A stretch of 27,690 bases of DNA. Source: a virus. The position numbers and the translations under genes are program-made. Below are positions 1 through 27,690 of this stretch, one piece after another. The notes under the pieces are model-generated. The model made no database searches. It saw only the letters and a list, made by a program, of their open reading frames with translations, and was not told where the DNA came from. Where the stretch lies: positions 1-27,690 of the IMG/VR virus record IMGVR_UViG_3300034093_000612; one strand, given 5' to 3'. Position 1 is the stretch's first letter; each line of letters starts with the position of its first letter.

Positions 1-66
1 CATGTTGGTTAGAGCAGTGGACTCATAATCCATTGGTGCCGAGTTCGACTCTCGGGGAGCCCACCA
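1..66 (+). tRNA. tRNA with CAT anticodon, Met or Ile2 (5' end cut by window)
   Basis: The first few bases (5' acceptor strand) lie outside the window. A D-arm remnant, an anticodon arm with CAT in the loop CTCATAA, a T-arm with TTCGACT loop and an encoded CCA end are visible. The anticodon region resembles bacterial tRNA-Ile2, where CAT is modified to read AUA, so Ile2 is as likely as Met. It is the first visible member of the tRNA array. Confidence 0.85.
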
Positions 67-73
67 GAGATAT

Positions 74-149
74 GTACGCATGACCCGAATGGCTAGGGAG
101 CGGATTGCAAATCCGTATCATGCAGGTTCGAATCCTGTTGCGTACTCCA
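74..149 (+). tRNA. tRNA-Cys (GCA)
   Basis: Full cloverleaf. The acceptor GTACGCA pairs with TGCGTAC, the anticodon loop is TTGCAAA, the T-loop is TTCGAAT, and CCA is encoded after discriminator T. Confidence 0.95.
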
Positions 150-158
150 AGATAGTTG

Positions 159-187
159 TTGACTTTTAATCATTATTGATGTATAAT
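159..187 (+). promoter_or_regulatory. sigma70-like promoter inside the tRNA array
   Basis: TTGACT (159-164), a 17-nt spacer and TATAAT (182-187). The -35 continues as TTGACTTTTAATC and the -10 is preceded by G, as in the other promoters of this phage. Predicted start is near 194. The leader 194-252 has complementary CCTC/GAGG and CTTTACGTAAAG segments but no ORF. It should re-initiate transcription for the downstream tRNAs. Confidence 0.8.
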
Positions 188-252
188 AAAGTTTCTGAAG
201 TCCTCTCTGAGTCTTTACGTAAAGTCGGAAGCCTGAGGCATTAGAAAAGGTT

Positions 253-284
253 TGGTAGGTTTTTCCTTATACAAAAACCTACCA
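253..284 (+). other. perfect 12-bp inverted repeat (RNA hairpin)
   Basis: TGGTAGGTTTTT (253-264) pairs perfectly with AAAAACCTACCA (273-284) around an 8-nt loop, four bases before tRNA-Glu. There is no T-run after the stem, so it is not a standard terminator. It may be a processing or stability element. Confidence 0.75.
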
Positions 285-288
285 CTAT

Positions 289-363
289 ACTGCGTTCGAC
301 TTCAGGTGAGGTCATCACCCTTTCAAGGTGACTAGATGGGATCGTTACCCATACGCAGTACCA
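289..363 (+). tRNA. tRNA-Glu (TTC)
   Basis: The acceptor ACTGCGT pairs with ACGCAGT. The anticodon stem TCACC/GGTGA holds loop CTTTCAA (anticodon TTC). The T-stem ATGGG/CCCAT holds loop ATCGTTA, which departs from the usual TTCGANN. CCA is encoded. The odd T-loop lowers certainty slightly. Confidence 0.85.
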
Positions 364-370
364 GAATTTC

Positions 371-456
371 GGAGAATGAGCAGCATTGGTGACTGCAGCG
401 GACTGTAAATCCGTCGCCTTACGGCACACTTGGTTCGATTCCAAGATTCTCCACCA
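371..456 (+). tRNA. tRNA-Tyr (GTA), long variable arm
   Basis: An 86-nt class II tRNA. GGAGAAT pairs with ATTCTCC, the anticodon loop is CTGTAAA (GTA), there is a long variable arm and a TTCGATT T-loop, and CCA is encoded. Confidence 0.95.
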
Positions 457-658
457 AATCTCGTTACTACTTTCGTTAAAGTAGCGTTTGACTAGCGATA
501 GAGGTTCGGTGGCAGAAGACCGTTAGCGAGTGTATACGACCCACTCAGGCTCTGATAGGCAGAATCTTAACTGCACACAGACTTTGAATAAATGGAGATG
601 GACAGAGTAACTGCTCAATTAAGGGCTGGCATGGAAACCAGTAGCTTATACTTATTTT
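457..658 (+). other. structured non-coding spacer between tRNA-Tyr and tRNA-Asp
   Basis: About 200 nt without a convincing gene. Several local hairpins are visible: CTACTTT/AAAGTAG around CGTT near 468-485, CGGT/ACCG near 508-523, GAGTG/CACTC near 528-546, GCAG/CTGC near 560-574, and CTGG/CCAG near 626-641. This density suggests a stable phage RNA, in the manner of the extra stable RNAs of the T4 tRNA region. No family is recognised and the ends are uncertain. Confidence 0.4.
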
Positions 659-733
659 GGCTCGTTCGTATAGGGGTTATTACGTCGGATTGTCTATCCG
701 ATCACGGGAGTTCGAGTCTCCCACGAGTCGCCA
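659..733 (+). tRNA. tRNA-Asp (GTC)
   Basis: GGCTCGT pairs with ACGAGTC (one G-T), the anticodon loop is TTGTCTA in stem TCGGA/TCCGA, the T-loop is TTCGAGT, the discriminator is G and CCA is encoded. Confidence 0.95.
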
Positions 734-738
734 GTTTT

Positions 739-794
739 AGGATCCGTCCAGCAAATCAAAAAAATTCAACTTGTAATTGAAAAATAAGGATCCT
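739..794 (+). ncRNA. recurrent stem-closed RNA element, copy A
   Basis: AGGATCC (739-745) pairs with GGATCCT (788-794). It is followed on the inner 5' side by GTCCAGCAA (746-754) and after the 3' strand by GTTGTTTATTA. An inner TTCAA/TTGAA hairpin lies at 765-781. The same layout recurs at 964-1022, 2868-3074 and 5196-5291 with different but complementary stem sequences. It begins 5 nt after the CCA of tRNA-Asp, so tRNA processing could set its ends. Function unknown. Confidence 0.6.
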
Positions 795-806
795 GTTGTT
801 TATTAT

Positions 807-881
807 GCCTCGTTAGCTCAGTGGTAGAGCAGTGCTTTTACACGGCGAAGGTCGGCAGTTCGAAACTGTCACGAGGTACCA
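807..881 (+). tRNA. tRNA-Val (TAC)
   Basis: GCCTCGT pairs with ACGAGGT, and the T-arm is GGCAG-TTCGAAA-CTGTC. The anticodon region CTTTTACACGG matches Val TAC, with loop TTTACAC. The anticodon stem GTGCT/GGCGA has two G-T pairs and a terminal G-A mismatch, so it is somewhat weak. CCA is encoded. Confidence 0.88.
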
Positions 882-887
882 AGTTAT

Positions 888-958
888 TGCGGGTATTCAG
901 GGTATCGGTAAGTCTCATAAGCTCTACCTAGTAGGTTCGAATCCTACACCCGCAACCA
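888..958 (+). tRNA. aberrant tRNA with CAT anticodon (Met-like), possibly decayed
   Basis: The acceptor TGCGGGT/ACCCGCA and T-arm GTAGG-TTCGAAT-CCTAC are perfect and CCA is encoded. The gene is only 71 nt. The D-arm region (897-908) does not form a normal 4-bp stem. The anticodon stem TAAGT/GCTCT flanking CTCATAA has only three pairs unless a C is bulged. It is either an unusual but active tRNA-Met or a pseudogene in an early stage of decay. Confidence 0.6.
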
Positions 959-963
959 GTTTT

Positions 964-1022
964 AGGTTAAGTTCAGCAATATAAAAAGGCTGTCTGCTAG
1001 GACTTTAAACTAGTGTTAACCT
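964..1022 (+). ncRNA. recurrent stem-closed RNA element, copy B
   Basis: AGGTTAA (964-970) pairs with TTAACCT (1016-1022). It is followed inside by GTTCAGCAA (971-979) and outside by GTTATTTTATG. A weak CTAG/CTAG hairpin lies at 997-1013. It starts just after the CCA of the preceding tRNA and ends 10 nt before tRNA-Thr. Compared with copy A every variable stem base has changed yet pairing is kept, which supports an RNA structure. Confidence 0.62.
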
Positions 1023-1032
1023 GTTATTTTAT

Positions 1033-1106
1033 GCCCTTTTAGTATAATGGTATTACACCTGTTTTGTAATCAGGTTACGGCAGTTCGATTCTGTCAAGGG
1101 GCACCA
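1033..1106 (+). tRNA. tRNA-Thr (TGT)
   Basis: GCCCTTT pairs with AAGGGGC (one T-G), the anticodon is TGT in loop TTTGTAA, the T-loop is TTCGATT and CCA is encoded. Confidence 0.93.
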
Positions 1107-1108
1107 TC

Positions 1109-1185
1109 TATAAGCACATACTCTACGCCCGATTAGTAAGGGAGATAGCGACTAAACGCTGAAGGAAAGTTTAAATGTGTTTATA
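1109..1185 (+). ncRNA. RNA element closed by an 11-bp stem
   Basis: TATAAGCACAT (1109-1119) pairs with ATGTGTTTATA (1175-1185), 11 bp with one G-T. Inside are AGCG/CGCT around ACTAAA and a CTC/GAG pairing. It fills the whole gap between tRNA-Thr and tRNA-Met. It lacks the CAGCAA signature of copies A, B and those at 2868 and 5196, so it is either a different class or a diverged member. Confidence 0.5.
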
Positions 1186-1188
1186 AAT

Positions 1189-1263
1189 GGTGATGTAGCA
1201 CAGTGGTAGTGCACCTCCTTCATACGGAGATGGTCGTTGGTTCAAATCCAACCATCACCACCA
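1189..1263 (+). tRNA. tRNA-Met (CAT)
   Basis: GGTGATG pairs with CATCACC, the anticodon loop is TTCATAC in stem CTCC/GGAG, the T-loop is TTCAAAT and CCA is encoded. Its D-arm and acceptor closely resemble those of tRNA-Thr(GGT) at 1550, suggesting duplication with anticodon change. Confidence 0.92.
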
Positions 1264-1274
1264 AAAGTTTTTAT

Positions 1275-1348
1275 CTCGATGTAGTGAAATGGTATCACCC
1301 GTGCTTTGGGAGCATGTAGCGCAAGTTCGATTCTTGCCATCGAGACCA
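1275..1348 (+). tRNA. tRNA-Pro (TGG)
   Basis: CTCGATG pairs with CATCGAG, the anticodon loop is TTTGGGA, the T-arm is GCAAG-TTCGATT-CTTGC and CCA is encoded. Confidence 0.94.
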
Positions 1349-1369
1349 AGTTATAAGTAGTATGTATTT

Positions 1370-1453
1370 GCCCCGATGGTGGAATGGTAGACACGCTGGT
1401 CTTAGAAGCCAGTGCCGAAAGGCGTGAGAGTTCGAGTCTCTCTTGGGGCACCA
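1370..1453 (+). tRNA. tRNA-Leu (TAG)
   Basis: An 84-nt class II tRNA. GCCCCGA pairs with TTGGGGC, the anticodon loop is CTTAGAA, there is a long variable arm, the T-loop is TTCGAGT and CCA is encoded. Confidence 0.95.
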
Positions 1454-1462
1454 TAGTTTTAT

Positions 1463-1538
1463 TCCCTAGTAGCACAGCGGTAGTTGCACTTGACTGTTAA
1501 TCAAGGTGTCCGTGGTTCGATCCCACGCTGGGGAGCCA
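1463..1538 (+). tRNA. tRNA-Asn (GTT)
   Basis: TCCCTAG pairs with CTGGGGA, the anticodon loop is CTGTTAA in stem TTGA/TCAA, the T-loop is TTCGATC, the discriminator is G and CCA is encoded. Confidence 0.95.
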
Positions 1539-1549
1539 ATTTTAAGAAA

Positions 1550-1624
1550 GCTGATGTAACACAGTGGTAGTGTACTTCCTTGGTAAGGAAGAGGTCGTGA
1601 GTTCAAATCTCGCCATCAGCACCA
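1550..1624 (+). tRNA. tRNA-Thr (GGT)
   Basis: GCTGATG pairs with CATCAGC, the anticodon loop is TTGGTAA in stem CTTCC/GGAAG, the T-loop is TTCAAAT and CCA is encoded. The body is close to tRNA-Met at 1189, while the anticodon stem equals that of tRNA-Gly(GCC) at 2031. Confidence 0.94.
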
Positions 1625-1642
1625 AAGTTTTAGGAGAGTATT

Positions 1643-1777
1643 ATGGCTAATGTTAAGCAAGGTAATTTGACTAAGTCTCCGCAATGGTGGAAACATTTGA
1701 AAGACTTCAAACGTTTCTTTTGGAAAACAGAACGTAAAGCTCAACAAAAAGATATTAAAGGTAGATTGTATGAGTAA
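1643..1777 (+). CDS. small basic conserved phage protein, 44 aa, function unknown
   Basis: A 44-residue protein starting MANVKQGNLTKSPQWWKHLK, rich in Lys, Arg and Trp, with no membrane segment. TAGGAGAG lies 8 bases upstream of the ATG, a strong ribosome binding site. The gene sits inside the tRNA array and its 3' end overlaps the next ORF by 8 bases, so the two are probably coupled. Such short basic proteins are often virion or nucleic-acid-associated, but nothing here decides that. Confidence 0.75.
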   Translation: MANVKQGNLTKSPQWWKHLKDFKRFFWKTERKAQQKDIKGRLYE

Positions 1778-1946
1778 GATGAGTGACGGTGGTAAAGGTT
1801 CATCTCCTAGACCATTTAGTATTAATCAGGATGAATATGAGAAGCGTTGGGATTATATCTTTAGTCGCGATCTCAAAAAAGATGAGTCTGAAGAAAAGGT
1901 TACTAGAAATAATCAAGAGACTCAAGAAGTGTTAAGTAAAAAGTAA
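1770..1946 (+). CDS. conserved phage small protein (SDGGKGSSPRP type), 58 aa
   Basis: The protein begins MSKMSDGGKGSSPRPFS, followed by a charged, probably helical segment (QDEYEKRWDYIFSRDLKKD) and a polar tail. The Gly-Lys-Gly-Ser-x-x-Arg-Pro start followed by a WDxIF-like motif is one I recall from many tailed phages as a conserved protein of unknown function. The start overlaps the upstream gene, and the stop lies 3 nt before tRNA-Trp, so the mRNA runs directly into tRNAs. Confidence 0.78.
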   Translation: MSKMSDGGKGSSPRPFSINQDEYEKRWDYIFSRDLKKDESEEKVTRNNQETQEVLSKK

Positions 1947-1949
1947 AAT

Positions 1950-2024
1950 ATCTCTCTGGTGTAATGGCAGCATCACGGATTCCAAATCCGTTAGGTCAGG
2001 GTTCGAGTCCTTGGGGGGATGCCA
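1950..2024 (+). tRNA. tRNA-Trp (CCA)
   Basis: ATCTCTC pairs with GGGGGAT (two T-G pairs), the anticodon stem CGGA/TCCG holds loop TTCCAAA, the T-loop is TTCGAGT, the discriminator is G and CCA is encoded. Confidence 0.92.
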
Positions 2025-2030
2025 AGTTAT

Positions 2031-2106
2031 GCGGGTGTAGCTCAGTTGGTAGAGCACTTCCTTGCCAAGGAAGATGTCAGGAGTTCGAGCCTCCTTACCC
2101 GCTCCA
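2031..2106 (+). tRNA. tRNA-Gly (GCC)
   Basis: GCGGGTG pairs with TACCCGC, the anticodon loop is TTGCCAA, the D-arm is canonical, the T-loop is TTCGAGC and CCA is encoded. Together with tRNA-Gly(TCC) at 6977 it gives the phage two Gly isoacceptors. Confidence 0.96.
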
Positions 2107-2137
2107 AGTTTTTAATGGAGAAGTAAAAGGTGTAATC

Positions 2138-2620
2138 ATGCGTAAAATCGATATAGATGAAGTTAAAGCATTCATTGAAAGCCAAAGTCCAGAGACAAAG
2201 ATCTACATTGGTGGAGACTCTGAACGATTTAATATTGGAAATGATTGGTACGCAGATTACACACTTGCAATTGTTGTTCACATTGATGGTAAACACGGTT
2301 GTAAGATTTTCGGTGAAGTGCAACGTGAACGTGACTGGGATCAAAAGAAAAACAGACCACGTATGCGTTTGATGAATGAAGTATACAAAATTGCAGAGTT
2401 GTACAACAAGTTGCATGATGTGCTAGAAGATAGGATTGTTGAAGTTCACTTGGACATTAACCCAAACGAAATGCACGGTAGCTCTTGTGTTATCAACGAA
2501 GCAACTGGCTACATTCGTGGTATGTGTAACGTAGTGCCAATGGTTAAGCCAAACGCATTCGCTGCATCATACTGTGCTGATAGAATGAAACACATTCTGT
2601 CTGAACGTAAAGCTGCTTAA
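2138..2620 (+). CDS. RNase H-like protein of the YkuK/DUF458 family
   Basis: A 160-aa protein. The pattern IYIGGDSERF, TLAIVVHIDG, then REGxRD-like charged residues, VEVHLDINPNE and INEATGYIRGM matches the YkuK family (DUF458), which has an RNase H-like fold with acidic residues D29 (GGDSE), D115 (HLDIN) and E131 region. A nuclease role on RNA or RNA-DNA hybrids is inferred from fold membership. The frame stays open back to 1964, but that would translate two tRNAs. The ATG at 2138, after GGAGAAGTAAAAGG, is the sensible start. It lies 31 nt after tRNA-Gly and 9 nt before the next ORF. An RNA-acting role would fit the RNA-rich surroundings. Confidence 0.8.
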   Translation: MRKIDIDEVKAFIESQSPETKIYIGGDSERFNIGNDWYADYTLAIVVHIDGKHGCKIFGEVQRERDWDQKKNRPRMRLMNEVYKIAELYNKLHDVLEDRIVEVHLDINPNEMHGSSCVINEATGYIRGMCNVVPMVKPNAFAASYCADRMKHILSERKAA

Positions 2621-2629
2621 GGATAATAT

Positions 2630-2854
2630 ATGTGGTGGATCAAACTTAAAGATAAACAAGCGTATGAAAATCTTATGAGACAGTATGGGGTTGAACCTCG
2701 TATTCTAAGAGATGACGGTGATTATATTCAAGTTGAATTTAGTCAAGCTGCTCTTAGTGCTTGGATTCAAGCTGGATACTGGTTTGGTGGTCCACCAAAC
2801 ATCTTTGTAAGAACATATAAAAAATGTTTGACTTTCTTTAAGAATCTGCTATAA
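2630..2854 (+). CDS. small protein of unknown function, 74 aa
   Basis: MWWIKLKDKQAYENLMRQYG opens a compact alpha/beta-looking protein that ends in a basic, aromatic tail (RTYKKCLTFFKNLL). AAGGATAA upstream gives a good ribosome site, and the gene is 9 nt behind the YkuK-like gene, so they form one unit. The last 27 bases contain the -35 and most of the -10 of the promoter for the next operon, so coding and promoter sequence overlap. Not recognised. Confidence 0.65.
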   Translation: MWWIKLKDKQAYENLMRQYGVEPRILRDDGDYIQVEFSQAALSAWIQAGYWFGGPPNIFVRTYKKCLTFFKNLL

Positions 2855-2855
2855 T
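2828..2855 (+). promoter_or_regulatory. promoter for structured RNA and bug-type gene
   Basis: TTGACT (2828-2833), a 16-nt spacer and TATAAT (2850-2855). The -35 extends as TTGACTTTCTTT. Predicted start is near 2862, six bases before the terminal stem of the RNA at 2868-3074. The promoter overlaps the 3' end of the upstream ORF. Confidence 0.75.
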
Positions 2856-2867
2856 AGTGTTAGAAAT

Positions 2868-3074
2868 GGGATGACTTCAGCAAGTTTAAAAGAACTTACT
2901 AAAGAGTGCCACTAAAGGAGGACCACCGTAAGGTGTAATTACGTGGCTGGGCAATGAAGCTGAAACAAAATAATGACTCTGGAAAGACAGAACAATGATG
3001 GTAGACCATCTGATTTACGCTGGGTTTTAAAAGAGCGTGGTTCCAAGTAAACCGATAAACGTCCCGATCATCCC
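2868..3074 (+). ncRNA. 207-nt structured RNA/leader, copy E of the recurrent element
   Basis: The terminal stem GGGATGA (2868-2874) pairs with TCATCCC (3068-3074). Inside the 5' strand comes CTTCAGCAA (2875-2883), the signature shared with copies A, B and C. The 3' strand is followed by GATATTTTAT. Internal helices include GCCAC (2908-2912)/GTGGC (2943-2947) enclosing CACC-GTAA-GGTG (2924-2935, a GNRA tetraloop), GATGG/CCATC with a TAGA loop (2997-3010), and GGTTT (3023-3027)/AAACC (3049-3053). It lies between a promoter and the bug-type gene, so it is either a 5' UTR element or a separately stable RNA. No known riboswitch class recognised. Confidence 0.65.
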
Positions 3075-3095
3075 GATATTTTATAAAGGTATATA

Positions 3096-3998
3096 ATGAA
3101 TATTGTAAAAGTTGTTTTATCTTCATTTGTTTTATGCTTGGCTCTGTCTGCCAATGCATTTGATCCTAAATCTAAATCCATTCAAGTTATAATGCCATTT
3201 TCTCCAGGTGGAGGCGTCGATCAAACTTTTAGGCATTTACAAAAGTATGCTGCCAATAAAGGTATTGTAATGGTAGGCGTTTATAAACCAGGAGGTGAAG
3301 GTATTGTATCAATCAATGAATTGAATAACTCGCCAAAAGATGGATACGCTGTTTCAGTAACTACTGCTGCAGTTATTGCAGAGAATAGAGTTCGAGGTAC
3401 AGATGTTTTACCGATAACAGCTATTCGCGATAACATCACCAGTATACTTTCTAGTGTTAAAAGTAATTTAACTACTGTTGATGATTTAGAACGAGCAATT
3501 AAAAATGGCGATAAGATATCTTTAGGGCATGGGGCACCTGCACAAAAATTAGTTTTAGAACAATTTGTAGAATTCACTAAAACAAAACACGAAGCACTAT
3601 TGGTGCCATACAAAGGTGGTGCACCAGTTATTAATGATCTTGTAGCAGGTCATATTGATGTAGGTGTTGTTCCTTACAGTGTTGCTAAAAACCATATTGC
3701 TTCTGGTAAAGTTAACTCACTTGCAATTGCTGCAAAGGAAAAGCCAAAGGGTATTAATGCGTTTAACATCGAACAAAAATATCCTACATGGCAACACTTT
3801 GATGGGTTTGCGTTAGTTGTTTCTAATGGTACTAACGTAGAAGCTGTCAAATGGTGGAGTGGTTTTATGCAGGAATATTTAAATGATCCACAGGTACAAA
3901 ACGATTTTCTGCTAGAAAATACTGTTGCTTCTGCTTTTGGAATTCTAAGTTTAGAAAAGACAATTAAAGCCAGTGTTGGTAGATTACAAAAGAAGTGA
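3096..3998 (+). CDS. Bug/TctC-family periplasmic solute-binding protein
   Basis: A 300-aa secreted binding protein. The N-terminus MNIVKVVLSSFVLCLALSAN is a clear signal peptide with likely cleavage after ANA at residue 22. The mature part begins with the family pattern IQVIMPFSPGGGVDQTFR, then PGGEG, SLGHGAPAQK, VPYKGGAPVINDLVAGHID and a two-lobe periplasmic-binding length. Bug/TctC proteins capture small carboxylates or similar solutes and in bacteria often feed tripartite tricarboxylate transporters. No transporter subunits are here, so the phage would supply only the receptor to the host periplasm. AAAGG precedes the ATG by 8 nt. It follows the structured RNA and is 1 nt from the PP-loop gene. 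It is an auxiliary metabolic gene by character. The family is especially numerous in Burkholderiales, a hint to the host. Confidence 0.88.
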   Translation: MNIVKVVLSSFVLCLALSANAFDPKSKSIQVIMPFSPGGGVDQTFRHLQKYAANKGIVMVGVYKPGGEGIVSINELNNSPKDGYAVSVTTAAVIAENRVRGTDVLPITAIRDNITSILSSVKSNLTTVDDLERAIKNGDKISLGHGAPAQKLVLEQFVEFTKTKHEALLVPYKGGAPVINDLVAGHIDVGVVPYSVAKNHIASGKVNSLAIAAKEKPKGINAFNIEQKYPTWQHFDGFALVVSNGTNVEAVKWWSGFMQEYLNDPQVQNDFLLENTVASAFGILSLEKTIKASVGRLQKK

Positions 3999-3999
3999 T

Positions 4000-5151
4000 A
4001 TGCAAAATTACTACGGCGGATATTATGTAGTTGGTGACGAGAGATTTACCAGCAAAACTATGGCAGCAATTAGAGCCACAGAATTAAACATTCCAATGAC
4101 ATGGAATTTTCATGATGATATTTTCAGCAAGGTTAAGCCTACTGGAAAAGCAGACTTAAAAGAGTTATATAAACAACGTGCCTTGCAGCTTAGAGACAAA
4201 TATGACTATTTAATATTAAATTATAGTGGTGGTAGTGACAGCTGGACTGTACTGCATACCTTTTTAGAAAATAATATTAAACTAGATCATGTCTTTGTCA
4301 AATGGCCAAAGGCTGCTATGGATAAGGGATTTTATACTCCCAATGCTAATGATAGATCTGCTTTTAACTTTGCCAGCGAATGGGATTTTACATTGAAGAA
4401 AGATCTTGAGTGGTTAGCTCAAGCCCATCCAGAGATTAAGATTGAGGTTGGTGATTGGTTAGATAATCTCAATGAAGGTTACTTTACTGACGACTTGTTC
4501 CAAAGAACTGTTAATGATAACTTCATGACAAATCTGTTGAGAGGACATTACGGCAGCGAAACCGAAACGTTATTGGTTGATAAAGGAATGCGTGTTGGTT
4601 CTATCTACGGAGTTGATAAACCAACGATATTGGTTGCTGGCACTAAATGCTTTTTCTATTTTGTAGATCAGGCTACAGCAACATGTCCACCTAGACCAGA
4701 GAATCCAGAAGGTACAGAGTATTTTTATTGGTCACCTGACATGCCGCAAATAGTTGTTGAGCAGGCATATAAAGTATATCAATTGTATAAGGTAAATAAG
4801 AATCTTAATAAAAATCTTATACTTAGTACCTATAGAGATTCTGCGAAAAGACAAACTGAATTGTTGGCTCATATGAAACTGTTTGAAGAATCTTCAGATT
4901 TCATTAGAAGTGTGATTTATCCAGACTGGAACTTTGCAAAGTTCCAAGCCTTTAAGCCCATGCCTGTTCCAGAATTCGATGGAAAGCAAAAGGATTACTG
5001 GTTAGAATGTAGACCAGAAATGCTTGCAATGAAGGATGTATGGAGACATCATTGGAAATCTTACATAGATAAGGTAGACCCAAAATGGTTGCATGAGAAT
5101 AAAGAATTTAGAAAAGCTAGAACACGGTTGCACTATCTGTGTGAAGCATAA
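4000..5151 (+). CDS. PP-loop ATP pyrophosphatase-like protein (SGGSDS), 383 aa
   Basis: The sequence LILNYSGGSDSWTVLH (residues 71-86) is the PP-loop of N-type ATP pyrophosphatases, the superfamily of asparagine synthetase, GMP synthetase, QueC, TilS and PAPS reductase. Such enzymes adenylate a substrate and release pyrophosphate. There is no glutaminase domain. The C-terminal half is rich in Tyr and Trp (for example YWSPDMPQIVVEQAY and WRHHWKSYID) and is not recognised. Substrate unknown; amidation, or modification of a tRNA or nucleoside, is possible. The start at 4000 follows AGAAG and overlaps nothing; an in-frame ATG at 3973 would overlap the Bug gene. It is followed by a promoter. A second PP-loop gene lies at 27199. 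Confidence 0.75.
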   Translation: MQNYYGGYYVVGDERFTSKTMAAIRATELNIPMTWNFHDDIFSKVKPTGKADLKELYKQRALQLRDKYDYLILNYSGGSDSWTVLHTFLENNIKLDHVFVKWPKAAMDKGFYTPNANDRSAFNFASEWDFTLKKDLEWLAQAHPEIKIEVGDWLDNLNEGYFTDDLFQRTVNDNFMTNLLRGHYGSETETLLVDKGMRVGSIYGVDKPTILVAGTKCFFYFVDQATATCPPRPENPEGTEYFYWSPDMPQIVVEQAYKVYQLYKVNKNLNKNLILSTYRDSAKRQTELLAHMKLFEESSDFIRSVIYPDWNFAKFQAFKPMPVPEFDGKQKDYWLECRPEMLAMKDVWRHHWKSYIDKVDPKWLHENKEFRKARTRLHYLCEA

Positions 5152-5155
5152 GTTG

Positions 5156-5184
5156 TTGACTTTTATTCTTACTTAAGGTATAAT
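5156..5184 (+). promoter_or_regulatory. promoter for RNA copy C and DUF2828 gene
   Basis: TTGACT (5156-5161), a 17-nt spacer and GTATAAT (-10 at 5179-5184), beginning 5 nt after the PP-loop stop codon. Predicted start near 5191 places the terminal stem of copy C (5196) almost at the 5' end of the transcript. Confidence 0.82.
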
Positions 5185-5195
5185 AAAAGTTCGTT

Positions 5196-5291
5196 AGGTT
5201 AGGTTCAGCAAAATCTTAGCGGATTAATACCCGCATCATAAGATGGTGAGTTTCGAGTTCTCACCCTAAACAAAAAGTAGGAAACTAGCCT
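5196..5291 (+). ncRNA. structured RNA copy C with T-arm-like hairpin (Y-RNA-like candidate)
   Basis: The terminal stem AGGTTAG (5196-5202) pairs with CTAGCCT (5285-5291) with one G-T pair. The signature GTTCAGCAA follows at 5203-5211 and the tail GTTATTTTTAGG follows the 3' strand. Inside, ATCTTA-GCGG (5213-5222) pairs with CCGC (5231-5234) and TAAGAT (5239-5244) with a 4-nt bulge. Directly stacked is GGTGAG (5245-5250)/CTCACC (5260-5265) with loop TTTCGAGTT, which carries the TTCGA of tRNA T-loops. A strand CTAAACAAAAAG closes the element. Ends that pair, a U-rich tail, a tRNA-like part and a position just upstream of a Ro-like gene match the general plan of bacterial Y RNAs. That identity is inferred. 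Confidence 0.6.
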
Positions 5292-5300
5292 GTTATTTTT

Positions 5301-5316
5301 AGGAGAATCCTCTCCT
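5301..5316 (+). promoter_or_regulatory. hairpin sequestering AGGAGA upstream of DUF2828 gene
   Basis: AGGAGA (5301-5306) pairs with TCTCCT (5311-5316) around ATCC, followed by GTTACTT. It echoes the AGG...CCTGTTA ends of the larger element. The AGGAGA is about 28 nt from the ATG at 5335, too far to serve directly. The nearer GAAAGAA is the only other ribosome-site candidate, so initiation may depend on this structure. Confidence 0.5.
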
Positions 5317-5334
5317 GTTACTTGAAAGAAATAT

Positions 5335-6771
5335 ATGAACACATTTGTATCCGCTGTCCAAAATCAATCTGCCCGCACTGCGAATGGCATGGTTGCTCGT
5401 AAATCCACTGCATCAGCTTGCGTTGACTTGTTCTTCAAAGCTGGCGCATCACGTGGTAAGAACATCACCAAAGAATTTACTGCCGCTCTAGTAGAGAACG
5501 AAGACGTAGCAATGCGTCTGGCTCTATGGCTGCGTGACGCACGTGGTGGTGCAGGTGAACGTGAGTTGTTCCGTCAAATCATGGTGCACTTGGAAACTTA
5601 TCGTCCAGAGTTGGCAGCAAAGCTGTTGCCAAAAGTTCCAGAGTTGGGTCGTTGGGACGACGTGTTCGTTTTCAAGACTGAGGCTTTGAAGACTCAAGCA
5701 TATAGCATGCTTGGTGACGCATTGCGTGAAAAGAATGGTCTGGCTGCAAAGTGGACTCCACGTAAGGGTGATGTAGCTGTTGAAATCCGTAAGTTTTTCG
5801 GCATGTCTCCAAAGTTCTACCGTAAGTCCTTGGTTGAAATGACTAAGGTTGTTGAACAAGAAATGTGTGCACAAAAGTGGGATGAAATCAACTTCTCCCA
5901 TGTTCCATCTGTGGCTGCTGCTCGTTACAAGAAGGCATTCTTCCGTAACACTCCAGAGTATGCAAAGTACGTAGCTGAGTTGATCAAGGATCCAAAGGAT
6001 CGCACTATGAACGTGAAGATCAATGCTGGTGCTGTATTCCCATACGATGTGCTTAAGGGTGCTATCGGTGGTTACACTAAGAGCTACAACTCTACCGAGT
6101 TGGGTGCGTTGCAAGCCCAATGGGATGCCTTGGAAAACTTCATTGGTGATGCTAACGTATTGCCATTGGTTGACGTTTCTGGCTCTATGACATGCGCAGC
6201 AGGTGGTCGCACCTCTAAGTCCCAAACTACATGTTTGGACGTTGCAGTCTCTTTGGGATTGTATATGGCTGACAAGAACAAGGGTAAGTTCAAGGATACG
6301 TTCCTGACTTTCTCTGGTGCACCAGAACTGTTGTACTTGAAGGGTAACATCGTTGACAAGATCAAGCAGATGTCTGACTCTAACTGGGGAATGAACACTG
6401 ACTTGGTGAAAGCCATGAAGAAGATTCTTGATACTGCCGTAAAGGGTGGTGTTCCTCAAGAAGAAATGCCAGAAATGTTGTTGATCATGTCTGATATGCA
6501 ATTTGACCAATGCGCAAAGTTTGACGACTCCGCAATGCAAATGATTGCACGTAAGTTCGAAGAAGCAGGATACGAGATCCCAAAGATCGTGTTCTGGAAT
6601 TTGAACGCAGCAGACAATGTGCCAGTTAAGTACGACACTCGTGGCGTAGCACTGGTATCTGGATTCTCTCCAGCTATCATGGTTGCATTGCTTGGTGGTG
6701 ATACTGAAAAGTTCACTCCAGAAGCAATCATGTTGAAAGCACTTATGGTGCCAAAGTACGACTTAGCTTAA
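5335..6771 (+). CDS. DUF2828 protein: TROVE/Ro-like helical domain plus vWA domain
   Basis: A 478-aa protein. Residues about 20-260 are a helical repeat region with the family hallmarks LWLRDARGGAGERELFR (65-80), VPELGRWDDVF (101-111), KWTPRK (139-144) and FFRNTPEYAKY (202-212). Residues about 272-470 form a von Willebrand A domain with a complete MIDAS site: DVSGSM (280-285), T355 in NTD, and SDMQFD (386-391). I recall DUF2828 as a divergent relative of TROVE-vWA proteins such as Ro60/Rsr, which form RNA-binding rings that dock Y RNAs and misfolded RNAs. The protein is therefore probably a cytoplasmic RNA-binding factor. It has its own promoter and a 140-nt leader containing RNA copy C, and is followed by a 9-bp hairpin and a further structured RNA. 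Codon use is GC-richer and more uniform than in flanking genes, suggesting high expression. RNA binding is inferred, not shown. Confidence 0.85.
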   Translation: MNTFVSAVQNQSARTANGMVARKSTASACVDLFFKAGASRGKNITKEFTAALVENEDVAMRLALWLRDARGGAGERELFRQIMVHLETYRPELAAKLLPKVPELGRWDDVFVFKTEALKTQAYSMLGDALREKNGLAAKWTPRKGDVAVEIRKFFGMSPKFYRKSLVEMTKVVEQEMCAQKWDEINFSHVPSVAAARYKKAFFRNTPEYAKYVAELIKDPKDRTMNVKINAGAVFPYDVLKGAIGGYTKSYNSTELGALQAQWDALENFIGDANVLPLVDVSGSMTCAAGGRTSKSQTTCLDVAVSLGLYMADKNKGKFKDTFLTFSGAPELLYLKGNIVDKIKQMSDSNWGMNTDLVKAMKKILDTAVKGGVPQEEMPEMLLIMSDMQFDQCAKFDDSAMQMIARKFEEAGYEIPKIVFWNLNAADNVPVKYDTRGVALVSGFSPAIMVALLGGDTEKFTPEAIMLKALMVPKYDLA

Positions 6772-6782
6772 TAGGTTCGCAT

Positions 6783-6808
6783 TGACTGGTGTGCGTTATC
6801 ACCAGTCA
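6783..6808 (+). terminator. 9-bp hairpin after the DUF2828 gene
   Basis: TGACTGGTG (6783-6791) pairs with CACCAGTCA (6800-6808) around an 8-nt loop, 11 nt after the stop. No U-tract follows, so it may be a weak terminator, an RNA-stability stem or an attenuator in front of the RNA at 6810. Confidence 0.5.
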
Positions 6809-6809
6809 C

Positions 6810-6960
6810 CATAATTCAGTATATTTCTGTCTTTATTGGGGTTTTAGGTTCCACGATAGGTATGCCAGATCGAGACTAGACTTGCAAGGTAATGCTCGAC
6901 GTAACATACTAATACCTACAGACGAAAATTGACAATCGTTTGGGAATATACTGAATTATG
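6810..6960 (+). ncRNA. RNA element closed by a perfect 16-bp stem
   Basis: CATAATTCAGTATATT (6810-6825) pairs perfectly with AATATACTGAATTATG (6945-6960). Inside, TAGGTAT (6857-6863) pairs with ATACCTA (6912-6918) and TCGAG (6870-6874) pairs with CTCGA (6895-6899). Its 3' end abuts the late promoter TATAAATA. No ORF. It is closed by the pairing of its ends like the other elements, but it has only a partial CCAG match in place of the CAGCAA signature. Confidence 0.6.
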
Positions 6961-6961
6961 G

Positions 6962-6969
6962 TATAAATA
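6962..6969 (+). promoter_or_regulatory. T4-type late promoter TATAAATA
   Basis: The exact octamer TATAAATA used by gp55-type late sigma factors lies only 7 nt before the first base of tRNA-Gly(TCC). Initiation 6-8 nt downstream would give a tRNA precursor with almost no 5' leader. Confidence 0.65.
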
Positions 6970-6976
6970 CCTTTAT

Positions 6977-7050
6977 GCGGGTAAGCTCAAGGTGAGACGC
7001 CAGCCTTCCAAGCTGCGCTGAGTGGAGTTCGATTCTCCCTACCCGCTCCA
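6977..7050 (+). tRNA. tRNA-Gly (TCC), outside the main array
   Basis: GCGGGTA pairs with TACCCGC, the anticodon loop is CTTCCAA in stem CAGC/GCTG, the T-loop is TTCGATT and CCA is encoded. It is separated from the array by about 4.9 kb and placed behind a late-type promoter, so it may be supplied late in infection. Confidence 0.94.
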
Positions 7051-7062
7051 CTTTTTAATTTT

Positions 7063-7287
7063 ATGTATTTCGTTACAAAACAAGAATATGCGAGTAGAAT
7101 TTCCATCTGTAAAGGATGTGAACTCTACTCGCATTTTTTATGTACAGAATGCGGATGTGCAATACATCTTAAATGCAAGGTTGCTTTTGTTTCTTGTCCC
7201 ATAGGTAAATGGAAAGAGACCGATGATTCTACTGTAGATGATACAATTGGGGATAGCGATGATAGTTCTATTTTTACTTCAGATTAA
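7063..7287 (+). CDS. small zinc-binding protein with multiple Cys pairs, 74 aa
   Basis: Cysteines at 16, 19, 27, 30, 32, 38 and 45 form CKGC, CTECGC and SCPIGKW motifs, a zinc-ribbon arrangement followed by an acidic Asp/Ser-rich tail (residues 52-74). Similar CxxC...CPxGKW miniproteins are frequent in T4-like phages with no known role. The start ATG lies 12 nt after tRNA-Gly with only a poor ribosome site, so expression may be low or coupled to tRNA processing. The tail overlaps the next gene. Confidence 0.7.
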   Translation: MYFVTKQEYASRISICKGCELYSHFLCTECGCAIHLKCKVAFVSCPIGKWKETDDSTVDDTIGDSDDSSIFTSD

Positions 7288-7603
7288 ACATTGGTACGTT
7301 GATTTTGTCATGCAGACAAATGATATGGTGGCAGGTAAAGCCATCTATGGAAACAAGATGGGTATTCTTCATTCTGCGGAACATGCAATTGCCACGTTTT
7401 TTATTCTACTTTTCTTTGTAGATCCAATTACTGCTATGGCATTGGCATTGTTTGATTTTGTTACTCACTATCATATTGATTATGTAAAAATGAATTATGG
7501 ATGCAGAGACATACAAGATCCCAAGTTCTGGAACCATCTCGGGCTGGATCAGATGGCACATCAAATCGTTTACTTAATAATTGCTTTTGCTATCATGTAC
7601 TAA
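7259..7603 (+). CDS. DUF3307-like membrane protein, 114 aa
   Basis: Three hydrophobic stretches (MIVLFLLQIKHWYVDFVMQ, ATFFILLFFVDPITAMALAL, IVYLIIAFAIMY) surround the pattern KHWYVDFVMQxNDMVAGK, LHSAEHA and DQMAHQ. That His/Asp pattern is characteristic of DUF3307 membrane proteins of phages and bacteria, function unknown. The ATG at 7259 has GGGGAT 5 nt upstream and is preferred over the in-frame ATG at 7238. Either start overlaps the zinc protein. A strong terminator follows immediately. Confidence 0.78.
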   Translation: MIVLFLLQIKHWYVDFVMQTNDMVAGKAIYGNKMGILHSAEHAIATFFILLFFVDPITAMALALFDFVTHYHIDYVKMNYGCRDIQDPKFWNHLGLDQMAHQIVYLIIAFAIMY

Positions 7604-7624
7604 GACCCTACCGTGTGTAGGGTC
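7604..7624 (+). terminator. intrinsic-type hairpin after DUF3307-like gene
   Basis: GACCCTAC pairs perfectly with GTAGGGTC around CGTGT, starting at the base after the stop codon. The U-rich part after it is diffuse and merges into the next -35 region. Confidence 0.75.
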
Positions 7625-7638
7625 ATTGTCATTTAGTG

Positions 7639-7667
7639 TTTACTTTTATTCCGATCTGGTGTATAAT
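7639..7667 (+). promoter_or_regulatory. intercistronic promoter
   Basis: TTTACT (7639-7644), 17 nt, TATAAT (7662-7667). The extended -35 is TTTACTTTTATTC and the -10 is preceded by G. Confidence 0.82.
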
Positions 7668-7693
7668 AACTGTATTGATTAGGAGATTTCGTT

Positions 7694-7906
7694 ATGAAGA
7701 TTCGTGTGATTGTGAATGGTGTTTCTTACTACACCACTCGGGCTGCTATCAAAAAGCAAGTAAGTGGTGACTTCTCATTGCAGAATACTGCACTGTATCA
7801 TGCACTGCATATGATGGGAAAGAATCTTGGCATCGGCACGACAGTGGCTTTGTATGATGGTAAAATGAAGCGCCATCAGTTTGATGTTCAATTGAGTGTA
7901 GTTTAA
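7694..7906 (+). CDS. small protein of unknown function, 70 aa
   Basis: A first gene behind the promoter at 7639, with AGGAGATTTCGTT before the ATG. The protein starts MKIRVIVNGVSYYTTRAAIK and looks like a small mixed alpha/beta domain with no Cys pairs or membrane segment. Two further genes follow in the same transcript (7918, 8294). Not recognised. Confidence 0.7.
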   Translation: MKIRVIVNGVSYYTTRAAIKKQVSGDFSLQNTALYHALHMMGKNLGIGTTVALYDGKMKRHQFDVQLSVV

Positions 7907-7917
7907 GGAGATATATT

Positions 7918-8292
7918 ATGGGTTTAGACATGTTTGCTTTTTCTGTTGCTAAAAATGATGGCAACGAACAGTTTGTTATTTCTGAAGATGCAGATCGCCA
8001 TGATCTTGCATACTGGCGTAAGTTCAATGCGCTGCATGGTTGGATGGAAGACCTTGCACGTGCCAATGGCTTTGATGGTGAGTTCAATTGCGTTCCTGTC
8101 CTGTTATCGCCAGATGACATCGATGACTTAGAGAATACGGTCAACGAAGGACACTTGCAACCACGTGGTGGTTTCTTCTTTGGTGCTCAAACGATAGAGC
8201 CTGAAGATATTGAAGCAACCCAAAAATTTATTGCAGATGCTCGTGTAGCATTTGCTGAGGGTCGTGACGTTTATTACAATAGCTGGTGGTGA
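7918..8292 (+). CDS. conserved phage/bacterial protein (MGLDM type), 124 aa
   Basis: The MGLDMFAFSVAKN start, the DLAYWRKFNALHGWMED segment and the C-terminal PRGGFFFGAQ motif mark a family I recall from many phages and bacteria, always without known function. Conserved Trp/His residues near positions 37-47 and the GGFFFG loop may form a binding site. A strong AAGGAGATATATT ribosome site precedes it. It is the second gene of the operon, 1 nt before the phosphatase gene. Confidence 0.78.
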   Translation: MGLDMFAFSVAKNDGNEQFVISEDADRHDLAYWRKFNALHGWMEDLARANGFDGEFNCVPVLLSPDDIDDLENTVNEGHLQPRGGFFFGAQTIEPEDIEATQKFIADARVAFAEGRDVYYNSWW

Positions 8293-8293
8293 T

Positions 8294-8716
8294 ATGATTA
8301 GGTGGATTGAAAATGTTAGCAAGCAAGATGTGAAACTTGGTTTTCACATGGACGCTGGAAAGAATTCGATGTTGATTCGCATCCAGGATCCTGCCACTGA
8401 GTTTGGTAAGATTGCTCATGCTGACATGTTCAAAGAAGTACACGAGTTCGAATTTCTCGATGCTGAAGATGACGATGGTTTCGAGGACTGCGTTAAAATT
8501 AGTGATGAGCAAGCTGCCGAGTTGGTTCGTTTGTTGCAACATGCTCTCGATAATTCCATGAACGTAGTTGTTCACTGCCATGCTGGTATCTGCCGCTCTG
8601 GTGCTGTGGTTGAGATTGCTACCATGATGGGCTTTACTGCCACTGAACGTCTCCGCATACCCAACATGAGAGTCAAGCACAAGATGATGCAAGTTCTCGG
8701 CTGGACTTACGAATAA
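8294..8716 (+). CDS. CX5R (dual-specificity/tyrosine type) phosphatase, 140 aa
   Basis: VVVHCHAGICRSGAV (residues 91-105) is the signature loop HCxxGxxRS with nucleophile Cys95 and Arg101. An upstream acidic segment (DAEDDDGFEDC, 57-67) may hold the general acid Asp. The compact size fits atypical dual-specificity phosphatases, which act on phosphoprotein or on RNA 5' ends (PIR1-type). The substrate here is not determinable. The start at 8294 lies 1 nt after the previous stop; the open frame further upstream is a shadow. A terminator hairpin overlaps the last base of the stop codon. Confidence 0.85.
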   Translation: MIRWIENVSKQDVKLGFHMDAGKNSMLIRIQDPATEFGKIAHADMFKEVHEFEFLDAEDDDGFEDCVKISDEQAAELVRLLQHALDNSMNVVVHCHAGICRSGAVVEIATMMGFTATERLRIPNMRVKHKMMQVLGWTYE

Positions 8717-8734
8717 CCCTACTAGCAGTAGGGT
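8716..8734 (+). terminator. terminator hairpin fused to next promoter
   Basis: ACCCTACT pairs perfectly with AGTAGGGT around AGC, followed by G-TTTACTTT. The U-tract is also the -35 of the promoter at 8736. Confidence 0.8.
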
Positions 8735-8735
8735 G

Positions 8736-8764
8736 TTTACTTTAATTCCGATCTGATGTATAAT
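8736..8764 (+). promoter_or_regulatory. promoter of the RNA ligase/kinase operon
   Basis: TTTACT (8736-8741), 17 nt, TATAAT (8759-8764), with extended -35 TTTACTTTAATTC. It drives a run of tightly packed genes to the terminator at 12722. Confidence 0.85.
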
Positions 8765-8789
8765 CATTGTATTGATTAGGAGAAACCAA

Positions 8790-9059
8790 ATGGCTAAATT
8801 TCAATTCTGGACACAAATGACTGCTCGCAAAGGCGAGAACTTTTGCATTATGTCAAACTCTGGTCTGCGTGCTGCGTATCCTTCCATAACTGAAGATGAA
8901 TGCATGGCAATGATGGATGAGAAAGTTGCTGAGCTAGAGAAAGAAGGTTACGTGGTTACTTGGCAACAAGACTATGCTGAACCTGAGTCTGACTATGGCT
9001 TTATTGATGTAGGTGGCATGACGTACGATGAAGTACGTAACTTGTCTCGTGGTGATTAA
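8790..9059 (+). CDS. small protein of unknown function, 89 aa
   Basis: First gene of the RNA ligase operon. The protein starts MAKFQFWTQMTARKGENF, has a Met/Glu-rich central helix (ECMAMMDEKVAELEKEG) and an acidic C-terminus. TTAGGAGAAACC gives a strong ribosome site. The start at 8790 is chosen over an in-frame ATG at 8772, which lies too close to the predicted transcription start. It is 9 nt before the ligase gene. Not recognised. Confidence 0.7.
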   Translation: MAKFQFWTQMTARKGENFCIMSNSGLRAAYPSITEDECMAMMDEKVAELEKEGYVVTWQQDYAEPESDYGFIDVGGMTYDEVRNLSRGD

Positions 9060-9068
9060 GGAATTAAA

Positions 9069-10082
9069 ATGCGTAAATTAGCTACTATTCGTGTGATTGA
9101 TGCACTGAATCCTATCGAGGGTGCAGATGCCATCGAGTGCGCAACCATCGGTGGATGGAAAGTTGTTGTTAAGAAGGGTGAGTTCAACGTTGGTGATCGT
9201 GCAGTCTACTGCGAGATTGACTCATGGATTCCTACAGAGTTGGCACCATTCTTGTCTAAAGGTAAAGAGCCTAGAGAGTTTGAAGGCATCAAAGGTGAAC
9301 GTCTGCGTACTGTTAAGTTGCGTGGTCAACTGTCACAAGGTTTGCTATTGAATCTAGACTCTGCTATCCCACAAACCAATTCATTCGCTGATGGTGACGA
9401 TGTTTCCGAACTGCTGAATATCGTCAAGTGGGAAATGCCAATGAATGCTCAGTTGGCTGGTATGGCAAAGGGTAACTTTCCATCACAGATTCCCAAGACT
9501 GACCAAGAACGTGTGCAGAATCTTGTTGGAGAAATCCTTGCTGCTGCACAAGCTGGCACTCAGTTTGAACTCACTGAGAAGCTGGAAGGCTCTTCAATGA
9601 CTGTATACCTAATTGATGGTGTGTTTGGTGTTTGCTCTCGTAATCTTGACCTGAAGGAAACAGAAGGTAACTCTTTCTGGGCTACTGCTCGTCATGATGG
9701 TATTGAAGAAAAACTACGCACATTGGATATGGATAATATTGCAATTCAAGGTGAGTTGATTGGTCCAGGAATCCAAGGTAACATCTACAAGTTGTCTCAA
9801 CCAGAGTTCCGTGTGTTTGATATTTACAATATCAAAATGGGTGAGTATGTAACACCATCAGCACGACGCAGGTATGTTGACCAACTGGGTCTGAAACATG
9901 TTCCAGTTTTGCTGATTGATAAAGATCTTGGTGTTGGTTCTGTCGATCAAATTCTTCAATGGGCAGAAGGTGCATCAAAGTTAAATGACAGGCAAGAACG
10001 AGAAGGAATTGTGTTCAAGGAAGTAAATGGTGGCATGTCATTCAAAGCCATCTCTAACAAGTACCTCTTAGGAGAAAAGTGA
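9069..10082 (+). CDS. RNA ligase, Rnl5/DraRnl type
   Basis: A 337-aa ATP-dependent ligase. Residues 1-130 form an N-terminal OB-like module (MRKLATIRVIDALNPIEGAD, GDRAVYCEIDSWIP). The nucleotidyltransferase domain follows: motif I EKLEGSS with Lys171, SRN at 190-192, GEL at 228-230, motif III FDIYN (250-254), motif IV EGIVFK (312-317) and motif V SFKAIS (324-329). The N-terminal OB domain before the catalytic domain is the arrangement of the Deinococcus DraRnl family rather than T4 Rnl1 or Rnl2. It would seal 3'-OH/5'-phosphate breaks in RNA, for example nicked tRNAs. AAGGAATT precedes the start. The stop overlaps the next start (ATGA). The 5' kinase in the same operon supplies a matching end-healing function. 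Confidence 0.9.
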   Translation: MRKLATIRVIDALNPIEGADAIECATIGGWKVVVKKGEFNVGDRAVYCEIDSWIPTELAPFLSKGKEPREFEGIKGERLRTVKLRGQLSQGLLLNLDSAIPQTNSFADGDDVSELLNIVKWEMPMNAQLAGMAKGNFPSQIPKTDQERVQNLVGEILAAAQAGTQFELTEKLEGSSMTVYLIDGVFGVCSRNLDLKETEGNSFWATARHDGIEEKLRTLDMDNIAIQGELIGPGIQGNIYKLSQPEFRVFDIYNIKMGEYVTPSARRRYVDQLGLKHVPVLLIDKDLGVGSVDQILQWAEGASKLNDRQEREGIVFKEVNGGMSFKAISNKYLLGEK

Positions 10083-10438
10083 TGACTGATACAGTAGAGA
10101 AACCAAAGATGTGGCAGTTGGGTGTCATGATTCATGGCTACCGATTACAACAAACTTGCGGTGCTTGTCCTGAGCAGTACGATGTGTTTGATGATCTTGG
10201 TCAGCAAGTAGCATATTTCCGTCTGCGCCATGGTGGGTTCCGAGTGAATGTGCCAGACCATGGTGGAGAGGTAATATATACTGCGAATCCAAAAGGTGAT
10301 GGTGGATTCTTTGCCGATGAACGAGTTCGTTATCTAACAGAAGCCGTTATGGCAGTGCAAGAATACTATATCAATCGTCGATGGGACAAAGATGATTATA
10401 CTGGTGTCGATATTAATCGTTGGACTAATGTAGAGTAA
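10082..10438 (+). CDS. conserved phage protein of unknown function, 118 aa
   Basis: Coupled to the RNA ligase by an ATGA overlap, which argues for co-translation. The protein has the segments GYRLQQTCGACPEQYDVFD, YFRLRHGGFRVNVPDHGGEV and FFADERVRYLTEAVMAVQEY, with a CxxC at about 34-37. The middle looks like an antiparallel sheet and the C-terminus like a helix. I have seen similar sequences in tailed phages without assigned role. Partnering with the ligase is an inference from position only. Confidence 0.75.
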   Translation: MTDTVEKPKMWQLGVMIHGYRLQQTCGACPEQYDVFDDLGQQVAYFRLRHGGFRVNVPDHGGEVIYTANPKGDGGFFADERVRYLTEAVMAVQEYYINRRWDKDDYTGVDINRWTNVE

Positions 10439-10458
10439 ATTTTTATTAAGGAGATATC

Positions 10459-10848
10459 ATGGGTAAAGTAGCAACAGTAATCGCAGCACCAATCAAAGGT
10501 GCATTGGGCAATGAAGTAAACGTAGGTGACACTGTCATGGTTGTTACCACTGGTTATAGTCATCGTGTCTCTGTCAACAAGGGCAAGTACGTTGGCTACA
10601 TCCAGAGTAGTGGTCAACAACGTGCTCGTATCGAAGTAGAGAGCACACGTACATTTCAAGTCAAACCAGATGGCACTGAGTTTAGTTGGTCAAAAGACTA
10701 CAACTCTGCAACATGGGCTGATGTTCGTCCAACTCTTACTTACAAGACTGAGCCTTATACACGCAAGTCAACGTTGCAGTTGAATCGTATTGCCACTATC
10801 AAAGAAGCTGACTTTGGAATCATTGAAGCTGTTGGTAAGTTAGTATAA
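10459..10848 (+). CDS. conserved phage protein of unknown function, 129 aa
   Basis: A predicted mostly beta protein starting MGKVATVIAAPIKGALGNEV, followed by VNVGDTVMVVTTGYSHRVSV and GKYVGYIQ. The spacing of Gly and hydrophobics recalls SH3/KOW-like barrels, which would fit nucleic-acid or protein binding, but there is no diagnostic motif. AAGGAGATATC precedes the ATG. The stop overlaps the next start (TAATG). Confidence 0.7.
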   Translation: MGKVATVIAAPIKGALGNEVNVGDTVMVVTTGYSHRVSVNKGKYVGYIQSSGQQRARIEVESTRTFQVKPDGTEFSWSKDYNSATWADVRPTLTYKTEPYTRKSTLQLNRIATIKEADFGIIEAVGKLV

Positions 10849-11318
10849 TGCCAAACGACACTGTACGTCGCGATGCGTACTTTTGTATACACACGACCAT
10901 GCAATCAGGTTTTGAATGCTTGATTCCTGCTCGTGGATACAATTTAAAGTCGTGGTTAGCATTCGAGGACAGACTTGGTGCTAAATACGAATATGACGAA
11001 ATCACCGAACAAGCATACATTCATTTAATGCTAGGTGATCCCAATGACCCACTTGGAGAAAAGTATGGACCAGCAAGCAAAGGAACAGCACAGCAAGAGA
11101 CTGCACCAAAAAGAGGTCGTGGTAAAACGAAAGCTGAAGATAGCAAAAGCACACGGACTCCAAGAAAAACAACCGCACCGACTAGCAAAGAAAAGCCCAG
11201 TGTCGTGCGGAAATCCCCAGTGCGTAATGTGCGCAAACCCAAGAAAGACGTTCAAGGAACTAACAATTCAGGAACAAAGACACCAACAAGATCTCGAAAG
11301 TCAACGGGATCGACATAG
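10848..11318 (+). CDS. conserved N-terminal domain with long basic tail, 156 aa
   Basis: Residues 1-68 look like a folded domain (RRDAYFCIHTTMQSGFECL, GYNLKSWLAFEDRL). From about residue 72 the sequence is a Lys/Arg/Pro/Thr/Ser-rich low-complexity tail. That tail is encoded in the same DNA as the better-looking gene at 11065 in another frame, so it may be a by-product of overlapping reading frames. The stretch is open to 11318. If translated, the tail would be highly basic and could bind RNA or DNA. The start overlaps the previous stop. Confidence 0.65.
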   Translation: MPNDTVRRDAYFCIHTTMQSGFECLIPARGYNLKSWLAFEDRLGAKYEYDEITEQAYIHLMLGDPNDPLGEKYGPASKGTAQQETAPKRGRGKTKAEDSKSTRTPRKTTAPTSKEKPSVVRKSPVRNVRKPKKDVQGTNNSGTKTPTRSRKSTGST

Positions 11319-11358
11319 TAATGGAGTAATAAATGAATCCGAATCCATCATGTACTAA
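11065..11358 (+). CDS. conserved small phage protein with CxxxxCxxCxNPRK motif, 97 aa
   Basis: The protein starts MDQQAKEQHSKRLHQKEVVV, a long basic helix, then SCGNPQCVMCANPRKTFKEL and TIQEQRHQQDLE. The Cys-x4-Cys-x2-Cys-x-NPRK core followed by a TxQE helix is a motif I recognise from many phage small proteins, probably zinc-binding. The ATG has GGAGAAA 4 nt upstream, embedded in the preceding gene. It overlaps that gene by 254 nt in another frame and the following gene by 26 nt. Confidence 0.75.
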   Translation: MDQQAKEQHSKRLHQKEVVVKRKLKIAKAHGLQEKQPHRLAKKSPVSCGNPQCVMCANPRKTFKELTIQEQRHQQDLESQRDRHSNGVINESESIMY

Positions 11359-11548
11359 AGAATGCAGGTTTGCTCCTGGACTTAGTATGACTACTGCAGT
11401 CTATTATGCTCCAATCTATGACAAGTATGGTAATAATCTTAATCCAGATCGTAATATGACTTCTGGTAGTATTAACTGCCATACTTGTAATCGTTCTTGG
11501 GCATATTACTCTGACTTGAATGGTACAGATTATAAGGAAACTATATGA
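11333..11548 (+). CDS. small Cys-containing phage protein, 71 aa
   Basis: MNPNPSCTKECRFAPGLSMT with Cys7 and Cys11, then CHTC (49-52) before RSWAYYSDLNG. The paired cysteines suggest a single zinc site. TAATGGAGTAATAA upstream supplies a ribosome site. The end overlaps the next start by 4 nt (ATGA). Similar short Cys proteins occur in T4-like phages; function unknown. Confidence 0.7.
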   Translation: MNPNPSCTKECRFAPGLSMTTAVYYAPIYDKYGNNLNPDRNMTSGSINCHTCNRSWAYYSDLNGTDYKETI

Positions 11549-11844
11549 ATGAATGTGATTTTGATGTAGCTTTTGAATATGAGGACCATGTTATCCAAGG
11601 CATAATGGTTATTGGTCGTGCAGTGTTACCAGAAGAATATCGTTTTAAAGCATTGAATGACCAAGCATTTAAACAAGACGTGCGAGAAACCCTTATTCAG
11701 AAATTGGCTGAGGCATTATACAAAGAGAAACTGGTAGAGATTAATCAAGCACAGGATTCACTAAATGGAGAATGGCGAGTTATTATCCGTGCATTTATGA
11801 CTCCAGATTCTCAAGTACGACTATTAAGAACGGTAAAGCGATGA
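11545..11844 (+). CDS. protein of unknown function, 99 aa
   Basis: A mixed alpha/beta protein (MNECDFDVAFEYEDHVIQGI, EALYKEKLVEI, GEWRVIIRAFMTP). It is joined to both neighbours by ATGA overlaps, so all three are probably translationally coupled. No motif recognised. Confidence 0.7.
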   Translation: MNECDFDVAFEYEDHVIQGIMVIGRAVLPEEYRFKALNDQAFKQDVRETLIQKLAEALYKEKLVEINQAQDSLNGEWRVIIRAFMTPDSQVRLLRTVKR

Positions 11845-12056
11845 GATACTGGACTATTGTATTCCCTGGAGAGTTTGGTCAGTATGTTCAAGAAACATGG
11901 ACTGAAGAGCAGATTCTTAAATCCTATTATTCGTATTGGTTTCATAAGATGTGCGAAGCAAATATGCATAGTATAATTAGTGATGCACTCTGTATTGTAG
12001 ATTGGATTACTATTCATTGGGCAATGGAAACAGACGAGTTTGGAAATAAAATATGA
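11841..12056 (+). CDS. conserved phage protein (MRYWTIVFPGEFGQ type), 71 aa
   Basis: MRYWTIVFPGEFGQYVQETW followed by a helix EEQILKSYYSYWFHKMCEA and an acidic end. The opening segment is a recurrent signature of small proteins in T4-like phages, function unknown. The start overlaps the previous stop, and its own stop overlaps the kinase start (ATGA). Confidence 0.75.
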   Translation: MRYWTIVFPGEFGQYVQETWTEEQILKSYYSYWFHKMCEANMHSIISDALCIVDWITIHWAMETDEFGNKI

Positions 12057-12523
12057 GTAACTTATACGTATTAGTTGGAGTTCCTGCATCTGGAAAGAGC
12101 ACATGGGTTAATAATCAAAAGTGGAAAGACGAATGCGTATATGTATCAACAGATGAGTTTGTTGAGGATTATGCAAAGGAATGTAGTCTTACATACTCCG
12201 AGGTATTCGATGATTATATGCCACGAGCATTAGAGTTAATGGTTGAGCGAGTATTATGGGCAAAGTCACTGGGTAAGGATATTATCTGGGATCAGACTAG
12301 CACTACTATTAAAGCACGTGCAAAGAAACTACGAATGCTGCCAGATTATTATGCAATTGCCGTTGTATTTAAAACTCCCGAAAATGCAGAATTACAACGT
12401 AGATTAACTTCTCGTCCAGGAAAGATAATCCCACAAGAAGTAGTAGATAATATGTGTCTACAATTGATTAACGAACCACCTTCATTAGAAGAAGGATTTA
12501 TGGAGATATGGCATGCTGAATAA
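12053..12523 (+). CDS. polynucleotide 5'-kinase-like P-loop protein, 156 aa
   Basis: MSNLYVLVGVPASGKSTWVN carries a Walker A site GxPASGKST (residues 9-17). Next come VSTDEF (35-40) at the position of the lid/acceptor motif of PNK-type kinases, the DIIWDQT segment (about 82-88), and RRLTSRPGKIIPQEVV with Arg residues typical of the lid. Size and motifs fit the zeta-toxin/PNK branch of P-loop kinases. In this operon, with an RNA ligase, 5' phosphorylation of broken RNA is the most likely role. No 3'-phosphatase domain is fused. The separate CX5R phosphatase and metallophosphoesterase genes are possible but unproven 3' or 2',3'-end healers. Confidence 0.83.
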   Translation: MSNLYVLVGVPASGKSTWVNNQKWKDECVYVSTDEFVEDYAKECSLTYSEVFDDYMPRALELMVERVLWAKSLGKDIIWDQTSTTIKARAKKLRMLPDYYAIAVVFKTPENAELQRRLTSRPGKIIPQEVVDNMCLQLINEPPSLEEGFMEIWHAE

Positions 12524-12722
12524 AGTTTACTTACATAAAGATGATTTAGAAACATTACTGCAGTTTCTAAAAGCATTTCCCAATGGCTGTGATGTAGTGG
12601 AAGTTATCTCTGATAATAGTTCTGGTATTGGATCTATTATAACTGCCAAAATCTCTGGAATTGCTTTAAATGGTACTGTGGTAGACGTCACTAAGACGAT
12701 AGTGGACGAGTCCAGCTGGTAA
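12513..12722 (+). CDS. small protein of unknown function, 69 aa
   Basis: The last gene of the RNA-repair operon. The start lies inside the kinase gene behind GGAGATATGGC, overlapping it by 11 nt. The protein has an N-terminal helix (LETLLQFLKAFPNGCDVVEV) and a Gly/Ser/Thr beta-rich end. The stop codon runs into the terminator hairpin. Not recognised. Confidence 0.68.
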   Translation: MLNKVYLHKDDLETLLQFLKAFPNGCDVVEVISDNSSGIGSIITAKISGIALNGTVVDVTKTIVDESSW

Positions 12723-12740
12723 CCCTACAGATCTGAGGGT
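12722..12740 (+). terminator. terminator hairpin fused to next promoter
   Basis: ACCCT (12722-12726) pairs with AGGGT (12736-12740) around a loop containing the palindrome CAGATCTG, then CTTTACTTT. The U-rich part forms the next -35. Confidence 0.75.
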
Positions 12741-12741
12741 C

Positions 12742-12770
12742 TTTACTTTAATTCGTCCCAGCGGTATAAT
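12742..12770 (+). promoter_or_regulatory. intercistronic promoter
   Basis: TTTACT (12742-12747), 17 nt, TATAAT (12765-12770), with extended -35 TTTACTTTAATTC. Confidence 0.85.
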
Positions 12771-12800
12771 AAGTTATACTGAAATGAAAGAGAGATTGAA

Positions 12801-13136
12801 ATGACTGAAAGATACACCGTAATTACCAAGTCTGGTGAGATGACATTTGCTAGCAAAGAATCTGCATGGGACTTCCTCTCTAAAATTGGTACCTTCCAAG
12901 GGTTTACCAAAGAAATCTATCCTCGCAACATTGAAGAAGCTGTTGAGTACCACTTGACATATGAACGTAGTGGATTGGAAGGTGTTTTTGCAATGATCCG
13001 TCATGCCGAGCAAATGAGAGCTATGGCAAAACACGCTGCCGAAATCCGTCGTGTTGCAGCTGCCTCTGCTCCTAGAGACAGCCATGAGTTTAGGTCACAC
13101 TTTGATAGCACTTACAGTGGCTACACCTGGGAGTGA
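12801..13136 (+). CDS. protein of unknown function, 111 aa
   Basis: A single-gene transcription unit between two terminator-promoter cassettes. It starts MTERYTVITKSGEMTFASKE, which looks like a short beta hairpin. A long helical region follows, with an Ala/Met-rich stretch (MIRHAEQMRAMAKHAAEIRR) that could form a coiled coil, then a polar aromatic end. GAAAGAGAG precedes the start. Not recognised. Confidence 0.7.
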   Translation: MTERYTVITKSGEMTFASKESAWDFLSKIGTFQGFTKEIYPRNIEEAVEYHLTYERSGLEGVFAMIRHAEQMRAMAKHAAEIRRVAAASAPRDSHEFRSHFDSTYSGYTWE

Positions 13137-13141
13137 CTAAT

Positions 13142-13160
13142 CCCCTACAGATCTGAGGGG
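13142..13160 (+). terminator. terminator hairpin fused to next promoter
   Basis: CCCCT (13142-13146) pairs with AGGGG (13156-13160). The loop again holds CAGATCTG. CTTTACTTT follows at once. Its loop equals that at 12722 while the stem has compensating C-G changes. Confidence 0.75.
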
Positions 13161-13161
13161 C

Positions 13162-13190
13162 TTTACTTTAATTCGGATCTATGGTATAAT
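13162..13190 (+). promoter_or_regulatory. intercistronic promoter
   Basis: TTTACT (13162-13167), 17 nt, TATAAT (13185-13190), with extended -35 TTTACTTTAATTC. Confidence 0.85.
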
Positions 13191-13221
13191 CATTACTATG
13201 ATGAAACGAAAAGGAACTGAA

Positions 13222-13419
13222 ATGTCTGCTATGAGTGAGTTGCATGCTGAGGTTGTTGAGATGGTTGTCGATTGCGTCAACTACGACGTGATTACAGAGT
13301 TTATGGTGAAATCAGGTTATCCTCGCGAGGCTTGCCGAATCATCATCGATCAGATTGCTAGCGACATCGATGCGCAAGAACGTGCTGCCGAAATTGCTGC
13401 AGAATCTTACTTCAACTAA
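13222..13419 (+). CDS. small acidic helical protein, 65 aa
   Basis: MSAMSELHAEVVEMVVDCVN opens an almost wholly helical, acidic protein ending AQERAAEIAAESYFN. The ATG at 13222 follows AAAAGGAACTGAA and is preferred. The in-frame ATG at 13198 lies at the predicted transcription start and has no ribosome site. It is the first gene of the operon to 15674. Not recognised. Confidence 0.68.
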   Translation: MSAMSELHAEVVEMVVDCVNYDVITEFMVKSGYPREACRIIIDQIASDIDAQERAAEIAAESYFN

Positions 13420-13430
13420 GGTAATATAAA

Positions 13431-13592
13431 ATGGAAACCCAATTGACTGTAGCGGAATTGATCCGCATCTTACAAGCCTTGCCAAACCAAGAAGCATTGG
13501 TTGATATGGCAATGAACCAAGAATATCAAAACGCAGTTACTGCATCAGATATTCATGTTTGGTCTCCTGAATTGGTTATTATTGGAGAATAA
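13431..13592 (+). CDS. small conserved phage protein, 53 aa
   Basis: METQLTVAELIRILQALPNQ, then LVDMAMNQEYQNAV and SPELVIIGE. The pattern of an LxxLPxxxxV helix-turn followed by a short strand resembles a group of small phage proteins with the form ELIxxLxxLPxDAxV. Function unknown. AAGGTAATATAAA precedes it. It is 1 nt before the next start. Confidence 0.68.
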   Translation: METQLTVAELIRILQALPNQEALVDMAMNQEYQNAVTASDIHVWSPELVIIGE

Positions 13593-13593
13593 T

Positions 13594-13857
13594 ATGTATA
13601 CAGTAGAATACAATGGTCGTAATTACTATGTGCGTCATGGTTCTCCCTTTGATCGTGGCTCTGCAGATTCCTATTATGATCGTGGTCGTGATCCACACAA
13701 ATATCCAAATGGCACTGGCCATGCACCTCGCATTGAATCTAATAATATGACCGAGCAAGAGATTGAAGAATACTTTGCTGGTTATGATTGGAATGAAGAT
13801 TACGGCGATAAAAAAGAACTGGGATTAATAAACAGGAACAAGAATGCAACTAATTAA
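13594..13857 (+). CDS. conserved protein with RGSADSYY motif, 87 aa
   Basis: Residues about 18-45 (PFDRGSADSYYDRGRDPHKY followed by PNGTGHAPR) and the C-terminal TEQEIEEYFAGYDWNEDYGD with DKK define a small family I recall from phages and bacteria, function unknown. The start at 13594 follows ATTGGAGAATA at the end of the previous gene. The end overlaps the next ORF by 14 nt. Confidence 0.78.
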   Translation: MYTVEYNGRNYYVRHGSPFDRGSADSYYDRGRDPHKYPNGTGHAPRIESNNMTEQEIEEYFAGYDWNEDYGDKKELGLINRNKNATN

Positions 13858-14050
13858 GTTATCCATGCCTGGATGGGAGAAAGAATTCTCCACTGAAGAC
13901 GAATGCAAAGCTGAGTTATACAATTATATCTGCACTCTTTGCCGTAAAGGTACGGAGTTTAGAGAATATAAAGTACCTCCAATCGATGCTAATTCGTCAT
14001 TGGATGCTATGTTATCATCTGCATGTGGATGCGAGTTTATGGTGGAATAA
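13844..14050 (+). CDS. small conserved phage protein, 68 aa
   Basis: MQLIKLSMPGWEKEFSTEDE, then CKAELYNYICTLCRKG, then a GCEFMVE end. Four to five cysteines may bind metal, but the spacing gives no clear ribbon. AACAGGAACAAG precedes the start. Its stop overlaps the start of the GGQ protein (TAATG), suggesting coupled translation. Confidence 0.7.
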   Translation: MQLIKLSMPGWEKEFSTEDECKAELYNYICTLCRKGTEFREYKVPPIDANSSLDAMLSSACGCEFMVE

Positions 14051-14424
14051 TGAAAATAACTCCAGATCAATTTAGATACGAATGGTTCTCTGGAACTGGT
14101 AAGGGTGGGCAACATCGTAACAAACACCAGAATTGCTGCAGGTGCATTCATGAGCCAACTGGTATTCAGGCAAATGGAACTAATTCTAGATCCCGAGAAG
14201 ATAATCGAGCAGCTGCATATAGCACATGCATATCAAGGGTAATGGCTCACTATCATAAGGATACAGAACGATATCTTGCAGGTAATGAGCGCATTCGCAC
14301 ATATCATGAAGCCGATAATCGTGTAACTGACCATGCCTCGGGTTATGTAGATACGTATAGTAATGTAATGGACAAGGGTGAATTGGATGCCATGATTACT
14401 AGTAGAGCCAAAGCTATAAGGTGA
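14050..14424 (+). CDS. release-factor-like GGQ protein (codon-independent, ArfB/ICT1-type), 124 aa
   Basis: Residues 14-25 (SGTGKGGQHRNK) contain the universal GGQ of class I release factors, followed by the expected segment ATGIQAxxxxSRSRExNRAAA in form. The protein is just this one domain plus a C-terminal helix; the codon-recognition domains of RF1/RF2 are missing. Such proteins hydrolyse peptidyl-tRNA on stalled ribosomes (ArfB/ICT1) or act as RF homologues. A phage copy could free ribosomes stuck on broken mRNA and spare tRNAs. It lacks the long Lys/Arg tail typical of ArfB, so its ribosome docking may differ. It is coupled to the gene before it. Confidence 0.85.
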   Translation: MKITPDQFRYEWFSGTGKGGQHRNKHQNCCRCIHEPTGIQANGTNSRSREDNRAAAYSTCISRVMAHYHKDTERYLAGNERIRTYHEADNRVTDHASGYVDTYSNVMDKGELDAMITSRAKAIR

Positions 14425-14427
14425 AAT

Positions 14428-14907
14428 ATGAATACCACTGCACTATACCTGGAGTTTGAGATACACTACCATAAGGACATAAAAGAATCATCACATTCCC
14501 AGGAAGATAAACGATGGAAGCAAGGTCAAATAGACTTACTGCAGCGTATGGTAAATGAGATAGATGGAATACCAGAACCAACGCTGCTAGAGAGACTAAT
14601 AGAAGTCGGTAGCTGGATGGATGAGGATAAAGGTTATAGTGAATCTACACTAGAGAAACAAGCAGAGTTTGCAAGAAACCGTAACTATCACATAACGAAT
14701 ACTAGTAATCCAGTAGACTTTCCAAAATGCAACTGTCATACATGCAGACCAATAGACTATACAGATCCAGAATCCGTCTACATGAGATTATGTCCTGAAT
14801 GTGGTAATAAAAGATGTCCCAAAGCAACCAATCATACTAACAAATGTACCAATAGTAATGATCCAGGACAAGAAGGATCAATCTATTACAATAGAGAATG
14901 GATATAG
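14428..14907 (+). CDS. conserved phage zinc-binding protein, 159 aa
   Basis: The N-terminal half is helical and charged. The C-terminal half has CNCHTC (107-112), then LCPECGNKRCPKATNHTNKC and SNDPGQEGS. The block CPxCGNKRCPxAxxHxxxC...SNxPGQxGS is a motif I recognise from tailed phages, very likely a zinc site. Function unknown. GGTGAAAT precedes the start. Confidence 0.78.
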   Translation: MNTTALYLEFEIHYHKDIKESSHSQEDKRWKQGQIDLLQRMVNEIDGIPEPTLLERLIEVGSWMDEDKGYSESTLEKQAEFARNRNYHITNTSNPVDFPKCNCHTCRPIDYTDPESVYMRLCPECGNKRCPKATNHTNKCTNSNDPGQEGSIYYNREWI

Positions 14908-14910
14908 AAT

Positions 14911-15114
14911 ATGACAGATCTAGAGAAACTTGAAGCACGAATCGAATCAGTTGATAGTGCCATTGATGCAGTAAAGTCTGCCGTGGTAGTAGAGAGAAAG
15001 ATGTCTCATGATAAACATCCTAATGGACACTATACTAAAGCATTGGCAGAACTGTTGACTATTCAATCTGGCTTAAATGCACTACGAATTAGAATGAACG
15101 CAGTGGGTAGGTAG
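14911..15114 (+). CDS. small helical protein, 67 aa
   Basis: MTDLEKLEARIESVDSAIDA forms a heptad-like helix, followed by a short loop (HDKHPNGHYT) and a second helix ending RMNAVGR. It is probably a helical hairpin or coiled-coil dimer. It is 3 nt from both neighbours. Not recognised. Confidence 0.68.
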   Translation: MTDLEKLEARIESVDSAIDAVKSAVVVERKMSHDKHPNGHYTKALAELLTIQSGLNALRIRMNAVGR

Positions 15115-15116
15115 AT

Positions 15117-15317
15117 ATGAACCTATATGAACTAATAGAGAGAATACGTACACAACGTATAATAAGTGCAAATAATAAAAGAAACCATAGACCAGCAAAG
15201 GTTAACACTAAGGATATTGCATGTCCATATTGCTTATCAGATAATGATGCAATTAGGGAAACATACTATGACCAAACATGTAGGGTGTGTGTAGAGAGAA
15301 TGAATGGTGCTATTTAG
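15117..15317 (+). CDS. small zinc-finger-like protein, 66 aa
   Basis: A basic N-terminal helix (LIERIRTQRIISANNKRNHR) precedes CPYC (36-39) and CRVC (55-58), a two-knuckle zinc site of 4 Cys. It may bind nucleic acid. GTAGGTAG precedes the start. A 66-nt gap follows without a promoter of the type seen elsewhere. Confidence 0.7.
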   Translation: MNLYELIERIRTQRIISANNKRNHRPAKVNTKDIACPYCLSDNDAIRETYYDQTCRVCVERMNGAI

Positions 15318-15383
15318 TCGTGTTATTTTCGTGGTTATCGCACCGTGCTAAATAGTGCTTATCTATGATTACCCTCAAATAAA

Positions 15384-15674
15384 ATGGCATATAAAGAAAA
15401 AGAATGTCCGACCTGTGGTGAAATTCACTATAAAAGAGGTCCATACTGCTCACGCTCATGTGGTAATAGCCGCATACACAGTGACGAACACAAGCAAATA
15501 CTGTCATTAAAGCAATCAAAGTACATGAATAGTGGTAATGATAGTGCCGAGCAAGTCAAATATAATTTAAATCATGGTGATGAACCAGATATGGCACTAC
15601 CAGGCAAGGAACCACCACTGAAACGTGGTCAATTTGTGCAGGATGGCGACCTATGGACACTGGATGGCATGTAA
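15384..15674 (+). CDS. zinc-finger protein of phage type, 96 aa
   Basis: CPTCGEIHYKRGPYCSRSCG (residues 8-27) is a CxxC...CxxxC treble-clef-like knuckle, followed by SDEHKQ and SLKQSKYM helices as in proteins related to homing-endonuclease DNA-binding modules. A linker and a hydrophilic C-terminus with LKRGQFVQDGDLWTLDGM follow. No nuclease motif is seen, so it may be only a nucleic-acid-binding protein. The stop leads straight into a terminator. Confidence 0.7.
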   Translation: MAYKEKECPTCGEIHYKRGPYCSRSCGNSRIHSDEHKQILSLKQSKYMNSGNDSAEQVKYNLNHGDEPDMALPGKEPPLKRGQFVQDGDLWTLDGM

Positions 15675-15675
15675 A

Positions 15676-15694
15676 ACCCTCATAACTGTAGGGT
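15676..15694 (+). terminator. terminator hairpin fused to next promoter
   Basis: ACCCT (15676-15680) pairs with AGGGT (15690-15694), then CTTTACTTT, which is also the next -35. Confidence 0.7.
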
Positions 15695-15695
15695 C

Positions 15696-15724
15696 TTTAC
15701 TTTAATTCGGCTTTGCGGTATAAT
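15696..15724 (+). promoter_or_regulatory. intercistronic promoter
   Basis: TTTACT (15696-15701), 17 nt, TATAAT (15719-15724), with extended -35 TTTACTTTAATTC. Confidence 0.85.
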
Positions 15725-15746
15725 TATTGTATATTAGGAGTGAAAA

Positions 15747-15911
15747 ATGAGTGGTTCGATACGTGCTGGTGTTGGTTTCATGATGGTTTACGGTGCTGTA
15801 GGCACTATGGAAGTCGATCCTGCTGCATCCTTGGTGCAATTGACCCTAATCGCAGTGTGTGGACTTGCAATAATGCTGTCTGGTGTGCTTGCAATGAACA
15901 AAAATAGTTGA
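15747..15911 (+). CDS. small membrane protein, 54 aa
   Basis: Two short hydrophobic segments (GVGFMMVYGAVGTM and LVQLTLIAVCGLAIMLSGVL) give a hairpin-like inner-membrane protein. The form FxxVxGAVGT...DPAASLxxQL...GLxxMxSGV is shared with small membrane proteins of other phages that I recall, role unknown. TTAGGAGTG precedes the ATG. It is the sole gene of its transcript before the next promoter. Confidence 0.75.
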   Translation: MSGSIRAGVGFMMVYGAVGTMEVDPAASLVQLTLIAVCGLAIMLSGVLAMNKNS

Positions 15912-15936
15912 TTTTTATTTGACTTTGATGTAGAAT
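15908..15936 (+). promoter_or_regulatory. promoter, variant boxes
   Basis: TTGATT (15908-15913), 17 nt, TAGAAT (15931-15936). The -35 extends as TTGATTTTTATTT and overlaps the stop codon of the membrane protein gene. It deviates from TATAAT and is probably weaker. There is no terminator hairpin before it. Confidence 0.6.
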
Positions 15937-15967
15937 AACTGTGTTACTGGATGATGAGGATAGATTA

Positions 15968-16120
15968 ATGTATACAGTGTTGTTTCCTAGTGGTAAAACC
16001 TTAGTATTCGGAATTAAGGCACTGGCAGAGACATATGCGACTGCTTATCGTGGTGTCCTGATCTCTAGAGAGACTGTGGAAACAGGAATAACCCCTAAGA
16101 CTGTAGGGTGTTTACTTTAA
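15968..16120 (+). CDS. small phage protein reading into terminator/promoter, 50 aa
   Basis: MYTVLFPSGKTLVFGIKALA then ETYATAYRGVLISRETVE. The FPSG...KxxAETYAxAYRGV pattern resembles small proteins of T4-like phages. The frame stays open through the terminator stem and into the -35 of the promoter at 16111, ending TAA at 16118-16120. The last eight residues are therefore encoded by regulatory DNA. Only a moderate site (GAGGATAGATTA) precedes the ATG. Confidence 0.65.
   Translation: MYTVLFPSGKTLVFGIKALAETYATAYRGVLISRETVETGITPKTVGCLL
16093..16108 (+). terminator. terminator hairpin inside the 3' end of a gene
   Basis: CCCTA (16093-16097) pairs with TAGGG (16104-16108), followed by T-G-TTTACTTT. 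It lies within the coding frame of the gene at 15968. Confidence 0.65.
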
Positions 16121-16139
16121 TTCGTCGATACTGTATAAT
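16111..16139 (+). promoter_or_regulatory. promoter of the AAA+ ATPase gene
   Basis: TTTACT (16111-16116), 17 nt, TATAAT (16134-16139), with extended -35 TTTACTTTAATTC. Confidence 0.85.
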
Positions 16140-16169
16140 AACTCTATTGTGATTATGAAAGAACTTGAA

Positions 16170-17087
16170 ATGAACGTCTCTGTCTCCTTTGATTCCGCCT
16201 CTGGCAAATTTGTTGGCTCCCTGAATGGTAAAGTCGTGGTCCGCTCTGTGGGTCGTGCATACGTGGAACGTCGTCTCGAAGAGATGGCTGGTTCCAAAAT
16301 CAACTTTATTGCTGCTGACAAAGCATCTGCTAAAAAGTCTGCTGATCGTGAAGCAAAGTTTGGCATCAATGCTCGCTTTGGTTTCGTAGAAAAGCTGGTG
16401 TCCATGGTGGCATCCTCTGTTCAGCCTTCTGCTGTGATCACTGGCGAAGGTGGTCTCGGCAAGACATTCACTGTGATTAAGACCTTGGAAGCCAATGGTT
16501 TTAAGGACATCTCTGACTTGGGTGATTTTGCTGTTGGCGAAAAGATCAATGCTAGCAAGTGCTTTACTATGGTCAAAGGTTACTCTACTGCCAAGGGTTT
16601 GTATCGTACCCTGTTTGAGAACCAAAAGTCTATCATCGTGTTTGACGACTGCGATGCTGTGTTGAAGGATGCTGTTGCACTGAACCTGCTCAAAGGTGCT
16701 CTTGACTCCTATGGTAAGCGTATCATCTCCTGGAATGCAGACATGAAAGACGAAGATCTGCCACGTTCCTTCTCCTTCGAAGGTCGTGTTATCTTTATCT
16801 CCAACATGGATCAGGACAAGATCGACCAAGCTATCCGTAGTCGTTCCATGATGATCGACTTGTCCATGACCTTGGACCAAAAGATCGATCGTATGGAGTA
16901 CATTGCAAAGAGCGATGAGTTCCTGCCTGAGTACGATGCTGCTGTTAAGACAGATGCCTTGTCCTTGATTCGTGAACTCAAGAGTGATTGCAAAGAAATC
17001 TCCTTGCGCACCTTGATTGCTGTTAGCAAGATCCGTGCCTCTAACAAGGACTGGAAAGACTTGGCTACTTACATGTTGACTGCTTAA
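16170..17087 (+). CDS. AAA+ ATPase, 305 aa
   Basis: Walker A is GEGGLGKT (92-99), Walker B is SIIVFDDCDAV (154-164), sensor 1 is ISNMD (210-214) and a possible arginine finger lies in AIRSRS (221-226). About 80 residues precede the ATPase core, and a helical lid follows to the C-terminus. It looks like a stand-alone phage AAA+ protein acting as remodeller or loader; the target is unknown. It is well expressed by design: own promoter, GAACTTGAA before the ATG, and the GC-richer codon style also seen in the DUF2828 gene. A vWA partner such as DUF2828 would fit the common AAA-vWA pairing, but the genes are 9.4 kb apart. An earlier in-frame ATG at 16155 is possible. Confidence 0.83.
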   Translation: MNVSVSFDSASGKFVGSLNGKVVVRSVGRAYVERRLEEMAGSKINFIAADKASAKKSADREAKFGINARFGFVEKLVSMVASSVQPSAVITGEGGLGKTFTVIKTLEANGFKDISDLGDFAVGEKINASKCFTMVKGYSTAKGLYRTLFENQKSIIVFDDCDAVLKDAVALNLLKGALDSYGKRIISWNADMKDEDLPRSFSFEGRVIFISNMDQDKIDQAIRSRSMMIDLSMTLDQKIDRMEYIAKSDEFLPEYDAAVKTDALSLIRELKSDCKEISLRTLIAVSKIRASNKDWKDLATYMLTA

Positions 17088-17094
17088 GGAACAC

Positions 17095-17310
17095 ATGCCT
17101 ACTATTACTGGACTTACAAAGCGACAAGTTACACTCCTGGACACTATGTGGTCCATGGAGTCTACTGAGCAGTATGATGAGTGGAAGAGTACACAGGATG
17201 CAAGTGAGATTGCAACACTGGAACAACTGATGATGCTGAGTGTTGCAGAAGATGAGCCACTGTGCTTGCAAGATGCAACAAAAGTGTTGACTAATATTAT
17301 GAAAATATAG
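17095..17310 (+). CDS. small acidic conserved protein, 71 aa
   Basis: MPTITGLTKRQVTLLDTMWS, then an acidic helix (QYDEWKSTQDASEIATLEQL) and a hydrophobic end (KVLTNIMKI). The TxRQxxLLDxMW start resembles small phage proteins that I recall with the form LTxxQxxLLDxMWxxxT. AAGGAACAC precedes the start, 7 nt after the ATPase gene, so it is co-transcribed. Function unknown. Confidence 0.72.
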   Translation: MPTITGLTKRQVTLLDTMWSMESTEQYDEWKSTQDASEIATLEQLMMLSVAEDEPLCLQDATKVLTNIMKI

Positions 17311-17333
17311 TGTTTTAATTAGACTTAGCACTG

Positions 17334-17350
17334 CCGTTTTAATTCAACGG
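17334..17350 (+). terminator. possible hairpin after the ATPase operon
   Basis: CCGTT (17334-17338) pairs with AACGG (17346-17350) around TTAATTC, followed by GACTCCTCCC rather than a U-tract. It is a weak candidate. The gap 17311-17406 holds nothing else clear. Confidence 0.35.
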
Positions 17351-17406
17351 GACTCCTCCCTTAGCCTAATAACGACTTAAACCCCCACACACATTTATTC
17401 TCTCCT

Positions 17407-17577
17407 ATGACTACATCATCCAACACCATGCAAGAGTATTTCGATTTCCTAGTTGAGCTCCGTGATTCAGGGGTAACTAATATGTGGGGCGCTGCTCCAT
17501 TCCTGCATGCTGCATTCCCAGAGCTAACACTAAAAGAAGCAAGAGCCATACACATTGCATGGATAGAGTCCTTTTAA
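17407..17577 (+). CDS. conserved phage protein (GVTNMWGAAPFL type), 56 aa
   Basis: MQEYFDFLVELRDSGVTNMW continuing GAAPFLHAAFPELTLKEAR and HIAWIESF is a small helical family widespread in tailed phages (YxxFLxxLRxSGVTNMxGAAPxL), function unknown. The usual ribosome site is missing: only a pyrimidine-rich stretch (TTATTCTCTCCT) lies before the ATG at 17407. The in-frame ATG at 17428 is no better. Confidence 0.78.
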   Translation: MTTSSNTMQEYFDFLVELRDSGVTNMWGAAPFLHAAFPELTLKEARAIHIAWIESF

Positions 17578-17639
17578 TAGGGTTACACACTTTGGGTTCA
17601 CTTTGTCCCAAAAATCGCCGCCGAAAAATTTTAACAGGT

Positions 17640-17664
17640 AGAGGGTTGCGACCCGATACCCTCT
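17640..17664 (+). promoter_or_regulatory. 7-bp hairpin just before a ribosome binding site
   Basis: AGAGGGT (17640-17646) pairs perfectly with ACCCTCT (17658-17664). The next gene starts at 17681 behind AAAAGG. No U-tract follows. It could affect translation of the gene at 17681 or protect the message after processing. Confidence 0.45.
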
Positions 17665-17680
17665 CTAGAAAAGGTTTATC

Positions 17681-18010
17681 ATGACATATAACATTTGCAA
17701 CGAATGCGAGACTGTGGCTCACTGTTTAAATCATGGGTGTATTCCCAAGGTAACACTGGAGCCTATAGAGGTTAAGCGTGTTACACACAAGGATATCCTG
17801 CGTAGTGCAGCTAGATCCTCTGGACTCGATGTCTATGGGCTAGGCTTAGATCGTGATATGTGGGAAGCAGCACTGGCTAGGTATACTGAGATTATTGTTC
17901 GGGAATGTATCGATGAATTGGATGGAAAAATATACAGGGCAAGCGACCATGAAGGTGATGAAACTTGGCCAGACCTCATATTGAAAGAACATTTTGGGAT
18001 TGAAGAATGA
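17681..18010 (+). CDS. first of three tandem paralogs (RECI/HFG type), 109 aa
   Basis: An N-terminal Cys segment (CNECETVAHCLNHGC, a possible zinc knuckle) precedes a segment MWEAALARYTEIIVRECIDE and the end LILKEHFGIEE. The ELIxRECI...HFGVE module is repeated in the next two genes and is common among small phage proteins; function unknown. AAAAGGTTTATC precedes the start. The stop overlaps the next start (ATGA). Confidence 0.75.
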   Translation: MTYNICNECETVAHCLNHGCIPKVTLEPIEVKRVTHKDILRSAARSSGLDVYGLGLDRDMWEAALARYTEIIVRECIDELDGKIYRASDHEGDETWPDLILKEHFGIEE

Positions 18011-18234
18011 ACGAACGAATTAAACAACTCTGGGAAGATAGTGACGAAATCAAAGTTCGTTATCCTGAACAAGGAAGTCCAGTTAGTGTTTCAGAGCAGA
18101 CACTAGAAAAGTTCGCCGAGTTGATTATGCGAGAATGTATCGCTCAATGTTGGGCAGTATCCGAATTAGAATCAAACGGGTATGTTGTCAGCGAGTGTTC
18201 TAAAAAGATTAGGAAACATTTCGGAGTTGAATAA
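18007..18234 (+). CDS. second tandem paralog (RECI/HFG type), 75 aa
   Basis: MNERIKQLWEDSDEIKVRYP, then LEKFAELIMRECIAQCWAV and KKIRKHFGVE. It shares the MNER(I/M)K start, the FAELIxxE(C/T)I helix and the KHFGVE end with the gene after it. Joined to neighbours by ATGA before and TAATG after. Function unknown. Confidence 0.78.
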   Translation: MNERIKQLWEDSDEIKVRYPEQGSPVSVSEQTLEKFAELIMRECIAQCWAVSELESNGYVVSECSKKIRKHFGVE

Positions 18235-18467
18235 TGAATGAACGAATGAAAGAACTTTCAAATATTGCATACATGAACCACATGGAGAGGAATGAGGATT
18301 CCTCTTTTGGTCGCCGATACGATTATGATAAAGAGTTCGCCGAGTTAATTCTCAAAGAAACTATCTCCGTCCTACAAAAGCGATTCATGGGTGATTTGAA
18401 CCGTGAGGACATGGAAGTCCGTAGGTGTATTGCAGACATACAAAAACATTTCGGAGTTGAAGAATGA
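18234..18467 (+). CDS. third tandem paralog (RECI/HFG type), 77 aa
   Basis: MNERMKELSNIAYMNHMERN, then EFAELILKETISVLQ and IADIQKHFGVEE. Same architecture as the gene before it, so local duplication is evident. DNA repeats such as TTCGCCGAGTT and CATTTCGGAGTTGA are still shared. The stop overlaps the next start (ATGA). Confidence 0.78.
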   Translation: MNERMKELSNIAYMNHMERNEDSSFGRRYDYDKEFAELILKETISVLQKRFMGDLNREDMEVRRCIADIQKHFGVEE

Positions 18468-18598
18468 TTACATTACTAATTATACTAATCGTGGTAGCCA
18501 TGGCGATAACAATCGTTCGGAGATTACCCAAGAGTGGATGTAATCAAGAATGTAATCAGGGAAGATCCTGCAACTGTGGAGCTAAAGATGGGCAGTGA
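18464..18598 (+). CDS. small membrane protein with Cys-rich tail, 44 aa
   Basis: An N-terminal transmembrane helix (MITLLIILIVVAMAITIV) is followed by basic residues RR and a tail CNQECNQGRSCNCGAKDGQ. The CxQxCxQGRxCxC tail is a recurrent motif of tiny phage proteins. The basic residues after the helix suggest the tail faces the cytoplasm. Function unknown. It overlaps both neighbours. Confidence 0.75.
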   Translation: MITLLIILIVVAMAITIVRRLPKSGCNQECNQGRSCNCGAKDGQ

Positions 18599-18692
18599 TA
18601 AGGCATTCTTTGCCACAATCCTAGCAATGTTTGCATTCATTTGTGGTGCACCGTACATAGCCTTGTTTATTTTTATTATTGGAGTACTATGA
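18588..18692 (+). CDS. tiny membrane protein, 34 aa
   Basis: MGSDKAFFATILAMFAFICG continuing to IALFIFIIGVL is almost wholly hydrophobic after residue 6, one long or two short membrane passes. It is open within a chain of overlapping starts and stops (overlaps the previous gene by 11 nt, and ATGA with the next). Upstream AACTGTGGAGC gives a GGAG site. Holin-like by size only; no further support. Confidence 0.6.
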   Translation: MGSDKAFFATILAMFAFICGAPYIALFIFIIGVL

Positions 18693-18922
18693 AAAAGTAT
18701 AGCGTTGATTTGAGTAAATATAAGTATCAGTCTATCACGATCTCTGCCAAGGATTATACTCCAACCCAGTGGACACTTACTACTCCCAGTGCATGGGGTA
18801 CGGTACAGATGTCTCGCTTCGCTCGAAGTGGGGATGATGTAGATTTTGAGATGCGTGCCCTGGAGCAAAAGGTCGATCAAAGTGGGTATCGTGAAGCTAA
18901 AGAAATACTACGAAAGTTCTAA
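18689..18922 (+). CDS. protein of unknown function, 77 aa
   Basis: MKKYSVDLSKYKYQSITISA is a beta-rich, Tyr/Thr/Ser-rich start; the end is a charged helix (EQKVDQSGYREAKEILRKF). It is started by ATGA overlap behind ATTGGAGTACT. Not recognised. Confidence 0.68.
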   Translation: MKKYSVDLSKYKYQSITISAKDYTPTQWTLTTPSAWGTVQMSRFARSGDDVDFEMRALEQKVDQSGYREAKEILRKF

Positions 18923-18923
18923 A

Positions 18924-19100
18924 ATGAAAGTTGTCTTATTGTCGTTTGCAATTATGCTAACTGGTTGTACTACAAATAAATTTGACTTTTCAGTAAAAGA
19001 CTCGTATAATAGCTATGTGCCTGTAAAAGTTAAAGTACCTGTGCGGAATTGTGATAATCCGTACGTAAAATGTGGAGTAAATAATGGGATTGCAAAGTAA
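18924..19100 (+). CDS. small predicted lipoprotein, 58 aa
   Basis: MKVVLLSFAIMLTGCTTNKF has a short signal and an LTGC lipobox, so Cys15 would be lipidated after cleavage. The mature part is about 44 residues with two further Cys. Small phage lipoproteins can act at the envelope as spanins or superinfection-exclusion proteins; neither is provable here. It contains an internal promoter (18982-19010), and its end overlaps the phosphoesterase start by 17 nt. Confidence 0.75.
   Translation: MKVVLLSFAIMLTGCTTNKFDFSVKDSYNSYVPVKVKVPVRNCDNPYVKCGVNNGIAK
18982..19010 (+). promoter_or_regulatory. promoter inside the lipoprotein gene
   Basis: TTGACT (18982-18987), 17 nt, TATAAT (19005-19010), with G before the -10 and TTGACTTTT at the -35, as in the clear intergenic promoters. 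It would serve the metallophosphoesterase gene and those downstream. Confidence 0.65.
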
Positions 19101-20031
19101 ATTTGGTGTTGGTGACGAAGTTAGTGTAAAGCTAACCAAGGGTCATGCAGCACGTGTAGCTATTTGTTCAGACGTTCACTTGGAGTTTGGAAGTATTGAG
19201 CTTAAGAATCCAGGGAATGTGGATATCCTAATTCTTGCAGGTGACATCTGTGTTGCCAAGGATCTAAACGATTTTGACTCACTTAACCTAGTTGGTGAGA
19301 ATAGTCGTTCTCAGCAATGGCATCGTTTCTTTCAAACAGCTGCTGCCGAGTTCAAGCACGTTCTATACATAGCTGGTAACCATGAACACTACCATGGAGA
19401 CTTTCCAAAGACTATTCCACGTCTCCGTGAAAAGCTAGGTTATATCAAGAATCTGCAAATTATGGATCGAGATGTGTTTGAGTTCAATGGTATTCGTTTT
19501 ATCGGCAGTACTCTGTGGACTGATATGAACAAGCGTGATCCACTTACGTTGTTTCATATGAAGTCTTGCATGAACGATTTCCGCTGTGTTGACAATAGCT
19601 CTCGCGAGGTTTCTTACAAGACATTTGAAGTTACGGAAGATGGTCGTCAGATTCCTACATTCCGAACTCGCACTGCATTGTTTAGTGCAGAAGATGCAGT
19701 GGAAGAACATGAAAAGTCTCTTGGTTACATTAAACAAGTATACGAGGACACTCCTGCATGGACTAGCATTGTTGTGATTGGTCATCATACACCTAGTCAT
19801 CAAAGTTGCCATCCTCGATACAAAGAGGACCAGCTGATGAATGGTGGATACCACTCAGACTTAGACGAATTCATTTTGGATCGTCCAGGTATCAAGTTGT
19901 GGATTCATGGTCATACTCATGAACGTTACGACTACAAGATTGGTGATACTCGTATTGTTTGCAACCCACGTGGTTACATAAAGTACGAAGAAATTGCCAA
20001 TACTTTTGAACTGAAAGTTGTAGAGATTTGA
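19084..20031 (+). CDS. calcineurin-like metallophosphoesterase, 315 aa
   Basis: The five blocks of the superfamily are present: SDVHLEF (29-35), LAGDICV (51-57), AGNHEHYHG (about 98-106), VIGHHTPSH (about 239-247) and HGHTHERYDY (about 276-285), all supplying a two-metal site. It hydrolyses phosphomonoesters or diesters; the family includes nucleic-acid ends, cyclic nucleotides and proteins. The length is close to phage and bacterial homologues. GGAGTAAATA gives the ribosome site. Given RNA ligase and kinase in the same phage, action on RNA ends is one option but unproven. Confidence 0.85.
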   Translation: MGLQSKFGVGDEVSVKLTKGHAARVAICSDVHLEFGSIELKNPGNVDILILAGDICVAKDLNDFDSLNLVGENSRSQQWHRFFQTAAAEFKHVLYIAGNHEHYHGDFPKTIPRLREKLGYIKNLQIMDRDVFEFNGIRFIGSTLWTDMNKRDPLTLFHMKSCMNDFRCVDNSSREVSYKTFEVTEDGRQIPTFRTRTALFSAEDAVEEHEKSLGYIKQVYEDTPAWTSIVVIGHHTPSHQSCHPRYKEDQLMNGGYHSDLDEFILDRPGIKLWIHGHTHERYDYKIGDTRIVCNPRGYIKYEEIANTFELKVVEI

Positions 20032-20032
20032 T

Positions 20033-20368
20033 ATGAGTGAATATATACCCGACAAGTGGCTGGTGATTAAAATTAGCAGCGGCACGCACCCATCTATCCA
20101 TAAGGTATTTGCCTGTTGGTATGGTGGGTGGGCAGGTAGTGATTCATGGAAGCTAAACAGTGGCATTACTAAGGCAACTCTTGAAGGATATGTATATTCC
20201 TTTGAGGGTTCCTCTGGTTCTGTCTATCAGTGTCATAAAGATACGTATGGTGCAAATATGTATGGTCATGGTGTTCTAGAAAACATGATTGATAAGGCAG
20301 AAAAGAATGGAATCACTATTGAGGTTCTACCTGAAGAAACAAATTGGTTGGAGATAAACTATGAGTGA
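20033..20368 (+). CDS. conserved phage protein of unknown function, 111 aa
   Basis: Segments DKWLVIKISSGTHPSIHKVF, ACWYGGWAGSDSWKLNSGI and GSSGSVYQCHK suggest a compact beta domain with conserved Trp/Gly. I recall related sequences in T4-like phages (WVVIKI...YKVLAGWYGGY...WKLNSGI) with no function. It starts 1 nt after the phosphoesterase stop and overlaps the next gene by 8 nt. Confidence 0.78.
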   Translation: MSEYIPDKWLVIKISSGTHPSIHKVFACWYGGWAGSDSWKLNSGITKATLEGYVYSFEGSSGSVYQCHKDTYGANMYGHGVLENMIDKAEKNGITIEVLPEETNWLEINYE

Positions 20369-20525
20369 AGTATACACACTAGAAATACAGGAAGATCCAA
20401 AAACAAAGGATCTTATTATAGAATTCCCTGATTCCTTGATGGAGTCAGCTGGATGGAAGGTTGGAGATAACATTGAATGGATCGACAACAAAGATGGCTC
20501 TTGGACTTTAAGAAAGAAAGAATGA
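20361..20525 (+). CDS. small AbrB-like protein, 54 aa
   Basis: MSEVYTLEIQEDPKTKDLII, then EFPDSLMESAGWKVGDNIEW and SWTLRKKE. The strand-helix-strand layout with FPxxLxxxxGWKxGDxIEW is that of AbrB/SpoVT swapped-hairpin DNA-binding domains, common as tiny phage ORFs. It may be a regulator or a structural dimer. The ribosome site (TTGGAGATAAACT) lies within the previous gene. Confidence 0.72.
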   Translation: MSEVYTLEIQEDPKTKDLIIEFPDSLMESAGWKVGDNIEWIDNKDGSWTLRKKE

Positions 20526-20526
20526 A

Positions 20527-20802
20527 ATGAAATTTACACTAATTGCTGAACATGAAACTGGTGAGAAAAACACCTATGAATTTGATAAAGAATATTTGCC
20601 TGATGTTCTAGAGAATATTGATTTATTCTTGCGTGGGTGTGGATTCTGGCATACAGGTGTTTTAGATATCGTAGAAGAAGAAACCTACTACAAATCCAGT
20701 TATGACTTTTCTGCTATGGATGCAATGAATGCTACTGTTGGTGCTAGCGAAGATACAGTTCAACATGCCCCTAATTATTGGGATACTGGAAGAAACCGAT
20801 GA
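20527..20802 (+). CDS. conserved phage protein of unknown function, 91 aa
   Basis: MKFTLIAEHETGEKNTYEFD, then LPDVLENIDLFLRGCGFWHT and LDIVEEE. The FLRGxGFxxxGxLDIV motif recurs in small T4-like phage proteins that I recall; role unknown. GAAAGAATGAA precedes the start. It overlaps the MazG-like gene by ATGA. Confidence 0.74.
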   Translation: MKFTLIAEHETGEKNTYEFDKEYLPDVLENIDLFLRGCGFWHTGVLDIVEEETYYKSSYDFSAMDAMNATVGASEDTVQHAPNYWDTGRNR

Positions 20803-21179
20803 ATAAAGTTTTTACCGATGTAACTACTTTCTTGAATGCAGCAGGACAGTCATTTCCAAGTGAACCTGATCCTGCTGTATCTGACCTTGCTAATCTCTAC
20901 CAAAATCTTATCAAAGAAGAAGTAGAAGAATTTTGGGAAGCTGTAGATGAAAATGATGATGTTGAACAACTCGATGCATGTTTTGATATGATGTGGGTTA
21001 TCATCGGCTACATGAAAGCACGTGGATGGGATTGTGAATCTGCATGGGAAGAAGGTGCGCAAAGTAATCTTTCTAAAATTGACCCTACAACTGGTAAGGT
21101 TATTCGTCGAGCAGACGGAAAGATCCTTAAACCCGAAGGCTGGCAACCTCCAGATTTCACCAAATTTGTTGCAAAATAA
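20799..21179 (+). CDS. MazG-like nucleotide pyrophosphohydrolase, 126 aa
   Basis: LIKEEVEEFWEAVDENDDVE (38-57) followed by QLDACFDMMWVIIGYM (57-72) gives the EExxE and xxxD helices that bind Mg in all-alpha NTP pyrophosphatases. The tail (SKIDPTTGKVIRRADGKILK followed by PEGWQPPDF) is the typical end of phage MazG-like proteins. It probably hydrolyses a nucleoside triphosphate to monophosphate, affecting nucleotide pools or (p)ppGpp-type stress signals. Substrate not determinable. The next gene is a predicted nucleotidase, which fits a nucleotide-metabolism pair. Confidence 0.86.
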   Translation: MNKVFTDVTTFLNAAGQSFPSEPDPAVSDLANLYQNLIKEEVEEFWEAVDENDDVEQLDACFDMMWVIIGYMKARGWDCESAWEEGAQSNLSKIDPTTGKVIRRADGKILKPEGWQPPDFTKFVAK

Positions 21180-21182
21180 CCC

Positions 21183-21211
21183 TTTACTTTTAATCAGCTT
21201 TGCGGTATAAT
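21183..21211 (+). promoter_or_regulatory. promoter giving a leaderless mRNA
   Basis: TTTACT (21183-21188), 17 nt, TATAAT (21206-21211), with extended -35 TTTACTTTTAATC. The ATG of the next gene is at 21218, seven bases after the -10, where transcription should begin. Only the AACCC half of the usual terminator stem precedes it. Confidence 0.8.
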
Positions 21212-21217
21212 AAGATT

Positions 21218-21706
21218 ATGATTACACTATACTTAGACATGGATGGAGTCCTAGCTGACTTCAACAAAGAATACATTAAACTTGATCCCAACAAAACAGA
21301 TCGTAAACGATTTCGTTCTGCTGTGATGGATGAAAAAATCTTTGAGAAGCTGGACTTTATGCCAGACACCGCAGAGTTGCTGAATCATGTGTCACGTTTG
21401 GATAGAATCACTATTGAGATTCTTACCTCGATGGGAACACATGACCCATTCCAAGCTAGCGCAGCCAAGTACCAAAAGTTAAACTGGCTTCAAGCTAAGA
21501 ACATTCCATACAAAGCTAACTTTGTTCATAGCAAAATAGAAAAAGCTGCATACGCAACCCCGACTTCTATATTAATTGACGACTCTATTGGATGTATCAC
21601 TCCTTTCAATGAGAAAGGTGGTAATGGTATTCTTCACACTAGTGCCTCTGAAACGAATAAAATTCTTGATTCTATTCTTCTTCAGCTAAAGGCAATTCAT
21701 GCTTGA
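21218..21706 (+). CDS. HAD-superfamily 5'(3')-deoxyribonucleotidase-like, 162 aa
   Basis: MITLYLDMDGVLADFNKEY carries the HAD motif I DxDGVLxD (D7, D9). LTSMGTH is motif II, HSKIEKAAYA holds the Lys of motif III, and ILIDDS is motif IV. Size and motifs fit the NT5C-type nucleotidases common in phages, which remove 5' phosphates from (deoxy)nucleoside monophosphates. There is no room for a Shine-Dalgarno sequence after the predicted transcription start, so translation is probably leaderless. The end overlaps the next gene by 8 nt. Confidence 0.84.
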   Translation: MITLYLDMDGVLADFNKEYIKLDPNKTDRKRFRSAVMDEKIFEKLDFMPDTAELLNHVSRLDRITIEILTSMGTHDPFQASAAKYQKLNWLQAKNIPYKANFVHSKIEKAAYATPTSILIDDSIGCITPFNEKGGNGILHTSASETNKILDSILLQLKAIHA

Positions 21707-21983
21707 GTATTTAAAACCTACATTAAATTGGATTCGTGATGATTGGTACTCTAATAGGATTCGGTTTATTGTTGAGTTGCTTGCTTGGGGTATTAGCATT
21801 GGCTGTGCGATTACTATGGCAGTCACTGTCCCTAATCCTCCATTGCTTATCTTATATCCTATTTGGATCCTTGGCTGTGCTATGTATGCTTGGGCTGCTA
21901 GTACTAGGAAATCATTTGGCATGTTGGCTAACTATCTCCTGTTGGTAACTATTGATATTGTTGGTTTAATTAGGATGCTATGA
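21699..21983 (+). CDS. conserved phage inner-membrane protein, 94 aa
   Basis: Three hydrophobic segments (FIVELLAWGISIGCAITMAV, PPLLILYPIWILGCAMYAWA, LANYLLLVTIDIVGLI) with conserved STRKSFGMLANYLLL. This layout is shared with small membrane proteins of T4-like phages and slightly recalls half of a SWEET/PnuC-like unit. Transport is not proven. The stop overlaps the UV endonuclease start (ATGA). Confidence 0.78.
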   Translation: MLEYLKPTLNWIRDDWYSNRIRFIVELLAWGISIGCAITMAVTVPNPPLLILYPIWILGCAMYAWAASTRKSFGMLANYLLLVTIDIVGLIRML

Positions 21984-23005
21984 CTACGATAGGTAAAATC
22001 GGTTTTGCGTGCAAGTGGATCGACAATGCTACTCAAGTAGATGGCATTGGTCTAAAAGACGACGCACGTAAGTATAGTACTGGTACAACTACCATTGCTT
22101 GGCTCGGTCGTCAATCTCGTACTGTAGCTGAAGAAAAACTATGGGGTATTGTAAAACAAAACCTGCAGAATACTCTTAATCTTGTTATTAAAGTATCAAA
22201 CCTACCTGAACGGCTGCGCATGGTTCGCTTGTCTAGTGATATCCTTCCAGTTTACACACATGCCGACTGGTCTTATTTTTACAAACGTGCAGATGTACTA
22301 AAGCTAATGGAATACTGCTTTGCCAAAATCGGCGAAGTAGCACGTGCATCTAACGTTCGTTTGTCTTTCCATCCAGGACAATTTACTGTACTTGCTTCTG
22401 AGAATCCTGGTATTGTAAATAACTCTATTGACGAATTCGAATACCATGCAGACATGGTACGTATGATGGGTTATGGTAAAACATTCCAAGACTTTAAAAT
22501 CAACGTGCATATCTCAGGTAAACTTGGTCCTGCAGGTATTCGTGCTGCTTACAAACGTCTTTCTACTGAAGCACGTAACTGCATCACTATCGAAAACGAA
22601 GAAAATGCATGGGGTCTTGACGACTCTCTAGAACTAGCCGACTTGCTACCTATTGTTCTTGACGTCCATCATCACTGGTGTCGCGAAGGCGAGTGGATCG
22701 ATCCTAAAGATATTCGTGTTCAACGTGTTATTGAATCGTGGCGTGGTGTTCGTCCAACTATGCATTACTCACAATCTCGTGAAGATTATCTCATTGAGCA
22801 TGCTGTTACTACCCAACCAGATATGGCAATCCTAAAAGATATGGGCTACAAGAAAGCCAAGCTGCGTGCACATTCAGATTTTTACTGGAATACTGCATCA
22901 AACGACTGGGTATTAGGTTTCCTTCCAACACATGATATCATGTGCGAATCTAAAGCCAAGAATTTAGCTAGTTTTGCTCTTTATGAAACCTCTAAAAAAC
23001 TATAA
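21980..23005 (+). CDS. uvsE: UV damage endonuclease, UvsE/UVDE family
   Basis: A 341-aa TIM-barrel enzyme. Family marks are the N-terminal IGFACKWI, RLSSDILP (about 84-91), LSFHPGQFTVLAS (about 128-140), INVHISGK (about 175-182), CITIENEE (about 200-207), VLDVHHHWC (about 226-234) and MHYSQSRE (about 257-264), which supply the His/Glu metal ligands. It incises DNA 5' of UV dimers and other lesions, an ATP-independent repair route useful to a phage exposed to sunlight. It is translationally coupled to the membrane protein gene. Its stop codon lies inside the late promoter TATAAATA. Confidence 0.92.
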   Translation: MTTIGKIGFACKWIDNATQVDGIGLKDDARKYSTGTTTIAWLGRQSRTVAEEKLWGIVKQNLQNTLNLVIKVSNLPERLRMVRLSSDILPVYTHADWSYFYKRADVLKLMEYCFAKIGEVARASNVRLSFHPGQFTVLASENPGIVNNSIDEFEYHADMVRMMGYGKTFQDFKINVHISGKLGPAGIRAAYKRLSTEARNCITIENEENAWGLDDSLELADLLPIVLDVHHHWCREGEWIDPKDIRVQRVIESWRGVRPTMHYSQSREDYLIEHAVTTQPDMAILKDMGYKKAKLRAHSDFYWNTASNDWVLGFLPTHDIMCESKAKNLASFALYETSKKL

Positions 23006-23008
23006 ATA
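23001..23008 (+). promoter_or_regulatory. T4-type late promoter TATAAATA
   Basis: The exact octamer overlaps the uvsE stop codon and lies 19 nt before the start of the first gene of the structural/lysis block. It separates early/middle-type genes from late genes. Confidence 0.75.
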
Positions 23009-23026
23009 CATACATAAGGAAATATT

Positions 23027-23275
23027 ATGCCAACCTATGCATTTCGAGATAAAACGTCGGGTGAAACTTTTGAAAAGTTTATGAGCATTTCTGCTCGAGA
23101 AGAATACCTAAAGACTAACCCTAATATTGAGTCTCAGTTTAATGGCGGACCAATGGTATGCGATCCTGTTCGTGTTGGTGCACGTAAATTCGATTCTGGT
23201 TTCAAAGAAGTACTGCAGAAAATTCATTCTCGTGCCCCTGGCAGTACATTAAACAGGGGATCTAGTCAAATCTAA
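23027..23275 (+). CDS. FmdB-like/T4-like conserved phage protein, 82 aa
   Basis: MPTYAFRDKTSGETFEKFMS, then SAREEYLKTNPNIES, DPVRVGARK and FKEVLQKIHSRAPGSTLN. The MPTYxF(R/E)DxxTGExFE start recalls FmdB-type zinc ribbons, but the cysteine knuckle is missing (only Cys45 remains). The same protein type occurs next to late genes in T4-like and cyanophages. It is behind the late promoter with ATAAGGAAATATT as ribosome site. Confidence 0.77.
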   Translation: MPTYAFRDKTSGETFEKFMSISAREEYLKTNPNIESQFNGGPMVCDPVRVGARKFDSGFKEVLQKIHSRAPGSTLNRGSSQI

Positions 23276-23286
23276 TAGGAATTTTA

Positions 23287-24042
23287 ATGGCTCGTACAGC
23301 AGCGAAAGCAAAACCTACTGATAGCGTGCAAGTAGACGCTAAATCAAAAATAAATAATACGTTGAGAATTAGGTTGGATGATATGAAAACATTCCAACCT
23401 TTAACTGAAAATCAGAGACTATTTTTTGAGGCATATAAAAGAGGAGACTATTTTGTTGCACTGCATGGAGTTGCTGGAACAGGCAAAACTTTCTGTGCGT
23501 TGTATAAAGCAATTGAAGAGGTACTTGATAAATCAAACCCCTTTGATAAAATTATTGTAGTTCGTTCAGCTGTACAATCTAGGGAAATTGGACATCTACC
23601 TGGAGATGTGAACGAAAAGATGGAAATTTATCAGCAACCATATCGTCAAATATGCGAAACCTTATTTGGTCGCAAAGACGCATGGGATAGATTAGAAGAA
23701 CAACACCACATTGAGTTTATCTCTACATCATTTATTCGTGGTATGAGCTTTGATGATGCTATCATTATCGTTGATGAAATGCAGAATTTAACGTTCGAAG
23801 AGATTGATACCGTTATGACCCGTGTCGGTTATCGATCTAAGATTATTTGGTGTGGCGATTATCGTCAGACAGATTTGAATAAAAAGAAAAGCGATGTTAC
23901 TGGAATTTTAAAATTCTTTGATATTGCGCACCACATGGGAGCATTTACTCGTATAGAGTTTACACCTGATGACATTGTGAGAAGTTCTTTAGTAAAAGAC
24001 TATATTTTGGCTAAACTTAAATATGAGGATTACGCAGGATGA
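23287..24042 (+). CDS. phoH: PhoH-like P-loop ATPase, 251 aa
   Basis: The ATPase domain from residue 38 on has LTENQRLFFEAY, Walker A GVAGTGKT (61-68), VVRSAVQSREIGHLPGD (91-107), Walker B IIIVDEMQN (159-167) and WCGDYRQTDL, the PhoH signature. The domain is related to superfamily 1 helicases and probably acts on RNA. PhoH is a marker gene of many marine and freshwater phages; its benefit to the phage is unsettled. A short basic N-terminal extension (1-30) precedes the core. It is 11 nt behind the previous gene and 3 nt before the endolysin. Confidence 0.93.
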   Translation: MARTAAKAKPTDSVQVDAKSKINNTLRIRLDDMKTFQPLTENQRLFFEAYKRGDYFVALHGVAGTGKTFCALYKAIEEVLDKSNPFDKIIVVRSAVQSREIGHLPGDVNEKMEIYQQPYRQICETLFGRKDAWDRLEEQHHIEFISTSFIRGMSFDDAIIIVDEMQNLTFEEIDTVMTRVGYRSKIIWCGDYRQTDLNKKKSDVTGILKFFDIAHHMGAFTRIEFTPDDIVRSSLVKDYILAKLKYEDYAG

Positions 24043-24045
24043 CAC

Positions 24046-24666
24046 ATGCTAACATCAGAACAATTCCACCACCTATTTCCAAGAAATGGTGATCCAGAGG
24101 GTTGGGCAGAATCAATGAATTCTGTCTTTCCTGTTTATGAAATTAATACCCCCAAGAGAATAGCTGCGTTTCTTGCGCAATGCGGTCATGAATCTGGGGG
24201 ATTTACTGTATTTGAAGAAAACTTGAATTACTCAGCACAAGGTTTGTGTGGTATCTTTAAGAAGTATTTTCCTACTCTTGAATCTGCTCAGTCTTATGCT
24301 CGTAAACCAGAAATGATTGCAAATAAGGTTTATGCAAACCGTATGGGTAATGGACCAGAGTCTTCTGGAGATGGTTATAAATATAGAGGTCGTGGACCGA
24401 TTCAATTAACTGGAAAGTCTAACTATACAGCATTTGCCAAAGAGATGTTTGAAAACTGGCAAGAAGTTGTTGAAAATCCAGACTGGGTTACATGGGATAA
24501 AGATTTTGCTCTTATGTCTGCTATTTGGTTCTGGAACAAAACTGGACTAAATAAAGAAGCAGATAGTGGAGATATCAAAACAATGACACGAAAAATTAAT
24601 GGTGGATATATTGGTCTTGAAGATCGTATTAAACACTATAACGAAGCTATACACTTACTAACATAA
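24046..24666 (+). CDS. GH19-family endolysin, 206 aa
   Basis: The glycoside hydrolase 19 (chitinase/lysozyme-like) fold is recognisable from RIAAFLAQCGHESGGF (38-53) with catalytic Glu49, FEENLNYSAQGL (56-67) with Glu57 or Glu58, YKYRGRGPIQLTGKSNY and a WFWNKTGL segment. It would cleave peptidoglycan glycan strands at lysis. No signal peptide or membrane anchor is present, so it needs a holin for export, and none is identified next to it. The preceding stop is 3 nt upstream; the ribosome site (GCAGGATGAC) overlaps the end of phoH. Confidence 0.9.
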   Translation: MLTSEQFHHLFPRNGDPEGWAESMNSVFPVYEINTPKRIAAFLAQCGHESGGFTVFEENLNYSAQGLCGIFKKYFPTLESAQSYARKPEMIANKVYANRMGNGPESSGDGYKYRGRGPIQLTGKSNYTAFAKEMFENWQEVVENPDWVTWDKDFALMSAIWFWNKTGLNKEADSGDIKTMTRKINGGYIGLEDRIKHYNEAIHLLT

Positions 24667-24667
24667 T

Positions 24668-25402
24668 ATGGCACTACAAGCATCAGGTTCGATAACTTTA
24701 GGGCAGATCCAGACTGGTTTTGGAGGAATTAATCCAATTGGAATGAACGAATACTATAGGGGTGGTGTTAATGTACCTAATGCTGGGACTTTAAACTCAG
24801 CTATACCTACTAGTGGCGCTATTGCTATGAGCAATTTTTATGGTGCTAAAATTTTAAATACTGGCTCGTATCAAATGTCTGGGAATACTGGCTCAACTGG
24901 AACATTTAGTGTCTACAAAGGACCAACCAGTAGTATATATTATACGGGCTGGCATAGTACACTAAATAGTTTATACAGACCGCTCGGTGGGAGCAGCCCA
25001 TCAGAAAATGCTTTTGGTTCTGTCACGGGCAGTTCATATCCTGCACATAATGGAACTTTCAGTGTTAGATCTTTATATTCAGTTTATGAAGAACGCAGTG
25101 ACGGTTATAGAAGTCTATGGCATGTAATGGCTGCTTACAGTAGTACAATATATTTACCTAATAATGATGCTTCTTTCAAACAAGCTAGCTTTCCTATAAT
25201 CGGTAATGTCGGCGCTGGGATTTCATCGCCAAGAGTTAACTTACGTTCTAACGCTAACTATGACACCTATGCAACTGGAGGAGGGTACTATAGTAGATGG
25301 ATTTGGTTGGTCTCCACTGCTAGTGGCAGTAGCTCAATACCAGGCTCATATACTCTCAGTACTGGGGCACTGCAACCTTGGTCATTAACTATTTACGCAT
25401 AA
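24668..25402 (+). CDS. tail fibre/tip structural protein, 244 aa
   Basis: The N-terminus (MALQASGSITLGQIQTGFGG, then IGMNEYYRGG, NSAIPTSGAIAMSNFYGAK) matches the attachment segment found in many phage minor tail proteins, pattern SGxISLxxIxxEFG...LxEYYRGG...I..SGxIxxSxFYG. The rest (about 65-244) is Ser/Gly/Tyr/Thr-rich, probably beta-structured and host-facing. It has no recognisable enzyme motif. It follows the endolysin by 1 nt. Confidence 0.82.
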   Translation: MALQASGSITLGQIQTGFGGINPIGMNEYYRGGVNVPNAGTLNSAIPTSGAIAMSNFYGAKILNTGSYQMSGNTGSTGTFSVYKGPTSSIYYTGWHSTLNSLYRPLGGSSPSENAFGSVTGSSYPAHNGTFSVRSLYSVYEERSDGYRSLWHVMAAYSSTIYLPNNDASFKQASFPIIGNVGAGISSPRVNLRSNANYDTYATGGGYYSRWIWLVSTASGSSSIPGSYTLSTGALQPWSLTIYA

Positions 25403-25413
25403 AGATAAAACCT

Positions 25414-25833
25414 ATGATAAATTTTAAAGTAAAAATACTTAAATATGTAAAAGAAACCTTAGGGTTTCTTGTTGAGTACACACCTGATGTGACTATGTCT
25501 TCAATATGTACACCTATCACACAAAATTTTGTGTTTCACCAACTTACGGAAGAAACTACGCCTGAAGAAATATATAAGTGGTTGTCTGATATGTCTCCCC
25601 AGCAATTCTGGCAAGATCAAATAGATGCAGCTGCAGTTCCTTCTGATAAATTTGAAGAGTTGGTTGGAGAAGAACGTTCATATAATATAGAAGACTATAT
25701 TCCACCTGAAGAACCTGGTTTAGTGATAGACGGTCTGCAAATAACTGCAGAAATGGAACAAGAGTTTAGAGATATTGAAATGGAAGCAGCAATCCAACGT
25801 GTTTTAGGTAGACTATCAGGAGAACGTATATGA
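25414..25833 (+). CDS. protein of unknown function in tail module, 139 aa
   Basis: MINFKVKILKYVKETLGFLV with VEYTPDVTMSSICTPI looks beta-rich; the middle and C-terminal part is acidic and helical (TTPEEIYKWLSDMSPQQFW, EMEQEFRDIEMEAAIQRVL). A position right after the tail protein suggests a virion part or a fibre-assembly chaperone, without proof. The start 25414 is chosen because upstream in-frame codons overlap the tail gene. The stop overlaps the next start (ATGA). Confidence 0.68.
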   Translation: MINFKVKILKYVKETLGFLVEYTPDVTMSSICTPITQNFVFHQLTEETTPEEIYKWLSDMSPQQFWQDQIDAAAVPSDKFEELVGEERSYNIEDYIPPEEPGLVIDGLQITAEMEQEFRDIEMEAAIQRVLGRLSGERI

Positions 25834-26342
25834 AAAGCACACCATATGCAGTATTCGGTTATGTTGGGATTATTGTTGATGTCGAACCAGCTGATAGTTG
25901 GAAGGATATTACATTAAGCGAAGAAGGTTTAGTGACTAGTGGAATATATTATTATACTAAAGGTGTTGCTAAAGTTAAGGTTAAAGAAACTAATGAGCAG
26001 CTACTAGACAGAACTCCTGGGTGGTTGAATATTGAACATCCAGATCAAGCTGCTTCTACTCCAGGAACATTAGAATTAGCATTTCCTGTAGATACACAAT
26101 GGCTTTGCATATCACATCAGTACAACCGTAGTGGTTTACCAAATGTGCAAAGTTTGTTGGTTAATTCTGGTCAACAAGTTTCATTAGACAATAATACCAA
26201 TTTATTCTTAGTCACTGGTGAGTTAACTATTAATGAACGTGTATTTACTGGTCCAGCGAGAATTCGTATCCGCAGTGGCGATGCAGTTGCAACTGCAGGT
26301 AATAGTGACTGTTATGCTTTGAAAATGATATATACGGTTTAA
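25830..26342 (+). CDS. probable virion-associated protein, 170 aa
   Basis: Mostly beta-predicted, with many Gly/Thr/Val and few Lys; segments ELAFPVDTQWLCISHQYNRS and LLVNSGQQVSLDNNTNLFLV, TGPARIRIRSGDAVATA suggest a jelly-roll or cupin-like fold. Coupled to the previous gene by ATGA (AGGAGAACGTAT ribosome site). I recall similar proteins in tail regions of T4-like cyanophages, role unknown. Confidence 0.7.
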   Translation: MKSTPYAVFGYVGIIVDVEPADSWKDITLSEEGLVTSGIYYYTKGVAKVKVKETNEQLLDRTPGWLNIEHPDQAASTPGTLELAFPVDTQWLCISHQYNRSGLPNVQSLLVNSGQQVSLDNNTNLFLVTGELTINERVFTGPARIRIRSGDAVATAGNSDCYALKMIYTV

Positions 26343-26344
26343 TT

Positions 26345-27070
26345 ATGAAAACAAAAGCCTGGCACCGTTCTGTTGGTGCTTTGTGTTTTCCACTAGTACT
26401 TTGGTTATCGATAGTTTCAAATGCCAGCATTGGTTTATTCTTGCTGGCATTTTTAATTTATCTTTCCATATCAATCACAGTTACTTCTGGATACCATCGT
26501 TTATTCACCCATAGTTTTTATCAGTGTCATAAATTATGGCATTGGGTATATGGTTTTATTGGTACAATTAGTCTCAACTCTTCTCCAGTCGAGTGGTCTA
26601 CTGTTCACATAGCACATCATAAACACTCTGACACCGAAGACGATCCATACGATACGTCATTTAAACATTTCTTTAGATTTAAAGACAGAAATAACATAAA
26701 ACCCACTAAGAATGAAATTAGACTACTAAAAGACCCGATGCATAAGTTTTTTATGAAGAATTCTTTGACTTTAAGTATAGTCTTTGGTATAATAACTATG
26801 TTATGTGGTTTACAAATTTTCTTATTTGTATATGCGCTACCTGTTACTTTATATCTTTTAACTAGTGGATTGCATACCATATATGCTCATGACCACCGTG
26901 GCGCTAAAAATTTATGGTTTATGGAATTTTTAATACCTATGGCTGGAGAGTGGATTCATAAAGAACATCATGATAATCCTAGAAGACACATTTTTAATCA
27001 CAAACCACATTATTTTGATTTAGGTGGATTTTTTATTAATCTTATTAAATATGATAAACCAACTACTTAA
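26345..27070 (+). CDS. fatty-acid desaturase (acyl-lipid/acyl-CoA type), 241 aa
   Basis: The three histidine boxes are intact: HRLFTH (51-56), HIAHHKH (88-94) and HKEHH (205-209), all expected for a di-iron membrane desaturase. Four hydrophobic segments (about 11-28, 29-48, 66-80, 142-175) form the membrane part. It would introduce a double bond into host fatty acids, changing membrane fluidity. The 241-aa length is at the short end for the family, lacking any fused cytochrome b5. It starts 2 nt after the previous stop; the ribosome site is poor. An unusual gene between tail genes and a PP-loop gene, clearly an auxiliary metabolic gene. Confidence 0.9.
   Translation: MKTKAWHRSVGALCFPLVLWLSIVSNASIGLFLLAFLIYLSISITVTSGYHRLFTHSFYQCHKLWHWVYGFIGTISLNSSPVEWSTVHIAHHKHSDTEDDPYDTSFKHFFRFKDRNNIKPTKNEIRLLKDPMHKFFMKNSLTLSIVFGIITMLCGLQIFLFVYALPVTLYLLTSGLHTIYAHDHRGAKNLWFMEFLIPMAGEWIHKEHHDNPRRHIFNHKPHYFDLGGFFINLIKYDKPTT
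26765..26793 (+). promoter_or_regulatory. promoter-like sequence inside the desaturase gene
   Basis: TTGACT (26765-26770), 17 nt, TATAAT (26788-26793). TTGACTTTAA and GGTATAATAAC fit the phage promoter consensus closely. It would transcribe the genes at 27051 and 27199. It lies in coding sequence, so chance similarity is possible. Confidence 0.45.
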
Positions 27071-27221
27071 TCTTGAACGTGAAGATAAAAAATTCAATGT
27101 TGTTGTTATTGCAACAGAACCAACAACATACGAAATTGAAATAGTGCAACCGAACGTTGATAGATATACTAAAGACGAACTTTATACAATTCTAGAAAAT
27201 GAAATACTTTCATCATTATAG
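27051..27221 (+). CDS. small protein of unknown function, 56 aa
   Basis: MINQLLNLEREDKKFNVVVI, then TYEIEIVQPNVDRYTKDELY and a short helix. It overlaps the desaturase gene by 20 nt and the next ORF by 23 nt in other frames. Its central strand-rich part is plausible as a tiny domain; no family recognised. Confidence 0.62.
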   Translation: MINQLLNLEREDKKFNVVVIATEPTTYEIEIVQPNVDRYTKDELYTILENEILSSL

Positions 27222-27690
27222 TTTCTCATGTACTATAAATACACCATTTACCATTTATGGCGCCTTTGATAGATCTAGAAGTTTAATAGATATACCTAAT
27301 ATAGAATGTATAACTCCAATAGGAGAAGCAGTTCAACCTAAATCTGTTGATCAACTTTGTTACGATAGTGCTAAACATATAATTGATAGCTCTGGTGATA
27401 AGAAATTATCTGTTTTCTGGAGTGGTGGTATTGATAGCACGTTAGTTCTTGCTGAGCTTTTGAAGATAACAACACCTGATAAATTAGTAGTTGTTATGAA
27501 TAATAATTCAATTCGAGAGTATCCTGATTTTTATACAAAGTATATAGAAGATAAGTTAGAAGTAAAACAATTTAGTCTTTATAATGGAGACTATTCCTAT
27601 CTTTTAAAAGACAGTGTATTAGTTAGTGGACATTTAATGGATTCAAATTATGGACCTATTTTATATCCTGCTATTCCAATAGATGTATTG
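27199..27690 (+). CDS. PP-loop ATP pyrophosphatase, asparagine-synthetase-like (3' cut by window)
   Basis: 164 residues are visible. LSVFWSGGIDSTLVLAEL (70-87) is a clear PP-loop of the N-type pyrophosphatase superfamily; the SGGIDST form is that of asparagine synthetase and GMP synthetase. The 74 residues before it (MKYFHHYSFSCTINTPFTIY onward) do not look like an Ntn glutaminase, so this is a glutaminase-less form. It would adenylate an acid for amide or thioamide-type transfer; the substrate is unknown. It differs from the PP-loop gene at 4000 (SGGSDS), so the phage encodes two separate enzymes of this class. A TATAAATA at 27234 lies inside its frame. Confidence 0.78.
   Translation, partial: MKYFHHYSFSCTINTPFTIYGAFDRSRSLIDIPNIECITPIGEAVQPKSVDQLCYDSAKHIIDSSGDKKLSVFWSGGIDSTLVLAELLKITTPDKLVVVMNNNSIREYPDFYTKYIEDKLEVKQFSLYNGDYSYLLKDSVLVSGHLMDSNYGPILYPAIPIDVL

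Follow-up and report, generated by a model that had tools for sequence, protein, structure and literature searches.

Known Ro Proteins and Related Small RNAs

Ro60/TROVE proteins hold Y RNA on the outer side of their ring and take RNA ends into the cavity. YrlA is a bacterial Y RNA bound by a Ro protein, and its ends are paired. The YrlA family (RF02553) also contains a module in which a T-arm, a capped acceptor and a D-arm follow one another in that order. Ro proteins of phages have already been published, as have RNAs put forward as phage Y RNAs. A protein of Listeria phage CKA15 has been matched to Rsr, and the same authors suggest that abundant RNAs up to 2 kb from its gene (CKA15_059-061) may be Y RNAs (PMC12282133); in the portion of that paper available to us, no stem, core motif or tRNA inserts are given for them. 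Dictyostelid Class I RNAs, which are 42-65 nt long in D. discoideum, have an end stem with compensatory changes, an 11-nt motif by the 5' arm, a CUGU 3' end and a variable middle (PMC7919456). These RNAs are eukaryotic, and the available part of the same source names no Ro or DUF2828 partner. Finally, phage tRNAs that are insensitive to anticodon nucleases have been proposed as a way for tRNA-rich phages to counter the host's attack on tRNAs, according to the accessible part of PMC10264068.

The locus considered here lies in a window of 27,690 nucleotides, which is the whole stretch of viral DNA that was analyzed. It very probably encodes a Ro/Y-type ribonucleoprotein that displays tRNA mimics, with RNA binding and expression both inferred. 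The new aspect, judged against open-access papers, is the presence of tRNA parts as inserts in the RNAs.

Predicted Structure of the DUF2828 Protein

The 478-aa open reading frame at 5335-6771 (plus strand) consists of DUF7788 (a vWA domain) and DUF2828 according to Pfam, and its product matches PHROG 850, annotated 'RNA-binding protein'. Relatives are carried by 682 of 50,697 phage records. The original prediction assigned this protein helical repeats and a vWA domain on the Ro60/Rsr plan, and the AlphaFold2 model (pLDDT 81.7, pTM 0.77) agrees with that assignment. All ten Foldseek matches to the model in the PDB at E <= 0.001 are Ro60, Rsr or TROVE proteins, and VIA-align Z values are 19.5 for PDB 9kop, 17.7 for the Ro60 of Thermus phage phiLo (PDB 9l5y) and 15.6 for human Ro60. 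Across the ten Ro/TROVE alignments, Z ranges from 12.6 to 19.5 with 383-404 residues aligned, and the helical repeats followed by a vWA domain are common to the model and these proteins from end to end. Computation indicates that the modeled DUF2828 protein has a full-length Ro/TROVE fold, from which a ring function is inferred.

The protein differs from Ro60/TROVE at the sequence level, with an identity of only 13-18% in the ten structural alignments and no Pfam TROVE match. The family PF05731, presumably Pfam TROVE, is absent from the 20 families listed for 41 DUF2828 relatives at E values up to 1, and PF25045 (vWA_Ro60) matches only 2 of the 41, with a best E of 0.023. A profile search of the PDB by sequence with the DUF2828 protein likewise returned no Ro protein; fold comparison alone found Ro. 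The predicted intact MIDAS was also recovered, as D280, S282 and S284 of the DVSGSM loop, T355 and D387 are invariant in 41 aligned DUF2828 sequences (L050, which has a stop within the frame, was excluded). We take these five residues to be the MIDAS positions (DxSxS...T...D).

RNA Elements in the Window

Four RNA elements were identified in the window, all on the plus strand. Element C (5195-5292) occupies the leader of the DUF2828 gene, between a sigma70-like promoter at 5156-5184 (plus strand, 11 of 12 matches) and the open reading frame that begins at 5335, which is the arrangement originally described; the inferred transcription start would be the 5' end of the element. Its ends pair (UAGGUUAG / CUAGCCUG) through the stem TAGGTTAG/CTAGCCTG, in which two of the eight pairs are G-U. 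The stem is accompanied by GTTCAGCAA, a bulged hairpin at 5213-5244, a second hairpin at 5245-5265 and an A-rich strand, and covariation is observed in 17 sequences. The paired ends and the bulged hairpin had both been anticipated. The second hairpin, with its GGUGAG..CUCACC stem and UUUCGAGUU loop, is present as proposed, and its likeness to a T-arm is loose, the loop having nine nucleotides and not seven. Of 200 shuffled sequences, just one reaches a fold energy as good as that of 5190-5300 or better (z -3.24).

Elements A and B lie within a tRNA array (1-2106, plus strand) that contains 13 ARAGORN tRNAs, all in 74-2106, and one further tRNA cut by the window start. Element A (738-795) has the stem TAGGATCC/GGATCCTG, the motif GTCCAGCAA and, at 765-781, a textbook anticodon stem-loop with a UUCAA/UUGAA stem and the Thr UGU loop CUUGUAA. 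This stem-loop was omitted from the original prediction. Element B (963-1023) has the stem TAGGTTAA/TTAACCTG, GTTCAGCAA and a hairpin at 997-1013; locus L002 contains the same elements A and B. Element D (2867-3075) belongs to a long class, with 209 nt, paired ends (UGGGAUGA / UCAUCCCG), the stem TGGGATGA/TCATCCCG, CTTCAGCAA and a multibranched insert, and double changes occur at 13 of its 28 predicted pairs among 11 sequences. A sigma70-like promoter (2828-2855, plus strand, 11 of 12 matches) is situated directly upstream of element D. Promoter-like matches are not enriched in 1-7200 overall (19 versus 17.4 in shuffles). The single-sequence fold energies of A, B and D are at chance level (z -1.28, -0.26 and -1.53), and these three elements are shown to be real by sequence comparison and not by folding energy.

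At the gathering level, Rfam detects only tRNAs in the window, and no Rfam family accounts for element D or for an RNA at 6808-6962. Neither element C nor the long class D has a clear tRNA counterpart. The window additionally encodes a PF04308 RNase H-like protein (2126-2620, plus strand; Pfam match), which is a possible partner only, and an RNA ligase (9069-10082).

The Shared Stem and Core

Comparison indicates that the copies previously placed at 739, 964 and 2868 belong with copy C to one RNA family, as had been suspected. All four window copies are closed by a stem of about 8 bp, with N(U/A)NCAGCAA next to its 5' arm, and have a highly variable insert and a CUGU-type end. The stem was examined in 180 distinct elements picked by the motif alone, with L001 (a piece of the window) excluded. 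Pairing at all four variable stem positions was found in 136 of them versus 16.3 expected with shuffled partners, and the elements use 35 arm combinations; the other strand gives three motif matches. These counts refer to distinct sequences and not to independent origins. This computation, which draws on sequences alone, shows an RNA family with a covarying stem. Two looser stem scans were rejected. In the first, the reverse strand matched as often as the forward one (811 against 798; a single shuffle gave 450), and the motif-only tests took its place; the second was noisy (168 matches in total when the richer strand of each record is counted, 42 on the other) and was not used.

The paired helix at the element ends is a Y RNA trait, and the phage permuted class described below shares the YrlA order of T-arm, capped acceptor and D-arm (aligned in L209). 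The phage elements differ from YrlA in their CAGCAA core, in the presence of several copies per genome and in further inserts that include anticodon arms, acceptor-CCA minihelices and normal-order tRNAs. In eight sources searched at a low threshold, the best RF02553 scores were 20.7 and 21.4 bits, below the cut-off of 69 bits. In List-36, a phage related to CKA15, three CAGCA cores lie less than 400 nt from the gene and none lies 1-2 kb upstream, so an identification of the abundant CKA15 RNAs with these elements is unsupported.

The plan of the phage elements is also that of the Class I RNAs, with an end stem, a motif by the 5' arm, a CUGU end and a variable middle. The consensus of the Class I model RF01414, CCUUACAGCAA, and the phage core N(U/A)NCAGCAA are both located beside the 5' arm. 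The best matches of RF01414 in phage records fall on elements (28.6 bits for element A of the window, 33.9 bits for the best), and its cut-off of 41.5 bits was reached in none of 29 records.

Linkage of the Elements to the DUF2828 Gene

The elements co-occur with the DUF2828 protein. An element is present in 59 of 72 DUF2828 leaders, often near the start codon. For other open reading frames of these loci the figure is 36 of 524, and for shuffled leaders it is 1.15 of 72. The 72 leaders come from the best 80 of 87 stretches, with eight loci dropped where the start or upstream DNA was missing. Non-coding stretches close to the gene, chosen by hand, were examined in 12 cultured phages that encode the protein. 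They hold an element in eight by a strict rule and in two more by eye, and no element was found in those from Stenotrophomonas phage DLP6 and Ochrobactrum phage OC. The co-occurrence extends to phages of both Gram-negative and Gram-positive hosts. Many elements also lie outside leaders, in tRNA-rich stretches, each with its own insert.

The association was also approached from the RNA side. A scan with the element pattern gave at least 119 loci (L082-L200), and among the matches listed PHROG 850 is found in 33 of 36 contigs of at least 68 kb that were chosen by this pattern only (24 of 27 from 80 of the loci and 9 of 9 from the other 39), compared with a DUF2828 relative in 682 of the 50,697 phage records. 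Some of these contigs are near-copies of one another, and the three without a listed PHROG 850 match may be fragments. The E value of a PHROG 850 match is by itself a weak test because 6 of 14 control cellular genomes match at E <= 0.001; the listed contig matches span nearly the full length, and their E values lie below 1e-134. When contigs of bacterial and archaeal genomes were scanned, 23 DUF2828 loci emerged. All of them come from metagenome-derived records and may be phage, and several (e.g. L238, L240, L246) contain elements.

The original prediction of a phage Ro/Y-like ribonucleoprotein is thus supported by both of the tests run that could have refuted it, namely the fold of the protein and the presence of this RNA type beside other DUF2828 genes. 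Binding between the two is inferred.

tRNA Parts as Inserts

Computational comparison shows tRNA parts as inserts, the types being anticodon stem-loops (including Thr UGU, Lys UUU, Asn GUU and Arg UCU), circularly permuted tRNAs, normal-order tRNAs and acceptor-CCA minihelices. In the short inserts of the window and of loci chosen by the protein, the best hairpin has a 7-nt loop in 28 of 52 versus 4.3 when shuffled, and 22 of these 28 loops have U33 and a purine at 37 (0.6 when shuffled). With all loci together, an anticodon-type arm is predicted in 125 of 230 short inserts versus 3.2 when shuffled, leaving 105 without such an arm. The larger count is skewed to short elements because the second locus set was chosen by the element pattern; the count of 52 is free of that bias. 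Of the 125 arms, 103 have a loop identical to an anticodon loop found among the ARAGORN-predicted tRNAs of these loci (0.36 when shuffled), and the commonest anticodon loops occur on several complementary stems.

A permuted T-arm plus acceptor is predicted in 13 of 84 long inserts (0.4 when shuffled), with a D-arm as well in eight; the other 71 fail this rule, and the permuted module of T-arm, acceptor and D-arm is not among the window's own four copies. Some permuted inserts carry ACCA between the acceptor halves (L007, L014, L063, L064), and others have a loop of 3-6 nt and no CCA (L011, L021, L053, L057, L074). In normal-order tRNAs with an encoded CCA, those of L204 and L201 among them, the stem interrupts the tRNA next to its anticodon arm. 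The Rfam tRNA model accepts this inserted-stem class, and NCCA is present in the closed-stem scan, in which 24 of 54 closed stems lie inside a 7-bp stem ending in NCCA versus 147 of 3000 random anchors. At least three of those 24 (L161, L086, L002) resemble ordinary tRNAs or coding sequence by eye.

Proposed Function and Alternatives

In the favored explanation, the locus encodes the phage counterpart of the Ro/Y RNA particle. The DUF2828 protein would form a ring of the Ro type, built of helical repeats and joined to a vWA domain. It most likely binds small RNAs from the same genome through their stem of about 8 bp and the unpaired NUNCAGCAA next to it; one of these RNAs would stand at the 5' end of the DUF2828 mRNA. 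The module displayed would differ from RNA to RNA, being a larger fold in some and, in others, an acceptor-CCA minihelix, an anticodon arm or a tRNA that is either whole or circularly permuted. The modules would bait or inhibit host enzymes that act on tRNA, including anticodon nucleases and enzymes that alter CCA ends, and the Ro protein would keep the bait RNAs stable and concentrated. The jobs originally suggested, namely RNA quality control, guidance of a nuclease or protection of tRNAs, could each still apply; because the inserts include anticodon arms and tRNAs, a function aimed at tRNA-acting enzymes is favored. The working tRNAs described in the available part of PMC10264068 differ from the elements, which are tRNA pieces on a Ro-type stem.

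The decoy function against tRNA-attacking host enzymes is favored only tentatively, with the decoy action itself inferred. For 23 short anticodon elements in 21 regions, the region's own tRNA with the same anticodon has the same loop in 13 cases, a different loop in seven and is absent in three; two of the regions are near-copies of others and give two of the seven different-loop cases. A decoy bearing a host-type loop beside an altered phage tRNA is consequently not the rule, and these counts do not single out a decoy role. The joint statement of ribonucleoprotein and decoy is considered reasonably probable, its function being the weakest part, and ring function, binding, expression and decoy action are all inferred. 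The setting counted for a decoy ribonucleoprotein consists of tRNA arrays and the RNA ligase at 9069-10082.

A canonical Ro/Y degradation or quality-control particle remains possible, if unlikely. Here the RNA would tether the ring to a nuclease (host PNPase or a phage nuclease), as in the Ro-PNPase tethering of Deinococcus covered in the accessible portion of PMC12282133, and the tRNA-like module would be a docking or gating device and not bait. The Ro fold is identical in kind to that of known Ro proteins, and the permuted order is the known YrlA module. Profile matches place a PF04308 RNase H-like gene in 16 of 28 DUF2828 phage records; by tblastn, a different method, relatives of the window's PF04308 copy occur in 78 of 50,697 phage records, and in KVP40 a PF04308 gene adjoins the DUF2828 gene. 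However, PF04308 has no match in the other 12 of the 28 records, and a degradation particle does not account for the many different anticodons, lone anticodon arms and lone acceptor ends.

The normal-order tRNAs with encoded CCA and an inserted stem, the permuted inserts whose acceptor halves flank ACCA, and the RNA ligases of the window and of phage LAh_6 would also suit tailored tRNA genes. The stem would then act like an intron or serve for permutation, and its removal or sealing, with the Ro-like protein as processing factor, would let working tRNAs mature from the inserts. This explanation is improbable. Many inserts hold just an anticodon arm and therefore cannot yield a functional tRNA, some elements have only an acceptor minihelix, and several permuted inserts lack CCA and have the 3-6 nt loop. 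A mainly cis-acting leader is more improbable still. In that case the protein would autoregulate by binding the leader of its own mRNA, and the remaining copies would be by-products. This fits the 59 of 72 leaders and the frequent proximity to the start codon, but not the many elements that lie outside leaders among tRNAs, each with an insert of its own, nor the promoter-like site of element D. Functionless chance repeats or tRNA debris, suggested by several degenerate-looking tRNA pieces and the chance-level folds of A, B and D, can be almost entirely set aside given that the stems covary, the core is conserved and the elements strongly co-occur with the protein across phages of Gram-negative and Gram-positive hosts, and are already contradicted by the stem pairing in 136 of the 180 motif-chosen elements.

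Implications for Phage Biology

A broader proposal is that DUF2828-type Ro proteins and CAGCAA-stem RNAs form one ancient ribonucleoprotein class in phages and eukaryotes, serving in phages as a rack of tRNA mimics against tRNA-attacking defenses, with the amoebal Class I RNAs as a Ro-bound eukaryotic branch. This proposal is doubtful and assumes an amoebal DUF2828 protein. DUF2828/Ro-type proteins are candidate partners of the dictyostelid Class I RNAs, which are orphans. Within phages, some ill-fitting 'tRNA' annotations, 113-121 nt long in Cronobacter phage S13, may be accounted for by the elements, and likely RNA partners can now be proposed for the 'RNA-binding protein' genes whose relatives occur in those 682 records. 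In many large phages, a protein with the shape of Ro60, a human autoantigen, is encoded along with sets of small RNAs built on a common stem and bearing copies of tRNA parts. This offers a new angle from which to test a long-standing question, why tRNA-like genes are so numerous in phages.

The DUF2828 Protein Has a Predicted Ro-Like Fold

The open reading frame at 5335–6771 of the window encodes a protein that matches Pfam DUF7788 (vWA domain) and DUF2828 as well as PHROG 850 ('RNA-binding protein'). Relatives, each sharing less than 60% identity with it, are found by tblastn in 682 of 50,697 phage records. The relative in Ochrobactrum phage OC was labeled a putative Ro sixty-related protein by its depositors on the basis of HHpred, and several mycobacteriophage records carry the label 'Ro-like RNA binding protein'.

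An AlphaFold2 model built from a 41-sequence alignment (pTM 0.77, mean pLDDT 81.7) has ten matches in the PDB at E ≤0.001, every one a Ro/TROVE protein. Comparison by VIA-align gives Z-scores of 19.5 over 396 residues with 9kop ('Trove domain'), 17.7 with the Ro60 dimer of Thermus phage phiLo, and 15.6 with human Ro60; the top ten rows are exclusively Ro/TROVE, followed by vWA-only proteins at Z ~10. The Pfam TROVE model is absent from the families listed for the 41 relatives, so the predicted kinship of the DUF2828 protein with Ro/TROVE proteins is seen by fold and not by sequence. The MIDAS residues do not vary across the alignment.

A Covarying RNA Family Accompanies the Gene

The four RNA elements in the window (A, 738–795; B, 963–1023; C, 5195–5292, in the leader of the DUF2828 gene; D, 2867–3075; all + strand) share a closing stem and the sequence N(T/A)NCAGCAA adjoining its 5′ arm, with a 3′ end that is CCTGTT-like, or CCCGAT in element D. 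At 80 viral-contig loci encoding DUF2828 relatives (the best 80 of 87 stretches), the majority of leaders have the same plan with differing arms and middles. Elements from the window and these loci were selected solely on their 5′ and 3′ motifs, without pairing as a criterion, yielding 180 distinct elements on the coding strand versus 3 on the opposite strand. Full pairing at four variable stem positions is observed in 136 of the 180, compared with 16.3 when partners are shuffled, and 35 arm combinations occur.

Under a strict pairing rule, an element is present in 59 of 72 DUF2828 leaders, compared with 36 of 524 for other ORFs in these loci and 1.15 of 72 when the leaders are shuffled. Among the 13 leaders missed are those of the window-type loci L002–L006 and L013, where elements are seen by eye and the stems exceed the number of G-U pairs that the rule permits. 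When a strict short-element pattern was searched for in viral contigs, without use of the protein (at least 119 loci), PHROG 850 was found on 33 of the 36 contigs of at least 68 kb (68–338 kb) among the matches listed (24/27 in a first set, 9/9 in a second).

Non-coding stretches near the gene in cultured phages contain 21 elements by the strict rule, compared with 2 on the opposite strand and 1.55 after shuffling. Eight of 12 such phages, with very diverse hosts, are positive: Synechococcus BUCT-ZZ01, Cronobacter S13, Salmonella UAB_Phi87, KVP40, Listeria List-36, Campylobacter F336, Staphylococcus 6ec, and Aeromonas LAh_6. Pseudomonas Milchi and Mycobacterium Breezona have elements recognizable by eye in which the last dinucleotide differs. 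None were seen in the non-coding stretches examined of Stenotrophomonas DLP6 and Ochrobactrum OC, and these two phages count against full generality of the Ro/Y interpretation. The original prediction described a DUF2828 protein with an element in its leader and further copies nearby, which is correct, and interpreted them as a Ro/Y-like ribonucleoprotein; that interpretation is supported by the protein fold and the neighborhood tests, with binding itself inferred.

DUF2828 genes with upstream CAGCA elements also occur in gut MAGs assigned to Oscillospiraceae (L244, L247, L248; found by rule) and Akkermansiaceae (L253; found by eye, with CTGCA). Some of these elements appear by eye to contain T-arm or permuted tRNA inserts. 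Whether the genes are of bacterial or phage origin is unresolved.

Many Inserts Are Parts of tRNA

Among 52 short inserts (20–45 nt) from the window and protein-chosen loci, 28 have a 7-nt loop on their best hairpin (4.3 when shuffled), and 22 of these loops have U33 and a purine at position 37 (0.6 when shuffled). A wider set comprises 425 distinct elements from 164 records; it includes loci chosen by the element pattern and leans to short elements. Here an anticodon-type arm is present in 125 of 230 short inserts (3.2 when shuffled) and lacking in 105, and 103 of the 125 loops are the exact anticodon loop of an ARAGORN tRNA from these loci (0.36 when shuffled). The leading loops are Thr UGU (33), Lys UUU (23), Asn GUU (10), and Arg UCU (9), followed by Ser GGA and Tyr GUA (6 each). 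Individual loops are carried on different complementary stems (six for Lys UUU, four each for Thr UGU and Arg UCU). A hairpin with the unusual loop UGCGGAU, not a standard anticodon loop, is common by eye to a Salmonella phage element (L206:7922–7975) and a mycobacteriophage element (L209:5432–5520).

Of 84 long inserts, 13 contain a T-arm followed by a loop-closed acceptor stem (0.4 when shuffled), and in 8 of the 13 a D-arm lies behind these (0.1 when shuffled). These inserts are circularly permuted tRNA, opened between the D and anticodon arms. A complete anticodon arm occurs in some long inserts (e.g., L011:3073), and the acceptor loop of some contains ACCA. By eye, L010:483 and L007:525 retain the normal order of D, anticodon, and T arms, and the stem takes the place of the acceptor. 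In Cronobacter phage S13, two annotated tRNAs (121 and 113 nt) are, by eye, of normal order with CCA and hold the family stem behind the D arm, closed by a short loop. In the 113-nt tRNA the stem clearly lies between the D arm and a complete anticodon arm, while in the 121-nt tRNA it may lie inside the anticodon arm. The Rfam tRNA model accepts both (56.9 and 40.9 bits). Loop-closed family stems lie within a 7-bp stem ending in NCCA in 24 of 54 cases, compared with 147 of 3000 random anchors, and visual inspection suggests that at least three of these 24 are false. Forms of 56–64 nt (L147, L111, L136) consist only of acceptor stem, CCA, and Ro-type stem.

The leader class (element C) and the long class (element D) have no evident tRNA counterpart; double changes are observed at 7 of 18 predicted pairs (17 sequences) and 13 of 28 predicted pairs (11 sequences), respectively.

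Relationship to Known RNAs

TROVE proteins of jumbo phages and a Ro-like protein of phage vB_VhaM_pir03 are described in PMC7824862 and PMC7765460, respectively. For Listeria phage CKA15, PMC12282133 reports a Ro-like protein with abundant RNAs within 2 kb of its gene, suggested by the authors to be Y RNAs, and credits mycobacteriophage Y RNAs to Chen 2014. In List-36, three CAGCA cores lie within the last 400 nt before the gene and none was found in the non-coding stretch 1–2 kb upstream; consequently, the abundant CKA15 RNAs are not shown to be elements. A 1-kb region of List-36 upstream of the Ro-like gene (L208:4002–5072), without annotated CDS or CAGCA core, is possibly their counterpart.

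The T-arm, acceptor, and D-arm of the Rfam model for YrlA, a bacterial Y RNA, line up with the middle mycobacteriophage element and follow the same permuted order, but the score (21.4 bits) is below the cut-off of 69, and such sub-threshold scores argue against plain YrlA membership. The model for Class I RNA, reported only from dictyostelids (PMC7919456), matches element A (28.6 bits; E 0.0015 in a 316-base search), five CAGCA stems in LAh_6, and one in BUCT-ZZ01. It matches 28 of 29 records at E ≤1 (best E 9e-6), a loose threshold at which 7 of 14 control genomes also match, and none of the 29 reaches the cut-off of 41.5 bits. Eleven of the better matches, compared by eye with weak matches excluded, correspond to the element core positions. 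According to the same source, Class I RNAs are closed by an end stem that shows compensatory changes and have an 11-nt motif adjoining its 5′ arm, a variable middle, and a CUGU end. The mycobacteriophage element that aligns to YrlA in its middle weakly resembles Class I RNA in its 5′ portion; the YrlA match is likewise weak. The likeness to Class I RNA may be due to shared ancestry or to convergent evolution toward the binding site of one protein. The open-access papers searched yielded no description of the CAGCAA family, of elements with only an anticodon or only an acceptor part, or of inserted-stem tRNAs.

Other Features Near the Ro Locus

An 18-bp perfect inverted repeat (6808–6962, +), located after the Ro gene and before a tRNA-like gene, surrounds a branched RNA with nothing above cut-off in Rfam; the region 6776–6970 folds far better than shuffles (z −6.07). 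Two tRNA-like genes missed by ARAGORN (887–958 and 6977–7050, +) give weak covariance matches at 887–955 and 6977–7047. Within the tRNA array, a stretch of approximately 200 nt that is not tRNA (457–658, +) is possibly another RNA. The tRNA/Ro region also encodes a TctC-type solute-binding receptor (PF03401; 3096–3998, +) and, between elements D and C, a 392-aa ORF (3973–5151, +) that matches no Pfam or PHROG family at E ≤0.001. An RNase H-like gene (PF04308) is located at 2126–2620 (+), and in KVP40 such a gene is directly downstream of the Ro-like gene.

Proposed Function

The Ro fold, the co-occurrence of gene and element, and the paired ends lead to the inference that the DUF2828 ring would bind the common stem and the CAGCAA strand. 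Since the stem is constant while the displayed module varies, the particle would resemble a rack showing different tRNA parts on one stem. The parts displayed, the anticodon loop and the CCA end, are sites at which tRNA-acting enzymes work. Transfer RNA arrays are close by in many element-bearing phages (not annotated so in Breezona), an RNA ligase is encoded in the window and in LAh_6, and RtcB is encoded in List-36. Based on these observations, it is favored that the modules may bait or inhibit host enzymes that attack tRNA.

The alternative of a canonical Ro/Y degradation particle is still a strong competitor. PF04308 genes occur in 16 of 28 DUF2828 phage records, while just 78 of 50,697 phage records hold a relative of the window copy (by a different method), making the PF04308 protein a partner candidate. 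Counting against a simple decoy reading, the displayed anticodon loop is the same as that of the region's own tRNA in 13 of 23 cases, different in 7, and without such a tRNA in 3 (21 regions, two being near-copies of others). What is new here is how large and modular the RNA family is, together with its tRNA-part inserts.
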